Shown here: positions 1-64,000 of the stretch, piece after piece
How positions within the stretch are numbered: position 1 is the stretch's first letter
How the letters are laid out: every line of letters begins with the position of its first letter
The notes under the pieces: generated by a model
The model's input: the letters and a program-made list of their open reading frames with translations, nothing else
Databases searched by the model: none
What the model was told of the DNA's origin: nothing
Translations under genes and position numbers: made by a program
Assembly: GCA_014239555.1 (NCBI GenBank)
Contig: JAAZYR010000001.1
Location: 248,001-312,000 of the forward strand
DNA length: 64,000 nt
DNA from: Acidimicrobiales bacterium
GTDB lineage: Bacteria > Actinomycetota > Acidimicrobiia > Acidimicrobiales > Poriferisodalaceae
Direction of reading: 5' to 3'

Positions 1-13
1 CGGCGCGTAACTC

Positions 14-58
14 TCGTGCCAACCACCTAGCCGCAATCCCCACTACCTAGCGGCACGA
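14..58 (+). promoter_or_regulatory. possible rpsO leader hairpin
   Basis: Seen: TCGTGCC (14-20) is exactly complementary to GGCACGA (52-58), with a 31-nt interval that contains two near-copies of a CTAGC(C/G)GC motif. The structure ends 25 nt before the rpsO start codon. Ribosomal protein S15 represses its own mRNA through leader structures in several bacteria, so an autoregulatory element is possible; a terminator of the gene upstream of the window is the alternative. No U-tract follows the right arm. This rests on base pairing only. Confidence 0.3.
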
Positions 59-83
59 AGTTGCATTCCGAGGAAATAAACAC

Positions 84-341
84 ATGGCCGAAAAGTCCGC
101 CACAATGGCAGCGCACCGGCATCACGAAACTGACACGGGTTCACCCGAAGTCCAGGTTGCGTTGCTCACGGATCGGATCGAAGATCTCACCGAACATTTG
201 AAGACCCACGAAAAGGATCACCACAGTCGACGCGGCTTACTCAAACTTGTTGGTCGCCGCCGTCGCCTTCTGAACTATCTCGATAACAACGACGTCGAGC
301 GTTACCGGGCGCTCATTACGAAACTCGGGTTGCGCCGCTGA
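84..341 (+). CDS. rpsO: 30S ribosomal protein S15
   Basis: Small-subunit protein that binds 16S rRNA early in assembly of the platform. The 85-residue product is close to the usual 88-89 residues and carries the family signature [15 protein letters not shown] followed by the basic stretch [22 protein letters not shown], which contacts rRNA. The ATG at 84 has an AGGA ribosome-binding site (71-74). It is followed by pnp, the conserved rpsO-pnp pair of most bacteria, with 174 nt of leader between them that holds two hairpins. Confidence 0.97.
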
Positions 342-349
342 GCGATCTA

Positions 350-367
350 GGCGGCCGTCATGCCGCC
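350..367 (+). terminator. short GC hairpin after rpsO
   Basis: Seen: GGCGGC (350-355), 6-nt loop, GCCGCC (362-367), then AATTT. It starts 8 nt after the rpsO stop codon. In E. coli and Streptomyces the rpsO-pnp interval contains a terminator/RNase-processing hairpin; by analogy this may attenuate read-through into pnp or protect the rpsO 3' end. The stem is only six pairs and there is no real U-run. Confidence 0.4.
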
Positions 368-479
368 AATTTCGCGCACGGCCAAAGCTCGCCAGCACAC
401 AGACCGCATCGCAATTGGCGGTCGTCGCTTCCTCAAACCGAATCGGGTGGGCGACGTCTTCCAACTGAATGTAAATCAT

Positions 480-496
480 GGCGAGAACGTCTCGCC
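480..496 (+). promoter_or_regulatory. hairpin directly upstream of the pnp ribosome-binding site
   Basis: Seen: GGCGAGA (480-486), loop ACG, TCTCGCC (490-496), a perfect 7-bp stem. The pnp Shine-Dalgarno AAGGAG follows immediately at 498-503. In E. coli a leader stem-loop cut by RNase III is the site at which PNPase represses its own translation. The position fits such a role, but function here is inferred. Confidence 0.4.
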
Positions 497-515
497 GAAG
501 GAGTAGAAGAAACCT

Positions 516-2963
516 ATGGCTGATGCCATTTCCGTATCGGGCCCAATCTCGGGTACCGACAAAACCATTTCATTCGAAACCGGCAAACTTGCAGGTCTTT
601 CGAATGGAGCTGTTACAGCGAGAATCGGATCCACACAGGTCCTAGTTACCGCGACAGCATCAAGTAAACCCCGCGACGGTGCGGACTTTTTCCCGTTAAC
701 CGTCGACATCGAAGAGCGCATGTATGCAGCTGGGCGAATCCCCGGATCGTTCTTCCGGCGAGAAGGGCGAGCCTCAGACGACGCAATTCTTACTTGTCGA
801 CTGATCGATCGACCTTTGCGCCCCAATTTCCCTAGCGACTACCGCCACGAGACTCATGTCGTGGGCACCATCCTTGGCGTTGATGGAGAGAATCCCTACG
901 ACGTGGTTGCTTTGAACGGCGCTTCGGCGGCCCTATGGGTGAGCGGCATTCCTTTCGAGTGTCCTATTGCTGCAGTGCGTATCGCCTACAGCACCGCCGG
1001 CTCATGGATTCCGTTCCCGACGTATGAGGAAGGGGAAACAGCGACGTTCGAAATGGTGGTCGCAGGTAGACAACTCGAAAATGGCGACATCGCCATCATG
1101 ATGGTTGAAGCTGGAGGCACCGAGCGGGCCTTCGAATATTACGACGATGGAGCTCCTAAGGTCACCGAAGAGGTGCTTGCTGACGGGCTAGAAGCTTCCA
1201 AACAATGGATTGATGACGTCATCGAGCTACAGAAGGCATTACGGAGTCAACTAGGCGATATCGAGCAACTCGAGTGGATTCCAAGTGTTGACTATGGTGA
1301 CGAGATTCTTGAGAGGGTGCGTTCGGTCGCAACCCCACAACTCACCGAGGTGATGTCCATCGCCGATAAAGCTGAACGGGAAGCCCGACAAGACTTAGTA
1401 ATAGCGGAGATTCGCACCCAACTCGAAGAGGAATTCGCCGAAACAGCCGATGCTGCCAAACAAATTGGTGCAGCAGTGCGCTCAGTTTCGAAAGAAATCG
1501 TTCGCCGCAGGATCGTTGAAGATGGTTTCCGCATTGACGGTCGAGCCACCGACGAAGTTCGTCCGTTGTCCGCTGAAGTTAGCTATATCGGCGAAACTGC
1601 GCATGGTTCAGGGCTGTTTCAGCGCGGTGAGACTCAGGTATTGAACGTAACGACCTTGGGTATGAGTCGCATGGAGCAATTGATTGACACGCTGAACCCG
1701 AACGACCGTAAGCGGTACATGCATCATTACAACTTTCCCCCGTTTTCGACGGGTGAAGCTGGATTCATGCGCGGTCCCAAACGTCGAGAGATTGGCCACG
1801 GTGCGCTCGCGGAACGAGCTTTGCTCCCAACAATTCCGTCTAAAGAAAACTTCCCCTACACCCTTCGACTGGTTTCCGATGTGCTTTCATCGAACGGGTC
1901 AACATCCATGGGTTCAGTGTGTGCATCTTCGCTCTCACTGATGGATGCAGGAGTGCCTATTCGCGGTCATGTATCTGGCATCGCCATGGGTCTTGTGTAT
2001 GCCGAAGGTAAATATGTGACACTCACTGACATTTTGGGGGCAGAGGATGCCTTTGGGGATATGGACTTCAAAATCGCGGGTACCGAAGACGCTATAACCG
2101 CTCTTCAACTCGACACCAAGATTGAGGGCATACCAGCGGAAGTTCTTACACAAGCACTATCTCAAGCGCGCGCAGCCCGCATGCAGATACTCGCTGTGAT
2201 GAATGAGGCGATATCCGAACCGCGGCCCGACGTCGGAGGTAATGCTCCGAAGATAGTTAGCTTCGAAATTCCGATCGACAAGATCGGTGAAGTAATCGGC
2301 CCGAGAGGGAAAGTTATCAACACCGTTCAGGAAGAAACTGGCGCCGATATCTCTGTTGATGATGACGGCACTGTCGGCATAGTCAGTATCGGGTCACCAG
2401 ACCGCGACAAGGTTGTAGAAGCCGAACGCCAGATCCGCTTAATCGTTAACCCGCCGACTGCTGATGTTGGAGCAGAGTACGACGGCCGAGTCGTCAATAT
2501 CACTAAATTCGGTGCCTTCGTGAACATTTTGCCAGGAACTGACGGCTTGCTACACATCAGCAAGATCGGTGGAAAGCGACGCCTCGACAAAGTCGAAGAA
2601 GTATTAAACGTTGGCGACGCGGTGAAGGTTCTCGTAGATGACATAGACCCGAGCGGCAAACTGTCTCTATCGATGGTTGCAGACCCTGAAGCAAAATCAG
2701 AAGCAAGGTCAGGCGGCGAAGACTCTGGTGACGCTAACAATGCGCCCAGTGACGATGAGACCGTAACCAAGAGTCCTGAAACGGTCGACACACCTGATTC
2801 GCAGGAAGCATCATCTGACGATGACAACACTTCTGCTAACGCTCGAGAATATGTTTCGTTTGAAGAACATTTCTCCGGCACGGCTCAGGAGGTGTACGGC
2901 GACATGGGTCCCGAACCAAAGGATGACGGACGAGGACGCCGTCGACGTCGCAGCCGTCGTTGA
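516..2963 (+). CDS. pnp: polyribonucleotide nucleotidyltransferase (PNPase)
   Basis: Phosphorolytic 3'-to-5' exoribonuclease of mRNA turnover. Domain order is complete: first RNase PH-like domain with the family motif GRIPGSFFRREGR near residue 75, helical linker, second RNase PH-like domain (about 335-550), KH domain with the GPRGK loop near 600, S1 domain (about 635-705). A 110-residue tail follows that is first acidic, then ends in an Arg-rich run; such Arg-rich or acidic tails are known in actinobacterial RNA enzymes. ATG at 516 with AAGGAG at 498-503. It is the second gene of the rpsO operon and is closed by a strong hairpin. The 815-residue length is longer than the ~700-740 of most bacteria because of the tail. 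Confidence 0.97.
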   Translation: MADAISVSGPISGTDKTISFETGKLAGLSNGAVTARIGSTQVLVTATASSKPRDGADFFPLTVDIEERMYAAGRIPGSFFRREGRASDDAILTCRLIDRPLRPNFPSDYRHETHVVGTILGVDGENPYDVVALNGASAALWVSGIPFECPIAAVRIAYSTAGSWIPFPTYEEGETATFEMVVAGRQLENGDIAIMMVEAGGTERAFEYYDDGAPKVTEEVLADGLEASKQWIDDVIELQKALRSQLGDIEQLEWIPSVDYGDEILERVRSVATPQLTEVMSIADKAEREARQDLVIAEIRTQLEEEFAETADAAKQIGAAVRSVSKEIVRRRIVEDGFRIDGRATDEVRPLSAEVSYIGETAHGSGLFQRGETQVLNVTTLGMSRMEQLIDTLNPNDRKRYMHHYNFPPFSTGEAGFMRGPKRREIGHGALAERALLPTIPSKENFPYTLRLVSDVLSSNGSTSMGSVCASSLSLMDAGVPIRGHVSGIAMGLVYAEGKYVTLTDILGAEDAFGDMDFKIAGTEDAITALQLDTKIEGIPAEVLTQALSQARAARMQILAVMNEAISEPRPDVGGNAPKIVSFEIPIDKIGEVIGPRGKVINTVQEETGADISVDDDGTVGIVSIGSPDRDKVVEAERQIRLIVNPPTADVGAEYDGRVVNITKFGAFVNILPGTDGLLHISKIGGKRRLDKVEEVLNVGDAVKVLVDDIDPSGKLSLSMVADPEAKSEARSGGEDSGDANNAPSDDETVTKSPETVDTPDSQEASSDDDNTSANAREYVSFEEHFSGTAQEVYGDMGPEPKDDGRGRRRRRSRR

Positions 2964-3012
2964 TCGACTGAGAGTCTGAAATACCTGTTTATTTCAAAAT
3001 AGTGATTCCAAC

Positions 3013-3050
3013 TGTGAGCCCTGTCGCCCAGAATGGTGACAGGGCTCACA
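3013..3050 (+). terminator. strong hairpin terminator between pnp and dapB
   Basis: Seen: TGTGAGCCCTGTC (3013-3025) pairs perfectly with GACAGGGCTCACA (3038-3050). Three more inner pairs (one G-U) bring the stem to 16 bp with a 6-nt loop. No U-tract follows, as is common for actinobacterial hairpin terminators. It lies 49 nt after the pnp stop codon. An ATG inside the loop (3033) opens a longer dapB reading frame that should not be used. Confidence 0.7.
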
Positions 3051-3083
3051 ACGTTGTGGGCCAGTGAGGAAGGAACGGCTCAT

Positions 3084-3851
3084 ATGCGCGTAGTAGTCGT
3101 AGGGTCAGCAGGCCGTATGGGATCAGCGGTGTGCGAAGCCGTGGCCGCTGATGGCGATTTAGACCTTGTTGCCGCGGTGGATCCGACGCGTTCGGGTGAA
3201 AAAGATCCCACGGGTTCCCTTGTCGTCTTGGATTCCCTTGAGCACGTCGATCCTGCCGATGTGGATGTTGCAGTCGATTTCACGGTCGCGGAAGCAGCTC
3301 GACTGAATATCCAGTGGTGTGCAAACAACGGTGTCCACGCGGTCGTGGGCACAAGCGGACTAGGGGAGAGCGACGTAGCGTCTTTCCGCTCAGCGTTTAC
3401 TTCGAGTAATTGTCTTATCGCTCCAAACTTCGCAATTGGGGCAGTTCTTCTAATGCGTTTCGCCGAAATGGCCGCACCTTTTTTCCCCACGGCGGAGGTT
3501 ATAGAACTGCACCATGACAACAAGGTTGACGCGCCCTCAGGTACGGCGATGAGAACGTTGGAGCGAATGGCGCAAGCGTCCAGTGATTGGGGGACCGACC
3601 CGACGGAGCACGAGACCATCCCAGGTTCGCGAGGAGGTACCGGCCCGGCGGGTATTTCAGTGCACTCCGTTCGGCTACGCGGCCTAGTCGCTCATCAAGA
3701 GGTCCTGTTCGGAACTGACGGTGAAACCTTGACCCTTCGCCATGACAGCCTGGACAGGGGGTCGTTCATGAACGGAATAACCCTTGCTTGCAGAGTTATT
3801 TCAGAACATCCTGGCGTGACAATTGGTCTCGATACCTACCTTGGGATTTAA
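3084..3851 (+). CDS. dapB: 4-hydroxy-tetrahydrodipicolinate reductase
   Basis: NAD(P)H-dependent reductase making tetrahydrodipicolinate, second step of the diaminopimelate/lysine branch; cytosolic. Seen: N-terminal Rossmann motif VVVGSAGRMGS, then the DapB active-site signature ELHHDNKVDAPSGTA with the catalytic His and Lys near the middle. The 255-residue length is normal. ATG at 3084 is chosen because it begins exactly at the Rossmann strand and has GAGGAAGGA at 3066-3074; the frame is open back to 3033, but that start lies inside a terminator loop. dapA, the preceding enzyme, lies 6 kb downstream with unrelated genes between. Confidence 0.95.
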   Translation: MRVVVVGSAGRMGSAVCEAVAADGDLDLVAAVDPTRSGEKDPTGSLVVLDSLEHVDPADVDVAVDFTVAEAARLNIQWCANNGVHAVVGTSGLGESDVASFRSAFTSSNCLIAPNFAIGAVLLMRFAEMAAPFFPTAEVIELHHDNKVDAPSGTAMRTLERMAQASSDWGTDPTEHETIPGSRGGTGPAGISVHSVRLRGLVAHQEVLFGTDGETLTLRHDSLDRGSFMNGITLACRVISEHPGVTIGLDTYLGI

Positions 3852-3854
3852 ACA

Positions 3855-4703
3855 TTGACCGTTCGCATGGTGGTCGTCGGCAGTCTGAACTATGACATAA
3901 GCGCTTGGGTTCCTCGCCGTCCACAGCTTGATGAGACGATTCATGGGACTCGCGTCGAAGAAAACGCTGGGGGAAAGGGAGCTAATCAGGCAGTCGCGGC
4001 GGCGCGCTTAAAGGCGGAAGTCACCATGGTCGGGTGTGTTGGCACAGACGCGCGAGGAAATTTTTTGCTTACTGAACTGGACGCTGCTGGAGTCAATCGA
4101 GATCACGTATCGAAAGTAGACACCTCAACTGGGCTGGCGCTCATCACAGTCGACCCTGAAGATGTTTCAATTGTCGTGGTTGCTGGGGCAAACGGTGAGC
4201 TTGACCGAGAGAGAGTAGAGGCTGCGGCTACTGAAATCGCATCGGCCGATGCATTGCTCCTGCAAGGTGAAGTGGCCGCAGAAGCTGCCCGAACCGCAGC
4301 GGTTATTGCTGCGGCATCTTCAACCCTCGTTGTATTCAATCCAGCGCCGTTCAATGAAGTTGCGTCGCAAGTTCTTCCATTGGCTGACGTAGTTGTTGTC
4401 AACCGATACGAAGCAAAACAGCTCGGTGACAGTCGCCCCCCGATCCTCGTAACCACACTTGGCGCTGACGGATGCGAAGTTCGGGTTAACCAAGAAGTAA
4501 CCCGAATAGACGCCCCAGAGGTTGAAGTAATAGACCCGACCGGAGCGGGTGACGCATTTGTCGGAGCTTTTGCCGTGGCGTTCGTCGAAACCGGTGACCC
4601 AATTGCTGCGGCCGCGATAGCGGTTAGGGCAGGCGCAGCAGCGGTAAGTTCGGCCGGAGCGCAACCAGGCATGCCCACGTGGCAAGACATCGATCGTGTG
4701 TGA
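3855..4703 (+). CDS. PfkB-family carbohydrate kinase, ribokinase-like
   Basis: ATP-dependent sugar or nucleoside kinase of the ribokinase fold. Seen: N-terminal sugar-binding motif ENAGGKGANQAVAAARL and C-terminal PfkB signature DPTGAGDAFVGAF, whose GAGD forms the anion hole and supplies the catalytic Asp. The length of 282 is slightly short for RbsK (about 300). It begins with TTG at 3855, 3 nt after dapB; ATG at 3867 is an equally good start at the first strand. The tight spacing suggests co-transcription with dapB. The substrate (ribose, another pentose or a nucleoside) cannot be told from sequence, and no sugar transporter lies nearby. Confidence 0.85.
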   Translation: MTVRMVVVGSLNYDISAWVPRRPQLDETIHGTRVEENAGGKGANQAVAAARLKAEVTMVGCVGTDARGNFLLTELDAAGVNRDHVSKVDTSTGLALITVDPEDVSIVVVAGANGELDRERVEAAATEIASADALLLQGEVAAEAARTAAVIAAASSTLVVFNPAPFNEVASQVLPLADVVVVNRYEAKQLGDSRPPILVTTLGADGCEVRVNQEVTRIDAPEVEVIDPTGAGDAFVGAFAVAFVETGDPIAAAAIAVRAGAAAVSSAGAQPGMPTWQDIDRV

Positions 4704-4709
4704 TTCGGT

Positions 4710-5360
4710 CTAACCCTCAGAGTTTTTATTTCTGCCGCGACTGCTCTGCAGCATCACTAACGCGACCATGGCAAATGTAAAGGGCAAAGAGAAACGACTA
4801 ATAAATCGCACCGACGCTCCGAGCGGACCTTCGAAGACTGAACTCACCCAAAATATCAGTAGAAGGCGAGAGACCGTTCCAGCAAGGTTGACCACGATAA
4901 AGGGCACTCTTCGCATCTTTGCGATGCCAGCTAAAAGACACATTGGATAACCCGGAATGGCAAAGAGCAATAACCATCCCACCCGAGGAAACCAACGTTC
5001 CAAGGCCGCGATGGTTCGAATGAAACCGCTGCGCGGGCCAAATTCGGATTTCAGATAGTCCTTGGTGACTGGACCGAATTCCAAACCAAGCTGGTGAAGA
5101 AACAAGTCCGGAGCGAAGAGCCGAGCGGTGCCGACAATTAAAAAAGGCACGGCTTCAGTCTGATGGGCGGCCAGCAGGAGCATGGGATCGGTGGCATTGA
5201 AGGCGATCAACAACAGTGGTAGCGAAGAAAGAAGGGCGCTCGTAAGTATCTGTCCGGCATAGGCCGCCAATGCGAGCGCAAGGGGAACCGCTGCAAGTTG
5301 TTTGAGCCTTCGACGGTCTTTAGGGTCAAGTTTTGAATTGGATGCGTTGAATTCTGTCAT
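4710..5360 (-). CDS. DedA/VTT-like membrane protein
   Basis: A 216-residue integral membrane protein with about five hydrophobic segments after a basic cytosolic N-terminus. The stretch with GYPMCLLAGIAK followed by a hydrophobic segment and a conserved Gly resembles the core of the VTT/DedA (SNARE-associated) family, whose members act as lipid or undecaprenyl-phosphate flippases. The match is by pattern only and the usual F-x-x-x-R-[FY]-[IV]-P-x-x-R is not clearly seen. It is convergent with the kinase gene (6 nt apart) and divergent from the acyl-CoA ligase gene, with a 61-nt shared upstream region. Confidence 0.5.
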   Translation of the reverse strand: MTEFNASNSKLDPKDRRRLKQLAAVPLALALAAYAGQILTSALLSSLPLLLIAFNATDPMLLLAAHQTEAVPFLIVGTARLFAPDLFLHQLGLEFGPVTKDYLKSEFGPRSGFIRTIAALERWFPRVGWLLLFAIPGYPMCLLAGIAKMRRVPFIVVNLAGTVSRLLLIFWVSSVFEGPLGASVRFISRFSLPFTFAMVALVMLQSSRGRNKNSEG

Positions 5361-5421
5361 TTGTCACTTTCACCATACGTGGATGTGGCCGTCAGCAAGC
5401 TCTTCTCCTACGATCTCTGGC

Positions 5422-7035
5422 ATGCAATCGACAATGATGGACACCCCTCTCACTCTTGATTTCTTCTTCCGGCGAGCGGAAAACCTGTTTCCGCACAAGG
5501 AACTGGTCACTGCCACTGCAACAGGTATCGAACGAAGCACCTATGGAGAATGGGCTGAGCGTACGCGGCGACTGGGCGGAGCAATGGCCGAGTTGGGTGT
5601 TAGTGAGCACGGACGTGTAGGTACTTTCGCTTGGAACACAACCCGCCACCTTGAGCTCTATTTCGCCGTGCCTTGCACCAATCGGGTGCTACACACACTC
5701 AATATTCGATTGTTCGCGGATCAAATCGTTTACGTCGCAAACCACGCTGAAGACGAAGTCATCTTCGTGGACCGCTCACTCATGGCGCTTCTATGGCCCT
5801 TAGTTGACCAACTTGAGACTGTCCGACACTTAGTGATCATGGATGACGGAGAGGGAGAAATTCCGGAAGATTCAAGAGTGCTTCGTTACGAGGATCTAAT
5901 CGAAGCCGCTTCACCAGTCGAATTCGCAGTTAGAGATGAGCGACAGGCTGCCTCAATGTGCTACACGAGCGGGACGACCGGAAACCCTAAGGGCGTTGTT
6001 TACAGTCATCGGTCCACCTACATACACACACTTACAACGATGACGAACGACTGCTTGGGTATAAGCGAATCGGACGTCATCTTGCCTGTGGTGCCTATGT
6101 TCCACGTCAACTCGTGGGGATTGCAACACGCCGCCGTCGCTGCGGGTGCGACCCTTATAAACCCCGGTCCCAAGATGCAGCCCAGGCCCATAGCAGAACT
6201 AATTGAAACCGAACGGGTAACCATCGCCGCCGGCGTGCCGACCATCTGGATGGGGGTGCTCGACGAACTTGATGGTCGCGACGTCTCTAGTTTGCGGGCG
6301 ATTCCCTGTGGTGGCTCTGCGGTACCGAAAGCGTTGTCGGAGGCATATCGCGAGAAAATCGGGCTACCTATTCTGCAAGCTTGGGGTATGACGGAAACGA
6401 GCCCGCTGGCTGCGATAGCGCACATAAAATCCGCGGAGTTGGACCTTGACGCGGACAGCAAAGCTGATTTGCGCGCTTCGGTCGGAACGATCGCCCCAAC
6501 TGTCGAGTTCCGAATCTGTGAACCTGACTCAACGAAACAACTCCCATGGGACGGAGAGTCAAGCGGTGAGTTACAGGTTCGAGGCCCGTACGTAACGGGG
6601 AGTTACTACAAGCATCCCGACTCCACAGATTCCTTTACCGAAGACGGATGGTTGCGAACTGGCGACGTAGCGACCTGCGACAAGCGGGGCTACATCCGTC
6701 TTGTTGATCGCACAAAAGACTTGATTAAATCGGGAGGCGAGTGGATTAGCTCAGCTGAAGTAGAGAATGAAATCATGAGCCATCCCAAGGTGGCAGAGGC
6801 TGCCGTTATCGCCGTTACGTCACAAAAATGGATGGAACGGCCGATGGCTTGCGTCGTTCTGAAAGAAGGGGAATCACTGAGCCATGAAGAGCTAATCGAC
6901 TACCTGACTCCCCGTATGGCTAAATGGTGGTTGCCTAGCGCTACTCAAATTATTGACGAAGTGCCCAAAACCTCCACCGGAAAATTCTCGAAACGCACCC
7001 TTCGAGACTCCTTCGTTGATTTGGTCGTCGAATAA
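5422..7035 (+). CDS. AMP-dependent fatty acyl-CoA ligase
   Basis: Activates a carboxylic acid, probably a medium- or long-chain fatty acid, to its CoA thioester via an acyl-adenylate. Seen: P-loop motif YTSGTTGNPKGVVYSH, A5 motif GMTETSP, GWLRTGDVA, the hinge DRTKDLIKSGGEWIS and the C-terminal catalytic Lys in PKTSTGKFSKR. It most resembles the AlkK/FadD-like branch. The frame is open upstream to 5302, but that overlaps the divergent membrane-protein gene; ATG at 5422 (or 5434) matches the family N-terminus. It heads a run of four genes reading rightwards (ligase, SDR, diiron protein, winged-helix protein). Confidence 0.9.
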   Translation: MQSTMMDTPLTLDFFFRRAENLFPHKELVTATATGIERSTYGEWAERTRRLGGAMAELGVSEHGRVGTFAWNTTRHLELYFAVPCTNRVLHTLNIRLFADQIVYVANHAEDEVIFVDRSLMALLWPLVDQLETVRHLVIMDDGEGEIPEDSRVLRYEDLIEAASPVEFAVRDERQAASMCYTSGTTGNPKGVVYSHRSTYIHTLTTMTNDCLGISESDVILPVVPMFHVNSWGLQHAAVAAGATLINPGPKMQPRPIAELIETERVTIAAGVPTIWMGVLDELDGRDVSSLRAIPCGGSAVPKALSEAYREKIGLPILQAWGMTETSPLAAIAHIKSAELDLDADSKADLRASVGTIAPTVEFRICEPDSTKQLPWDGESSGELQVRGPYVTGSYYKHPDSTDSFTEDGWLRTGDVATCDKRGYIRLVDRTKDLIKSGGEWISSAEVENEIMSHPKVAEAAVIAVTSQKWMERPMACVVLKEGESLSHEELIDYLTPRMAKWWLPSATQIIDEVPKTSTGKFSKRTLRDSFVDLVVE

Positions 7036-7053
7036 CGCTGTGAGAGTACGCCG

Positions 7054-7905
7054 GTGACTAATCGATCAGCGGTCGTTACAGGTGCCAGTACCGGTATCGG
7101 TTACGCCACAGTGCAACGGTTGGCAGCCGCTGGCTGGCACGTGTGGGGAGGTGTTCGTTCCCAGAGCGATTCTTTTCACATAGAACAAGTTGCTGGGGCG
7201 TCCTCATTGCGGATTGACGTTACCGATGACGACCAAATCGAAACGGCGTTCGGGGAAGTTGCTGACCGTCGCGGGTGCCTTGGTTTGGACTTGTTGGTGG
7301 TAAACGCCGGCGTAGTAGTTGGAGGACCGCTGGAATATGTCACTCCGGCGGACTGGCGGCGGCAATTCGATGTCAATGTCGTCGGTGTCGCTTCCTCTAT
7401 TCGCTGTGCGCTGCCAATGCTTCGACTAGCGAATGACCCTCGAATTATCGTCGTTGGTTCGATCAACTCGCGAGTTGGCGTGCCACTGCTCAGCCCGTAT
7501 GCCGCCAGCAAACACGCGTTGGTGGGACTTTCTTCTTCTTTGCGGAGAGAATTGGGTCCGACAGGGCCGCGCATCACAATGATTGAACCAGGCGCTGTCC
7601 GAACTCCGTTGTGGACCAAAGCCAGAGAAGCGTCCATACAAATCGACCGTGACCTTCCTGCAGCAGGACGCCGGGAATACGGCAATTTTGTTGAGAAAGC
7701 AGTTGAGAATTTGACTAGGTCTAGCAATTCAGGATTGAGTCCGGATCGAGTAGCTGTGGTTATAGAGAAGTGCGTTGCTCGGCGCAATCCGCCGCTTCGC
7801 CGACTGGTGGGCGTTGATGCTCGGTTCGCAGCCGTGCTTAATTTCATTTTGTCGGAGAAGATGTTTGACCGGCTAATTCGAAGGTTTCGTTCTATTAATT
7901 ATTGA
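7054..7905 (+). CDS. short-chain dehydrogenase/reductase (SDR)
   Basis: NAD(P)-dependent oxidoreductase. Seen: cofactor motif TGASTGIG near the N-terminus, NAG motif, catalytic Ser (GSINS) and YAASK. At 283 residues it is at the long end of classical SDRs, with a C-terminal extension of the kind found in retinol-dehydrogenase-like members. GTG start at 7054, 18 nt after the ligase stop, so probably the same transcript. The substrate is unknown; the neighbours suggest a hydroxylated or keto fatty-acyl compound. Confidence 0.88.
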   Translation: MTNRSAVVTGASTGIGYATVQRLAAAGWHVWGGVRSQSDSFHIEQVAGASSLRIDVTDDDQIETAFGEVADRRGCLGLDLLVVNAGVVVGGPLEYVTPADWRRQFDVNVVGVASSIRCALPMLRLANDPRIIVVGSINSRVGVPLLSPYAASKHALVGLSSSLRRELGPTGPRITMIEPGAVRTPLWTKAREASIQIDRDLPAAGRREYGNFVEKAVENLTRSSNSGLSPDRVAVVIEKCVARRNPPLRRLVGVDARFAAVLNFILSEKMFDRLIRRFRSINY

Positions 7906-7910
7906 TTTGT

Positions 7911-7930
7911 AAGTTACCTTCGGGTTACTT
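7911..7930 (+). terminator. UUCG hairpin after the SDR gene
   Basis: Seen: AAGTTACC (7911-7918), loop TTCG, GGTTACTT (7923-7930), with one T-T mismatch and a short T run at the 3' side. The tetraloop class is unusually stable. It may be a partial terminator or a processing site between the SDR and the diiron-protein gene. Confidence 0.35.
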
Positions 7931-7959
7931 TCTGGCAGCCGGGGAAATAGGAGTGTCTG

Positions 7960-9096
7960 ATGTCGACGGTAGAAGAGATAATCGGTAGGACGGATCCGAA
8001 CGACTTCGAAGCCATCCTCGCGATGACTAATACAGACCCAAACGAAGTAATCCATTCGGTCGAAGACAACGCTGAATGCATCTATTCCTGGGACTACGAG
8101 AAAGGCGCCCGACCGCAATTAGCCAAGCTGTACGAAAAAGCTAAGGTCGGGCAGTGGAATGGTGAAACAGACCTACCTTGGGAAACAGAAGTTGACCAAG
8201 AGGCTCTCGCCGTCGAAGAGTATGAAACAAATGGCAGCGCAGGAGACGTTATGGACCTTTCTGGTACCGGCGTCGAATCGTGGGGTCGTAACGAGTGGGT
8301 CAAGTTCAACATGGAATCCCAGAACTGGGCTTTGAGTCAATTCATGCACGGCGAGCAAGGCGCATTGGTTTGTACGGCCAAAATCGTCGAAACCGTGCCT
8401 TGGATGGACGCAAAATATTATGCAGCTACACAGGTGGTAGACGAAGCCCGCCACGTCGAAGTTTTTGCCAAGTACCTAGACACGAAACTGTCGGATACCT
8501 ACCCCATCAACGTTCATCTGCGGATGCTCTTAGACGACATCGTCCAAGATTCCCGGTGGGACATGACCTACCTCGGTATGCAAATCATGGTTGAAGGCCT
8601 AGCGCTAGCTGCTTTTGGACTGATCTATCAACAGAGTCAGGAACCCCTCCTCAAACAACTATTGCGTTACGTCATGAGTGATGAAGCCCGCCACGTCGCC
8701 TTTGGGGTGCTGTCGTTGAAAGAGGTCTACAGCGACATGACCCAGGCAGAGCTGCGAGATCGTCAAGAGTTTGCGTTCGAGGCGGCTGTACGCATGCGCG
8801 ACCGGTTCCTTCAACAAGAAGTATGGGAACGCATGGGAGCCGACGTGAAGAAGGTGATTCCGTTGGCCTACGCCGATCCTCTTCGCCAAGAGTTTCAGCA
8901 GTTGCTTTTCACCAAAATTGTTCCTAATTGCAAGAAATTGGGACTCCTCGATGCTGGTGATGGATGGCTTCGTCAAAAGTTTGGAGAGATTGGCGTTATC
9001 CAGTACGAAGACTGGGTTGACACAGCTGAAGAAGTTGACGCTTTCGCCATAACTCGAGAATTAGAGGCTGAAGCAGACGCGACAACCGAGTCCTGA
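7960..9096 (+). CDS. diiron ferritin-like protein (R2/AurF-like oxygenase fold)
   Basis: A 378-residue, mostly helical soluble protein. Seen: four carboxylate/His elements of a diiron four-helix bundle: HGEQGAL, DEARHVEVF, a Glu in MVEGLAL, and DEARHVAFG. The two DEARH motifs are the ExxH metal-binding pairs. This actinobacterial family belongs to the broad ferritin-like/ribonucleotide-reductase-R2-like group; members include N-oxygenases and oxidases, but none with this exact architecture is functionally known to me. AGGAG lies just before the ATG at 7960. Its place behind an acyl-CoA ligase and an SDR suggests oxidation or desaturation of an acyl substrate (inference). Confidence 0.75.
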   Translation: MSTVEEIIGRTDPNDFEAILAMTNTDPNEVIHSVEDNAECIYSWDYEKGARPQLAKLYEKAKVGQWNGETDLPWETEVDQEALAVEEYETNGSAGDVMDLSGTGVESWGRNEWVKFNMESQNWALSQFMHGEQGALVCTAKIVETVPWMDAKYYAATQVVDEARHVEVFAKYLDTKLSDTYPINVHLRMLLDDIVQDSRWDMTYLGMQIMVEGLALAAFGLIYQQSQEPLLKQLLRYVMSDEARHVAFGVLSLKEVYSDMTQAELRDRQEFAFEAAVRMRDRFLQQEVWERMGADVKKVIPLAYADPLRQEFQQLLFTKIVPNCKKLGLLDAGDGWLRQKFGEIGVIQYEDWVDTAEEVDAFAITRELEAEADATTES

Positions 9097-9104
9097 TACC
9101 ACCA

Positions 9105-9746
9105 ATGGCTCATCGCTCGGACCCAGAAACGTTGGTAGCGCTTGCACTCCGACTCAAAGGATTCGGCGAAGTTCCGACCATTGCATCAGTGCATGGATTG
9201 AGCGTGGAGACCACCGCCGTGATCTTGAGCGGAATGGTGAAAAGCGAAAAATGCGTGATGCGTCAGGTCGAAGCTGTTGAGAAATATGTTCTTACCCCAA
9301 CGGGGCGCGAGGAAGGCCAAGCGGCGTTAGCTCAGGAGTTAGAAGTCGTTGCTGCGCGCGGGATCGTGGAAGCTCTTTATGAAAAGTTTCTTCAACTCAA
9401 CCCCGAGATGCTGCAACTGTGTACCGATTGGCAAGTGATTAACGACGGTTCCGGAGAGCAAAAGCTAAATGACCATGGCGACAGTGAATACGACACCAAA
9501 GTCCTTGACCGACTTGAGGTGTTGGACCAACAAATTGCGGAGATTCTTCAACCGTTAATCGGTGTTCTCTCTAGGTTCGATAACTACCCGTCCCGATTTG
9601 CATCTGCGCTTGAAAAAGTTCTCTCAGGCGACCTGGATTGGCTAACTAAACCCATCATGCCGAGCTATCACACGGTGTGGTTTGAACTGCACGAGGATCT
9701 GCTCGCCACGCTAGGTATTAACAGAGCGAGTGAAGGAAGTATTTGA
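9105..9746 (+). CDS. winged-helix protein with CTDWQ/ELHEDLL C-terminal domain
   Basis: A 213-residue soluble protein. Residues 1-75 fit a MarR-like winged helix, ending in the wing motif YVLTPTGREE. The C-terminal domain has conserved-looking blocks CTDWQVIN, NDHGDSEYD and YHTVWFELHEDLLATLG, which I recognise from a family of actinobacterial regulator-like proteins whose function is unsettled. It starts 8 nt after the diiron protein and precedes dapA by 18 nt. It is the only transcription-factor candidate in the window, so it may control the ligase-SDR-diiron operon. Confidence 0.65.
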   Translation: MAHRSDPETLVALALRLKGFGEVPTIASVHGLSVETTAVILSGMVKSEKCVMRQVEAVEKYVLTPTGREEGQAALAQELEVVAARGIVEALYEKFLQLNPEMLQLCTDWQVINDGSGEQKLNDHGDSEYDTKVLDRLEVLDQQIAEILQPLIGVLSRFDNYPSRFASALEKVLSGDLDWLTKPIMPSYHTVWFELHEDLLATLGINRASEGSI

Positions 9747-9764
9747 AGGGCTATTCTTAGCCGC

Positions 9765-10649
9765 ATGACTGCGCGATTCGGCCGAGTCATTCCGGCGATG
9801 GTAACCCCGTTCTCACAAGACGATGCTTTAGACGTCGACGCTGCGGTAACCCTTGCCAAGTGGCTCGTGGAACAGGGAAGCGAAGGACTCGTGATCACGG
9901 GAACAACTGGTGAGGGTCCCGCTGTAACCGATGAAGAAGATTGGGAATTGTGGCGCGCAATCGCCGAGGCGGTCACTGTGCCCGTAATCGCGGGGACTAC
10001 GACAAACGACACGGCACATTCAATTCACCAAACCCGAAAAGCTGAAGAACTAGGTTGCGACGGAATACTCGCTGTCACGCCGTATTACAACCGCCCATCT
10101 CAAGCCGGAATATACGCTCACTTTGAAGCCGTCGCTTCCGCAACCAGCCTGCCTGTGGTTCTCTATGACATCCCAATTCGAACTGGTAGGAAGATAGAAA
10201 CATCAACGATGCTCCAACTTGCCCATCAGGTGCCAAATATCGTTGCAGTGAAGGACGCCGCTGGAAACCCTGGAGAAACAGCGAAGGTGGTACGAGACGC
10301 TCCCGAAGGCTTCGAGGTATACAGCGGAGATGACGCGCTAACCCTTCCCCTTCTAGCGGTAGGCGCTGTAGGAGTTATTAGTGTGGCGGCCCATTGGACG
10401 GCCCCCGAACACGTCGCAATGATGGATGCTTGGGATTCTGGTAACGCGTCGGAAGCGAGGCGTATTAACTCACTTCTCCTCGACAGTTTCGATTACGAGA
10501 CTGGAGATGCTGCGCCGAACCCAGTCCCAACGAAAGCGATGCTGCGAACCCTAGGGCTAAACGTCGGAGAGCCGCGATTGCCCATGGGACCGACGCCACA
10601 AGGGCTGGAAGACACGGCCCGAGAGGTGTATGCCCGGTTGAAGGCTTAA
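9765..10649 (+). CDS. dapA: 4-hydroxy-tetrahydrodipicolinate synthase
   Basis: Condenses pyruvate with aspartate semialdehyde, the committed step to diaminopimelate and lysine. Seen: the TGTTGEGPAVTDEE substrate loop, PYYNRPSQ, the catalytic Tyr in VVLYDIPIRTG and the Schiff-base Lys in VAVKDAAGN. The length of 294 residues is standard. ATG at 9765. It is followed by rnj with only one base between, the dapA-rnj pairing that is common in actinobacteria. Confidence 0.96.
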   Translation: MTARFGRVIPAMVTPFSQDDALDVDAAVTLAKWLVEQGSEGLVITGTTGEGPAVTDEEDWELWRAIAEAVTVPVIAGTTTNDTAHSIHQTRKAEELGCDGILAVTPYYNRPSQAGIYAHFEAVASATSLPVVLYDIPIRTGRKIETSTMLQLAHQVPNIVAVKDAAGNPGETAKVVRDAPEGFEVYSGDDALTLPLLAVGAVGVISVAAHWTAPEHVAMMDAWDSGNASEARRINSLLLDSFDYETGDAAPNPVPTKAMLRTLGLNVGEPRLPMGPTPQGLEDTAREVYARLKA

Positions 10650-10650
10650 T

Positions 10651-12312
10651 TTGGAAACGCCCAACGTAAACATCACTTTCCTAGGTGGTCTCGGAGAGGT
10701 CGGCCGAAACTGCACATGCATCGAGATCGACGGCAAGCTGCTTTTAATTGACTTTGGGGTGATGTTCCCCGACGCCACCATGCCTGGCGTCGATGTCATT
10801 CTCCCAGACACTCAATGGCTGGCCGAGCGAGGAGCCGACATTGTTGGATTGCTTATTACCCACGGACACGAAGATCATGTGGGTGGAGTGGTCCACCTTC
10901 TACGAGAATTTGAGGTGCCTCTCTACGGCTCAGCATTAACGATGGGCCTTGCTCGCCGAAAAGTAACTGAGGCCCGTTTAGAAGATCGAACGTCGTTTCA
11001 GATATTGAACGATGGAGAACGACGTCGAATAGGGCCATTCGATGTTGAAGTACTTCCCATAACCCACTCAATTCCTCAAAGTCTGTGCGTAGTTCTGCAC
11101 ACCGATCATGGGGTCATGGTGCACACCGGGGATTTCAAACTTGACTCACACCCCATTGATGGGCGAATTACCGACCTCAAGCGTTTGGAGGAACTGCAAG
11201 AAGACCCAGGCGTTCGTGTCCTGATGGCGGATTCAACCAACGCAGATAAACCCGGTTGGAGTGCCTCGGAATCGACAATGCGCGAAACCTTCGAACGTCG
11301 GTTCCCTGAATGGACCGGTGGGCGCCTTGTTGTGAGTTGTTTTGCTAGCCACCTACATCGAGTCCAACAAATATGTGATGTGGCAATCAAAGAAGGACGA
11401 ACGATCTTCCCCCTTGGCAGATCAATGGTGAACAACATACGCATAGCTCAAGAACTAGGAGTACTCGACCTACCTCATCGCTGTGTTGATTCGATCGAAC
11501 ATCTCCATATGTACGAACCCGGAGACGTCTGCGTAATTTGCACTGGATCCCAAGGTGAACCAAATGCTGCTTTGTCTCTAATCGCCAGGAGCGAACACCC
11601 GGACCTTTCCCTGGGCGCGGGAGATGTAGTCATGCTCTCGAGTCACCCGATACCTGGAAATGAAATTTCGGTGTATCGAGTGATTGACCAACTCACTCGT
11701 TTGGGGTGTGAGGTAGTCCACGATGGCCAGGAACATGTTCATACAAGCGGACACGCCCAACGAGACGAGCTGCGACACCTGTACGACATTGTGCGGCCTG
11801 AGTGGTACGTGCCCATCGAAGGTGAGTACCGAATGTTGCAGCGCAACGCAGACGTCGCAGTAGAAGCGGGACACCAACCTGACCGGAGCGTTGTCGTGCT
11901 TGACGGTACGCAACTAACCCTCGATGAGAAGGGCCTTCGCGTGACGGGTCATGTTCCGGCTCCGTACCGATTTGTCGACGGATTACTCGACGACCTTGGT
12001 CCGGACATGCTCGAGGCGCGCCGAAGACTGAGCGAAGGTGGTTTCGTTCACGTCACTGTGGTTGTCAGCAATAAAACAGGCCTGGTTGGTCATCCAGAAA
12101 TATCCACCCAAGGATGGATAGATACTGACAAGAGCGTGGTGGTTCTAGCAGAACTAGAAATCGAAGTGGCTCAAGCCGTTCGGACTTCAATCAGCGAAGG
12201 TAAGCGACTTGAAGACCTTGACCGAGTAGTTCGACGCATCACCGGCCGGTTTGTTGGAAACAGGACTCGGCGACGGCCACCAATTTCGGCGTCCGTGATT
12301 ACCGTCGACTGA
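10651..12312 (+). CDS. rnj: ribonuclease J
   Basis: Metallo-beta-lactamase/beta-CASP ribonuclease with endo- and 5'-exonuclease activity in mRNA decay and rRNA maturation. Seen: N-terminal FLGGLGEVGRNC, zinc motif THGHEDHVGG, further ligands in VHTGDFKLD, the beta-CASP block around MADSTNA, and SHPIPGNE and TSGHA typical of RNase J. The length of 553 is normal. The start is TTG at 10651, 1 nt after the dapA stop, with GAAGG at 10640-10644; no ATG or GTG fits the N-terminus, so translation is probably coupled to dapA. Confidence 0.95.
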   Translation: METPNVNITFLGGLGEVGRNCTCIEIDGKLLLIDFGVMFPDATMPGVDVILPDTQWLAERGADIVGLLITHGHEDHVGGVVHLLREFEVPLYGSALTMGLARRKVTEARLEDRTSFQILNDGERRRIGPFDVEVLPITHSIPQSLCVVLHTDHGVMVHTGDFKLDSHPIDGRITDLKRLEELQEDPGVRVLMADSTNADKPGWSASESTMRETFERRFPEWTGGRLVVSCFASHLHRVQQICDVAIKEGRTIFPLGRSMVNNIRIAQELGVLDLPHRCVDSIEHLHMYEPGDVCVICTGSQGEPNAALSLIARSEHPDLSLGAGDVVMLSSHPIPGNEISVYRVIDQLTRLGCEVVHDGQEHVHTSGHAQRDELRHLYDIVRPEWYVPIEGEYRMLQRNADVAVEAGHQPDRSVVVLDGTQLTLDEKGLRVTGHVPAPYRFVDGLLDDLGPDMLEARRRLSEGGFVHVTVVVSNKTGLVGHPEISTQGWIDTDKSVVVLAELEIEVAQAVRTSISEGKRLEDLDRVVRRITGRFVGNRTRRRPPISASVITVD

Positions 12313-12315
12313 ACC

Positions 12316-12332
12316 AGCATCCGGTGGATGCT
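12316..12332 (+). terminator. perfect short hairpin between rnj and ftsK
   Basis: Seen: AGCATCC (12316-12322), loop GGT, GGATGCT (12326-12332), starting 4 nt after the rnj stop codon and 18 nt before the ftsK start. No U-tract. It could be a weak terminator, a processing site, or a structure that limits ftsK initiation. Confidence 0.4.
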
Positions 12333-12349
12333 TCGGTATTCTCGCCAGT

Positions 12350-14782
12350 GTGGTATCCAAGCGCCCTATCGACACATCCAAGAAGACCAGATCTTCCGGT
12401 AGATCGCGCCGCACGGTTGACCCTTCCAAATCAAAAAATTCGACTAAACCGTCGATGCTTCGTCGAATGAGTGAAGCCGGGTTGCGTGGCCGCGCGACCG
12501 ATGTAGCTGGCCTCCTTCTCGTTATTGTGGCGTTAATTTCTCTCCTGGCACTTTTCGGGGATAAAGCAGGAATCGCGGGTCGCCTGCTCGAGAACATCAT
12601 GAGTGTGCTGGTAGGCATCTTTCGCTTCGCCGTTCCGTTCGCGCTACTGGGCTGCGCATACGCGATACTGCGCGATAAGAGCAGCGACAGAACTTGGAGG
12701 ATCGCGTTTGGGGGCGTTCTGACAAGTCTTTCGTTGTCCGGCATGGCGCACCTGATCGGAGATGCAGCTGGAATTAAAACCACGCTGGATGATCTTCGAG
12801 CGTCGGGCGGAATAATTGGTGCAGTCGTGGGTGAACCGCTACGCAGGGCTGTCGACGATCCCGGGGCATGGATTGTTCTGCTGCTAGCAGCCATGTTCGG
12901 GGTTTTGATCGTCACCGACACTGGCCTCCGCCAGGTTTTGACGGCGATGGCATTCGCTGTTCGTTTCGTCGTCAAATACCTGAGGAAGGGGCTTCACAGC
13001 CTCCAGAGCCTGGGGTCAGATAGGGAAGCGTCTGAGGATTCGTCGCCCGACCGGTCGACGCTGCCCCCGATCTCTGCGCCAGGTCTTGGCCCCTCTATCG
13101 CTTCGCCAGATGCCCAATCGGTGAATCTTGAAGTTGAGGTTGTTGAAAACACGCAAAATGAAGAGCCTTGGAATGCGTCACCAATAGAACAGCCTGGTCT
13201 TCGAGAGGCACCTGACACCTTGCCTGCTGAGGATAAAGAATCCATTTCAGGACAAGACAACTCCGGACTTGCGCCTGAACAGATGGAAATCGACCTGGGG
13301 AATCGTCCTACTGGGCATTGGAAACTCCCTACGGGAGAAAGTCTCGAGAGATCAGGCGTTCAGGACGTGGACGAACGCATGCTTCAGAGTGGAGCTCGCA
13401 ACCTAGAGGCAGCCCTTTCTAGCCACGGCGTCGAAACCAGAGTCACGGGCATGGAAGTAGGCCCGACGGTCACTCGCTATGAACTATCACTTGGCACAGG
13501 AGTGAAGGTTTCCCGAGTGACTAGCCTCCACAAAGACATCGCTTATGCAATGGCATCGGCTGATGTTCGTATTTTGGCGCCGATCCCTGGCCGTTCTGCC
13601 ATTGGAGTAGAAGTTCCTAACGCCGACCGTCACCTCGTTGCATTAGGCGACATACTGATTAGCCAGACAGCAGCGGAGGCAACGCATCCTCTTGAAGTTG
13701 CGTTGGGTCAGGACATTTCGGGCAACGCTGTAATGGCAAACCTTGCGTCGATGCCCCACGTTCTGATCGCGGGTGCAACAGGAGCGGGAAAGTCATCTTG
13801 CATTAACTCAATCATTACCTCCTTACTTATGCGCGCCACCCCGGACGAAATACGTCTGATACTCATCGACCCCAAACGGGTGGAACTGGGACAATACGAC
13901 CGTCTCCCTCATCTACTCACCCAAGTAGTCACTAACCCGAAAAAGGCAGCTAACGCCTTGTCGTGGGCGGTAAAGGAAATGGAACGGCGATACGACGTAC
14001 TTTCGGAGATCGGGTTTCGCGACATAACCGGATACAACTCGGCATACGACGAAGGACGCCTCGCATCAGACCTCAATGAAGAACGCGAATTTGAACGGAT
14101 GCCCTTTGTGGTTGTCGTGGTGGACGAACTGAACGACTTGATGATGGTCGCAGCACGCGACGTCGAAGATTCGATAACTCGGTTGGCGCAGATGGCACGA
14201 GCAGTAGGTATCCACCTGGTGATCGCTACCCAGCGGCCCTCGGTGAACGTAATCACCGGCGTTATCAAGGCCAACATTCCGTCGCGTATCGCCTTTGCCG
14301 TATCAAGTCTTGCAGACAGCCGTGTCATCCTTGATCAACCGGGAGCCGAACGACTCATAGGAAAAGGCGACATGCTGGTGTTAGGTGCCAACAGCAGTGT
14401 GGCTCAACGCGTCCAAGGCTGTTGGGTGAGTGAAGCTGAGATTCATCAAGTGGTTGCTCACTGGCGTAGACAAGCGCCTGAAACTGACTACGTCGAAGGA
14501 GTCGAAGGAGTAAAGGGCTCCACATCTGACGTTATTCCAGGTGGCTCGTCTGGCGACGAGGATGATGACGAACTCATGATGCGAGCCATGGTCATAGTTG
14601 TGGACAGCCAGCTTGGGTCGACCTCGATGCTTCAACGAAAACTGAAAGTTGGGTTCGCTCGCGCTGGGCGACTTATGGATCTCCTAGAACAGCGAGGGGT
14701 CGTGGGTCCCTCCATTGGTTCCAAAGCCCGGGATGTACTAATGACACAGGACGAGCTCAACGTTTTGCTCGCTGATCGCTAA
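12350..14782 (+). CDS. ftsK: DNA translocase FtsK/SpoIIIE
   Basis: Septum-anchored ATPase that pumps chromosome ends during division. Seen in order: basic N-terminus, four hydrophobic segments (about 52-70, 85-107, 118-137, 172-190), a variable acidic linker (about 215-320), the motor domain with Walker A GATGAGKS (475-482), Walker B region VVVVDELNDLMM, then a C-terminal winged-helix gamma domain (about 735-810) that reads KOPS-like sites. The length of 810 is typical for actinobacteria. GTG at 12350. In many actinobacteria rimO follows; here 32 kb of other genes intervene. Confidence 0.95.
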   Translation: MVSKRPIDTSKKTRSSGRSRRTVDPSKSKNSTKPSMLRRMSEAGLRGRATDVAGLLLVIVALISLLALFGDKAGIAGRLLENIMSVLVGIFRFAVPFALLGCAYAILRDKSSDRTWRIAFGGVLTSLSLSGMAHLIGDAAGIKTTLDDLRASGGIIGAVVGEPLRRAVDDPGAWIVLLLAAMFGVLIVTDTGLRQVLTAMAFAVRFVVKYLRKGLHSLQSLGSDREASEDSSPDRSTLPPISAPGLGPSIASPDAQSVNLEVEVVENTQNEEPWNASPIEQPGLREAPDTLPAEDKESISGQDNSGLAPEQMEIDLGNRPTGHWKLPTGESLERSGVQDVDERMLQSGARNLEAALSSHGVETRVTGMEVGPTVTRYELSLGTGVKVSRVTSLHKDIAYAMASADVRILAPIPGRSAIGVEVPNADRHLVALGDILISQTAAEATHPLEVALGQDISGNAVMANLASMPHVLIAGATGAGKSSCINSIITSLLMRATPDEIRLILIDPKRVELGQYDRLPHLLTQVVTNPKKAANALSWAVKEMERRYDVLSEIGFRDITGYNSAYDEGRLASDLNEEREFERMPFVVVVVDELNDLMMVAARDVEDSITRLAQMARAVGIHLVIATQRPSVNVITGVIKANIPSRIAFAVSSLADSRVILDQPGAERLIGKGDMLVLGANSSVAQRVQGCWVSEAEIHQVVAHWRRQAPETDYVEGVEGVKGSTSDVIPGGSSGDEDDDELMMRAMVIVVDSQLGSTSMLQRKLKVGFARAGRLMDLLEQRGVVGPSIGSKARDVLMTQDELNVLLADR

Positions 14783-14825
14783 GGCTCCCTCGCCGAGACT
14801 ACGGCGACGACGCTAGGGTCAGTCG

Positions 14826-15728
14826 ATGAGCGACTATGACGTCATCGCGACCGGATTGCAGTTTCCCGAAGGGCCCGTAGTAATGCCGGACGGCTCCATC
14901 GTGCTTGTCGAAGTGAAACGAGGCACGATTTCTCGAATCGACCCAAACGATGGATCAATCGAAGTTGTGGCTCGGCCAGGAGGTGGTCCCAACGGTGCCG
15001 CAGTGGGGCCTGACGGTGCTCTATACGTCTGCAACAATGGCGGATTCACATGGGGTGAGGCGCGAGGATTGACAGTTCCAGGATTGGTACCGGACGACTA
15101 CTCCTCAGGTCGTATCGAACGAATCGACATCAACACAGGAACAGTTGAAATCCTTTACGCCGAAGTAAATGGGGAACCGCTCAAGGGCCCGAACGATCTC
15201 ATGTTTGACTCGACGGGGGGATTTTGGTTTACCGACCACGGGAAAACCCGAGCCCGGACGCGTGATCGCGGTGGGCTTTACTACGGTCGAGCTGACGGAT
15301 CACAGGTGCAAGAGGTGGCATTCCCTCTTGATGGCCCAAATGGCGTTGGTTTGTCACCCCAAGAAGACAGGGTGTACGTAGCCGAAACCCACCAAGGTTC
15401 CATTCTTTATTGGGAGCTTTCGGGGCCAGGTGAACTTGCAGGATCGTCTCACGGAAAGTTCTTGGCCCGCCCAGCAGGTAGGAAGCTATTCGACTCGTTA
15501 GCAATGGATGCCGACGGAAATGTGAGTGTTGCCACAATCCAAACAGGCGGGATCAGCACCTTCACCCCCAACGGCGACGAGCTTGAATTCTTTGCCGTGA
15601 ACGACCCGATCTGCACCAATATTTGCTTCGGTGGTGCAGAAATGAGGACGGCCTACATCACACTGTCAGGCACGGGCAAACTGATACAGGCAGAGTGGCC
15701 TCGAGTTGGACTGACGTTACCTTTCTAA
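14826..15728 (+). CDS. SMP-30/gluconolactonase-family protein
   Basis: Six-bladed beta-propeller hydrolase family (lactonases, gluconolactonase). Seen: EGPVVMPDGSIV in the first blade with the metal-binding Glu, GPNDLMFD with the conserved Asn-Asp, LDGPNGVGLS, and repeated blade motifs throughout its 300 residues. No signal peptide. ATG at 14826, 43 nt after ftsK. It is the first gene of the accessory block and faces a metallo-beta-lactamase-fold gene (convergent, 11 nt). Lactone hydrolysis is inferred; the substrate is unknown. A second family member lies at 30658. Confidence 0.8.
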   Translation: MSDYDVIATGLQFPEGPVVMPDGSIVLVEVKRGTISRIDPNDGSIEVVARPGGGPNGAAVGPDGALYVCNNGGFTWGEARGLTVPGLVPDDYSSGRIERIDINTGTVEILYAEVNGEPLKGPNDLMFDSTGGFWFTDHGKTRARTRDRGGLYYGRADGSQVQEVAFPLDGPNGVGLSPQEDRVYVAETHQGSILYWELSGPGELAGSSHGKFLARPAGRKLFDSLAMDADGNVSVATIQTGGISTFTPNGDELEFFAVNDPICTNICFGGAEMRTAYITLSGTGKLIQAEWPRVGLTLPF

Positions 15729-15739
15729 ACACTGAAGAG

Positions 15740-16684
15740 TCACGCTAAACAACGTGGGAGCATGCCTCCGTTGAAAGCGATCATGTCCCCGATCGCGTTT
15801 TCGAATCCCACCCACTCGTAGTCCGCTTCAGGATTTTCGCGGTAGGCGACATGGAGATTTCCAGCTAGCCGTTCAGCATCAGTTAGTCGGTCAAACTCGC
15901 CCAGATCGGTTGCAGATGCTTGCTCGACAGGTGAGCGTGCCGATGCGACTCCCTCTGCGGCCGCCTCCTGCACGAACTGAAGGTAAGCCCTTTGGGCATC
16001 AAGCACTTTGCCGATTTCACGGCCACCGAAGGCAGGTCCGTGACCTGGAACAATAACGTCCGCTCCCTGCTCCTCAATCGTGTCCAAAGCATCCAAAGTC
16101 CCTTGGATGGACCCAAATAGGGCGAAAGGTGTTCCTCCGTGAAAGATGAGGTCCCCTGTAAATAACACGCCATGTTCGGGTAGCCATGCCAGAACGTCGC
16201 CGTCCGTGTGGGCTACATGACCTAAATCAAACAGCTCGATATCCAAATCATCGAGGTGCACGGTGGTCGAGCCCTCGAAGGTGAGGTCAGGAGCACGAAA
16301 ACGCAAATCTCCCCACTCAACCCCAGGGAACGCGGCGCGATAGTCAGGAATCCCCGTAGCCATCATCACCTTCCGACAAGTGGTGTGACTGATAATCGTG
16401 GCATCGGTGAATAAGTAATTCCCGTGGGTGTGGTCTGCGTGGTGATGAGTGTTGACTACCAAAGTGACCGGGTTCTTTGTCACCGACGCGATTGCATCCA
16501 GATACGCGCGGTTTCGCAGTTCGGTCGAAGTCGTGTCAATGCTCACCACAGCACTTTCGCCGACAATAAATCCGGTGTTATTAATGAACCAGGTTCCGTC
16601 TGGCTGCACATAGCTAAAGACCTTCGGCGCCACTTCCTCAAGGAGTCCGGGGCCAAGGTCGCCGTGAAGGTGATTTGAGCTCAT
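15740..16684 (-). CDS. metallo-beta-lactamase-fold hydrolase
   Basis: Zinc-dependent hydrolase of the MBL superfamily. Seen: metal motif NTHHHADHTHGN in the first third, GHVAHTDGDVLAW, FTGDLIFHGG and VPGHGPAFG, which supply the remaining ligands. It resembles the SoxH/quinoprotein-relay branch, for which precise substrates are mostly unknown. 314 residues, no signal peptide. It is divergent from the P450 gene with 49 nt between, suggesting a shared promoter region. Confidence 0.8.
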   Translation of the reverse strand: MSSNHLHGDLGPGLLEEVAPKVFSYVQPDGTWFINNTGFIVGESAVVSIDTTSTELRNRAYLDAIASVTKNPVTLVVNTHHHADHTHGNYLFTDATIISHTTCRKVMMATGIPDYRAAFPGVEWGDLRFRAPDLTFEGSTTVHLDDLDIELFDLGHVAHTDGDVLAWLPEHGVLFTGDLIFHGGTPFALFGSIQGTLDALDTIEEQGADVIVPGHGPAFGGREIGKVLDAQRAYLQFVQEAAAEGVASARSPVEQASATDLGEFDRLTDAERLAGNLHVAYRENPEADYEWVGFENAIGDMIAFNGGMLPRCLA

Positions 16685-16733
16685 GAAGAGAGCCTACGTG
16701 CACGACCACTAGCTCTGGATCTACTCTGGACCC

Positions 16734-17918
16734 ATGGCAGGCCTATCTGACTCGGAACGAGACGTTGATCTATTCGGTCACGAATACGTGCAAGATGCCC
16801 CCGAGGTTTGGAAACGCTTACGCTCAGAGTGCCCGGTAGCTCATACCTCGCGAGATGGTGGTGGATGGTTGCCGACCACTTACAGCGATATTTCGTCAAT
16901 CGCTTACGACACCGAACGTTTTTCTTCGCGCGACGTCGGGGTCGTAGCTACTCCTGACGGAACCAGCCTCCTAGTGGCGCCTCCTATTACTTCAGACCCG
17001 CCTTTCCATACCGACGCCCGACGAATGTTGCTGCCCTACTTCTCGCCCAACGCGGTTGAGGACATGCGCGAGGTAACACGCAGCATTGCCATAGAGCTTC
17101 TTGATGCCATTGACCCGTCGGACACAGTCGACGCCGCAGAAGAATACGCGCGCTACCTCCCAGTGCGTGTTATCGGATCAATGATCGGTTTGCCTGAAGA
17201 GGACTGCGAAATGTTTACTCGTTGGGCGGTAGATATTTTGCAAAGTCACGCAGACGAGTGGGATCGCCGAACCCAGGCGACAAAAGAAATCCTTGAGTAC
17301 TTCGCTGCAACTATTGCTGATCGTCGCCGAGCCCCGCGCGACGACTTGATCAGCAAGCTTCAAGCCGAGACTCTCCCTAACGGTGATCCACTTACCGACA
17401 AACATGTACTGGGCACCTGTTTCCTTCTTCTCGTAGCGGGTATCGACACGACGTGGAGTTCCATTGCCTCTAACTTGCTTCACCTAGCTACTCACGACGA
17501 CGACCGACATCGTCTTGTCGCCGAGCCGGAACTAATTCCGACGGCAGTCGAAGAGTTTCTGCGTGCCTATTCTCCCGTCACCATGGCACGAGTAGCCGCT
17601 GAAGATGCGGAAATATCGGGTTGTCCCGTCGCAGCCGGAGAAAAAGTCTTTCTTCCTTTCGGTGCCAGTAACCGGGACCCAGAAATGTTCGCGGACCCCG
17701 ACGAAGTGGTTATTGACCGGCAAGAAAATCGTCACTTTGCCTTTGGGATAGGCATTCACCGGTGCCTCGGATCCAATTTGGCTCGCATGGAACTTGTTGT
17801 GGCTATGGAAGAGTGGTTAAAACGCTTTCCAGAATTCTCGCTCGCGGAAGGCGCCGACGTTCAATGGGGTGGTACCCAGGTTCGGGGCCCGCGCTCTGTG
17901 CCGATTCAAGTGAGCTAG
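16734..17918 (+). CDS. cytochrome P450
   Basis: Soluble class-I-type bacterial P450 monooxygenase of 394 residues. Seen: I-helix LLLVAGIDTTWSS with the acid-alcohol pair slightly modified (D-T-T), K-helix ExxR in EEFLR, and heme loop FGIGIHRCLGSNLAR with the axial Cys. ATG at 16734. No ferredoxin or ferredoxin reductase gene is adjacent, so it must borrow electrons from elsewhere. It runs convergently into the MFS gene with 4 nt of overlap. The substrate is unknown; the dioxygenase/SDR operon on the other strand may act on related compounds. Confidence 0.93.
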   Translation: MAGLSDSERDVDLFGHEYVQDAPEVWKRLRSECPVAHTSRDGGGWLPTTYSDISSIAYDTERFSSRDVGVVATPDGTSLLVAPPITSDPPFHTDARRMLLPYFSPNAVEDMREVTRSIAIELLDAIDPSDTVDAAEEYARYLPVRVIGSMIGLPEEDCEMFTRWAVDILQSHADEWDRRTQATKEILEYFAATIADRRRAPRDDLISKLQAETLPNGDPLTDKHVLGTCFLLLVAGIDTTWSSIASNLLHLATHDDDRHRLVAEPELIPTAVEEFLRAYSPVTMARVAAEDAEISGCPVAAGEKVFLPFGASNRDPEMFADPDEVVIDRQENRHFAFGIGIHRCLGSNLARMELVVAMEEWLKRFPEFSLAEGADVQWGGTQVRGPRSVPIQVS

Positions 17919-19183
17919 CTCAGCCCGGGACTGAAATGCTCGGAGTTGTTTTTCCGAACCATCGTAAGTACCACCACCACAGCTAACGATGTATAGAGGG
18001 CGTAGCCGACGGCCAGCGGCGTAACGGTTGAAGTTATTTGGCGATCAACGATCGCTCCTAGAAGTGCACCGAGAGCAATGGTTATGAATCCAATTGTTGA
18101 CGCTGCGGTTCCAGCTAGAGCTTCCATAGGTTCGAGAGCCAGAGTTGTCATATTGGGCATCATCACGACCATGGCAGCTATTTGAGCTGTCATCAGAACC
18201 ATCCAAAGAGCTACCGGCGGAACGCCGTCTGTTGCGAGGGCCAAGGTCAGCATCAGGAAACTGACTCCCAGTTGAAAGGCCAGTGCACCGTGCCCGAGAC
18301 GTCTTGCCCCCAAACGCCCCACTATCCGAGACCCTGTCAGGGCGACGGCAGCCATCACGCCCATAGTGATGCTGAAATAAGGAACGAACCAGGTCGGTTT
18401 CTTAAAGACTTCGCTGATTATTAGTTCAGAACTACTTAGGAAGCTATAAAAAGCTCCTCCTGAAAACAGAAGGGTTAGTGCATAACCAATCGTTACACGG
18501 TTCCCGAAAACGACTCTGAGCCCCTGCTTCGTTCCAGAAAAACTGAGATCGCGTCTGTTGGCGCTATCTAGTGACTCGGTAATTCTGAAAGACCAAAGCC
18601 AGATGACAATGGCGATGGCTAAACCGAAAAGCATTGTCAGTCGCCAAGACCCGCCTGCCCGGACGAGTAGGTCTCCGATTACAGGAGCTAGGACCGGTCC
18701 CGCAAAAAAGAAGGTTTGGACGATGGCCATCACGCGGGCCATGTCATCACCTTCGAATTTGTCCCGGATCATGGCTTGGCTGATGGTGCGGGGAGCGGCG
18801 CACCCAATTCCCCAAAGCACTCTGGAAGCTAAGAGAGAGCCAAGGTTTGGGGCCAGTGTGGACCCAAGCGCCCCTAAAGCGAATAGGGCGATGCCTGCTC
18901 TTAACACAGGGATACGTCCGTAGGTATCCGCCAACGGGCCAAAAAAGGGCATCCCGATAGCCATACCTACAAAAATGCAAGTGATCGTGAGGCCCGGCAT
19001 GTTTGAAGTGGGTTCCATGCCAAACGACGAACGTAAATCAGCGAAGGCAGGTAGGACCATGTCGATTGACAAAGCGATGGCGCTGCTCAAAAGAGCAGTG
19101 AACGCGATGAACTCGCGCTCACCTTGAATGCGAATTGGAGCCTTCACGTCAAGAAGTAATGGCTTTGTAGGTAGCCCGTTCAA
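17915..19183 (-). CDS. MFS drug-resistance-type exporter (Bcr/CflA-like)
   Basis: Twelve-helix major facilitator transporter of 422 residues. Seen: FGPLADTYGRIPVLRAG, the loop 2-3 signature GxLaDryGRrpvl of the drug:H+ antiporter family, and multiple hydrophobic helices; the N-terminal region resembles Bcr/CflA multidrug exporters. Its start overlaps the end of the serine-hydrolase gene by 35 nt, so it is the last gene of a minus-strand operon SDR-PhyH-hydrolase-MFS, likely exporting a product or toxic intermediate of that set. Confidence 0.85.
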   Translation of the reverse strand: MNGLPTKPLLLDVKAPIRIQGEREFIAFTALLSSAIALSIDMVLPAFADLRSSFGMEPTSNMPGLTITCIFVGMAIGMPFFGPLADTYGRIPVLRAGIALFALGALGSTLAPNLGSLLASRVLWGIGCAAPRTISQAMIRDKFEGDDMARVMAIVQTFFFAGPVLAPVIGDLLVRAGGSWRLTMLFGLAIAIVIWLWSFRITESLDSANRRDLSFSGTKQGLRVVFGNRVTIGYALTLLFSGGAFYSFLSSSELIISEVFKKPTWFVPYFSITMGVMAAVALTGSRIVGRLGARRLGHGALAFQLGVSFLMLTLALATDGVPPVALWMVLMTAQIAAMVVMMPNMTTLALEPMEALAGTAASTIGFITIALGALLGAIVDRQITSTVTPLAVGYALYTSLAVVVVLTMVRKNNSEHFSPGLS

Positions 19184-20318
19184 ATTGCTCTAGGAGATTC
19201 GATACTTGAGGAATCATAAATGGGAGTGTCTGAGTCATCAGGAGTGCCGCAAGACCTGACTTCGGATCCACCCAGAAGTGGGTATTGAACAAACCCGCCC
19301 AACTCATCGACCCCTGCTGGCGCCCTTCTGGCACAGCCTCTTCGTTCAGCTGGAATGTCAGACCCCATGACTTTGGAACCCCTGGCATGAACTCGAAATT
19401 GGCACTCAAACTCTGATCGTGAGATGTCACGGGCGAAACACGTAATTGGCCCATGTTGTTTGACGACATTGATGAAACAGTTTCGCTTGACAAGAGTCGA
19501 CGTCCGAAAAGCTCGCCTCCGTTGAGCAACATTTGGATAAAGCGCGCATAGTCGAGCGTTGTTGAATACAGTCCGCCGCCGCCGCTATCGAACTCGGGAA
19601 GTGTCTTCCGATCCCTGGGAATCAAGGCCTTCCACTGTTCGCCATCGAGAACGTGAGGGGCAGCGAGCCGGTCTGTCATGGTCGCATTGCATTGATAAGC
19701 CGTGTCAGACATTCCTAGTGGTTCAAAGATCTCCGACCTCATCCAACTTTCGAGCCTCACCCCGCTCACGGTTTCGAGAAGCTGGCCGGCCCAATCGATC
19801 CCTATTCCGTACTCCCAGCGTTCTCCGGGTTCAAACGAAAGGGGCTGGCGAAGAGATGCCAACTTGCCGCTGCCGGTCCTGGGTGCGTCGGTATGTTCGA
19901 TCCACGCAGCGACACCCGAGTTCCAGATCTCATAAGTAAAACCAGATGTGTGTGTGAGTAGATTGCGCAGAGTCACTGGGTTCTGAGGAGCACGCAAGAC
20001 GGGTCCGGACTCATCGAAGTGATCAATAACTTGTACTTCAGCGAGCCAAGGGATGACGTCACCAGCGGGTTGATCGAGCGCAAGTAGTCCACGTTCTACC
20101 GCTTGCATGCACGCGACGCCGGTAATTGGCTTCGTCATAGACGCGATCTGAAAAACAGTGTCACTGGTCATAGGATCACCGCTGATCTCGGACCTGACTC
20201 CATAGGAGCGGATACTCCGCAACCCTTCGTTGTCGACAACCGCAGCGACAGCCCCAGGAATGACGTTGTCTCGAACAGCGGCACTAATTACGGTGTCGAT
20301 CGTTTGATCCAAAGTCAC
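19149..20318 (-). CDS. serine hydrolase of the beta-lactamase/EstB family
   Basis: Class C beta-lactamase-like fold, most members being esterases or transacylases. Seen: nucleophile motif SMTK (S-x-x-K) in FQIASMTKPITG and the HTSGFTY turn; a Y-based second motif (WEYGIGIDW) stands where beta-lactamases have YxN. No signal peptide, so a cytoplasmic esterase is more likely than an antibiotic-degrading enzyme. 389 residues. It overlaps the PhyH gene by 4 nt at its start and the MFS gene by 35 nt at its end, which indicates translational coupling. Confidence 0.8.
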   Translation of the reverse strand: MTLDQTIDTVISAAVRDNVIPGAVAAVVDNEGLRSIRSYGVRSEISGDPMTSDTVFQIASMTKPITGVACMQAVERGLLALDQPAGDVIPWLAEVQVIDHFDESGPVLRAPQNPVTLRNLLTHTSGFTYEIWNSGVAAWIEHTDAPRTGSGKLASLRQPLSFEPGERWEYGIGIDWAGQLLETVSGVRLESWMRSEIFEPLGMSDTAYQCNATMTDRLAAPHVLDGEQWKALIPRDRKTLPEFDSGGGGLYSTTLDYARFIQMLLNGGELFGRRLLSSETVSSMSSNNMGQLRVSPVTSHDQSLSANFEFMPGVPKSWGLTFQLNEEAVPEGRQQGSMSWAGLFNTHFWVDPKSGLAALLMTQTLPFMIPQVSNLLEQFERATYKAITS

Positions 20319-21274
20319 TTATCTAGCGCCTCTCGCCACGGGAGCGCGTCAATACCTTGGTAACGAACTTCCAGCGCATCAACGAGTTCTGACGTCCAAT
20401 AAGGGTGACCGGGCCTGGGTGCTCCGAATAAGGCGAGTTCCTCGGGAGTGCAACTAGCTGCAAACTTCGACCATGGACCCCGATTGGAATTTTGTTGAAA
20501 ACTGTCGAACCCAATCCAGTCGTGGTGCGCGTGTTTAAACGCGATGTTCATCAAAAATCGCGAGCCTTCATGCCTAGTGAGATCTACGCCCCGGTGCCAC
20601 ACATCGGGGCGATACGCGAGATACGAGCCTCGCCGCCCAGCTGCTGCCTGCGGATTTAAGCCCGGAGGAGAATCGCCGAGACTGAGTACTTCAGTCGGAC
20701 CCACTCCATCTTCAACGTCAGATAGATACAGGAAACCCTCCAGGTTCCACCAGTCCGGTTCAAGTCGATCCGGGACAATGTTGTGATTTCGGTCTTGATG
20801 AAAGGGTTGCTCATAATTGGTGACGCCGGTGTATTTTCCCCAGATCCTCGCTTGATACAAGCGAATGTCGTCAGCGCCCATGGCTCGTTTAGCAAACTCG
20901 ACGACCCGAGGATGGATCTGCAGTCGATTGAGCCGGTGGGTGTCATAAGGGAAAAGAACGTGTCCTAGAAATTGCCGCAAACGAAAACTGGACTCGTCAT
21001 CACCTTTGTGGCTCATCCCGTGAGACGCGCCCTGGCTCGCTGGCTTGTATCGGCTATCAGTGCTTTCGTTCTCGAAGTATGCGAGAGCCTCGGGATTTCC
21101 GGAGTGATAATCAGCAGGAGTAGGGAAATGCTGCCATAGCTCATTCACTGCTTCGTCAATTTCGGCTGCGGGCACTAAGTCATGTACAACAGTCCACCCT
21201 TGCGTGCGCCATTCTTCAGCCGCCGCTTCAAGGTCAGTGGTCGCCATTTTGGGGAGGTTACTCCGCGAAGCCAT
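20315..21274 (-). CDS. phytanoyl-CoA dioxygenase (PhyH) family oxygenase
   Basis: Non-heme Fe(II)/2-oxoglutarate-dependent hydroxylase. Seen: iron ligands H-x-D in FHQDRNHNI and a distal His in VWHRGVDLTRHEGSR, whose Arg binds 2-oxoglutarate. About 319 residues from the ATG at 21274; a second ATG at 21247 starts a more typical N-terminus and neither has a clear Shine-Dalgarno. Second gene of the SDR-PhyH-hydrolase-MFS operon, 9 nt after the SDR. The substrate is not identifiable; members hydroxylate branched acyl-CoAs and many secondary metabolites. Confidence 0.85.
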   Translation of the reverse strand: MASRSNLPKMATTDLEAAAEEWRTQGWTVVHDLVPAAEIDEAVNELWQHFPTPADYHSGNPEALAYFENESTDSRYKPASQGASHGMSHKGDDESSFRLRQFLGHVLFPYDTHRLNRLQIHPRVVEFAKRAMGADDIRLYQARIWGKYTGVTNYEQPFHQDRNHNIVPDRLEPDWWNLEGFLYLSDVEDGVGPTEVLSLGDSPPGLNPQAAAGRRGSYLAYRPDVWHRGVDLTRHEGSRFLMNIAFKHAHHDWIGFDSFQQNSNRGPWSKFAASCTPEELALFGAPRPGHPYWTSELVDALEVRYQGIDALPWREALDK

Positions 21275-21283
21275 GGAGACCGC

Positions 21284-22051
21284 TCAACGGGCACCTTGAC
21301 CATCATGAACACGGATAGTCGCGCCAGTCACGAAGTCAGAGGCTGGAGACACCAAGTAGAGCAACGTGCTGTCGAGCTGAGATGGTTTCCCTATTCGTTT
21401 GCGTGGAAAATCGCGGGTGATGTCGCCCAACCGTTCGAGCATCCCATCCATCATCTCGCTTTCAAACGCGCCCGGCGCAATGCAATTGACATTTACGTCA
21501 TAGCGCGCAAACTCAAGCGCCAACATTTCGGTCATTCGAACGACAGCGCTCTTAGTGATCGCGTACCACGAAGTTCCAATACCTGCGCTGTAGGCCGCCC
21601 CAGATGCGATGTTGACTATGCGTCCTGGGAGTTCCGCTTCGATAAGGCGGCGCGTTACTTCGCTTGCCAAATGAAAGAGCGAGGTTAGGTTCGTAGCCAC
21701 CATCTCATCAACGAACTTTGGGTCCATCTTCAATGCAAGTTTTGCATCGGGTTTGCCGGCATTGTTGACCAATATCTGAATCGGCCCTAACTGATCTTGG
21801 ACTCTTTCGACCGAAGCAAACAAGGCATCAGTGTCAGTGACGTCGAGCGGAACTGTCAACACCTCCCCACCTGCGTTTCTCAAACGGTTAGCTAACTCCT
21901 CAAGCCGATCAACTCGTCGACCGGCGACTGCTACGTTCGCCCCGCAGGCCGCGAGCACCTCAGCAAAACGGCGCCCCAAGCCAGAAGTGGTGCCGGTTAC
22001 TAACGCGGTTTGACCCGTCAAATCCATTGAAAAGTTGGGTGTTTCGATCAT
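21284..22051 (-). CDS. SDR-family oxidoreductase
   Basis: Classical short-chain dehydrogenase/reductase of 255 residues. Seen: TGTTSGLG cofactor loop, NNAG, catalytic Ser in IASGA and Tyr/Lys in YAITK; the C-terminus ends DFVTGATIRVHDGQGAR, the usual SDR tail. It is the first gene of the minus-strand operon and is divergent from another SDR gene across 94 nt, the likely site of two opposed promoters. Confidence 0.9.
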   Translation of the reverse strand: MIETPNFSMDLTGQTALVTGTTSGLGRRFAEVLAACGANVAVAGRRVDRLEELANRLRNAGGEVLTVPLDVTDTDALFASVERVQDQLGPIQILVNNAGKPDAKLALKMDPKFVDEMVATNLTSLFHLASEVTRRLIEAELPGRIVNIASGAAYSAGIGTSWYAITKSAVVRMTEMLALEFARYDVNVNCIAPGAFESEMMDGMLERLGDITRDFPRKRIGKPSQLDSTLLYLVSPASDFVTGATIRVHDGQGAR

Positions 22052-22145
22052 CGTTCCCCCAGTTGAGCAGATCTTTGCCGTCCTTTGTCTACGCCCCTAA
22101 AGATTGACCGTCTAATCGCGACGCCACGAATTAGGGTGCGCGTTG

Positions 22146-22922
22146 GTGAGCGAACCTCTAATCCTGAACGCTGGACGCGTAGAACCTGGCACCCGCGCGC
22201 TCGTAACAGGCGGCGGGTCCGGTATCGGTGAGGCAATTGCTGCCGCTCTTCGTGCTGCTGGCGCAAGCGTTTTCGTTTGCGATATCGACGCTTCCACCGA
22301 CCCTGACATTGTGAGCGACATTGCAGATGACGACGCAGTTGATCAACTGTTCGAGGCGGTAAACCAGAAACTTGGGGGGTTAGACGTTCTGGTAAACAAC
22401 GTCGGCGTGGCTGGGCCTGCGGGTCTAGTAGACGAAATCGATGCAGGCGCCTTCGATGAAGTGATTCGAGTAAATGTGGGCGGAACATTTCGAGTGACAG
22501 CGCGAGCAGTCCCGTTTTTGCGGGCCTCCGGCGGGGGATTAATTGTCAACATTGCGTCGACTGCAGGATTATTCCCATACCCATACCGGTCCCCGTATGT
22601 GGCCGCAAAATGGGCGATTGTTGGTCTCGGCCGCAGCTGGGCAATGGAATTAGGCAAAGACAACATTCGAGTGAATATTGTCTGCCCGGGCTCGGTGGGG
22701 GGGCCAAGAATGGATCAAGTGATCGAACGAGAGGCGGCCGTCACAGGGGTGGACGCGTCATCGCTTCGCCGAGGCTACGAAGAACAGGTCTCAATGCGCC
22801 GCTTCATGGATGCTGCCGATGTAGCGGGCGCTGTTGTGTACATGGCGTCACCCGCTGGTAGGCACGTTTCGGGGCAGGTGCTTTCCGTCGATGGAGCTAC
22901 CGAATCGTTGAGAAGTTCCTGA
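22146..22922 (+). CDS. SDR-family oxidoreductase
   Basis: Classical short-chain dehydrogenase of 258 residues. Seen: TGGGSGIG, NNVGV in place of NNAG, catalytic Ser (IASTAG) and YVAAK, and the end motif GRHVSGQVLSVDGA. GTG at 22146 is used; a TTG one codon upstream is also open. It leads a rightward set of SDR, two nitroreductases and an EamA transporter with gaps of 57 nt, 10 nt and a 10-nt overlap. Substrate unknown. Confidence 0.88.
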   Translation: MSEPLILNAGRVEPGTRALVTGGGSGIGEAIAAALRAAGASVFVCDIDASTDPDIVSDIADDDAVDQLFEAVNQKLGGLDVLVNNVGVAGPAGLVDEIDAGAFDEVIRVNVGGTFRVTARAVPFLRASGGGLIVNIASTAGLFPYPYRSPYVAAKWAIVGLGRSWAMELGKDNIRVNIVCPGSVGGPRMDQVIEREAAVTGVDASSLRRGYEEQVSMRRFMDAADVAGAVVYMASPAGRHVSGQVLSVDGATESLRSS

Positions 22923-22979
22923 GCAGCCGTGGCTCAAGTGGGGCACACTCGTGTCATCGTCTTAATCTAGGAGTATCGA

Positions 22980-23630
22980 GTGAATGTGACCGAAGCCACC
23001 CAGCGGCGAGCATCGATACGCTCGTTTTTGCCGGAAGCGGTAAGCGATCAGCAAATCCGTGAACTCCTAGAAGTCGCGGCGCGTGCCCCGTCCGGAGGAA
23101 ATGTTCAGCCCTGGAAGGTTTACGTTCTCAACGGCGAATCCATGACGAATTTTCGAGCGTTCATATCAGACCGACGACCAGGTCAATCCGAATATCCGGT
23201 TTACCCACCGAATTTACAAGAGCCGTACCGAACGAGCCGTTACGAATTAGGCGAAGCTATGTACGAAAAACTGGGTATACCGCGAGAGGACAAGCCAGCA
23301 CGGCTCGCCCATTTAGCTCGAAACTTTGATTTTTTTGGCGCTCCGGCGGCTTTCTTTTGCTTCATCGAAAGAAACATGGGCGCCGCTCAATGGTCTGACC
23401 TAGGGATGTTTCTTCAAACTTTCATGCTGCTTGCTGTCGAGGCTGGCCTAGACACATGCCCGCAAGAAGCGTGGGCCAATCATTGGCAGTCCGTGCAAGA
23501 ATTTTGCGGCGCACCAGAAGAAGAAATGCTTTTCTGTGGAATGGCAATAGGCAAACGTGACGACGCTAAGAGAGTGAATAGCCTTCGGAGTGAACGAATG
23601 CCAGTAGATGAATGGTCAACTTGGTTGTGA
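22980..23630 (+). CDS. nitroreductase-family flavoprotein (copy 1)
   Basis: FMN-dependent oxidoreductase of the nitroreductase/BluB/flavin-destructase fold. Seen: RRASIRSFLPEAVSD with the FMN-phosphate-binding Arg/Ser, ARAPSGGNVQPWKV, the classical substrate/FMN loop, and MAIGKRDD near the C-terminus. 216 residues; GTG at 22980 preceded by AGGAG. A second member follows 10 nt downstream. They are clearly related but diverged, so they may form a heterodimer or act on different substrates. Confidence 0.87.
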   Translation: MNVTEATQRRASIRSFLPEAVSDQQIRELLEVAARAPSGGNVQPWKVYVLNGESMTNFRAFISDRRPGQSEYPVYPPNLQEPYRTSRYELGEAMYEKLGIPREDKPARLAHLARNFDFFGAPAAFFCFIERNMGAAQWSDLGMFLQTFMLLAVEAGLDTCPQEAWANHWQSVQEFCGAPEEEMLFCGMAIGKRDDAKRVNSLRSERMPVDEWSTWL

Positions 23631-23640
23631 GGACAAAACA

Positions 23641-24294
23641 ATGAATGACATCTATCAGATGATGAGCACACTTCGCGCGGTGCGTCGCCTTCGCCCCGAT
23701 CCCATCCCGGACGACGTACTCGACCGTGTTTTGCAAGCGGCAGCTTGGGCTCCGACCGGTGGCAACATGCAGCCATGGCGCGTGGTGGTAGTGCGAAGTG
23801 CTGAACGAAAACAAGCCCTAGCTGACGTTTACCGGCCAGCCTGGTATCGGTACGCGAAGGGTTACGACGCGAGAATTGACTCACTCCCCCCGGAAGAAGC
23901 TGAAAAAGGGCGAAGAAATCGCGCCGCTGGTGATTACCTCGCCGATCACCTTCATGAGGCTCCGGTCATTCTGATGTTCGTAGCCGACCCAAAGATGATG
24001 GCAATTACTGATGCCAAATTGGATCGAATCTCAATGGTTGGTGGCGGCTCGGTCTACACCGCTATTCAGAACGCGATGTTGGCCGCGCGCACTGAGGGAT
24101 TGGGTTGTGTCTTGACCACGCTGCACTGCCTAGCCGAAGACGAGGTGAAGGCCGCCCTACAAATTCCTGAAGGCTGGGCGACTCTTGGCATGGTTCCCCT
24201 TGGCTACCCCATTGGTAAAGGACATGGGCCGATCTCTCGTCAACCCGCCTCAATTCTCGCCTATGACGACGTGTTTGGGGCTGTGTGGCGTTAA
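23641..24294 (+). CDS. nitroreductase-family flavoprotein (copy 2)
   Basis: Second FMN nitroreductase-type protein, 217 residues. Seen: STLRAVRRLRPDPIPD, AAWAPTGGNMQPWRV (compare the same block in copy 1), and LGYPIGKGHGPISR near the end. ATG at 23641 is chosen: GAGGA lies at 23629-23633 and the N-terminus aligns with copy 1, although the frame is open to 23608. Its last codons overlap the transporter gene by 10 nt. Confidence 0.87.
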   Translation: MNDIYQMMSTLRAVRRLRPDPIPDDVLDRVLQAAAWAPTGGNMQPWRVVVVRSAERKQALADVYRPAWYRYAKGYDARIDSLPPEEAEKGRRNRAAGDYLADHLHEAPVILMFVADPKMMAITDAKLDRISMVGGGSVYTAIQNAMLAARTEGLGCVLTTLHCLAEDEVKAALQIPEGWATLGMVPLGYPIGKGHGPISRQPASILAYDDVFGAVWR

Positions 24295-25253
24295 CCGGTG
24301 CGGGGCCTCGCGCCCCGTCAGTATTCCTAATCGGATCAGTTTCCAATGGCAACAGGTCGGAGGTACCAGCGCGGGACGGTCGCGCCCTACCGCTTTTAGT
24401 CATGGCGGTAGTAGTCGTCGTCTGGGGAATTGGGCCTCCCATCTCAAAACTCATAACTGCGTCGCCTCTGATTTCGACTTTCATTCGCTTCGGGATCTCA
24501 TCGCCGATTCTTTTGCTGCTACTAGCAGTTCGAGGCCGAGCATTGGGTTGGCGAGTCTTCCGGTCCACAGCGCTGCCAGGCCTTTGTTTCGGTTTTAACT
24601 TGATTTTTGTGTTTGCTGCAGTTCAGCAAACTGCAATTTCTTTGTTGTCGACGGTGATGGCTATGCAGCCCGCGTTGCTACTAGTGCTCTCGGGCCCGCT
24701 TTTCGGAGAACGGCCGTCGATGCGCCAGTTGTTCTTCACTCTTACCGGAGTTGGTGGAGCGGTCCTCGTCGTCCTGGGGGCGGGCGGCGATTTAAGCGCG
24801 TCCCTCACAGGCCTGGGCTATGCCGGCCTGTCGCTGGTCACATTCACCGCGTACTTCGTACTGACACGGCAGGCCCGCACGGGTCACGAGGTTGATCCGA
24901 TCGAATGGATGGCCGGCATCAATATCTGGTCTTTCGTAGCGACCGTACTACCGGTGCTGCTCATTACCCAGCGATCAGATTGGGGGGAATTCGGTGGGAC
25001 TGATTGGCTGTGGATTCTGATCGTGGCGTTCATTACCGGTGTCTTTGGGCACGTTCTGATGACGTGGGTTCATGGACACTTAGAAGCGGCGCGCTCGTCC
25101 CTTTACAACCTTGCGATGCATATAGTTGCTGTGGGGCTCGCCTGGCCCTTGCATGATGAAGCGATCACCGTAACTCAGGCTTTTGGAGGTCTTGTCCTAC
25201 TCGGTTCTGTAGCTCTTGTCATTAGTGCACCTGTCCGGCAAGCGGTTCGATGA
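24285..25253 (+). CDS. EamA/DMT-family transporter
   Basis: Drug/metabolite-transporter-superfamily permease, 322 residues with about ten hydrophobic helices in two EamA repeats. The first repeat begins VVVVWGIGPPISKL, the second around YAGLSLVTFTAYFV. Such proteins move amino acids, amines or small metabolites. The start is GTG at 24285, overlapping the nitroreductase stop by 10 nt, so it is translated from the same transcript. It overlaps the convergent alkylsulfatase-like gene by 32 nt. Confidence 0.85.
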   Translation: MALTGAGPRAPSVFLIGSVSNGNRSEVPARDGRALPLLVMAVVVVVWGIGPPISKLITASPLISTFIRFGISSPILLLLLAVRGRALGWRVFRSTALPGLCFGFNLIFVFAAVQQTAISLLSTVMAMQPALLLVLSGPLFGERPSMRQLFFTLTGVGGAVLVVLGAGGDLSASLTGLGYAGLSLVTFTAYFVLTRQARTGHEVDPIEWMAGINIWSFVATVLPVLLITQRSDWGEFGGTDWLWILIVAFITGVFGHVLMTWVHGHLEAARSSLYNLAMHIVAVGLAWPLHDEAITVTQAFGGLVLLGSVALVISAPVRQAVR

Positions 25254-27141
25254 TTGGAAAAATTCTAAATTCAGTCATCGACTCAAAAAGATGAACTACT
25301 ACAGACTCATCTCCTTCGACACTGAGTTCCCCGCCGCGAACCGCCTCGGCTATTGACCCCACCGCTGCAAGGACTTCTGCCAGAGCGCGACGCGTCAGCG
25401 TCACTGTTGCGACAGCATCGTCGGCTAGACGATCAGGCAAATGGTGGACAGCACTATTAGAGATCCCCAACACGTGAGTTTCGTCTAGATCTGTGAACTT
25501 CCAGTTGATACTCAGGTCCAGACCTTCAAGCACCACTGAGTCGAGCCGAACCCCCATGGTGTCAAAAAGCTGCTCCGCAGTCATGGCGTGAGCGATTTGC
25601 CGACCGCGACCCGCAATGAAGTCTGGTGAACCGGAGCGAAGTTCGAGAGCCCCATAAAGGTAGGCATTGCGCCAAGTGCCCGATTCAGACTGGTAACCAA
25701 GCTGCTCAAGCGCATCGGCCTGTAGCTCTCGGGCTTCTTGGTTTGACGGATCAGCAAACACAACGTGATTTACGACCTCGGCAACCCATCGGTAATCACC
25801 CTCTTCGAAATACGAGCGCGCTTGACGCAGAACTGAGTCAGCACCACCCATAAATTCGACGTAAAGCCGACTGCTTTGAGTTGGTGGATGAGGATTGAGA
25901 TTCGCCGGATTCGCGTCATACCAACCGAGATATTTGTTGTACACCGACTTCACGTTGTGGCTGACGGTGCCGTAATACCCCTGAACGTGCGATTCAGTTG
26001 AAAAACAGCTAGGAAGCTGAAGCTTTTCGGCGATCTCGTTGGGCGTCCATCCAAGGTTCGCGAGACGCATCGTTTGATCGTGCATCCATCGGTAAACGTC
26101 ACGTTGTTTAACGAGAAACTTCTTCAAATCAGTCGTCCCGAAACGAGGCCAATGATGCGTAGCAATCATGATTTCGGACTCGTCGCCCCATAGATCTAAC
26201 GCTTCGTTGATGTATTTCGACCAGGCAAGCGCGTCTCGGGTTTGTGCGCCCCGAATCGGATACAGGTTGTGCATGTTGTGTGTGCAGTTTTCTGCCATAC
26301 ACAACAATCGAAAATCGGGAAACCAGAAGTTCATTTCTGCGGGCGCTTCAGCATCTGGAGTGTTCTGAAAGACAATCCGTACGCCATCTACTTCAAGTTC
26401 AATTCCCGTTCGATCAATGATTTCGGTTGGGGCGATAAGACCTGAGGGACTGAATGGCAATGCTTTGCCCAGCCCGTTGTCGATGTGCCCCCTTGGGCCA
26501 GGAGGAAGGAAAAGGCCGAATTGGTACATGGCTCTTCGGGCCATTGCCGCTCCTGCGATGACGTTCTCGTTGACAACCTCCTCAAGGAATCCTTCGGGCG
26601 CAATGATTCTGACATCTCCGCGGGCGACTTCTTCTGCGCTGGTTACACCTAAGACACCGCCGAAGTGATCGGCATGAGAATGGGTATAAATAATGGCTTT
26701 GACGGGTCGTTCACCGAGTTGGTCGTTAGCGAGCTTGAGGCACGCCGAGGCGGTTGCCGCAGTAGTTAACACGTCGACCAAAATCCAACCGGTACGTCCG
26801 GCGATCAGCGTGAGGTTCGAGATGTCGTATCCGCGTACCTGCCACACTCCATCCATTACCTCGAATAGCCCATGGATAGCGTTGAGGCGCCCTTGACGCC
26901 AGAGTCCAGGGTGGACAGTGTCGGGCGACTTTTCGTTGTTACGAAGAAAGTCGTAACGAGCGCAGTCCCAAACGACATGATCATCAACGGCAACCGTTGC
27001 GCCCGGAAGAGTTGCTAACAAACCTTGCTGCGCTCTTCGGAAGTCAGCCTCATCGTCGAAAGAAATCATTGCCGAGGCAGCAGTATTGGCTGCGACTGTG
27101 AGTTCCGAGGCGTCTTTCGGGGCGGTCGGCGTATCGGACAT
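25222..27141 (-). CDS. alkyl/aryl-sulfatase-like MBL protein with SCP2 domain
   Basis: Resembles SdsA1/BDS1 class III sulfatases, which release alcohol and sulfate from alkyl sulfates. Seen: N-terminal MBL domain with THSHADHFGG, the sulfatase block DAEAPAEMNFW, AENCTHNMHNLYPIRG, and HHWPRFG; a helical dimerisation domain (about 400-500) and a C-terminal SCP2-like domain (about 520-639). 639 residues is the family length. Unlike many family members there is no N-terminal signal peptide, so the enzyme should be cytoplasmic. It lies 28 nt downstream of an acyl-CoA dehydrogenase gene in the same direction, consistent with use of the released alkyl chain. Confidence 0.88.
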   Translation of the reverse strand: MSDTPTAPKDASELTVAANTAASAMISFDDEADFRRAQQGLLATLPGATVAVDDHVVWDCARYDFLRNNEKSPDTVHPGLWRQGRLNAIHGLFEVMDGVWQVRGYDISNLTLIAGRTGWILVDVLTTAATASACLKLANDQLGERPVKAIIYTHSHADHFGGVLGVTSAEEVARGDVRIIAPEGFLEEVVNENVIAGAAMARRAMYQFGLFLPPGPRGHIDNGLGKALPFSPSGLIAPTEIIDRTGIELEVDGVRIVFQNTPDAEAPAEMNFWFPDFRLLCMAENCTHNMHNLYPIRGAQTRDALAWSKYINEALDLWGDESEIMIATHHWPRFGTTDLKKFLVKQRDVYRWMHDQTMRLANLGWTPNEIAEKLQLPSCFSTESHVQGYYGTVSHNVKSVYNKYLGWYDANPANLNPHPPTQSSRLYVEFMGGADSVLRQARSYFEEGDYRWVAEVVNHVVFADPSNQEARELQADALEQLGYQSESGTWRNAYLYGALELRSGSPDFIAGRGRQIAHAMTAEQLFDTMGVRLDSVVLEGLDLSINWKFTDLDETHVLGISNSAVHHLPDRLADDAVATVTLTRRALAEVLAAVGSIAEAVRGGELSVEGDESVVVHLFESMTEFRIFPIIEPLAGQVH

Positions 27142-27169
27142 TTGGCTCCCTCGTTCAGACTCGCTGAAT

Positions 27170-28357
27170 TTAGCTCGCCTTCGCAGCCGTTGGTGTCAAA
27201 TGGTAAGTCGCAGGTAAAGACTTAGCTATGCGCTCAGTCATGATCTCTGTTGTTCCGTCGACATAGTTAGCAACGCGAGCTGCAGTCAGTCGGTGCCCGA
27301 TGAGGTGCTCCTCTTTTAGCCCGTTTGCACCCATTGCTTGAGCACACGCGGCGAGCGCCGGTTCCGCCATCTCAGTGGCGAATTTTTTAGCATGTGCTGC
27401 AGGGAGAATCGCAGACCGGCTATCGCCCTGCTCGATCGCGGTTACGGCTTGGCCGGTAAGTGCACGCGCTGCTTCGAGTTGATTTGCTACACCTGCTAGC
27501 TGCCAAGAAAGACCCTGATGTTCGATGATCGGCCTACCAAAGCTTTCTCTCTGACACGCATAACCCACTGCCGAACGTAGAGAGGCCTCAACCATCGCGC
27601 AGCACATCGAAGCGACATACGTCCGCGCTTCGTTGATCGTTGCCAACGCAGCGGCAAAACCTTCGCCAGGAACTGCTAGTAGATCTCCCTCGGGCGCAAA
27701 ATAATCGTTGAGGCGAAATCCACCTGTGCCAATTGAGTGACTGCCGATCAAATCGTAAGGCTCCAGCCGTTCGAAGCCATCGCCAGTGCCGTCGATAAGA
27801 AATGAAGCGATTCCCCGGGCCCGGGCACCATGATCAGTCTGTACGTAAGCGACGATCACACTCGATGCAGCTGCGTTAGTTATCCAAGCTTTCTCTCCGT
27901 TGAGACGCCAACCATCCGCGTCGGGCGAGGCAAGAGTGGTGATAGCCGAAAAATCGCTACCCGCTCCGGGTTCAGTGAGGGCAGTCGAGCCCAATCGTCG
28001 CCCCGATAGCAAATCTGGCAGAAAGCGATCTCGTAGCTCTTCCGTTCCATGCCGAGCCAGTCTTGCCCCGACGTTGTGGGTGTTGACCAAACTAAAAGCG
28101 TAAGGCATCGAGACCTCTGAGAGAAGATCCAAAACCTTGAGCTTTTGCCCGAAGCTCAATCCAAGACCGCCTAACGCTGGATCTATCTCCATGCCCAGAA
28201 GTCCCAAATCGCCCGCAGAACAAAGGGCTTCAACTGGAAAGATCCGATTTTGCTCCCATTCAATGACGAAAGGAGCGATCTCTCTGTCACGAAACTCTCG
28301 CACCTGCTCTAGAAGCTCGTGGAAGTGTTCCTCGCGTAATCCCGCAACTTGACTCAT
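27170..28357 (-). CDS. acyl-CoA dehydrogenase
   Basis: FAD enzyme that makes the 2,3-double bond in beta-oxidation or branched-chain catabolism. Seen: TALTEPGAGSDFSAI flavin/substrate signature, EKAWITNAAAS, and the C-terminal block with the FAD-binding region. At the position of the usual catalytic Glu in the YEGT motif the sequence reads YVDGTTEIM, i.e. Asp in place of Glu. 395 residues is normal. It is probably the first gene of an operon with the alkylsulfatase-like gene. Its start region abuts the divergent Nudix gene. Confidence 0.88.
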   Translation of the reverse strand: MSQVAGLREEHFHELLEQVREFRDREIAPFVIEWEQNRIFPVEALCSAGDLGLLGMEIDPALGGLGLSFGQKLKVLDLLSEVSMPYAFSLVNTHNVGARLARHGTEELRDRFLPDLLSGRRLGSTALTEPGAGSDFSAITTLASPDADGWRLNGEKAWITNAAASSVIVAYVQTDHGARARGIASFLIDGTGDGFERLEPYDLIGSHSIGTGGFRLNDYFAPEGDLLAVPGEGFAAALATINEARTYVASMCCAMVEASLRSAVGYACQRESFGRPIIEHQGLSWQLAGVANQLEAARALTGQAVTAIEQGDSRSAILPAAHAKKFATEMAEPALAACAQAMGANGLKEEHLIGHRLTAARVANYVDGTTEIMTERIAKSLPATYHLTPTAAKAS

Positions 28358-28990
28358 ACCGTGACCCTAGATCGCTGCGTAAAGTCGTTCATCGTGGAAG
28401 ACATATTCACAGCAAATCAATTGACAGATGTCCTGCTACCGGGAACAGCACAACCACATGACGGGCCGTCAGCGGCTGTTGCTGCCGCGATTCATGAAGG
28501 TGAACGAGGCGCAGAACTCCTTTTCATTGAAAGGTCCGCACAGCAAGGGGACCCGTGGTCCGGACAGATGGCATTCCCCGGGGGGCGCACTTCGGCGATC
28601 GATGTCAACAGCATCGCAACCGCTATTCGAGAAACCAAAGAAGAATTGGGTGTCGACCTGTCAAGTGCCAGGCGGCTCGGCCGTTTATCGGACCTGGAAG
28701 GCGGGCCACGTGGAACCCGTCAACGGCTGCGAGTTACGCCGCACCTTTTCTGGGTACCTGGTGACCGGCCAGCCATCACCGCTAACCATGAAGTAGCGAA
28801 CGCACTCTGGATTCCCGTGGAGCAACTTGTAGATGAGGCTCGGTATATCGAACATCCCTACCCACTACTGGGTTCCGATTCGTGGCCTGGTATCAAGATC
28901 GAAGGCGAACGAGTCATATGGGGTCTGACATTGCGCATGCTTGTCGATCTGTTCACGCGTCTAGGGCGGCCGCTGTCAATCAGGTCATAA
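28349..28990 (+). CDS. Nudix hydrolase, CoA-pyrophosphatase-like
   Basis: Likely hydrolyses CoA or acyl-CoA to phosphopantetheine and ADP. Seen: the NudL/YeaB-type lead GDPWSGQMAFPGG and Nudix helix RETKEELGV with both metal-binding Glu residues. 213 residues from the ATG at 28349, but that start overlaps the divergent acyl-CoA dehydrogenase start by 9 nt; GTG at 28361 or 28394 are plausible alternatives. A CoA-recycling enzyme beside an acyl-CoA dehydrogenase gene fits turnover of CoA esters (inference). Confidence 0.82.
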   Translation: MTHTVTLDRCVKSFIVEDIFTANQLTDVLLPGTAQPHDGPSAAVAAAIHEGERGAELLFIERSAQQGDPWSGQMAFPGGRTSAIDVNSIATAIRETKEELGVDLSSARRLGRLSDLEGGPRGTRQRLRVTPHLFWVPGDRPAITANHEVANALWIPVEQLVDEARYIEHPYPLLGSDSWPGIKIEGERVIWGLTLRMLVDLFTRLGRPLSIRS

Positions 28991-29017
28991 ACCCGTCTGC
29001 TTAATAAGCTGTTTGAT

Positions 29018-30661
29018 ATGTCAGTCGATTCATTGGATATAAGCCTTCACAGTTCTGCGGGCCGAGTGGAGTCCACCGATGTTGACGTGGTAGTCGTCGG
29101 CGCCGGGTTTGCAGGCATGTACATGCTCCATCGACTTCGAGAGATGGGTTATTCAGTGCAGGTCTTCGAAGCGGGTACAGACGTGGGTGGTACTTGGTAT
29201 TGGAACAGGTATCCGGGTGCTCGATGCGACGTGGAGAGCCTCGAGTACAGCTACAGCTTTGATGAAAAACTCCAACAAGAATGGGAGTGGACCGAACGCT
29301 ATTCAAGCCAACCCGAGATCCTTTCTTACGCAAACCATGTTGCCGATAGGTTCGATCTTCGTCGTGATATCCGCTTTGAAACTCGAGTCGAGTCAGCTGC
29401 TTTCGACGAAGATGAGAACGCTTGGTTTGTCCGTACTAGTGATAAAGCGCTGACGGTCGGACGGTTCTTTGTTATGGCAACCGGATGTCTTTCCTCAGCA
29501 ACCACGCCGGATATAAAAGGCAAAGATGAGTTCTCTGGAACTATGGCCCATACGGGTCGATGGCCAAAGGAAGGTCTGGATCTGAAAGGTAAACGCGTCG
29601 GTGTTATCGGGACGGGCTCTTCAGGAGTTCAAGCTATCCCTGTCATAGCTGCACAATGCGATGAGCTCATAGTCTTCCAACGCACCCCCCAGTACACGGT
29701 GCCAGCAAGAAACGCTGGGCTAGATGACGATCGACAGAATGAAATAAAAAGCCGATACGCAGACTTCCGAGCAGCAAACTTTGCGATGCCACAGGCCCTA
29801 GGGTCCGAGGTTTCGAAATACAACGATTCGATACACGACGTATCAGAAGAGGAACGCCGAGAAAGATTGCAAGAGGCATGGGATCTCGGGGGAACTCTCT
29901 TTCTTGCCTCATTCACCGATGTGTTACTAGATGAGTCAGCGAACGTGCATGCTCAAGATTTTGTGCGAGAAAAAATTAGTGAGATTGTGAGCGACCCCGA
30001 AACCGCTTCGAAACTCACCCCAGAGCACATCATCGGCTGTAAGCGATTAGTGATCGACACCGACTACTTCGAGACTTTTAACCGACCCAATGTGCGTCTA
30101 GTCGACGTGGGAAATGAACCAATCCAACGAATAACCGAATCCGGATTGTCTACGAAGTCCGAAGACTTCGAGTTCGACGTATTGGTCTTCGCGACCGGTT
30201 TTGACGCGATGACGGGTTCGATACTGCGTGTTGATATAACGGGCCGCGCGGGAACCACAATTCAAGAAAAATGGTCGGCTGGTCCGCGCACTTATCTGGG
30301 ACTTACCGTGCCAGGTTTCCCCAACATGTTTACGGTGTCCGGACCCGGCAGCCCCTCGGTGCTGACCAACATGATTATTTCGATAGAACAGCACGTCGAA
30401 TGGATCAGTGATTGCATCTCATGGCTAGATGAGCACCAATATTCGACCATCGAGGCAAAAACCGAAGCTGAGCAAGCCTGGGTTGATCACGTCAATGCCA
30501 AAGCAGAAAGAACTCTTTTCCCAAGTTGCAACTCTTGGTATCTCGGGGCCAATGTTCCCGGTAAGACACGTGTGTTTATGCCGCTTCTCGGATTTCCAGG
30601 CTACGTCCGTCGCTGCGACCAAGTTGCCGAAAATAATTACGAAGGGTTTGTCCTCCAATGA
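29018..30661 (+). CDS. Baeyer-Villiger-type flavin monooxygenase
   Basis: FAD/NADPH monooxygenase that inserts oxygen next to a ketone to give an ester or lactone. Seen: first Rossmann motif GAGFAGM near residue 29, then GGTWYWNRYPGARCD, the BVMO fingerprint FSGTMAHTGRWP (F-x-G-x3-H-T-x2-W), and second Rossmann motif GVIGTGSSGVQ. 547 residues is full length. ATG at 29018. Its stop overlaps the start of the SMP-30 gene (ATGA), tying it to a lactonase-like protein and a downstream hydrolase. A second, interrupted BVMO gene lies at 54052. Confidence 0.93.
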   Translation: MSVDSLDISLHSSAGRVESTDVDVVVVGAGFAGMYMLHRLREMGYSVQVFEAGTDVGGTWYWNRYPGARCDVESLEYSYSFDEKLQQEWEWTERYSSQPEILSYANHVADRFDLRRDIRFETRVESAAFDEDENAWFVRTSDKALTVGRFFVMATGCLSSATTPDIKGKDEFSGTMAHTGRWPKEGLDLKGKRVGVIGTGSSGVQAIPVIAAQCDELIVFQRTPQYTVPARNAGLDDDRQNEIKSRYADFRAANFAMPQALGSEVSKYNDSIHDVSEEERRERLQEAWDLGGTLFLASFTDVLLDESANVHAQDFVREKISEIVSDPETASKLTPEHIIGCKRLVIDTDYFETFNRPNVRLVDVGNEPIQRITESGLSTKSEDFEFDVLVFATGFDAMTGSILRVDITGRAGTTIQEKWSAGPRTYLGLTVPGFPNMFTVSGPGSPSVLTNMIISIEQHVEWISDCISWLDEHQYSTIEAKTEAEQAWVDHVNAKAERTLFPSCNSWYLGANVPGKTRVFMPLLGFPGYVRRCDQVAENNYEGFVLQ

Positions 30662-31479
30662 ACAATGTTGAACTACTGAGCGAGGGTTGGGGTCTTATCG
30701 AGGCGCCTCGCGTTGATGATGACAATTGTTTGTACTTTTCTGATGTGCCGAACGGTGGCGTGTACAGGCGTCGCGCAGATGGTGAGATCGAAACCGTGAT
30801 TCCTAAAAGACGGGGAGTTGGGGGAATGGTCTTTCATAGTGATGGTGGGTTAGTGGTTGGAGGGCGAAACATCCAACACGTCGTCGACGGTGAGATACGA
30901 GTACTTTTCGACCCTGGATTCCCCGGTTTCAACGATCTGCATACCGACGCCCTGGGGCGCGTGTACGTGGGTTCGCTAAAGATTGACCCCTTCGACGAGA
31001 ACGCACACAACCCTGGCGGCGAGCTGTGGCGTTTGGGTCCAGATCAGATGGCAACCGAAATCTATGACGGCGTAATGCTCACCAACGGGATCGGCTTCTC
31101 CCCGGATGGTTCGCTTCTCTACCATGCGGATAGCGTCCCCGGGAGGGTGTGGGTATCCGATGTGGATGGAGACACAGTTACCGGCAAGAGGATCTTCGTT
31201 GAAGATCGAGTGAATGCGACAGACGGATTAGCTGTCGACGTCGAAGGTGGAGTTTGGGTAGCGCAACCCAACGGAGGCAAGGTTCAGCGATATGGGCCTG
31301 ATGGAACGGAAGACACAGCAGTAGCCATCCCAGACCCAATGGTTACGAGCGTTTGTTTCGGGGGCGACGACATGCGGGATCTGTACGTTGTGACAGGCGG
31401 TGGAACGCCTCGCGGCGGATGTATCTACCAGACCAGAGTCGATGTGGCAGGAGTGCCGGTCCCCAAAGCGACTATTTGA
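30658..31479 (+). CDS. SMP-30/gluconolactonase-family lactonase-like protein
   Basis: Beta-propeller hydrolase of 273 residues. Seen: IEAPRVDDDNCLYFSDV in blade one with the metal Glu, LTNGIGFSPDGS with the conserved Asn, and NATDGLAVDVEGGVW carrying the catalytic Asp region. The start ATG overlaps the BVMO stop by 4 nt, which predicts translational coupling and a joint pathway: BVMO-made lactone opened by this protein. Substrate unknown. Confidence 0.82.
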   Translation: MNNVELLSEGWGLIEAPRVDDDNCLYFSDVPNGGVYRRRADGEIETVIPKRRGVGGMVFHSDGGLVVGGRNIQHVVDGEIRVLFDPGFPGFNDLHTDALGRVYVGSLKIDPFDENAHNPGGELWRLGPDQMATEIYDGVMLTNGIGFSPDGSLLYHADSVPGRVWVSDVDGDTVTGKRIFVEDRVNATDGLAVDVEGGVWVAQPNGGKVQRYGPDGTEDTAVAIPDPMVTSVCFGGDDMRDLYVVTGGGTPRGGCIYQTRVDVAGVPVPKATI

Positions 31480-31515
31480 AACACAACCCTTTGCAGGCGT
31501 TCTAGGGTCAAACGC

Positions 31516-32295
31516 ATGCAGGACACCCCCTTTTTTTGGTCCCATGGACATGAAAGCGCTCCACTTCTCTTATGTATGCATGGGATTGGTTCATGTGCGG
31601 ACGCATTTTTGTCCCAGTGTGCGTTGGCCGATGACCTTGGATACCGGCTAGTTGCCTGGGACGCGCCGGGCTATCGACATTCCTCTGACCCTGTCGATGA
31701 TCCTGGGTTAGATGGATGGGCGGACGCAGCGGCGGATCTGATTCGGACCCTTGGCTATCAAAACGCAACTGTTCTTGGTGTGTCGTGGGGCGGTGTAATC
31801 GCCACACGCCTCGCCCTTCGCCAGCCGGACCTTGTCAGGGCACTTGTGTTAGCTGATTCCAGCGTTGGCTCAGGGACAAACCCTAAACAGGCTGAAGCGA
31901 TGCGAGGCAGATCTGGAAGCCTTACCGAGCTTGGCGCCGCTGAGTTTGCACGTCAACGCTCGCCTCTGTTGGTGGCAGAAAGCGCGTCTGCTGAGGTCTT
32001 GTCTGACACAGAACATTTTTTCGCTACGTCGGTTCGGATGCCTTCTTACCAGTGGGCTTGCAACTCAATGGCTGATACCGATCATCGTGATTCTTTAGCG
32101 TCTCTGAGCGCACCGACGTTAGTTATTTGTGGCGAAGAGGATCGCGTTACTCCGCCCAAATTGTCTGCTGAACTCCACGAAGGTATCCCGAACGCTGTCC
32201 TGACCTCTGTCGAAGCCGCCGGTCATCTGGCGAACCAAGAGCGACCTGCGTCTTTTAACGGCGAAGTTTTTAAATTTCTTCAATCACTCGCATAG
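31516..32295 (+). CDS. alpha/beta-fold hydrolase
   Basis: Esterase-type enzyme of 259 residues. Seen: oxyanion HGIG near the start, nucleophile elbow GVSWGG (G-x-S-x-G), acid in CGEEDRVTPP and final His in AAGHLANQERP, a full catalytic triad. ATG at 31516, 36 nt after the lactonase-like gene in the same direction, so probably the third gene of the BVMO set, acting on an ester or enol-lactone product (inference). Convergent with the SDR gene downstream. Confidence 0.88.
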   Translation: MQDTPFFWSHGHESAPLLLCMHGIGSCADAFLSQCALADDLGYRLVAWDAPGYRHSSDPVDDPGLDGWADAAADLIRTLGYQNATVLGVSWGGVIATRLALRQPDLVRALVLADSSVGSGTNPKQAEAMRGRSGSLTELGAAEFARQRSPLLVAESASAEVLSDTEHFFATSVRMPSYQWACNSMADTDHRDSLASLSAPTLVICGEEDRVTPPKLSAELHEGIPNAVLTSVEAAGHLANQERPASFNGEVFKFLQSLA

Positions 32296-32319
32296 TCAAG
32301 CGAATTGTGAGCATTAGAC

Positions 32320-33099
32320 CTAGCGTGGCGGCATTCGGATACCACCGTCGCAACGGATGGTTTCTCCGTTCATGTATGGGTTTGTAATGCATTCCATCAC
32401 CATGAATGCAAGCTCTTCGCCGTACCCCAGCCGCTTGGGGAACAGCACGCTTTGCCCCAGATGCGCTTTGAACTGATCCGACTGCTCACCCTCACCGTAG
32501 ATAGGTGTGTCGATGAGGCCTGGGGCGATGGTGTTCACCCGAATCCCAGTTGCAGAAAGATCGCGGGCGATAGGCAACGTCATTCCGACGACGCCGCCCT
32601 TCGAGGCGGAGTAAGCGGCCTGCCCAATTTGCCCATCGAATGCCGCGGCAGAGGCCATATTTACGATAGATCCCCTCGAGCCATCAGCGTCTAGAGGTTC
32701 GGTTTGAGCCATAGCTGACGCTGCTTGCGCCAACATGTTGTACGTGCCAATGAGGTTGATCCGCACCACGAACTCGAATTGGTCGAGATCGGCGGGCACG
32801 TTGTTGCGATCGATAGTTCTAGCTGCACGCCCCAATCCGGCGGAGTTAACAAGAGCGCGTAGCGGCCCCATTTCAGATGCCGCAGCAACGGTGGCTTGAG
32901 CATCTTCAACATTTGAAACATCGCATTTAGTAAAAAGGCCGCCTAATTCCGATGCAACCGCCTGACCTTTGTCTTCTTGCAAGTCGGCAATCACAACTCG
33001 AGACCCGGCTTCAGCGAGTTGCCGCGCCGCGGCCTCTCCGATGCCGGATGCGCCCCCGGTAACAATAGAAGAACTGCCGTGAAGGTTCATTCTGGGCAT
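32320..33099 (-). CDS. SDR, 3-hydroxyacyl-CoA dehydrogenase type-2-like
   Basis: Short-chain dehydrogenase of 259 residues. Seen: TGGASGIG, catalytic Ser (MASAAAF) and YSASK, and the C-terminal block NPYMNGETIRCDGGIRM. The long insertion before the catalytic Ser and the overall pattern resemble the HSD17B10/type-2 3-hydroxyacyl-CoA dehydrogenase group. Its ATG overlaps the thiolase stop by one base (TAATG), so the two form a beta-oxidation pair: oxidation to 3-ketoacyl-CoA, then thiolysis. Confidence 0.85.
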   Translation of the reverse strand: MPRMNLHGSSSIVTGGASGIGEAAARQLAEAGSRVVIADLQEDKGQAVASELGGLFTKCDVSNVEDAQATVAAASEMGPLRALVNSAGLGRAARTIDRNNVPADLDQFEFVVRINLIGTYNMLAQAASAMAQTEPLDADGSRGSIVNMASAAAFDGQIGQAAYSASKGGVVGMTLPIARDLSATGIRVNTIAPGLIDTPIYGEGEQSDQFKAHLGQSVLFPKRLGYGEELAFMVMECITNPYMNGETIRCDGGIRMPPR

Positions 33100-34268
33100 T
33101 AGGAATCGATCCTTTCGATGATTGTCGCGTTAGCCATGCCGCCGCCTTCGCACATTGTCTGCAGCCCGTACCGACCGCCTGTGCGCTCGAGCTCGTTGAG
33201 TAACGTCGCCATCAGCTTGGTGCCTGAGCAGCCCAGCGGGTGACCTAGAGCAATAGCGCCGCCATTGACGTTGGTTTTGCTGAGGTCGGTGCCGTGTTCT
33301 TTCTGCCAAGCCAACACGACGGAAGCGAACGCCTCATTGACTTCAAACAAATCGATGTCTTTTACATTTAGACCCGAACGCGCCATGATTTTCTCCGTTG
33401 CGGGAATGGGACCTTTAAGCATCGTCACAGGATCGGCACCGGCTAACGCAAAGCTGTGAAATCTTGCTCGGGCTCGCAACCCCAGCTCGGCGGCCTTTTC
33501 GGCACTCATCACTAAAACCGCTGACGCGCCGTCGGTGATTTGGCTTGAATTACCCGCGGTGACCTTGCCGTCCTCGCGAAATGCTGGGTTGAGTTTTGAG
33601 AGTGATTCAGCCGTGGTGTCCAGACGGATTCCCTCGTCAGCGTTCATCATTTCGATTTTGCCGTCAATCTCGACAGGTACTGGAATTATCTCGTTTTCGA
33701 AACGACCTTCAGCAGTGGCGATCGCAGCACGTCGCTGGCTTTCGGCACCAAAAGTGTCCAGGTCCTCGCGGGTCAATCCGTACTCGTCAGCGATCATTTC
33801 TGCGCCTATGCCTTGGGGTGGCAGCCCTGTTTCTTCATAACGACTTTGCATAGTTTCGCTGAAGGGAAATCCCATCCCTTTGACCACGCTTGCTCCCATG
33901 GGAGTCCTGGTCATTACTTCGACACCTGCCGCCACAGCGACGTCATAGGCTCCGGCGATCACCCCTTGTGCAGCAAAGTGCAACGCCTGCTGACTTGACC
34001 CACATTGCCGATCAACGGTGGTGGCAGGGACTGACTCCGGCCAGCCCGCAGCTAGTACAGCGTTCCGACCGATGTTCAGTGATTGCTCGCCGACCTGCAT
34101 CACACATCCCATAATGACATCATCGACAATCGCCGGATCTATACCTGTTCGTTCTTCAATTGCCTTTAGAACATGGGCTGCTAGATCTACGGCATGCCAG
34201 TCTTGGAGCTTGCCGTTACGTTTGCCGCCCGGGGTCCTCACCGCATCGACGATGACTGCTTCTCTCAT
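33099..34268 (-). CDS. acetyl-CoA acyltransferase (thiolase)
   Basis: Cleaves 3-ketoacyl-CoA to acetyl-CoA and a shortened acyl-CoA. Seen: active-site Cys in [16 protein letters not shown], His in [14 protein letters not shown] and the second Cys in [10 protein letters not shown]. 389 residues, the normal thiolase length. It leads a two-gene operon with the SDR. A 25-bp interrupted palindrome sits 22 nt upstream of the start codon and may be its operator. Confidence 0.94.
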
Positions 34269-34289
34269 AGCTCAACTCCTACTCGGGGC

Positions 34290-34314
34290 AGGTTCGGAAT
34301 GATGCACCGAACCT
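34290..34314. promoter_or_regulatory. palindrome in the thiolase/MFS divergent promoter region
   Basis: Seen: AGGTTCGG (34290-34297), 9-nt spacer, CCGAACCT (34307-34314), perfectly symmetric arms. It lies between the divergent thiolase and MFS genes, 22 nt from the thiolase start. Size and symmetry fit a dimeric repressor such as a TetR- or GntR-type regulator of fatty-acid genes; an mRNA leader hairpin is the alternative. No such regulator gene is nearby. Confidence 0.45.
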
Positions 34315-34376
34315 CGTCCGCGAATCGTAGGTCGCAAACGGGTGGGTGAGCCAACTGATGGCGCTACCTTGCAACA

Positions 34377-35618
34377 GTGAATCTCCCAGGATCTAAAACA
34401 GTTAGATCCGCCACCTTTGTTTCGTTGCAAGTTCCCACCTTTCGGCTCTTCTGGTGGAGCGGCGTTTTTTCCTACCTTGGTGTCCAAATGCAGTTCCTTC
34501 TGCGAGGTCTTCTCGCGTGGGACCTCACTGAACGTGAAAGCGGCCTTGGGGTGGTGTATCTGGCGTTCGGAATAGGACTTTTGGTCTTTACCCCGATAGG
34601 TGGCGTCTTAGCCGATCGTTGGGCGAAACGTACCTTGCTTGTTGTAGGGCAAGGAACGATTGCGGTGGTCGCCACCTTGATGGGAGTGGCAGCCATCTCG
34701 GGTAACGCACAGTATTGGATGTTGCTTGTAGCGAGCCTTTCTCAAGGTGCAATGTTTGGCCTGATAGGACCGGCCCGGGTGTCGACGTCAGCAGAGCTCG
34801 TTGGGCACGAACATCTAGGGAACGCGATCAGCTTGACGTCAATGTCGATGAGCATGACAAGGATATTTGGCCCGGCGGCCGCAGGAGTTTTGGCCGGCGT
34901 CGCGACGATGGGAATTGGCGGCGCCTATTTGGTGGCAGCGGTGTTCTCTGTTGTTTCAACCATTCTCACTACTCGATTGCCCAAATTAGAGCCCGTGAAC
35001 CCGTCATCTCGAAACCCGCTTCGAGAGATCTTAGATGGGCTCAGTTACGTTCGAAGTAGACCCGAACTGCGGCGACTCATTGTGACCACCATCGTGGCGA
35101 TCGCCATCGGATTCAACTACGTGGCGTTTATGCCCGCGCTAGTTGAAGGGCAGATGGGCCTAACGGAAAGTCACGTCGGCTTTTTGACGACTGCTTCGGC
35201 CGTAGGCGCCGTTGTAATGACGGCATTTATCGCTTCGCGAGCTGATGGCCCAAATTCTGGTCGCCTGATGATCTGCTGCGGCCTAGTTTTCGGCATATCA
35301 GTCGTTCTTTTCGGTCTCGCGCCGAACTATCTACTGGCGTTGCTCGTAGTCGTAGTCTTGGGCCTCGCCACCAATGGATTTATGGTCCTCACAACTAGCC
35401 GATCTATGGCTATCTCCGAGCCCTCCCATCATGGACGAGTTCAATCTCTGATGCAGCTAGGTTTCGCAGGGTTCGGGATTGCTGCAGCCCCTCTGGGTGC
35501 GCTGGCAGAGGTGGTGGGCCTTCGAGCGACAATTGTTGTCATGGGACTCGTCACTATTTGTGTTGTTGCGACCTATGGTGCTGTTTCATTCAGGTCTCCC
35601 GTGATGGATTCGCAGTAA
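34377..35618 (+). CDS. MFS transporter
   Basis: Major facilitator permease of 413 residues with about twelve helices, of the EntS/DHA3-like type. Seen: GGVLADRWAKRTLL, the loop 2-3 signature, and SLSQGAMFGLIGPARVST. Members export siderophores, macrolides or other small molecules. GTG at 34377, divergent from the thiolase operon. Substrate unknown. Confidence 0.85.
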   Translation: MNLPGSKTVRSATFVSLQVPTFRLFWWSGVFSYLGVQMQFLLRGLLAWDLTERESGLGVVYLAFGIGLLVFTPIGGVLADRWAKRTLLVVGQGTIAVVATLMGVAAISGNAQYWMLLVASLSQGAMFGLIGPARVSTSAELVGHEHLGNAISLTSMSMSMTRIFGPAAAGVLAGVATMGIGGAYLVAAVFSVVSTILTTRLPKLEPVNPSSRNPLREILDGLSYVRSRPELRRLIVTTIVAIAIGFNYVAFMPALVEGQMGLTESHVGFLTTASAVGAVVMTAFIASRADGPNSGRLMICCGLVFGISVVLFGLAPNYLLALLVVVVLGLATNGFMVLTTSRSMAISEPSHHGRVQSLMQLGFAGFGIAAAPLGALAEVVGLRATIVVMGLVTICVVATYGAVSFRSPVMDSQ

Positions 35619-35875
35619 AGCAGCTGACGTCAAACGTCTGTCGTTCGTTGCGTGGAATGGCGTTGCCAACGTGTTCAATGTTCACGGTTGACGAACGGAG
35701 TGGTAGTCGCGTTGGAGGGAACGAAATGGCGCTTGGCTACTGCGCTCTTGGTCTTTCGAAAATTAATGCTGCTTATCGTTCAGAGATGATTGTCAGGTCG
35801 CTTGTCTCGGCTTAACCCGGTACCAAAATTATGTGGATAATCTAGGGATGGTTGATTGCGCCATAAGGGGGGAAC
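35619..35875. other. 257-nt non-coding gap before the TauD-type gene
   Basis: No gene is supported here. Seen: a small stem GACGT/ACGTC just after the MFS stop (about 35627-35639), an 11-nt palindrome CGTTG-C-CAACG further on, and near the right end a promoter-like pair TTAACC (35812-35817) and GATAAT (35836-35841) with an 18-nt spacer, followed by a GGGGGGAA ribosome-binding region before 35876. The 85-codon reading frame 35558-35815 that crosses the MFS stop has no recognisable protein features. Confidence 0.4.
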
Positions 35876-36721
35876 ATGCAGGTCACTGCAACCGGAGTTG
35901 GCCACTACAACCGAATTGCGGTCACCCCAGTGACGGGGTCGATTGGAGCAGAGGTTGAACAGGTAGATCTGCGCGACCTAGACGATGAGATAATCACGGA
36001 ACTGCACGACGCTTGGATGGAGCACAAGGTGCTCTTTTTTCGCGACCAGGAACTTGATCGCGCGCAACATGTTGCCTACGGCAGGGCTTTTGGTGAACTT
36101 GAGATTCACCCCTTCTCCCCCCAAGCAGACGGACACCCGGAAATCTTGGTGCTTGAGTCGACGCCAGAAAAGTTCCAGGCGGCAGAAAGCTGGCATACCG
36201 ACGTGACATTCAGAGAGTCTCCGCCAAACGGATCCGTGTTACTTGGTCGAATCGTGCCCGAATGGGGCGGTGACACCGTATGGGCGAATATGGAAATGGC
36301 GTACGAACGGTTACCAGACGACACGAAAGAGCGAATCCGAGGACGCTATGCCGTCCATTCTTACGTGAAGGCCTTTGGGCGAGCGATGACGGATGAACAG
36401 CGGTCAAAGGCTCTGGAGGAGTTCCCTGACCAAAAGCACCCAATAGTGCGCACCCATCCCGTCACAGGCAAGAAGGGACTATTTATTAATCGTGTTTTCA
36501 CTCTCACGATTGACGGAATGACCCCGGAGGAAAGCCGGCCGCTGCGCCGTCGCCTCTATGAACAGGCTTCACTGCCAGAGTTGCAGGTTCGCTTTCGCTG
36601 GCGCCCCGGAAGCTTGGCTCAGTGGGATAATCGCATCACTCAGCATTACGCGGTGCCAGATCATGGCGGACAAAATCGCCGAATGGAACGCGTGACCCTT
36701 GTTGGAGAACGGCCGTTCTAA
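35876..36721 (+). CDS. TauD/TfdA-family Fe(II)/2-oxoglutarate dioxygenase
   Basis: Non-heme iron oxygenase of 281 residues. Seen: iron ligands in WHTDVTF (H-x-D), KHPIVRTHPVTGKKGLF preceding the third region, the distal His in QWDNRITQHYAVPD, and the 2-oxoglutarate-binding Arg in RRMERVTLVG. This fits taurine- or 2,4-D-type dioxygenases, which release sulfite or cleave ethers. The substrate is not determined; with the alkylsulfatase-like gene in the same block, an organosulfur role is one possibility. ATG at 35876 with a G-rich ribosome-binding site. Confidence 0.9.
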   Translation: MQVTATGVGHYNRIAVTPVTGSIGAEVEQVDLRDLDDEIITELHDAWMEHKVLFFRDQELDRAQHVAYGRAFGELEIHPFSPQADGHPEILVLESTPEKFQAAESWHTDVTFRESPPNGSVLLGRIVPEWGGDTVWANMEMAYERLPDDTKERIRGRYAVHSYVKAFGRAMTDEQRSKALEEFPDQKHPIVRTHPVTGKKGLFINRVFTLTIDGMTPEESRPLRRRLYEQASLPELQVRFRWRPGSLAQWDNRITQHYAVPDHGGQNRRMERVTLVGERPF

Positions 36722-36863
36722 TTCGCGTCCCAGTTTCGATAACCGATGGAAGAACTGTCAGCTTCTTCTGCTTTCGAAAAGACTGGTTGTTAGGGCAGAG
36801 TGCTAATCCGAGACCTGGGACGATCACCGTCGTTCAGAGGCGGTACTGGCACACTTTGAAAAG

Positions 36864-37436
36864 GTGGACGACGTGTCGAACGCCGCGGGCTTCGGAGAAC
36901 ATGAATTAGGCACTGCCGTGGACGAAGCTTGGCTTGACGATGATGAACTTGAAATCGTTCGAGGGCGAGTGCCAATGGTCTATGTCGAAGCGGTTCCAGT
37001 CCGACTTGATGAAGTAGGCCGAGTCACTCACGTAGGTCTGTTACTACGCGCGATGGCTGATGCAACTATTTCTCGTGCAATCGTCAGTGGACGCGTTTTG
37101 TGGGGAGAAACGGTCCGTGAAGCGTTGCAGCGTCATTTAGACAAAGATCTGGGTCCGTCGGCTTTTCCCAGAGTTCCAGCCGCTCCCGCGCCCTTCACCG
37201 TAGTTGAGTACATGCCAGACCGCGCCCGCACGGGGTATCACGACCCTCGTCAACATGCTGTGAGCCTGGCGTACCTTGTCCCTGTCGAAGGAGAATGCCA
37301 CCCGAGTCAAGAGGCTCTGGATTTTGTATGGATCTCCAGCGAAGAAGCGGCCAGCGCAGCGGTTTCGGCTGAAATGACCGGAGGGCAAGATCGCATTGTT
37401 CGACTTGGCCTCGCCCACGCCGGACAGTTGCCCTGA
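36864..37436 (+). CDS. DUF4916-type Nudix-fold protein
   Basis: An actinobacterial 190-residue protein related to Nudix hydrolases (DUF4916 group). Seen: RVPMVYVEAVPVRLDEVG, GLLLRAMADATISRAIVSGR and the helix WGETVREALQRHLDKDLG. The first half of the Nudix box (G-x5-E) is kept, but the catalytic REUxEE part reads RHLDKD, so metal-dependent hydrolysis is doubtful. GTG at 36864 or GTG at 36873. Its function is unknown; it stands alone between two gaps of 142 and 182 nt, in which I see nothing certain. Confidence 0.75.
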   Translation: MDDVSNAAGFGEHELGTAVDEAWLDDDELEIVRGRVPMVYVEAVPVRLDEVGRVTHVGLLLRAMADATISRAIVSGRVLWGETVREALQRHLDKDLGPSAFPRVPAAPAPFTVVEYMPDRARTGYHDPRQHAVSLAYLVPVEGECHPSQEALDFVWISSEEAASAAVSAEMTGGQDRIVRLGLAHAGQLP

Positions 37437-37618
37437 TCGAGAGGCTAAGCAGTCTTAACTCAGGATCAAAATGATCGAGATCTGAATGCGCGTCTTTTGG
37501 AGGTGGGCGTTTAGCCGATTCGCTCACCATCTTTTCCGCAGAGACCGAACAGTGCAGCAACATTTAGCGCGTAGCGAAATATTGATGATGGGCTCGGAGT
37601 GCCCGCTACTCTTCGCCG

Positions 37619-38785
37619 ATGAGGTTCGCTCCATTTGTTGACTCGTTAGGCGGAGAAGGAGCCGAAGCGTGGGAAATTCTAACTGAGTCTCGCGCGGCGC
37701 AAGCGCGAGGCGAGGACGTCATTATTCTCAGCATTGGGGATCCCGATTTTGAGACACCGGCTTTCGTTGTTGATGCGGCGGTCGAAGCGTTGCGCCTCGG
37801 AGACACTCATTACACAGAGCTGGAAGGGCGCTCATCTCTGCGAGCTGCTATCGCCGAAAAGATGTCCCTTACTTCTGGGGTGGGAATCGGGCCCGAACGA
37901 GTCGCTGTTCTTGCAGGCGCACAGAACGCTTTTTATTCAACCTGTCGATGTTTGTTTGGTCCAGGAGACGAAGTTTTGGTCTTAGACCCGGCTTATGTCA
38001 CATACGAAGCCTGTATCGCGTCGACTGGCGCAACCCAAGTTCGCGTTCCACAGCCTGCGTGTTCAGGTTTTAGGCCCGATATTGATCAACTTGGAGCGTC
38101 GATTACTTCAGCGACTCGCGGGATTGTTTTCGCTAACCCTTCAAATCCAACTGGCGTCAGATTTACCGGTGATGAGCTAAACGCGATAGCTGATATCGCA
38201 ATACGCAACGACTTATGGGTTCTGGTTGACGAGGTATACAGCGACTTGGTGTTTGACGGCGTCTACCAATCGATAGCAGGGCTGCCCGGAATGCTTGAAC
38301 GAACGGTCACCGTGAGTAGCGTTTCGAAGTCGTATGCGATGACAGGTTGGCGGTGCGGTTGGGCAGTGGGCCCTCCAACACTGATGCATCACCTTCGGCG
38401 CATGACCTTGATTACCTTGTACGGCCTCCCAGGCTTTGTGATGGAGGCAGCAAACGTAGCGATACGTGAGGGCTCTGAAGAGGTTGCGCGGGCAAGAGAG
38501 ACATATCGGCGTCGACGCGACCTCGTGCTGGAGATCCTTGCCCAAGCCCGAAACCTTCCTACGCTCGTACCAGAAGCAGGCATGTTCCTTATGGCCGATG
38601 TGAGGGCCCACAACGACGATGCGAACGTATTCGCGTGGAAGTTGTACCGATCTACAGGAGTGTCAGTGTTGGACGCGGGAGCGTTCGGGGCAGCGGCGCG
38701 AGGATGGATCCGGATTTCTTATGGAATTGACGAAGTTCAACTCGCGGAAGCCTGTCGGCGGATTGTCCAATTCACGCAAAAGTGA
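37619..38785 (+). CDS. class I/II PLP aminotransferase
   Basis: Fold-type I aminotransferase of 388 residues. Seen: IGDPDFETP near the N-terminus, FANPSNPTGV, the Asp-x-x-Tyr of VDEVYSDLVF, and the PLP Lys in SVSKSYAMTGWRCGW. It resembles aspartate/aromatic-type enzymes of the AspC-I branch. ATG at 37619. Convergent with the NTF2-like gene. The amino-acid substrate cannot be read from sequence. Confidence 0.88.
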   Translation: MRFAPFVDSLGGEGAEAWEILTESRAAQARGEDVIILSIGDPDFETPAFVVDAAVEALRLGDTHYTELEGRSSLRAAIAEKMSLTSGVGIGPERVAVLAGAQNAFYSTCRCLFGPGDEVLVLDPAYVTYEACIASTGATQVRVPQPACSGFRPDIDQLGASITSATRGIVFANPSNPTGVRFTGDELNAIADIAIRNDLWVLVDEVYSDLVFDGVYQSIAGLPGMLERTVTVSSVSKSYAMTGWRCGWAVGPPTLMHHLRRMTLITLYGLPGFVMEAANVAIREGSEEVARARETYRRRRDLVLEILAQARNLPTLVPEAGMFLMADVRAHNDDANVFAWKLYRSTGVSVLDAGAFGAAARGWIRISYGIDEVQLAEACRRIVQFTQK

Positions 38786-38827
38786 TTTGGCACTCAAGTC
38801 GATTGACCAATCCAAGTTTTGTCTCCC

Positions 38828-39244
38828 TTAAGCAGGGTTATCGCATGGTGCGTCGCGTTTATCGCGCCTGTGGAACATGCATTCTCGGTGTTTCACGCGC
38901 CAGCCTTCTGATGTTTTAACCACCTGGTCGTAGTACGAGGCTGTTCCAACGAGCCCTTTGCCAAGCAACGCCACAATCCGAAAATTCATGGTGACTGTCT
39001 CGCCGAGGTCCTCAACATAGATGTTGGTCATCATGTGAGTTTTAGGATGCTGTGCGTCCACATTCATGAAATGAACGATGTCTTCAATTCCGCTGAGGCG
39101 ACGAAACCCGACACCTGTCAGATCGAAAATCGCATCGTCAGTGAAAATCTGACGTAGCCGGTCCCAGTTTCTGTCGTCGATGGCGTCGCCGTAGCGGCCA
39201 GGGAGCTCATGAAGTTCTAAACGGTCGGCAACATCAATAGTCAT
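38828..39244 (-). CDS. SnoaL/NTF2-like protein
   Basis: A 138-residue cone-shaped-fold protein (SnoaL-like domain). Seen: LHELPGRYGDAIDDRNWDRL, then FTDDAIFDL, then a C-terminal WRVKHREC strand; this order is typical of actinobacterial SnoaL_4/NTF2-like proteins, some of which are isomerases, hydratases or ring-hydroxylating-dioxygenase beta-subunit relatives. It lies 40 nt downstream of the PhyH-family gene in the same direction and may act with it. Confidence 0.75.
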   Translation of the reverse strand: MTIDVADRLELHELPGRYGDAIDDRNWDRLRQIFTDDAIFDLTGVGFRRLSGIEDIVHFMNVDAQHPKTHMMTNIYVEDLGETVTMNFRIVALLGKGLVGTASYYDQVVKTSEGWRVKHRECMFHRRDKRDAPCDNPA

Positions 39245-39284
39245 AACGCGATGCTAGACCCGTCGCGACCGCGTGTGGCTCGCG

Positions 39285-40136
39285 TTAACGACCGTAGATG
39301 AGGGGAAACACTCGATCATCAGTAATTAGGTCCCCCTCCTCTAAAGTCGTGTCCTCATCTCGGATGATCGGATCCGCCCCAACTTTTGGAGCCCAGACGG
39401 CATCATCGCCAAGCCAACGCCAAGAAATGGCAGCGCGCCGATTCATTCCATCATTTGGTCCACTTCGATGAAGAGTACGAAAATCGAACAGTAAAACATC
39501 GCCGGGGAGAACCTCGAAGGAAACCACATCGTAGAGATCTGGGTGTTCTTCGAAGGCGGGACATATATCTTCGAACGATTCGATGTATTCGGCAACGCCC
39601 TTCCAGAGGGCTCGTTCGACCTCTTTTGGAGGAAGGCCTTCCAAAGCTGGGTATTCGGGCCTAAAGGTGCGATCCCAAAGATGGGACCCGCGCACAAATT
39701 CAAGAGCGCTGGATTGTGAATTCGCGTCGGTGAGAGCTAACCAAGTTGAGCAAATTTGGGTACCGTCAACGGCCCAATAGGGTCGATCTTGATGCCAAAC
39801 GAATTGTTCCTGCGTACCGGGATCTTTAACAAACACGTGATCGTAATAGAGGCGAATATTTTTTGAATCAGTGGCTTTCGCGGCCATAGCAGCTAGCCCG
39901 CAGTTCTCGGCGAAGCGACGAAAGTCTGGTCGAACGGGATGCAAGTAGCGGTCCTGAAAAAACATTCCGGGAGCGTCACCTGGTGACATATCGCCACCGA
40001 AACGCCCGGGAGAATCAATTAAGCCATCAACCGATTGAAGTATTTCTTCAACCAGAGCACCGTCCACTGCCCGAGGGACGTGAATGACGCCGTCGGCTTT
40101 AAATGTTGCAACCTGGTCTTCACCTAAAACGTCCAC
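39285..40136 (-). CDS. phytanoyl-CoA dioxygenase family protein (second copy)
   Basis: Fe(II)/2-oxoglutarate hydroxylase, 283 residues. Seen: WHQDRPYWAVDG with the H-x-D ligands, a distal His in DFRTLHRSGPNDGMNRRAAIS followed by the cosubstrate Arg. Only distantly similar to the copy at 20315. ATG at 40136. Downstream of the DNA polymerase gene by 21 nt on the same strand, and upstream of the SnoaL-like gene. Substrate unknown. Confidence 0.87.
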   Translation of the reverse strand: MDVLGEDQVATFKADGVIHVPRAVDGALVEEILQSVDGLIDSPGRFGGDMSPGDAPGMFFQDRYLHPVRPDFRRFAENCGLAAMAAKATDSKNIRLYYDHVFVKDPGTQEQFVWHQDRPYWAVDGTQICSTWLALTDANSQSSALEFVRGSHLWDRTFRPEYPALEGLPPKEVERALWKGVAEYIESFEDICPAFEEHPDLYDVVSFEVLPGDVLLFDFRTLHRSGPNDGMNRRAAISWRWLGDDAVWAPKVGADPIIRDEDTTLEEGDLITDDRVFPLIYGR

Positions 40137-40157
40137 GTAATCTCCTGCGAGTTGAGC

Positions 40158-42578
40158 CTAGATGTTCTCAATAACGTCCTGGTCAGAGAGACTCGACCGG
40201 ACATCAGTATCTGCCTTGGCGGGAATATCTGGGCACCAGATTTGCATGGCTTCTTCCATTGTGTCCTTCACTACTATGCCCACTTCGTGAGCATCACTGC
40301 GATTGCATTCGACGACGACGCTGTCATGAACTGTTTGCACACCGACAGCGTTATCGAAGCGAGATAGCCGCACGTGGAGCAGTCCGTAGGCCTCCAACAT
40401 CACATCGGCCACACCACCTTGGATAGGAGCATTTCTGTAGGCATTCGCCATCTGCGAGATGCGCGAAGCAAGAGACTTATTCAATAAAAGAATCACTGCT
40501 TCTGGTCCCATGATTTCCTTGACACGATCGACAATGGTTCGCCTCAAAGGTCGGTTTTCGAGCAATTTCGTGACTTCTGTCGATGACAAAGTTTGGTCAC
40601 CGTTTTTAAATTTGACGGTGTGTTCCTCGGCGACTCGTCGCCGAACTCGTTCCGGCCCCTCTTTGTTGGAGTCAACAATCGTTCGAGCTGCCTGTTCCAA
40701 AACACCTTCCGTGTGAAAAGTGAACTGTTGCCGTCGGCCGGATTCGGTAAAGGAGTGGAATCCGAAAGCTTCAGTGTTTTGGTTCAGCACTACTGGTGCC
40801 TCGAAAGAAAGCGTCCAGGCAATTTCGTCGATTTCCCATGGCGACCCCAGATGGGCAACTACATCTTCAGCGGTTGGCCAGTTGCGGTGCTGATCTCGAT
40901 GCTGGCGGACGGCGCGACGGACCAGAGGCCAGATTTCGTGTAACCGAAGAGTGAGTTGCCAATCGATCTCGTCGTGAGACGAAGCTAAATCTTCAATAAA
41001 TTGATCTCGGCTAGCGACCCAAGACGCGATTTGTGGGTAGGCGGATAGATATTGTTTGAGGAGTATGTGGCCCTCCTCGGTGGATGTCTCAACGCCAGCT
41101 TGAGAGAGGCTTCGAGCTAAGCCGGCGCCTCGTTGACCGTAGACGATTCCGAAATTAATTCGTTTAGCTTTGTCACGATATGCGGAATGGCTCTCTGGTT
41201 CGGATATGGCCAAGGCTTCCATATCAACCTTAAACATGCGCTCAGCGGTCGCACAGTGGATGTCAGCCCCAGCCTCGAAGGCGTCGCGGAGGTTGCGGTC
41301 GCCTGCTACTTGGGTGGCGAACCGCAACTCGGCTTGGCTTAAGTCTGAATAAACGAAGACTCTTTCGGTTTCGGTAGGTCGAACGTACTGTTTCATTTTG
41401 GGAGAGAAGTTCTGTGCGTTCGGCCGTCTGCTGGCCAATCTGCCGGTGTTCGTCCCCACGACCTGCAGGTACTCCGGATGCATTCGGCCTTCGGTGTCGA
41501 TGTGTTCGCGGATCGAATTTCCGTAGGTCGAAAGAACTTTGGTGAGTTCCCGGAACTCTAGAAGCGCTTGGCAGATATCTCCTCCGATGTCAGAGAGAAC
41601 TGTCGCGGTGAGCGGGTCAGTGGGAAGCAGCAACCTTGGTTTGCCGAACGTGTTCGACGACCACGCAAGGACGTTGTTTGTGCTCCATTCGTTGAGCGTT
41701 TCCTTTGCTTGACGTTCACTTCCCGGATTCCAAGACGGTTCTAATGTCTCGCCGAACAAGTTGCCCTGCCCGCCCCCGGTGAGCTCAGCTAAGCGTCCAG
41801 ATACTTGTACTCGACGCTGATCCATCGCGGTGAGTTTTTCTTCCCAGCCCACCCAATCAAAGGGAAGTCCCACTCGTTCCATATGGTCCAGAAACGGACG
41901 TGCCCGCTGCTCAAGTTGGCAAACGTTTTCTAGCCCAGCGTTAATTAATCGGGACCTTATTTCTTCAGCGACCCATAGTGTCTCCACTGCGTCTGCTGCG
42001 GCATAGGTCACCTGTTCGACGTTGAGGGGATCACTTTCGGTGTACGAGAGCTGTGTGCTCCCTTTACCTTCGACGTGTAGTCCGAGGTACCACTCGGTAG
42101 CCCAGGCAAGGCCGTGGTAGAACCCGAACCCCGTCCGTCCTTGATGTAACAAGGCATCCGCGAGTTGGGCGTCCCACCACGTCATGGACTCAACAGATTC
42201 GTCGGTTTGTCGGGCAGGGTCGAAGAGATCTCGATCGAGTACTCGGGCATCGAAGTCGGCGTTCCATGCGTCAGCTTTGACTCCGCTTAATGCGCTGGCG
42301 AGTGAGGAAGGTTCGATTTCGCGTACATCAAGAACCCAGGCGTGATCTAAGCCGTCTTTGTTTCGCGTGGCGGCAGAGATAACTCTGAGAGCGCCGGGGC
42401 TGCTGTTTGGACCGCTGAACGCTTCGGGGTTGTAAACCGTCTCTGTATCTACGGCCCTCATCGTCGACTGTCGAAGAGCGTCAGCGAAGTCTTCTAAGCA
42501 GTCGTCATCGACGCGGGTGATCGGGACGTCAGCAACTCTTTTTGATGACCGAGGCCGGGGATCGACGGGAATGACCAC
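40158..42578 (-). CDS. family A DNA polymerase with 3'-5' exonuclease and large fingers/palm insertion
   Basis: A PolA-type enzyme of 806 residues with no 5'-nuclease domain. Seen: proofreading motifs DTE (44-46), DAWNADFDARV (103-113) and YAAAD (192-196), which keep the catalytic acids; polymerase motif A DLSQAELR (412-419), motif B KAKRINFGIVYG (470-481) and motif C VHDSV (750-754), all intact. Motif B Tyr to motif C His spans about 270 residues against about 115 in E. coli Pol I, because of extra sequence roughly at 530-600 and 625-705. It lies between a PhyH gene and an aminotransferase gene, with no replication gene nearby. It could be a repair or phage-derived polymerase; it is unlikely to be the main polA, which normally carries the 5'-nuclease. 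Confidence 0.88.
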   Translation of the reverse strand: MVIPVDPRPRSSKRVADVPITRVDDDCLEDFADALRQSTMRAVDTETVYNPEAFSGPNSSPGALRVISAATRNKDGLDHAWVLDVREIEPSSLASALSGVKADAWNADFDARVLDRDLFDPARQTDESVESMTWWDAQLADALLHQGRTGFGFYHGLAWATEWYLGLHVEGKGSTQLSYTESDPLNVEQVTYAAADAVETLWVAEEIRSRLINAGLENVCQLEQRARPFLDHMERVGLPFDWVGWEEKLTAMDQRRVQVSGRLAELTGGGQGNLFGETLEPSWNPGSERQAKETLNEWSTNNVLAWSSNTFGKPRLLLPTDPLTATVLSDIGGDICQALLEFRELTKVLSTYGNSIREHIDTEGRMHPEYLQVVGTNTGRLASRRPNAQNFSPKMKQYVRPTETERVFVYSDLSQAELRFATQVAGDRNLRDAFEAGADIHCATAERMFKVDMEALAISEPESHSAYRDKAKRINFGIVYGQRGAGLARSLSQAGVETSTEEGHILLKQYLSAYPQIASWVASRDQFIEDLASSHDEIDWQLTLRLHEIWPLVRRAVRQHRDQHRNWPTAEDVVAHLGSPWEIDEIAWTLSFEAPVVLNQNTEAFGFHSFTESGRRQQFTFHTEGVLEQAARTIVDSNKEGPERVRRRVAEEHTVKFKNGDQTLSSTEVTKLLENRPLRRTIVDRVKEIMGPEAVILLLNKSLASRISQMANAYRNAPIQGGVADVMLEAYGLLHVRLSRFDNAVGVQTVHDSVVVECNRSDAHEVGIVVKDTMEEAMQIWCPDIPAKADTDVRSSLSDQDVIENI

Positions 42579-42600
42579 GCCATGACACTAGATCCGGAAT

Positions 42601-43755
42601 TTAAGCGAATTCAGCAAGTCGTCGCGTTAGTTCTTCGATTTGTGCTGGTTCGAGGTTCGCGAAGCTCATTCGTAGCATCGCGTCGTCCTTGGCGGTAAAG
42701 GCGGTGCCGGGTATGACAAGTACGTCGTGTTCAAGTACCAGCCTTCGGACAACCTCTGAGGTCGCCAAATCGGCACGTGGGTGGCGAACCCATCCGAAAT
42801 AGGCGCCAGATGCGACAACTTCGAAGCCTCCTGGTTGCTCGTGCATGACCGCCAGGAACCTTTTTTCTAGTTCCCTGATTCGGTTAACTTGTCTGGCCCG
42901 CCACTCTTGGGCGTGAGTTAACCCTGCAAGAGCGGCCTCTTGGCCTATCCGAGGTGCGCTAATCGCCACGCAATCCAAAATCTTGAGTGATTCGGTGATG
43001 ATGCCCGCACCTCCAACTACGGCGCCGCATCGATACCCGGGAATGGCGAAATCTTTGGAGAAGCTGTGGAGGCTAATAACATGGTCAGTCCAATCAGCGT
43101 TCGCGAAGAGCTCGTGCGTTCCGTTTATCTCGTCGCGAAAAGAACGGTAAGTCTCGTCAACGATTAGAGCGATGTCGTGTCGGCGAGCCAAATCTGCGAA
43201 GCCATGAATCACGTCTTTTGGGATGGTTACACCAGTTGGATTACCAGGGCTCACCAGTGTGATTAACCGTGTCTTGTCGGTCAGCAGACTCTCGGCATGT
43301 TCCGGATCGGGAACTAAGTCTGGCCCAGGATTCAGATGTCGAACGTTGACACCTTCGAGTCGGAGCCACATGTCGTGGTTGAAATAGAAGGGAGCAATGA
43401 GAAGAGCTTCGTCTCCAGGCGAGGTGAGGGCGCTCGCGACGATACAGAATGCTTGGTTGCATCCGGCAGTAATGAGAACTGACTCTGCAGACAGATCAGC
43501 TTCGTATCCTCGACTCAGGTCATTGGCGAATTCTTCACGCAATGCTGGCAAACCAGGCTGTGGGGGATAGCGACCCGCATCTGGTTCGTGTGCTGCCTGC
43601 GCGATTCGCTCCATCACTGCGTCCGCTGGGGGAAAAGAAGGCGCGGCTTGGGAGAGGTCTAGCAGCGCTCGGGAGTTCGTTCTCAGTCCTACGAGAGCGT
43701 GCGCCGCCCCTATAGGAGAGTGAACAAGATTCTCGACTCTTTCACTGAAGCGCAT
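42601..43755 (-). CDS. class I/II PLP aminotransferase
   Basis: Fold-type I aminotransferase of 384 residues. Seen: AAPSFPPADAV, VSPGNPTGVT, VDETYRSFRD and the PLP Lys in SLHSFSKDFAIPGYRCG. It lies 17 nt after the class IV aminotransferase gene on the same strand, so the two are likely co-expressed. Substrate unknown; different subfamily from the enzyme at 37619. Confidence 0.87.
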   Translation of the reverse strand: MRFSERVENLVHSPIGAAHALVGLRTNSRALLDLSQAAPSFPPADAVMERIAQAAHEPDAGRYPPQPGLPALREEFANDLSRGYEADLSAESVLITAGCNQAFCIVASALTSPGDEALLIAPFYFNHDMWLRLEGVNVRHLNPGPDLVPDPEHAESLLTDKTRLITLVSPGNPTGVTIPKDVIHGFADLARRHDIALIVDETYRSFRDEINGTHELFANADWTDHVISLHSFSKDFAIPGYRCGAVVGGAGIITESLKILDCVAISAPRIGQEAALAGLTHAQEWRARQVNRIRELEKRFLAVMHEQPGGFEVVASGAYFGWVRHPRADLATSEVVRRLVLEHDVLVIPGTAFTAKDDAMLRMSFANLEPAQIEELTRRLAEFA

Positions 43756-43772
43756 CAGCGGTGGCCACCCCG

Positions 43773-44792
43773 TTAGTCGTCATAGGGAACATCTATGAAA
43801 TCGTCTGCCTCGCCGACAGCGCTGCCAAAAGCCTCATCATCAAGTAATTCAATAAGACGTCGCGCTACCGGACCTACTTCTCCGGCGCCGACCGCCACTC
43901 CATCCCACGATGTCACCGGGTACAGATGAGTATCTCCCCCGCAAAGAAACATCTCTGAGATCTTGTCGCCTCTAACTTCGGAAGCCAGCACCGGTGCCTG
44001 CGATACGGAAGAAATGAGTCCTTCCCGCGTGAGTTCTCCAGCAGCTAGGTCCATTACGCGCCTGACAGTGGTGCCAAGCAAAATTCCGTCAAATGGTGGA
44101 GTGCGAAGAATGCGGTCATCGGTAACGAACGCGGTATTGAGGACACAAGATTCTGCGACGTACCCCTCGTCATCGACGAGGACTCCGAAGGTTCCGCCAC
44201 GATCAACCGCTTCCATGTGGGTGAGCACATTGAGCAAGTAGTTGTTTGACTTAATTGTCGCCAGCAGGGGCGGTTTCATGGGCGTATCCAACACCGTGGC
44301 CTCTGAAATGCCTGTGCGCATGGGGTCCAGGCCTACGGCACCAAGCGGGGCTGGGTCGAAAATTATGCAATAGAAACAGGCTTCAGGGCATTCTTTAGGA
44401 CTTGGCGAAAAGCCGCCTGGTCCAACACTCATCCAATAACGAACGGCGCCATCTCGGATCCCTGCGGCACTCGCAGTATCAACGACCATTTCGATCAAGT
44501 CATCTTTGTTCCAGGGGTGGTCTATTCGCGCTAACTCAGCGCTGTGTAAGAGGCGGTCAATATGTATGCCTAATCGGTAAAGCCGGCCAGAACTAAGCGT
44601 GCAGGTGTCGAAAACTCCATGGCCTCGGTGCACTAAATGATCATCAAGTGGTACCTGCATTAAGGCGGGGTCAGTGATGACTCCACCGAGCCACGAACTA
44701 AACATCGCCCTATATCCGGGCGCGCCACGCTTGCTTCGCAATCGAGAGAGGATCTCTGATTCGTTAAGGACACGACGAGCGGAGCCAGTCAC
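43773..44792 (-). CDS. class IV aminotransferase (BCAT/D-amino-acid transaminase-like)
   Basis: Fold-type IV PLP enzyme, 339 residues including an N-terminal extension of about 35. Seen: HGVFDTCTLSSGRLYRL near the start, IHIDRLLHSAE, PLP Lys in TIKSNNYLLNVLTHMEA and the cofactor Glu in GYVAESCVLNTAFV. It is closest by pattern to D-alanine/branched-chain transaminases and 4-amino-4-deoxychorismate lyases. First of a two-gene aminotransferase pair; 95 nt separates it from the upstream copper ATPase gene. Confidence 0.85.
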   Translation of the reverse strand: MTGSARRVLNESEILSRLRSKRGAPGYRAMFSSWLGGVITDPALMQVPLDDHLVHRGHGVFDTCTLSSGRLYRLGIHIDRLLHSAELARIDHPWNKDDLIEMVVDTASAAGIRDGAVRYWMSVGPGGFSPSPKECPEACFYCIIFDPAPLGAVGLDPMRTGISEATVLDTPMKPPLLATIKSNNYLLNVLTHMEAVDRGGTFGVLVDDEGYVAESCVLNTAFVTDDRILRTPPFDGILLGTTVRRVMDLAAGELTREGLISSVSQAPVLASEVRGDKISEMFLCGGDTHLYPVTSWDGVAVGAGEVGPVARRLIELLDDEAFGSAVGEADDFIDVPYDD

Positions 44793-44887
44793 GAACTTGA
44801 GACTACGGCTGATTGGGCTTGGAAGTAAGCAGCAGATGACCAGAGTGGGTTACCAATGGCTGCGTCAAGCAGAAACCAGAAGTGAGA

Positions 44888-47023
44888 TCAATTGGTGGAG
44901 AGACTGCGGAACCTACGAAGGCGAAGGCTGTTTGTCACGACGAGGAACGACGAGAGTGCCATTGCGATAGCAGCTTGTGTAGGAGCTAAAGAGCCAATGA
45001 TGGCAAGGGGGAGTGCAACCGCGTTATAGGAAAAAGCCCACATGAGGTTGACCTTTATTACGCGCAAAGTCTTACGCGATAAAGCGATGCCGTCAGCCAC
45101 AGCGCGGGGATCGTTACTCATGATCGTCAGATCGGCGGTGTTTCTTGCGGCGTCCGTCCCTGACTGCATAGCGATACCGAGATCGGCGATGGCTAAAGCA
45201 GGGGTGTCGTTGATTCCATCGCCGACCATTGCCACGCATTGCCCGTTGGCCTGCATTGCCGCTATGTGATCCCGCTTCTCTTCGGGGAGCACCTCTGCGA
45301 TGACGTTGTTGATGCGGATAACTTGTGCGACTTCCTCGGCAACTTCGCGGCTATCACCTGAAAGTAAAACCACCTCAAGTTCGAGATCGCGGAGCGAAGA
45401 AATTGCAGCGGCGCTCGTTGGACGAATCTCGTCTGCGACGGAAACCGCAGCTTCGGCTACGGGTCCGCGACCCAGGAAAATCTGGGTGCCTGAGACGTTG
45501 GGCTCTTTGAGACTGGCCGGAACCTCTTCGAATAGTGATCTCTTACCGACTCTCATTTCCACCCCGTTGACCGTGCCGGTGATTCCTTGGCCGGGGTGAT
45601 TAAGGAAGTCGCTGACGGAAGCGGTTTCATTGGAAAACTGTGAGAATGCCCGGGCTATGGGGTGCTCGGACCTTGACTCGAGAGATCCCGCAAGCGACAG
45701 AAGAAACTCGCTGTCGGTGTTCAAAGCGGTCACTTTGACCACCGTGGGTTTTCCTCGGGTAAGGGTGCCTGTTTTGTCAAAAACTACTGTGTCAACGCTG
45801 CGAGCGGATTCCAAGACGTGAGCTCCAGCGACGATTACTCCCAGCTGGGCGGCGCGACCAGTTCCCACAAGCACTGCCAGGGGAGTGGCCAAGCCAAGAG
45901 AACATGGACAAGAGACGATCAACACGGCGATAGCGGCTGTTAGGGCGTCACTGAAATCGTGTCCAAGTATCAGGCGAACCGCCAATGTCCCGGCGGCAAG
46001 AACGACCACGATGGGCACGAAAATTGATGCGAGGCGATCAGCGAGACGTTGGATGGGAGCCTGACCAGCTTGGGCGTCCTCCACTAGTCGCGCCACTCGA
46101 GCTATCTCGGTATCTTCGCCTACAGCGGTCGCCTTAACCACTAGAGATCCAGCACCGTTGAGAACACCGCCGGCAATGACCGCGCCCGGAGCTACTTCTA
46201 CTGGGGAAGACTCACCGCTCGTTTGAGATGCGTCTACCTCAGATATCCCTTCGACGACTCGACCATCGGTGGCAACGCGCTCTCCAGGGGCGACAATAAA
46301 TTTCATTCCCACCTCCAGATCCTCGACAGGAAGCTCACTACCGTCGTCTAGATGTACTTTGCTTGGAGCAATATCTGCGAGAGCGCGTAATGAATCACCT
46401 GAAGTCCGCATTGCTCTGGCTTCCCACCATTTGCCGAGCAACACGAACGCCACTATCGCCGTGGCTCCCTCAAAGTGAAGGGTGCGATCCGCACCAGAGA
46501 CCAACACCACAACTGACCATGACCAAGCTGCGAGCGTGCCGAGTGACACGAGGGTGTCCATAGCGAGGGAACGTTGCAAAATTTGAAGGCGAGTGGAGTG
46601 ATGGAAGCTCCATCCAGCCCACCAAACGCTGACAGTTGAAAGCGCAGCGATAACCCAGTCGCTACCAGGGAACCCAAAAAACATGGTGGCCATAGCAACC
46701 AAAGCGATAGCTAACGCTGGGACTGTCCGCCGCGCAAGGGTCGCCTCCGTCATCGCTTGGATCTCAGCGCGGTTCCCATTTTCGACGGCTCGAAAGCCCA
46801 GACTTGCGATTAGTTCACGCATCGCAGCCCGATCGGCCGTCTCGTTATGCCAGATGAGCGAGGTTGCAGTGGCGAAGTTCACCCGAGCGTCGAGCACACC
46901 GTCCACATCCGACAACGCAGTTTCAATCCGAGCGGCGCACGCTGTGCAGGTCATGCCTTCGATGATGAATTGAGTGCGTTCCTTGGCCGATGTCTGATTG
47001 ACCGCAGAGTTGGCGACAGCCAT
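44888..47023 (-). CDS. copA: copper-type heavy-metal P1B-ATPase
   Basis: Membrane pump that removes Cu(I) from the cytosol. Seen: N-terminal heavy-metal-binding domain with GMTCTACAARIE, about eight hydrophobic segments, transmembrane metal motif CPCSLGLATP, phosphorylation motif DKTGTLTRGK, SEHPIARA, and hinge GDGINDTPAL; TM7 carries YN and TM8 ends in MALSSFLVVTNSLRLRR. The actuator motif reads SGES instead of TGES. 711 residues is usual. It is divergent from rimO with 65 nt between; no CsoR or copper-chaperone gene is adjacent. Confidence 0.92.
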   Translation of the reverse strand: MAVANSAVNQTSAKERTQFIIEGMTCTACAARIETALSDVDGVLDARVNFATATSLIWHNETADRAAMRELIASLGFRAVENGNRAEIQAMTEATLARRTVPALAIALVAMATMFFGFPGSDWVIAALSTVSVWWAGWSFHHSTRLQILQRSLAMDTLVSLGTLAAWSWSVVVLVSGADRTLHFEGATAIVAFVLLGKWWEARAMRTSGDSLRALADIAPSKVHLDDGSELPVEDLEVGMKFIVAPGERVATDGRVVEGISEVDASQTSGESSPVEVAPGAVIAGGVLNGAGSLVVKATAVGEDTEIARVARLVEDAQAGQAPIQRLADRLASIFVPIVVVLAAGTLAVRLILGHDFSDALTAAIAVLIVSCPCSLGLATPLAVLVGTGRAAQLGVIVAGAHVLESARSVDTVVFDKTGTLTRGKPTVVKVTALNTDSEFLLSLAGSLESRSEHPIARAFSQFSNETASVSDFLNHPGQGITGTVNGVEMRVGKRSLFEEVPASLKEPNVSGTQIFLGRGPVAEAAVSVADEIRPTSAAAISSLRDLELEVVLLSGDSREVAEEVAQVIRINNVIAEVLPEEKRDHIAAMQANGQCVAMVGDGINDTPALAIADLGIAMQSGTDAARNTADLTIMSNDPRAVADGIALSRKTLRVIKVNLMWAFSYNAVALPLAIIGSLAPTQAAIAMALSSFLVVTNSLRLRRFRSLSTN

Positions 47024-47088
47024 GACGCAATGATACTGGTGTATCTGAGATCGCTGACTAGCGTTCGCGGCCGTACCCTGGGATCACG

Positions 47089-48372
47089 ATGTCGGAGCGT
47101 CAGCAACATTTTCATCTTCACACGTTGGGGTGTCCCAAGAATCAGGTTGATTCTGACAAGATCGCGGGCACCCTCCTCGATGAGGGTCTGGTTTCAACCA
47201 ACGACGTTGCATCTGCTGACCTTGTGGTCGTAAACACCTGCGCGTTCATCGAAGAGGCGAGAGAAGAGTCGATAAACGCAGTTCTCGCCTTAGAGCAAGA
47301 ACGAATGCCTGGAGCCCGAATTGTGGTGACGGGTTGCATGGCTGAACGCTACGGCGAGGAATTGGCGGAGGCCCTACCTGAGGTTGACAGCGTTGCCGGA
47401 TTCGGTGTTCCCGTTAATCTCACTCGTAAACCTCCAGGTCTGAGCGTCGTTGCAGAAGCCCCGGTCCCCAAATTCGACTTGCTTAACCTGCGACGCCCGG
47501 CATCCGATCTTCCGTGGGCTTACGTCAAGATTGCGGAAGGTTGCGACCGAAAATGTGGCTTCTGCGCCATACCCTCTTTCCGGGGACCACAAAACAGTCG
47601 CGAGGTTGATTCGATACTGCGAGAAATTGACGAACTTGGGGCCCGCGAAATTGTGTTAGTTGCCCAGGACCTCGCAAGTTTCGGATCGGACCACGGTCAT
47701 CGTGGCTCCATCGTCTCGCTTGTAAATGCTGTGGCGAATCGAGTTGACCGAGTTCGACTGCTCTATCTCTATCCATCTGATCTGACCGATGAACTAGTGG
47801 AGGCTGTCTTATCTACGGGCGTGCCATATTTCGATCTGTCGTTGCAACACGTAGCTAAAACGCACCTGCGTAGGATGCGAAGGTGGGGGGACGGTGAAAG
47901 GTTCTTAAACCGCATCGCTGAAATTCGCCGGGCCTCACCTGACGCGACATTTAGATCAAATTTCATCGTTGGGTATCCCGGAGAAACTGAAGATGACCAG
48001 GCTGAACTTCTGGCTTGGATGCATGAAGCTCAGCTGGACTGGTGTGGCCTGTTTACCTATTCCCGCGAAGATGGCACGTACGCGGCAGGGTTACCTAACG
48101 AGGTGCCTGCAGAGTTGATGTCTGAACGCCATATTGAACTGAGTGAGCTACAAGACACGATTACAGCTACCCGACGCGATCAACTCGTGGGGTCACGTAT
48201 CGAAGTCCTGGTTGATGCGCCCGGTGTAGCTCGGTCCCACCGAGAAGCTCCGGAGATTGACGGCGTCGTTAAGGTTCCCCATGCCCTGCAAGTCGGTGGT
48301 ATTTACGAAGTCCTTGTGACTCGATCCGACGGTCTCGACGTTGAGGCTGAATTAGGGGAAATCAACCAATGA
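47089..48372 (+). CDS. rimO: ribosomal protein S12 methylthiotransferase
   Basis: Radical-SAM enzyme that methylthiolates Asp in S12. Seen: N-terminal LHTLGCPKNQVDSDKIAG with the first iron-sulfur Cys, VNTCAFIEEAREESINAV (RimO-type), radical-SAM cluster CDRKCGFCAIPSFRG, and a C-terminal TRAM domain (about 365-427). 427 residues. ATG at 47089. Its stop overlaps the pgsA start by ATGA, so rimO-pgsA are coupled. It resumes the housekeeping backbone after the accessory block. Confidence 0.95.
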   Translation: MSERQQHFHLHTLGCPKNQVDSDKIAGTLLDEGLVSTNDVASADLVVVNTCAFIEEAREESINAVLALEQERMPGARIVVTGCMAERYGEELAEALPEVDSVAGFGVPVNLTRKPPGLSVVAEAPVPKFDLLNLRRPASDLPWAYVKIAEGCDRKCGFCAIPSFRGPQNSREVDSILREIDELGAREIVLVAQDLASFGSDHGHRGSIVSLVNAVANRVDRVRLLYLYPSDLTDELVEAVLSTGVPYFDLSLQHVAKTHLRRMRRWGDGERFLNRIAEIRRASPDATFRSNFIVGYPGETEDDQAELLAWMHEAQLDWCGLFTYSREDGTYAAGLPNEVPAELMSERHIELSELQDTITATRRDQLVGSRIEVLVDAPGVARSHREAPEIDGVVKVPHALQVGGIYEVLVTRSDGLDVEAELGEINQ

Positions 48373-48959
48373 AGGAATCCGGCGACGGCGACTTTCCGAC
48401 CTATGGACCCACAGCGCTGGCAACTCCGGCGAACTTCGTAACGGTGACCCGCATTCTTGCTACCCCGGTTTTTGTGGTGCTAGTCGCAACACGTGACCCG
48501 GCGTGGGTCACCTTTGTTGTCGGTTTCGTCATTGGTATGTCGGATTTCGTGGATGGCTGGTTGGCCCGTAGGCAAGGCGTCACGCGGTCGGGCGCATTTT
48601 TAGACCCTCTGGCCGACAAAGTTCTCGTTCTTGGAGGAATGTTCGCTCTGGTAGCTAACGGACAATTTCACTGGGCCCCAGTTGTCCTTATCGCCGCTCG
48701 AGAGCTAGCAATTAGTGCGTACCGATCACATGCAGGACGCAGAGGAATCAGCGTTCCAGCAACACGGGTCGCAAAGTGGAAAACGTTCGTTCAGCTCTGG
48801 GCGATCGGTTTCGCAGTGATCCCTCCAATCGCGCAATCTGCGCATTGGGTTGCGACCACCATGTTGTGGTTGGCTCTGGGACTCACCGTCCAGACCGGTA
48901 TCACTTATCTGCTGGGGGCTAGGAAGCTGTCACGGGCCCAACAACGTGGAGATCTCTGA
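48369..48959 (+). CDS. pgsA: CDP-diacylglycerol-glycerol-3-phosphate 3-phosphatidyltransferase
   Basis: Membrane enzyme of phosphatidylglycerol synthesis. Seen: the CDP-alcohol phosphotransferase signature D-G-x2-A-R-x8-G-x3-D-x3-D spelled out from DFVDGWLARRQG to FLDPLADK, near residues 57-81, and about five hydrophobic helices in 196 residues. The start overlaps the rimO stop by 4 nt; cinA begins 49 nt after it, the common actinobacterial rimO-pgsA-cinA order. Confidence 0.93.
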   Translation: MKESGDGDFPTYGPTALATPANFVTVTRILATPVFVVLVATRDPAWVTFVVGFVIGMSDFVDGWLARRQGVTRSGAFLDPLADKVLVLGGMFALVANGQFHWAPVVLIAARELAISAYRSHAGRRGISVPATRVAKWKTFVQLWAIGFAVIPPIAQSAHWVATTMLWLALGLTVQTGITYLLGARKLSRAQQRGDL

Positions 48960-49008
48960 AAGCGCTGAACCTCACACGGCTCGCGTTGAGGCGCAATAGG
49001 GTCATGGC

Positions 49009-50265
49009 ATGAAGTGCGAAGTTATTGCTGTTGGTACCGAGTTGTTGCTCGGACAAATTGTGGACACCAATTCCTCATGGATAGGAGAACAGCTGGCTCT
49101 GGCGGGTATCGATAGTCACTACCAGACCAAAGTTGGTGACAACTGGGATCGGATCGAAAGCGCCGTCCGTCTGGGATTAGAACGCAGCGACGCGGTCGTC
49201 ATGTGCGGTGGCCTTGGCCCAACGCAAGACGACATAACTAGAGACGTAATTGCTGGCTTGGTCGGATCTGAACTTGTGCTCGACGAAACGATTGCCGAAC
49301 GCATTCGGACGATGTTCAAAAGTCGCGGACGAGAGATGCCACAAAACAACCTGCGGCAGGCGATGGTCCCCGAAGGCGCGCTGCCCATTCCTCAGCAACC
49401 AGGCACTGCACCGGGACTTGTCGTGCCCGTCCCGACAGAAGACGGCAATCAAAAAGTTATCTATGCCGTTCCCGGTGTTCCATACGAGATGAAAGAAATG
49501 ATGCTGGGAACGGTGATTCCCGATCTTCAACGACGTGCCGGAGTTACTTCAGTCATTGAGAGCAGAGTGTTACGAACTTGGGGGCAAAGCGAATCAGGAT
49601 TAGCGGAACTCCTTGGTCAACGAATCGACGAATTAGAAGCTTCTGGTAACCCAACCCTTGCTTTTTTGGCTAGCGGAGTTGAAGGAATCAAGGTTCGCAT
49701 CACCGCGAAAGCACCGAACTCGCCTGACGCAACAGTGATGCTTGACGCTGAAGAGAAGAATCTGAGAGCGCTACTTGGCGACCTGGTATTCGCATTGGAC
49801 GACGACAATATGGAATCCACAGTTCTGTGCTTACTGGCCGAGAGAGGGTTACGGCTAGGAGTAATTGAGACGACGACCGCAGGGTTCATGGCTCACCGTC
49901 TAGCGACAGCTCGAGCAGGGACCGAAGCTTTTTCAGGAGGTGTCGTCGCTCGAGGACCAGGCATCTTGTCGTATCTGTTGCGCGGAGATCCCACGGCTCT
50001 GCAACCCGAGGAAGCTGCCCTCCAGTTAGCTCGAGTGGCACGCGGAATTCTCGTCTCCGATGTAGGAATTGCGACCACTGCGATTGAAGATCCCTCCCGA
50101 GGCTCAGAAACTCAGCCATTTGGTACGGCTTGGTTAGCTGTATCTATGGAGGGATTTGAAACGGTTGAGCAGGTGAGGCTTCCCGGTGATTTGGAACGAA
50201 TCCGGCAGTTCAGTGTCATCTCCCTTCTCAACATTTTGAGGCTCCACCTTGAGGGACGGCGCTAG
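49009..50265 (+). CDS. cinA: CinA-like protein, deamidase domain apparently inactive
   Basis: Two-domain protein of 418 residues: N-terminal MoaB-like domain (about 1-165; VGTELLLGQIVDTNSSWI, GGLGPTQDDITRDV), which in characterised CinA is an ADP-ribose pyrophosphatase, and a C-terminal PncC-like NMN-deamidase domain (about 265-418). In the latter the nucleophile motif ESCTGG reads ETTTAG and the catalytic Lys region (VVAYSNEAK in active enzymes) reads VVARGPGIL, so the Ser/Lys pair is gone and GxAGP is also lost. ATG at 49009. It precedes thpR by 5 nt. Confidence 0.9.
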   Translation: MKCEVIAVGTELLLGQIVDTNSSWIGEQLALAGIDSHYQTKVGDNWDRIESAVRLGLERSDAVVMCGGLGPTQDDITRDVIAGLVGSELVLDETIAERIRTMFKSRGREMPQNNLRQAMVPEGALPIPQQPGTAPGLVVPVPTEDGNQKVIYAVPGVPYEMKEMMLGTVIPDLQRRAGVTSVIESRVLRTWGQSESGLAELLGQRIDELEASGNPTLAFLASGVEGIKVRITAKAPNSPDATVMLDAEEKNLRALLGDLVFALDDDNMESTVLCLLAERGLRLGVIETTTAGFMAHRLATARAGTEAFSGGVVARGPGILSYLLRGDPTALQPEEAALQLARVARGILVSDVGIATTAIEDPSRGSETQPFGTAWLAVSMEGFETVEQVRLPGDLERIRQFSVISLLNILRLHLEGRR

Positions 50266-50270
50266 TAGCA

Positions 50271-50774
50271 GTGGTGAGGGCCTTCATATCGGCGGCTATT
50301 CCAGCGCAGGTGGTCGTCGAGCTTCGAGGTTTAAATCGGTCGCAGCCAGAGGTCAGGTGGACCAATCCGGACCATTGGCATGTCACCGTTCAGTTTTTCG
50401 GACACTGCGACATTGAAGTGGTCGAGAAAAACTTTTTGGAAATAAGGGCGAAGTCATCAACTGCGGTGCTCGGCCCACGGATTTCTCGGCTGGGTAAGAG
50501 CAACTTGGTGCTACCCATCGGTGGCCTAACGGGTCTAGCCCGCCAAGTACAGGAGTCGATGGAACCTCAAAAATCACCTAAGCATCAGCTCCCTTTCGTT
50601 GGTCACCTCACACTGGGACGCATCAAGGACGCGAACAGAGCAAACTTAGAGGGAACACCCTTCTCGGGCTCTTTCGTAGTCACTGAGCTGCAATTAGTTC
50701 AGAGTGTCCTTGGTGGCGAAGGTCCTACCCACACCACGGTTAACCGGCTGCAGCTTCTACCCCAGTTCGAATAA
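50271..50774 (+). CDS. thpR: RNA 2',3'-cyclic phosphodiesterase (LigT/ThpR)
   Basis: 2H phosphoesterase of 167 residues. Seen: both catalytic motifs, HVTVQF near residue 37 and HLTLGR near 110, spaced as in the LigT family. It acts on 2',3'-cyclic phosphates of tRNA halves in vitro; the physiological role is unsettled. GTG at 50271 or 50274, immediately after cinA, so probably co-translated with it. Confidence 0.9.
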   Translation: MVRAFISAAIPAQVVVELRGLNRSQPEVRWTNPDHWHVTVQFFGHCDIEVVEKNFLEIRAKSSTAVLGPRISRLGKSNLVLPIGGLTGLARQVQESMEPQKSPKHQLPFVGHLTLGRIKDANRANLEGTPFSGSFVVTELQLVQSVLGGEGPTHTTVNRLQLLPQFE

Positions 50775-50807
50775 GCAAATCGCCCGTACTTCTGAAAGGC
50801 TGTTTGC

Positions 50808-51710
50808 ATGCGCTTCAGCTTCTGGACAGGTAATGGGCAATCATGGGAAGACACTCTTGAAGGGTGCCGCTACGCCGAGGCCACTGGATGGGATGGCATC
50901 TGGTACGCCGACCATTTCATGCCCAACGAAGAGAACGTCGATCAACCAATACACGAGGCATGGTCCGTGCTGGCCGCTATAGCTGCCTCGGTTCCCCGAG
51001 TTCGCATCGGTCCCCTAGTGGCAGGTAACACCTATCGCAATCCGGCCTTAACCGCGAAGATTGCGACAACCATCGATCACATATCTGGTGGACGTGTCGT
51101 TCTTGGTATCGGAGCGGGGTGGCAAGAGAACGAACACGAGAAATATGGGTTTGATTTCTCGACACTTAAAGGACGACTTGATCGGCTTGACGAGGCTGTC
51201 GAAGTCATTACCTCGCTTCTTGCCAATGTTCGCACTGAGTATCAAGGAACGCATTACACGTTGACCGACGCCCCATTGGACCCGAAACCGATACAAGCCA
51301 AGGTGCCGCTCCTTATTGGAGGGGGCGGGCGTAAGCGAACGTTACGGACCGCCGCTATGCATGCCGATGAATGGAATTACTGGGGGATGCCGAGCGACAT
51401 CGAAGAATTGTGTGGTGTGTTGGACGCCCATTGTGAGGACGTCGGACGAGACCCGAGCAGTATTCAACGGTCTGCCTGCGCCCTCATGTTTATTTCCGAA
51501 GACGAAGAGAAACTCTCTCGGTTTCGAGATCAAGACTTCGGGCGAGCAACCATTGTCGGCACACCGGCAGAGGTGATCGACATCGTGGGTCAATACCGCG
51601 AAGTCGGACTTGATGAACTCATCGTTCCGGACTTCACGTTTGGGCCCTTGAAGCGAAAAAAAGAGTCGATGGATCTTTTCATCGAACAGGTAGCCCCAGA
51701 ATTTAGATGA
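50808..51710 (+). CDS. luciferase-like F420-dependent oxidoreductase
   Basis: TIM-barrel LLM-class flavin/F420 enzyme, 300 residues. Seen: WDGIWYADHFMP near residue 24, IGPLVAGNTYRNPALTAK, the family block DHISGGRVVLGIGAGWQENEHEKYG, and LLIGGGGRKRTLR. The pattern fits F420-dependent rather than FMN-dependent members, as is common in actinobacteria. ATG at 50808, 33 nt after thpR. Substrate unknown. Confidence 0.88.
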   Translation: MRFSFWTGNGQSWEDTLEGCRYAEATGWDGIWYADHFMPNEENVDQPIHEAWSVLAAIAASVPRVRIGPLVAGNTYRNPALTAKIATTIDHISGGRVVLGIGAGWQENEHEKYGFDFSTLKGRLDRLDEAVEVITSLLANVRTEYQGTHYTLTDAPLDPKPIQAKVPLLIGGGGRKRTLRTAAMHADEWNYWGMPSDIEELCGVLDAHCEDVGRDPSSIQRSACALMFISEDEEKLSRFRDQDFGRATIVGTPAEVIDIVGQYREVGLDELIVPDFTFGPLKRKKESMDLFIEQVAPEFR

Positions 51711-51716
51711 CCCTTC

Positions 51717-51757
51717 CCGGATCAGATTCAAATGGCCTACTTCAAATCTGACACCGG
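51717..51757. terminator. hairpin between two convergent genes
   Basis: Seen: CCGG-a-TCAGATT (51717-51728) pairs with AATCTGA-ca-CCGG (51745-51757), 11 pairs with a small internal loop and a 16-nt loop. It sits between the convergent oxidoreductase and enoyl-CoA hydratase genes, where a bidirectional terminator is expected. No U-tract on either side. Confidence 0.4.
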
Positions 51758-51771
51758 ACTAATTGCGTAAC

Positions 51772-52623
51772 TCAAGAAGCACCAATCTCTCCTGCCAACT
51801 GTCCCATTCGGGTCTCTCCGTCGCGGGTCTGTCCGCCAATCTCCAAAAAATTTCGCATGGCTGGCTCGGCTTCGTCAGTGCGTAAAAGTTTTTGGAACAA
51901 GTACTGCTCCTCTAACAAGCCATCTTCTAACGGCAGAGTGTCAGCGTTGTTCACTGCCTCTTTGGCTAAAGCCACCGCTTGTGGTGGGAAAGCGGCAATC
52001 CGGAAAGCAAGATCGGTGACGAAGGGCCGAAGCTCTTCAGGTGGCAAGGCTCGATTCAGATAGCCCCAATCTTCGGCGGTTTTCGCGTCAATGTCGACGC
52101 CTCCCAAGATAATTTCCATGGCGCGACCTCGGCCGACTAGACGAGGTAACCGTTGAGTTCCGGTCCCACCGGGAAGGATTCCAAGGGGAACTTCCATTTG
52201 ATTGACGACGGTTTTTCCTATGGCCCCAAACCGCATGTCACATGACATAGAAAGCTCGCTGCCTCCGCCTCCCACGCGACCACCAATTTCCACAATCGTT
52301 GCTTTTGGCATTTTCCTGTAGTTCTCACACATCAAATGGAACCCCCCAATCTCTGACGGCCGTTGCGCAGGACCATCGGTTGGGAAATCAAGAATCGCGG
52401 ACACGTCGAAATGGGCAATAAAAAAGTCCGGGTCGTTACTGCGCAGAACGACAACTCGAACGGAGTCGTCTTCAGCCACCTGAGCTCCGAACTTAGCCAA
52501 CTCGCGAAATAATGATGGCGTCATCACGTTGATAGGTGGAGCATCGATTGTGGCGAAGGCCACCCCATCGATGCGCTCAATGTGAAGGAGTTCGAAAGCT
52601 TCATCAGCTAGGTGATTAGTCAT
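51772..52623 (-). CDS. enoyl-CoA hydratase/isomerase
   Basis: Crotonase-fold enzyme of 283 residues. Seen: first catalytic Glu in GGGGSELSMSCDM with the oxyanion Gly residues, second Glu in QMEVPLGILPGGTGTQRLPRLVG, so the hydratase pair is present. ATG at 52623 is chosen; the frame is open to 52704, but that would run through the LexA boxes of recA. It is divergent from recA and stands alone on this strand. Confidence 0.87.
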   Translation of the reverse strand: MTNHLADEAFELLHIERIDGVAFATIDAPPINVMTPSLFRELAKFGAQVAEDDSVRVVVLRSNDPDFFIAHFDVSAILDFPTDGPAQRPSEIGGFHLMCENYRKMPKATIVEIGGRVGGGGSELSMSCDMRFGAIGKTVVNQMEVPLGILPGGTGTQRLPRLVGRGRAMEIILGGVDIDAKTAEDWGYLNRALPPEELRPFVTDLAFRIAAFPPQAVALAKEAVNNADTLPLEDGLLEEQYLFQKLLRTDEAEPAMRNFLEIGGQTRDGETRMGQLAGEIGAS

Positions 52624-52673
52624 TCTGAGAGTCTCGCGGTTTCTTAGGGTTTGTGCCCCGCCTACGTTCAAAA

Positions 52674-52690
52674 AAGAACATTTGTTCGAT
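52674..52690. promoter_or_regulatory. LexA (SOS) box 1 upstream of recA
   Basis: Seen: GAAC (52676-52679), ATTT, GTTC (52684-52687), flanked by GA on the right. It matches the Gram-positive/actinobacterial LexA consensus CGAAC-N4-GTTCG except for the left outer base. Its centre is 23 nt from that of box 2. Confidence 0.65.
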
Positions 52691-52695
52691 GCTTG

Positions 52696-52713
52696 CCCGA
52701 ACAAGTGTTCGGG
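52696..52713. promoter_or_regulatory. LexA (SOS) box 2 upstream of recA
   Basis: Seen: CCCGAAC (52696-52702), AAGT, GTTCGGG (52707-52713), a perfect 18-nt palindrome containing CGAAC-N4-GTTCG. This is the core of the LexA site known from mycobacteria and other actinobacteria. It lies about 137 nt before the recA start codon, implying SOS induction of recA through a long leader. Confidence 0.8.
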
Positions 52714-52849
52714 TGTACCGTGGCAATGTCCGTTCAGTTTCGGAGTCCGACCCCGTTCGTACGGTTTCCACTAATTGGGTAAGACATTTGCCCGATCACT
52801 GAACCTGGCTTCACCTGAAGTCAAAAATACGTCCGAGGAGGACAGCAGC

Positions 52850-53896
52850 GTGGAACGAGAAAAGGCACTCGATATGGCACTGGCGCAAATTGAGCGCCAA
52901 TTTGGCGAAGGCGCTGTCATGAAAATGGGTGAGCGCGGCCAAATGAAAGTTGAAGCCGTGTCATCAGGCAGTCTGGCAATCGACGTCGCTCTCGGCATTG
53001 GGGGTCTTCCGCGAGGGCGAGTTGTCGAGGTTTATGGTCCTGAAGCATCGGGGAAGTCCACCTTGGCGATGCACGTCGTGGCGGAAGCCCAACGCACGGG
53101 GGGAATCTGCGCTTATGTAGATGCCGAGCATGCGATGGACCCGGATTATGCCAAAAACATCGGTGTTGATGTAGATGAACTACTTATCTCCCAGCCTGAC
53201 ACTGGCGAGCAAGCTCTTGAGATTACGGACATGTTGATTCGTTCGGGAGCTATTGATGTTGTCGTTATCGATTCAGTAGCAGCGCTTACACCAAGAGCTG
53301 AAATCGAAGGCGAAATGGGCGATACCCATGTCGGTTTACAAGCCCGATTGATGTCACAAGCCTTACGAAAACTCACCGCCAATCTGAACAAAACAAAGAC
53401 CATCGTTATCTTCATCAACCAGTTACGAGAAAAGATCGGCGTTATGTTCGGCAGTCCCGAAACAACGCCTGGCGGTCGAGCCCTAAAGTTTTACTCTTCG
53501 ATTCGTATCGACATCCGCCGAATAGAAGCCATCAAATCTGATGGCGAGGTCACGGGTAGTCGGACTCGTATCAAAGTCGTTAAAAACAAAGTCGCACCCC
53601 CATTTCGACAGGCCGAATTCGACATTATGTATGGCAAGGGAATCAGCCGCGAAGGGTCACTAGTAGATGTTGGCGTAGAGCAAGGTATCGTCAAAAAGTC
53701 TGGTGCTTGGTACACCTACGAAGGTGAACAGCTAGGCCAAGGCAGAGAGAACGCAAAACAATTTTTGACCGCGAACCCTGAGATCATGGTTGAGATTGAC
53801 GGGCGAATAAGGTCGCAACTCGGTATGGGTGACTCATCAATCGACGACGCAGTGGTCAACGACGAAAATGAAGTAGTAGAAGTCGCCGAGGACTAG
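52850..53896 (+). CDS. recA: recombinase RecA
   Basis: ATP-dependent strand-exchange protein and LexA coprotease. Seen: [22 protein letters not shown] at the start, Walker [17 protein letters not shown], the L1/L2 region with [14 protein letters not shown], and an acidic C-terminal tail. GTG at 52850 is chosen because a perfect GAGGAGG (52835-52841) stands 8 nt before it and the 348-residue product has normal length and N-terminus; the frame is open to a TTG at 52775 without ribosome-binding site. Two LexA boxes lie upstream and an intrinsic terminator follows, so it is monocistronic with no recX. Confidence 0.97.
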
Positions 53897-53940
53897 TTCA
53901 TCAGGAGTTCATCTCCGAAAACTTCTGAAGAATATTTTTT
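53897..53940 (+). terminator. intrinsic terminator of recA
   Basis: Seen: TTCATCAGGAGTT (53897-53909) pairs with AACTTCTGAAGAA (53920-53932), 12 of 13 positions counting one G-U, with a 10-nt loop, followed by TATTTTTT (53933-53940). It starts directly after the recA stop codon. Hairpin plus T-run is the classic Rho-independent form and the best of its kind in the window. Confidence 0.8.
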
Positions 53941-54051
53941 AGGTCAATGACCACGGTGTTTTGTCTTAACCCGGTAAATCCCCTTTACTGAAACCCGCGG
54001 CGTAATCTGCAAGCGCTGTAGGTTTGGACGTGTTCCAACGTTCATTCGGGG

Positions 54052-55833
54052 ATGAGGGTGATGACCGACAAGCAGGAAAAGCCGCAGAACGTCTTTAACT
54101 TCGACTACACACGCGAGTCGCAAGAACGTCCACCACAGGACTACTACGACGACATCAAAGACAAATATGCCGCCCAGCGTGACTTGCGGCTTGGTTATCG
54201 ACCGCCAGGAACCGATGGCTACACGTCAGACTTGACGGGCGATTTAGCGAAGTACGCCGTAGATCCTTATGGCGATAAAGTCGCTGAGCGAGAAGCGATC
54301 GACGATTCAGTTGAGGTTCTGTTTATCGGTGGTGGCTTCTCAGCGTTACTGACGTCGGCCCGACTCAGAGAGAAGGGTGTTGAGAGCATCAGGATCGTCG
54401 AACGCGGCGCCGATGTTGGAGGGACTTGGTACTGGAATCGCTACCCGGGAGTTGCGTGCGATGTTGTGGCTTATGACTATTTGCCACTTCTCGACGAGAC
54501 CGGGTATGTCCCGACCCGTCATTACGCCGGCGGCGAAGAGATTTTTCAATACTGCAAACAGATAGCTGAACGTTTCGATCTGTATGAGCTCGCCGTTTTC
54601 GGTACCACAGTGACGTCAACAGTTTGGGATGAGGCCACAGAAATGTGGCATGTGGGGACTGACCGCGGTGACACCATCCGTGCACAATTCGTGATTTGTG
54701 CAAACGGCACACTCTCAAAGCCAAAACTTGCAAAGATCGACGGGATCGAAAAGTTCGCCGGCCATTCATTCCACACATCTCGATGGGATTACGAATACAC
54801 GGGCGCAGAACTTGAGGGTTTACGAGACAAACGTGTTGGGATAATCGGAACGGGCGCGAGTGCTGTTCAAGCGATACCGCAGTTAGGCAAAGCTGCAAAA
54901 GAGTTGATTGTTTTTCAACGAACTCCGTCATCGATTGACGTGCGGGATGATTGGGAGACCGATCCTGAGTGGGCTGCGACGTTAGAGCCGGGTTGGCAAT
55001 CTGAACGACGCACTCGAGCTATCGAAGGACCACAAATCTCGGACGCAGTAAAGGCACGTAGAGCGGCGTTGTCGCGTGAAGAAAAGATTCGACGCCAAGA
55101 AAACGCCAACATCGACGCCATGATGCGGATTCACAAACGAATTGATGAAGTAATCGAAGATCCTGAGACCGCAGAGTCGTTAAAGCCGTGGTACATGCTG
55201 ATGTGCAAGCGGCCCTGCTTCCACAATGAATATCTACCTACCTTCAATCTCCCCACAGTCACACTCGTCGACACTAAGGGCGAAGGGATCACAGAAATCA
55301 GCGAAGCGGGCCCGGTATTCGACGGGACGCAGTACGACGTTGACGTGCTCATTTACGCCACCGGATTCGAAGTCCAACAAACCGGGATTTATAACCGAAT
55401 CGAGGGCGAAGGTGGTCAGGAACTCAACGAGAAATACGTCGATGGAATACGAACCCTGGTCGGGATTCACTCCCAGGGCTACCCAAACCTTTTCATCATG
55501 GGTTGATACCAAGCGTTCTTTGCATTCAACCTGACCTATGTTCTCAATAGCCAAGGTGAACATATTGCTGAGTGCATCGACTTTGTGCGCAATAACGGTA
55601 TCCACAGCTTGGATTGCGACACCGACGCAGAAGAGTGGTGGGTGCAAGAAGTCATTGCTCACCGAGGGAAAACCAGTCGAAACCAGGACTGTACCCCGGG
55701 TTATTACAACTTCGAAGGGGCAGAGAACCGGCGACAGGACGGCAACTACAACGGGACAATGAAACAATATTTAGGGCACATGTCCCACATTCGAGACAAC
55801 ATGGCGGATCACTTCGTTTTCACCCAACGATAA
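54052..55833 (+). pseudogene. Baeyer-Villiger-type monooxygenase gene with an in-frame TGA
   Basis: The first 484 codons encode a flavin monooxygenase: N-terminal extension of about 85 residues, GGGFSALL, GGTWYWNRYPGVACD, BVMO fingerprint FAGHSFHTSRWD and GIIGTGASAVQ. At 55504-55506 a TGA follows PNLFIMG. Reading on in the same frame gives 108 more codons, YQAFFAFNLTYVLNSQGEHI to DHFVFTQR, with DCTPGYYNFEG, the C-terminal end expected for this long BVMO subfamily. So one base change (for example to TGG, CGA or GGA) would restore a ~593-residue protein. ATG at 54052 or 54061. It may be a real nonsense mutation, a recoded or read-through stop, or a sequencing/assembly error. Confidence 0.85.
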
Positions 55834-55885
55834 ATTCGATTCGTTACTCAAATCGTGTTGCGAGGGACGGAGCAGCCGAATGTTC

Positions 55886-56350
55886 CTATTCTCCCGTATC
55901 GCGCAGGGTCACCAAGCTGTACACCGCAGTGGTTTCACTCTGCCGGATCTGAACTGAGATGAGACGGTTTTTCCCCCTCCGGTTCAATACACGGCCTTCG
56001 ACGTTAAATATGCCTTCGCGAATCGGTTCGAAGTAATCAACACGCATATTGATTGTTGATTGGAACCCCGCTGGAGGGTTTGAATCGGTCCTTGACGTAT
56101 AAAGCGCTACGAGATCTACGTACGCGCCAGTAAACCCACCAAACAATTGTTTCTTGGGATTGAGACAACTCTCTGGAAGGTGGCATTCCAGCAGGAGTTC
56201 GCCACTACCTCGGCGCAATACTTTCCAGTCGTACGCTTCCAGAAGGTCGCCGGCAGGGTGGCCGCGATTAATCAAACGCCCTTCGGGAACTTCTTCTGCC
56301 CATGGCCGCTTACCGTCAATTGAATTGCTCACAGTGAGATTCAACTCCAT
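55886..56350 (-). CDS. hotdog-fold thioesterase (PaaI-like)
   Basis: A 154-residue acyl-CoA thioesterase-type protein. Seen: central helix region NPKKQLFGGFTGAYVDLVALYTSR, which occupies the place of the PaaI HGG helix, then the strand with MRVDYFEPIREG. ATG at 56350, 11 nt from the divergent miaB start. Catalytic residues are not certain; the function is assigned by fold pattern. Confidence 0.7.
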   Translation of the reverse strand: MELNLTVSNSIDGKRPWAEEVPEGRLINRGHPAGDLLEAYDWKVLRRGSGELLLECHLPESCLNPKKQLFGGFTGAYVDLVALYTSRTDSNPPAGFQSTINMRVDYFEPIREGIFNVEGRVLNRRGKNRLISVQIRQSETTAVYSLVTLRDTGE

Positions 56351-56361
56351 GACTACCTCTC

Positions 56362-57828
56362 GTGCCCAATACCCTGTTGAGCGTGAGTGGAAAGTATGTG
56401 GTCCGCACCTACGGGTGTCAGATGAACGAGCATGATTCTGAACGCATAGCGGGCTTGCTCGAAATGGATGGTTTGGAGCAAACCGATTCGTTTGACGACG
56501 CCGACGTCATCGTTCTGAACACATGCTGTATTCGAGAAAACGCGGACAACAAACTTTACGGGCAATTGGGAAACCTCAAGAAGTTAAAGGAGGAACGCCC
56601 TGATCTCCAGATTGCAGTTGGGGGATGTCTTGCTCAAAAAGATCGCGAAATTATTCAAGACAAAGCCCCTCACGTCGATGTCGTTTTCGGTACCCACAAC
56701 GTCGCGCGAGCGACCGGGTTGTTGGCCGAGGCTCGCATCAGTGGTCCGATAACCGAAATAATTGAAGAGTCGGAAGTTTTCCCGTCAGCACTTCCCGTCA
56801 AACGAGATGCTAGCTACGCGGCCTGGATGACTATTCAGATCGGATGCGACAATTCGTGCGCTTTTTGTATCGTGCCGGCGGTCCGCGGCAGAGAAATCTC
56901 TCGCCCTTACAACGAACTTGTTCGAGAAGTCGAAGAGTTAGCAGCTTCCGGTATCACCGAGGTCACTCTTTTGGGGCAGAACGTGAATAGCTACGGTCGA
57001 GATCTCACGCTGAAACTTCGGGGTGGCGAATTGCCGCCCGACGCTGAAGATCTCGCAGGGAAAGTTTGGGTCGCCGGAAGCCACACAGCTCGCCCACTTT
57101 TCTCCGATTTACTTCGTTCTGTCTCAGAAGTAGAAGGGATTCGTCGAGTCCGTTACACCAGCCCGCACCCAAAGGACCTACGCCCCGAAACCATCACCGC
57201 AATGGCAGAAGTAGCTGAAATATGTGAGCACCTGCATCTTCCTCTTCAATCAGGTAGCGATGAGGTCCTATCAGCCATGCACCGTGGTTACACAGCGGAC
57301 CGTTACCTGGCAAAGGTTCATGCCGCTCGGCTCGAAATCGTTGATCTAGCTCTTAGCACCGACATCATTGTCGGGTTTCCGGGCGAGAGCGACAGTGACT
57401 TTGAGAAAACGTTAGAGGTCGCGGCAGAGGCCAGGTTTGATAACGCTTACACCTTTGTTTATTCCCCTCGCCCAGGGACTCAAGCCGCAGAACTAGTCGA
57501 CAAATACGTAGCTTCTTCGGTTGCGTCGACGCGAATGGAACGGTTACGCAAAGTTATTGAACGTTCAAGCCGGCTGGGAAACGAGTCCAGAATCGGGCAT
57601 TCCGAAGAGGTCATTGTGGAGGGGCGCTCGAAGCGCGACCCGAATATATTGACGGGACGAACCCGCCACAATCGTCTGATCCACTTCCCAGCGAATCGGC
57701 CAATCAGGGCTGGTTCCTATGCCCAGGTGAACGTAACTGCTGCTCGGACGTTCAATCTCATGGGGGAGTTAGTTGAAGTGACTGCGTCGCCCAAACATCG
57801 GACGCGAATACCGGTGGTCGCTTCCTGA
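56362..57828 (+). CDS. miaB: tRNA-2-methylthio-N6-isopentenyladenosine37 synthase
   Basis: Radical-SAM methylthiotransferase acting on i6A37 of tRNAs, after MiaA. Seen: VRTYGCQMNEHDSERIAGLL, NTCCIRENADNKLYG and VGGCLAQKD (three Cys for the auxiliary cluster), radical-SAM CDNSCAFCIVPAVRG, and a C-terminal TRAM domain. 488 residues; an insertion of about 35 residues after NVNSYGRD is usual in actinobacterial MiaB. GTG at 56362 (or 56383). miaA follows 14 nt later. Confidence 0.95.
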   Translation: MPNTLLSVSGKYVVRTYGCQMNEHDSERIAGLLEMDGLEQTDSFDDADVIVLNTCCIRENADNKLYGQLGNLKKLKEERPDLQIAVGGCLAQKDREIIQDKAPHVDVVFGTHNVARATGLLAEARISGPITEIIEESEVFPSALPVKRDASYAAWMTIQIGCDNSCAFCIVPAVRGREISRPYNELVREVEELAASGITEVTLLGQNVNSYGRDLTLKLRGGELPPDAEDLAGKVWVAGSHTARPLFSDLLRSVSEVEGIRRVRYTSPHPKDLRPETITAMAEVAEICEHLHLPLQSGSDEVLSAMHRGYTADRYLAKVHAARLEIVDLALSTDIIVGFPGESDSDFEKTLEVAAEARFDNAYTFVYSPRPGTQAAELVDKYVASSVASTRMERLRKVIERSSRLGNESRIGHSEEVIVEGRSKRDPNILTGRTRHNRLIHFPANRPIRAGSYAQVNVTAARTFNLMGELVEVTASPKHRTRIPVVAS

Positions 57829-57842
57829 CTACTCGCGAAGGA

Positions 57843-58733
57843 TTGTGTGAACGGCCCATCGTGCTTGTAGGGCCGACTGCGTCCGGGAAATCCGCGTGTG
57901 CAATGGAAATCGCTAGACGGACCGCTGGGGTCGAACTGCTGTCTGTCGATTCGATGCAGGTATACCGGCGAATGAACATAGGGACCGCCAAACCCAGCCC
58001 AGCGGACCAGGCGGAAGTCCGTCACCATCTAATTGACCTCGTTGAACCTGATGTGCCTTTTTCCCTCGTCGACTTTCAAGCTGCCCACGACGCAGCCCGA
58101 TTGGAGATTCAAGAGCGAAACGCGATACCGCTCCTCGTCGGAGGGACTGGTTTGTATGTGAGAGCAGTCGTTGATCGGTTGACACCCCCGCCACGCTTCA
58201 ACGACATCGCATCAGAGCTAGAGACTGAAGAAGATACGGAACGTCTCCATAACCGGCTACGAGAACTCGACCCCAACGGGGCAGCCCGTATGGAGGCCAG
58301 CAACCGGCGTCGCATTATTCGAGCATTGGAGGTGACTCTGGGAACCGGTCAACCTTTTTCTTCTTTCGGTCCCGGTTTGGATCATTACCCGGAGGTGCCG
58401 TACCGAATTATTGGCGTTGACATCAGCCGCGATCTTCTTGATCAGCGAATCAAAGAACGCTATTTGGAACAAATGAAAGCTGGCTTTCTAGAAGAGGTTC
58501 GAGAGTTAGCCGACCACGCCTTGGCGCACAGCGCAGGTCAAGCCTTGGGGTACAAAGAACTACTTGCCCATGTGAGGGGAGAGACTTCTTTAGAAGATGC
58601 TCTCGAACTTGCAGTAAGGCGCACCAAACGGTTCGCACGACGTCAGCAACGCTGGTTTCGGCGTGACCCACGAGTGGAATGGGTGCAACACCACCAGATC
58701 GAAGCGTTGATTAATGAAATTTCGTCGCAGTAA
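57843..58733 (+). CDS. miaA: tRNA dimethylallyltransferase
   Basis: Adds the isopentenyl group to A37 of UNN-reading tRNAs. Seen: P-loop GPTASGKSA at the N-terminus, DSMQVYRRMNIGTAKP, LVGGTGLYVRA, and the C-terminal QALGYKE and RTKRFARRQQRWFRRD. 296 residues. The start is uncertain: TTG at 57843 has AAGGA directly adjacent (no spacing), and GTG at 57861 would shorten the protein by six codons. It belongs to the run miaB-miaA-dapF-hflX-dapC-dapE. Confidence 0.94.
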   Translation: MCERPIVLVGPTASGKSACAMEIARRTAGVELLSVDSMQVYRRMNIGTAKPSPADQAEVRHHLIDLVEPDVPFSLVDFQAAHDAARLEIQERNAIPLLVGGTGLYVRAVVDRLTPPPRFNDIASELETEEDTERLHNRLRELDPNGAARMEASNRRRIIRALEVTLGTGQPFSSFGPGLDHYPEVPYRIIGVDISRDLLDQRIKERYLEQMKAGFLEEVRELADHALAHSAGQALGYKELLAHVRGETSLEDALELAVRRTKRFARRQQRWFRRDPRVEWVQHHQIEALINEISSQ

Positions 58734-58771
58734 TCGCGCCTGGAACTGTGAGAATGGTCTGGGAGTTCTCT

Positions 58772-59560
58772 ATGCGGCTAACTAAACATCACGGTTTGGG
58801 TAACGACTTTCTTGTCGGGTTAGTGGAGCAGGCACCTCGTTCTTTGGCGTCGTTTGCCCGCGAAATCTGCGACCGTCGAACTGGTATTGGCGCAGACGGC
58901 CTCGTATTAGGACTTCCGGGTAAAAAAGGTGCCGATTTAACGATGCTGTTGCATAACTCTGACGGATCGATCGCCGAAATGAGTGGCAACGGCATTCGAT
59001 GTCTTGCCCAAGCCCACGCGATGGCCCATCGAACAGGCGCGACTTCCCTCGAAATCGATACCACCGGCGGGCGCCGACAGGTCGAAATCGACAGTGATGG
59101 CCACAACGCGGAGGCGTCGGTCAACATGGGGCCAGTGGGTCCCGGACCTGGGGTAGATGACCGGATTTTGGCAGAGACTGTTGGGTCCTTGGTGGGCACT
59201 GCTGATCTTGGAAACCCGCACCTCGTGCTTGTTGTTGACGACTTAGCGGCAGTCGATATCGGCGAACTCGGCGCGCGATACGAAGCTCTATATCCGCAAG
59301 GAATCAATGTTGAGTGGGTCGCTGCAGACCCAAACAACGGCAACAACCTCGACATGCTGGTATGGGAGCGCGGAGCGGGAGTTACACAAGCATGTGGAAC
59401 GGGCGCGACAGCGGCCGCGTTTCTCGCGCATGAGTGGGGATTAGTCGAACAGCAGGTGAACGTTCGGATGCCTGGAGGAGAAGTGCAAGTGGTTGCCAAC
59501 GAACACCCACTGCTCATCGGGCGAACGGATTATGTTGCAAGTATTGAACTTTCCACATGA
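58772..59560 (+). CDS. dapF: diaminopimelate epimerase, first catalytic Cys replaced by Ser
   Basis: Converts LL- to meso-diaminopimelate. Seen: KHHGLGNDFL at the start, the first active-site block AEMSGNGIRCLAQ and the second TQACGTGATAAAF. In characterised DapF both blocks hold a catalytic Cys (CGNG and ACGTG); here the first is Ser (residue 71), the second Cys (208) is present. ATG at 58772 with GGGAG at 58761-58765 is chosen; the frame is open to GTG 58748. 262 residues is close to normal. The stop overlaps the hflX start by ATGA. Confidence 0.9.
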   Translation: MRLTKHHGLGNDFLVGLVEQAPRSLASFAREICDRRTGIGADGLVLGLPGKKGADLTMLLHNSDGSIAEMSGNGIRCLAQAHAMAHRTGATSLEIDTTGGRRQVEIDSDGHNAEASVNMGPVGPGPGVDDRILAETVGSLVGTADLGNPHLVLVVDDLAAVDIGELGARYEALYPQGINVEWVAADPNNGNNLDMLVWERGAGVTQACGTGATAAAFLAHEWGLVEQQVNVRMPGGEVQVVANEHPLLIGRTDYVASIELST

Positions 59561-60918
59561 ATGATTTCCCCGATGATCAGAACGGTGAGTCCTCACACCG
59601 AGGTGGTTTCGGGGAGTTTGCCGGAGAAGCGACGGGTCTCATCGACCGGTCATTTCGGGAACAAATCGTGTTGGTAGCAGTCCGATTCCCCGGCTCCTCA
59701 ACCGATCAAGTGGAGGCCAACCTCGACGAGCTCGCCCAGCTTGTCGATACCGCTGGCGCCGACCCCGTTGATCGAGTGATCCAAAAGCGAGAAGCGCCAG
59801 ACCCGGCTACATATGTTGGAAAGGGCAAGGCAAGTGAGATCCAGGCAGCCTCAGAGGCGTCGGATGCGGACACAGTAGTTTTTGATGACGAACTCAGCCC
59901 GGCCCAGCAGTTCAATCTGGAAAAAATTCTTAAACGAACAGCGTTAGACCGCACGGCGGTGATTCTGGACATTTTCGCTCAGAATGCGACAACGTTGGAG
60001 GGCAAAGCACAAGTTGAGTTGGCTCAACTGAAATATCGTTTGCCGCGATTGCGGGGGAGAGGTGATCAACTCAGTCAACAAGGCGGGGGGATCGGCACTC
60101 GAGGGCCCGGTGAAACGAAACTTGAAGTAGACCGTCGGCGTATTCAGCGTCGATTGGCCAAATTAGAAAAAGATCTCACTGGCCTCAGACGAACCAGAAA
60201 AAATCAGCGGAAATCTCGTCGACGTTCCCGCTTTCATACCGTCGCGATCGTTGGATACACCAATGCTGGCAAATCCACTTTGTTGAACCAATTGACTGGT
60301 GCCGAAGTGCTGGTAGAAGATCGCCTTTTCGCAACTCTGGATGCTACGACTCGACGACTACCGCTTCCCGGGGGGGAAACGGTGTTGATCACCGACACCG
60401 TTGGATTTATCCAGAAATTGCCGACCGGTCTAGTTGAAGCATTCAAATCCACTCTTGAAGAAGTGGCGGAAGCCGACCTGCTTCTTCACATCGTGGACGG
60501 CTCAGGGTCTGACCCTGAGGCCCAAATGGAAGCGGTGCGGTCAGTGTTGCGCGAGATTGGGGCCGGAGACGTGCCCGAATTTACGGTTTTTAATAAAGTT
60601 GACCAAGTTGATGACGGCGGCATAGATCACCTTCTACGCCGCTACGAGGGCTCCCTGGGGGTTTCGGCTCGAACTGGTGCGGGATTGGACCACCTTCTCG
60701 CGTCAATAGGTGACCGACTGCGGAGCCTCACCCAAATAGTGGAACTGTTAATTCCCTGGAGTAGAGGTGACATATTGGCCGCAGCACATCGAGAAGGTGA
60801 AGTCTTGTTAGAGCAACACGAAGAGCATGGCACCCGCATGCAGGCGCGTTTAGATGAAGTCTCTCAAAGCCTCCTCTCGGACTTCATTGTCCGTGATGTT
60901 TCAGGGAGAGTTGGATGA
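59557..60918 (+). CDS. hflX: GTPase HflX
   Basis: Ribosome-associated GTPase that splits or rescues stalled 70S ribosomes. Seen: N-terminal domain with DPATYVGKGKASEI, the HflX hallmark GGGIGTRGPGETKLEVDRR, coiled helix (about 185-225), P-loop GYTNAGKST, ATLDATTRRLPLPGG, DTVGFIQKLP and FNKVDQVD. 453 residues. It overlaps dapF at the front and dapC at the back by 4 nt each, so all three are translationally coupled. Confidence 0.95.
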   Translation: MNDFPDDQNGESSHRGGFGEFAGEATGLIDRSFREQIVLVAVRFPGSSTDQVEANLDELAQLVDTAGADPVDRVIQKREAPDPATYVGKGKASEIQAASEASDADTVVFDDELSPAQQFNLEKILKRTALDRTAVILDIFAQNATTLEGKAQVELAQLKYRLPRLRGRGDQLSQQGGGIGTRGPGETKLEVDRRRIQRRLAKLEKDLTGLRRTRKNQRKSRRRSRFHTVAIVGYTNAGKSTLLNQLTGAEVLVEDRLFATLDATTRRLPLPGGETVLITDTVGFIQKLPTGLVEAFKSTLEEVAEADLLLHIVDGSGSDPEAQMEAVRSVLREIGAGDVPEFTVFNKVDQVDDGGIDHLLRRYEGSLGVSARTGAGLDHLLASIGDRLRSLTQIVELLIPWSRGDILAAAHREGEVLLEQHEEHGTRMQARLDEVSQSLLSDFIVRDVSGRVG

Positions 60919-62036
60919 CAGAGAAGAAAGGCTTCAGCCCACCGCCTTACCCCTATGACCGACTCGATGAACTCAAACCTTTGGGCGCCCACCACCAAGG
61001 CGGGATTGTCGACTGTTCAATTGGAACACCCTTTGACGCGCCACCTCGCGGCGTTATCGCAGCTCTAGGCAGCTCAGATACAGAACGCGGCTATCCACCA
61101 TCTATCGGAACCCCCGAATTTAGGGAAACGGTTGCCATGTGGATGTCGAACCGACTCGGTTGTCAACTGGACTCAGCCCAGGAGATTGCGGCTGCGGTAG
61201 GTACTAAAGAATTCGTCGTAGGGCTGCCTCACTGGATGAAATTGCGACGCCCCGACCGCGACACTGTTTTATATCCAGCGATTAGTTACCCGAGCTATGA
61301 AATGGGAGCGGTATTGGCCGGCTGTCGGGCTGTTCCAGTACCTGTAGACGCAAATTGGTCTATACGACTCGACGCCATCTCCCCTGAAGATCGAGCTCGC
61401 GCGCTTCTTTTGTGGGTCAATACCCCAGGAAACCCAGCCGGCGGCTTGGACGATCTAGAAGCGGCAGCGGCATGGGGACGATCGCACCAAGTGCCGGTAT
61501 TTAGCGACGAGTGTTATTGCGAATTCACATGGGATGGGCCTCCACGCACGATTCTGGCTTCAGGCACCCAAGGCGTGGTGGCGGTGCACTCGCTATCGAA
61601 ACGGTCGAATCTTGCTGGAGTTCGTGTGGGTTTTTACGCAGGTGATCCCGACCTGGTTGGCTACCTGCGCGAAGTCCGTAAGCACGCAGGTTTTATGGTG
61701 CCCGGACCGGCGCAAGCCGCAGCCATCGCTGCGCTCTCCGACCAAGAACATGTGGACAAGCAACGAGAAACCTATCTAGCCCGTCTCCGTCGTTTATCGA
61801 AGGTGATGACAACGATGGGAGTCGAAACGAATCTCCCGAGAGGGGGCTTTTATCTGTGGGTGCCCGCTCCCGATGGGGATGCTTGGGCTTTTACCCGTCA
61901 ACTCGTTGAGCAAATCGGTCTGCTGGCTTCACCGGGAGAGTTCTACGGGTCGAGTGGTGCAGAGCACGTGCGCGTCGCCGCAGTCCAACCTGATGAAAGT
62001 ATCGAACTCTTAGAGCAACGACTTGGAACGAGCTGA
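60915..62036 (+). CDS. dapC: succinyldiaminopimelate transaminase (DapC-type)
   Basis: PLP aminotransferase making N-succinyl-diaminopimelate. Seen: PPPYPYDRLDELKP, SIGTPFDAPP, VNTPGNPAGG, SDECYCEFTWDG and PLP Lys in SLSKRSNLAGVRVGF, the pattern of actinobacterial DapC. 373 residues. ATG at 60915 overlaps the hflX stop. Its stop codon overlaps the start of a 12-codon mini-ORF that leads to dapE. Assignment is strengthened by dapF and dapE on either side. Confidence 0.9.
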   Translation: MTEKKGFSPPPYPYDRLDELKPLGAHHQGGIVDCSIGTPFDAPPRGVIAALGSSDTERGYPPSIGTPEFRETVAMWMSNRLGCQLDSAQEIAAAVGTKEFVVGLPHWMKLRRPDRDTVLYPAISYPSYEMGAVLAGCRAVPVPVDANWSIRLDAISPEDRARALLLWVNTPGNPAGGLDDLEAAAAWGRSHQVPVFSDECYCEFTWDGPPRTILASGTQGVVAVHSLSKRSNLAGVRVGFYAGDPDLVGYLREVRKHAGFMVPGPAQAAAIAALSDQEHVDKQRETYLARLRRLSKVMTTMGVETNLPRGGFYLWVPAPDGDAWAFTRQLVEQIGLLASPGEFYGSSGAEHVRVAAVQPDESIELLEQRLGTS

Positions 62037-62074
62037 TGGCTCTTCACGATCAGACCGTACCCTTGGGTCGGTGA
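62036..62074 (+). other. 12-codon mini-ORF linking dapC and dapE
   Basis: Seen: ATG at 62036 overlaps the dapC stop (TGATG), encodes MALHDQTVPLGR and ends at TGA 62072-62074, which overlaps the GTG start of dapE (GTGA at 62071). Both junctions are the typical forms for translational coupling. It may be a real coupling cistron, or chance if dapE starts at the in-frame TTG 62023. No family can be assigned to a peptide this short. Confidence 0.4.
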
Positions 62075-63126
62075 TCGATCTTCTCGACTTGGCGGCCGAA
62101 CTAGTTGACGTGCCATCAGAGAGTCATCAAGAAACAGCGTTGGCTGACCTTTTCGAATCACGACTCCACACGGCTTCCCATTTGGCTGTGCACCGTCTCG
62201 GAGACAACGTCGTCGCACGTTCTGAACAAGGTCGAGAACACCGGATTGTTATTGCCGGCCACCTTGACACCGTCCCGGCGAATAACAATCAAGGCGCCCG
62301 AATCGAGGGAGACCGCCTCTACGGCCTAGGCGCTTGCGATATGAAGGGCGGCCTTGCTGCTCAGCTGGCAACGGCTCTGGCGGTAAACGAATCGGCTGTT
62401 GACGTGACCTACATTTTTTATTCCTGTGAGGAAGTGGCAGCCGAGCACAATGGCCTGAAACAGTTATTCGATCTTCGACCTGAACTAGTCGCTGGCGATG
62501 TCGCACTGTTGGGTGAGCCAACGTCGGCAACGATCGAGGCCGGATGTCAGGGAACCCTGCGCGTGAAGGCCGTCTACAAAGGCGAGCGCGCTCACACAGC
62601 TCGACCATGGAAAGGCCGCAACGCCATTCATCGGTTGGGGCGTGTGCTGGAATCCCTGAACGGCTATGAAGGACGACGTCCAGTGGTCGATGGCTGTGAA
62701 TACCGCGAAGCAATACAAGCCGTATATGTCGAAGGCGGCGTTGCAGGCAACGTCGTGCCCGATGAAGCGACTCTTACCGTGAACCTTAGATACGCGCCAG
62801 ACCGCAGTCCTGAGGAAGCACAAAGCCACCTAGCAGAACAACTCGAACCTTATGACGAACTAATTATCGATGACCATGCCCAAGGGGCGAGGCCAGCGCT
62901 CGGCCACCCACTTTTACGGACCCTGATTACCCGCAACGAGCTCGAAGTCAGAGCGAAGCTGGGTTGGACCGACGTTGCTCGCTTCGCTGAGCATGGCATC
63001 CCTGCCTCGAACTTCGGAGCCGGAGACGCATCAATAGCCCATACCCGAAACGAGTTCGTCGAACGTCAAGAGATAGAACTTGTGCACTCCGCGTTATTGG
63101 ACTTGCTGACCATTGGTGTGGATTAA
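62071..63126 (+). CDS. dapE: succinyl-diaminopimelate desuccinylase
   Basis: Zinc amidohydrolase (M20 family) that yields LL-diaminopimelate. Seen: GHLDTVP and GLGACDMKGG (first metal ligands and bridging Asp), YSCEEVAAEHNG with the catalytic Glu, GEPTSATIEAGCQGTL, and a lid domain starting ERAHTARPW. GTG at 62071 (351 residues, VIDLLDLAAELVDVPS) matches the family N-terminus better than the open TTG at 62023. Last gene of the rightward cluster; its end overlaps the convergent HAD gene by 4 nt. Confidence 0.92.
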   Translation: MIDLLDLAAELVDVPSESHQETALADLFESRLHTASHLAVHRLGDNVVARSEQGREHRIVIAGHLDTVPANNNQGARIEGDRLYGLGACDMKGGLAAQLATALAVNESAVDVTYIFYSCEEVAAEHNGLKQLFDLRPELVAGDVALLGEPTSATIEAGCQGTLRVKAVYKGERAHTARPWKGRNAIHRLGRVLESLNGYEGRRPVVDGCEYREAIQAVYVEGGVAGNVVPDEATLTVNLRYAPDRSPEEAQSHLAEQLEPYDELIIDDHAQGARPALGHPLLRTLITRNELEVRAKLGWTDVARFAEHGIPASNFGAGDASIAHTRNEFVERQEIELVHSALLDLLTIGVD

Positions 63127-63932
63127 CCGCCCATCATTTCTGCAAGAACCTTGGCGACACCATCTGCAAGATTGGAACGAGTCACTTCATTGGCGACGCC
63201 TTGAGTGTTGGGATGTGCGTTAGCGACCGCTACCCCCCAACCAGCAAACTCAAGCATCGCATTGTCGTTTGGCATATCGCCAAAAGCCACCACCTGCTGT
63301 GGAGTGATTCGCCGTTGGTCGCACAACCTCTTCAGGCCGAAAGCCTTGTCAACACCTGGAGGCATTAATTCAACAAAAGGAAGCCCAGCGTGCATCACGT
63401 TTGCTCGCCCACCAACTAGGGGATTGAGGAGCGTCATTGTTTCATCTGCGGACAGGTCAGGCAGGTTCACCAGGAGCTTATGTACGCGCTGGTCAAGCAA
63501 CGGAATCAAGTCAGAAATATCGGTCTCAGTTGCTCGACCCGCCTGTCGTAACCATCTCCGTTCGGCCACAAATTCGTCGGCCATTTCAGCGCAAAATCCG
63601 GCATCCGGATGGACATCGCGAATTTCTGTTAGCAAGGCGCGCGCATCGGACAGATCCAGGGTCGCAAACTGTGTTGTGATATCTCCCACAGGGTCGTAAG
63701 CCACCGCGCCATTCGCGCACACCAACGTCGTCGGGATCCCCGTTTGGTCAGGTATGGACTTACAGAACCGAGGCGGTCGTCCTGTCACGACAACGAATTC
63801 GATATCAAACTCCTTGAGCCGGCGGAGAACTTCTTTAGTGCGTTGCGAGATTTCTCTATCGGCACCCAAAAGAGTGCCATCAAAATCAGTAGCTACTAAG
63901 GCCACTTGTTGAATCGAAGGACGACTACTCAC
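63123..63932 (-). CDS. HAD-superfamily phosphatase (Cof type)
   Basis: Haloacid-dehalogenase-fold phosphatase with a C2-type cap. Seen: DFDGTLLGADREIS (nucleophile DxDGT), VVTGRPP (motif II Thr), the cap region (about 85-190), Lys in VDKAFGLKRLC and GDMPNDNAML (motif IV). 269 residues from GTG 63932, which overlaps the stop of the preceding minus-strand gene (GTGA); the frame is open to ATG 63965, which would overlap that gene by 37 nt. Substrate unknown; sugar phosphates or flavin precursors are usual. Confidence 0.87.
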   Translation of the reverse strand: MSSRPSIQQVALVATDFDGTLLGADREISQRTKEVLRRLKEFDIEFVVVTGRPPRFCKSIPDQTGIPTTLVCANGAVAYDPVGDITTQFATLDLSDARALLTEIRDVHPDAGFCAEMADEFVAERRWLRQAGRATETDISDLIPLLDQRVHKLLVNLPDLSADETMTLLNPLVGGRANVMHAGLPFVELMPPGVDKAFGLKRLCDQRRITPQQVVAFGDMPNDNAMLEFAGWGVAVANAHPNTQGVANEVTRSNLADGVAKVLAEMMGG

Positions 63933-64000
63933 AAGCCGTAACGACTGGGTTCGGTTCTCAACCATTCACCGATCGTTTCTCCGACCATGATCGAAGTTGG
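63929..64000 (-). CDS. C-terminal end of an unidentified gene (partial)
   Basis: The last 23 codons of a minus-strand gene run in from the right edge and end at TGA (63929-63931). The visible peptide ends GEWLRTEPSRYGL. The GTGA overlap with the HAD start supports its being real. Too short to identify. Confidence 0.45.
   Translation of the reverse strand, partial: PTSIMVGETIGEWLRTEPSRYGL

Follow-up and report, generated by a model that had tools for sequence, protein, structure and literature searches.

An in-frame TGA in a conserved recA-adjacent Baeyer-Villiger monooxygenase gene of an Acidimicrobiales draft genome, read as a probable nonsense mutation or a consensus error

The window analyzed here is a stretch of 64,000 nucleotides from an Acidimicrobiales bacterium (Poriferisodalaceae; GCA_014239555.1, contig JAAZYR010000001.1, positions 248,001 to 312,000), whose genome is called G000 below. 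Its plus strand carries recA (52775..53896), a gene for a type I Baeyer-Villiger monooxygenase-like protein (BVMO; frame 54052-55833) and miaB (56362..57828), so the placement of the BVMO gene downstream of recA in the original prediction is borne out. Of the same-family loci that extend far enough to reveal these neighbours, the large majority have recA upstream and miaB downstream. Translation of the frame gives 484 residues ending in PNLFIMG (truncated ORF, 54052..55506), an in-frame TGA at 55504-55506 and 108 further codons closed by a TAA at 55831-55833 (gene remainder, 55507..55833), as had been described. The TGA is the sole interruption; both halves lie in one frame and one base change accounts for it, in agreement with the earlier statement that no frameshift is needed. 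The motif DCTPGYYNFEG, previously taken as the C-terminal end, is indeed in the post-stop frame; about 37 more residues follow it, so that it does not form the actual C-terminus. A small minus-strand ORF (55886-56350) lies between the BVMO gene and miaB and is matched there only in congeners, not at the other family loci.

The BVMO protein is assigned by Pfam as FMO-like, and its best solved structure is 5mq6, followed by phenylacetone monooxygenase (PAMO, 1w4x). The 5mq6 protein, which we take to be the polycyclic ketone monooxygenase commonly named PockeMO, is an intact 655-residue chain, unlike the interrupted window gene, and is the best structural match both before and after the stop. The post-stop part alone matches the C-terminal part of 5mq6 (E 1.4e-4), which, together with the intact 593-codon orthologues, indicates that it belongs to the same protein. 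The 484-residue part has both Rossmann GxGxxG-type motifs and the intervening FxGxxxHxxxW-type fingerprint (GGGFSALL, FAGHSFHTSRWDY and GTGASA; the fingerprint reads FAGHSFHTSRW). PAMO aligns over query residues 80-535, and its catalytic Asp and Arg (D66 and R337) correspond to Asp137 and Arg387 of the window protein. Unlike the intact PAMO, the window gene is interrupted near the equivalent of PAMO residue 437, between the catalytic Arg and the active-site bulge. The complete C-terminal part with the bulge, from PAMO residue ~437 onward, is thus missing from the 484-residue product and present in the frame beyond the TGA. The bulge and the roles of the catalytic Arg and Asp in BVMOs have been described (PMC4966971), and for MoxY, likewise a type I BVMO, C-terminal truncation yielded neither soluble protein nor any conversion (PMC6315744). 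Because the bulge is lost by alignment and the truncated MoxY was insoluble without conversion, loss of function is likely, and the 484-residue product is probably inactive. Assignment to the neopentalenolactone/pentalenolactone D synthase PtlE (NF045818) was rejected, with 540 bits against an NCBIfam cut-off of 1100 bits.

An orthologue at E below 1e-200 was found in 31 of the 39 family genomes, and among those listed only the G000 gene has an internal stop; among the family orthologues compared, none naturally ended at the stop with the remainder encoded by a gene of its own. Comparing the codon with its homologues, as the original prediction had suggested, gave glycine at codon 485 in every one of 43 close orthologous sequences (identity of at least 64%) and the stop in G000 only. 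The nearest relatives, the congeners G003, G004 and G001 (95-96% identical), have GGA, and the others have GGA, GGC, GGG or GGT. With glycine in all 43 and GGA in the three nearest, the stop therefore corresponds to one G>T change at 55504, private to G000 among the genomes compared. The intact orthologues at 95-96% identity have 593 codons without internal stop, and conservation across the close orthologues is high in the region of the stop. The recA-adjacent BVMO genes of Acidimicrobiaceae bacterium NAT188 (L040), G003 and G001 lie in the same recA-miaB locus, have 593 codons at 87-96% identity and show GGA at codon 485 with no internal stop, in contrast to the TGA of the window gene. An apparent gene split in G004 was rejected, being a contig break. 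There, G004:C103 and G004:C17 (L121 end, L122 end) abut with a one-base gap at window position 55512, eight bases past the first base of codon 485, while other G004 joints here overlap by about 24 bases; an ambiguous base may have caused the contig to be cut here. A bin labelled Candidatus Binatota also contains this BVMO type in two copies (L041, L047; WTHD01000466.1, WTHD01000447.1), with identities of about 70% and no recA or miaB adjoining.

As to how TGA is read in G000, it closes 27 of the 56 window ORFs that are 120 aa or longer, and among the tRNA loci read with ARAGORN the UCA anticodon occurs only in tRNA-Sec, with no suppressor tRNA found besides it. Wholesale TGA reassignment is thereby excluded, as had been concluded earlier from the window, and the congener comparison also shows no such reassignment. 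G000 carries selA, selB and tRNA-Sec, and its formate dehydrogenase alpha subunit has an in-frame TGA at the expected selenocysteine (Sec) position (CNRTUHAPSV); UGA is probably decoded in this formate dehydrogenase. These selenocysteine genes and formate dehydrogenase loci are L135, L136 and L140 (G000:C68:20887-40700) and L182:1154-3328. Because of this machinery and the formate dehydrogenase TGA, a selenocysteine reading of the BVMO stop had to be tested, in which the gene would encode a new flavin monooxygenase selenoprotein with Sec replacing the conserved glycine beside the active-site bulge. Such a reading is exceedingly improbable: the TGA is in one genome only, and the site is Gly, never Cys, in the close relatives, though all five congeners (six genomes of the genus with G000) keep selA, whereas Sec normally evolves from redox-active cysteine (PMC1794560). 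Downstream of the BVMO TGA no special hairpin was found (-9.2 kcal/mol, z -0.57); this test is weak, as the formate dehydrogenase control was unremarkable too (z +1.01), and in the congener G001, with GGA at codon 485, a strong hairpin forms at the corresponding position. A local-hairpin scan was blank at the window site though folding shows a hairpin there, and the blank was not counted as a negative. Programmed or leaky read-through, in which an ordinary near-cognate tRNA would allow a share of full-length protein to be made, would agree with the intact and constrained tail; however, a very young stop explains the tail equally well, none of the relatives seen has the stop, which leaves no conserved program, and the tRNA loci offered no suppressor. 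Of the options raised originally, recent inactivation and sequence error are therefore kept, while read-through or recoding became very unlikely after the comparison with relatives.

On balance, it is proposed here that the lineage or strain of this assembly acquired the stop recently, by nonsense mutation. A G>T transversion would have turned GGA (Gly 485) of the conserved 593-codon gene into TGA, where release factor 2 presumably ends translation; the resulting protein would retain its FAD and NADPH domains, lack both the active-site bulge and the C-terminal portion, and probably be insoluble or inactive. All relatives examined have a sense codon at this site and G000 alone has a stop, the pattern of a pseudogene arising by nonsense change. 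Against the three nearest relatives, dN/dS of the G000 gene (Nei-Gojobori) is 0.04-0.05 before the stop and 0.03-0.06 after it. The tail is thus still constrained, so the stop is either very young or a consensus error. Another private non-synonymous G>T (D496Y, from GAT to TAT; 55537..55539) occurs 11 codons after the stop, with 33 bases between 55504 and 55537; 40 of 42 close orthologues have Asp at this position. It fits either relaxed constraint or locally poor sequence, and beyond it no decay of the tail is visible. The conservation of the recA-adjacent BVMO in the family suggests that its loss would be selected against, which counts against a nonsense mutation.

A one-base consensus error, in which the organism has GGA and the assembled draft is wrong at 55504, would give the same picture and is the main rival, held to be possible rather than probable. 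The G000 assembly is a fragmented draft (68 contigs, 95.6% complete), the stop is private, the tail looks fully constrained, and one poor read stretch could give two private G>T changes at conserved residues 33 bases apart. However, the window has 51 private G>T changes over ~38 kb, and at this density a second one within 33 bases has, as a rough estimate, about a one in ten chance. The non-synonymous/synonymous counts of private G>T are 10/20 in the window against 22/89 in G003 and G001, a slight excess that is not significant (Fisher p 0.14). Also against an error, of 52 G003 genes having a window homologue, only the BVMO gene shows a clearly internal stop, and no further clearly internal stops or frameshifts were seen in these ~52 genes. 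The contig is therefore not generally error-ridden, and general low contig quality is unsupported as an explanation. This survey used non-overlapping ORFs, as all stop-to-stop frames were swamped by shadow ORFs; the remaining stops that it flagged are confined to the first 80 codons of the G003 ORF, a region of uncertain start position. An improbable alternative is that the truncated protein is still useful, or that the two parts form a split enzyme, with the stop tolerated or adaptive. Both nucleotide-binding domains are kept in the 484-residue part and an ORF with a GTG start exists at 55585, but this 82-aa ORF would leave out 26 residues, those of the bulge region among them, a start codon is absent near the beginning of the post-stop part, no homologue is split at this point, and the surroundings of the stop are highly conserved. 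In a dapF-like gene of the window, two more private non-synonymous G>T changes (V>F, R>L) lie four bases apart (59420-59424).

On these sequence comparisons, the BVMO stop is best regarded as an ordinary nonsense mutation or a one-base consensus error and not as a new way of reading TGA. One nonsense change in a draft genome is an ordinary event; a literature search for such changes in marine drafts brought up no useful paper. Returning to the nonsense mutation, if the base is real, the lineage would have lost, or be losing, an otherwise conserved recA-adjacent oxygenase. Caution is needed with automatic annotation, which at this locus would yield a BVMO of 484 aa and possibly a stray ORF of 82 aa. 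The other matches to the BVMO within G000 are paralogues with 55% identity or less, and the 2.7 Mb genome has several more BVMO-like or flavin monooxygenase-like genes, including one at ~29075-30514 of the window.
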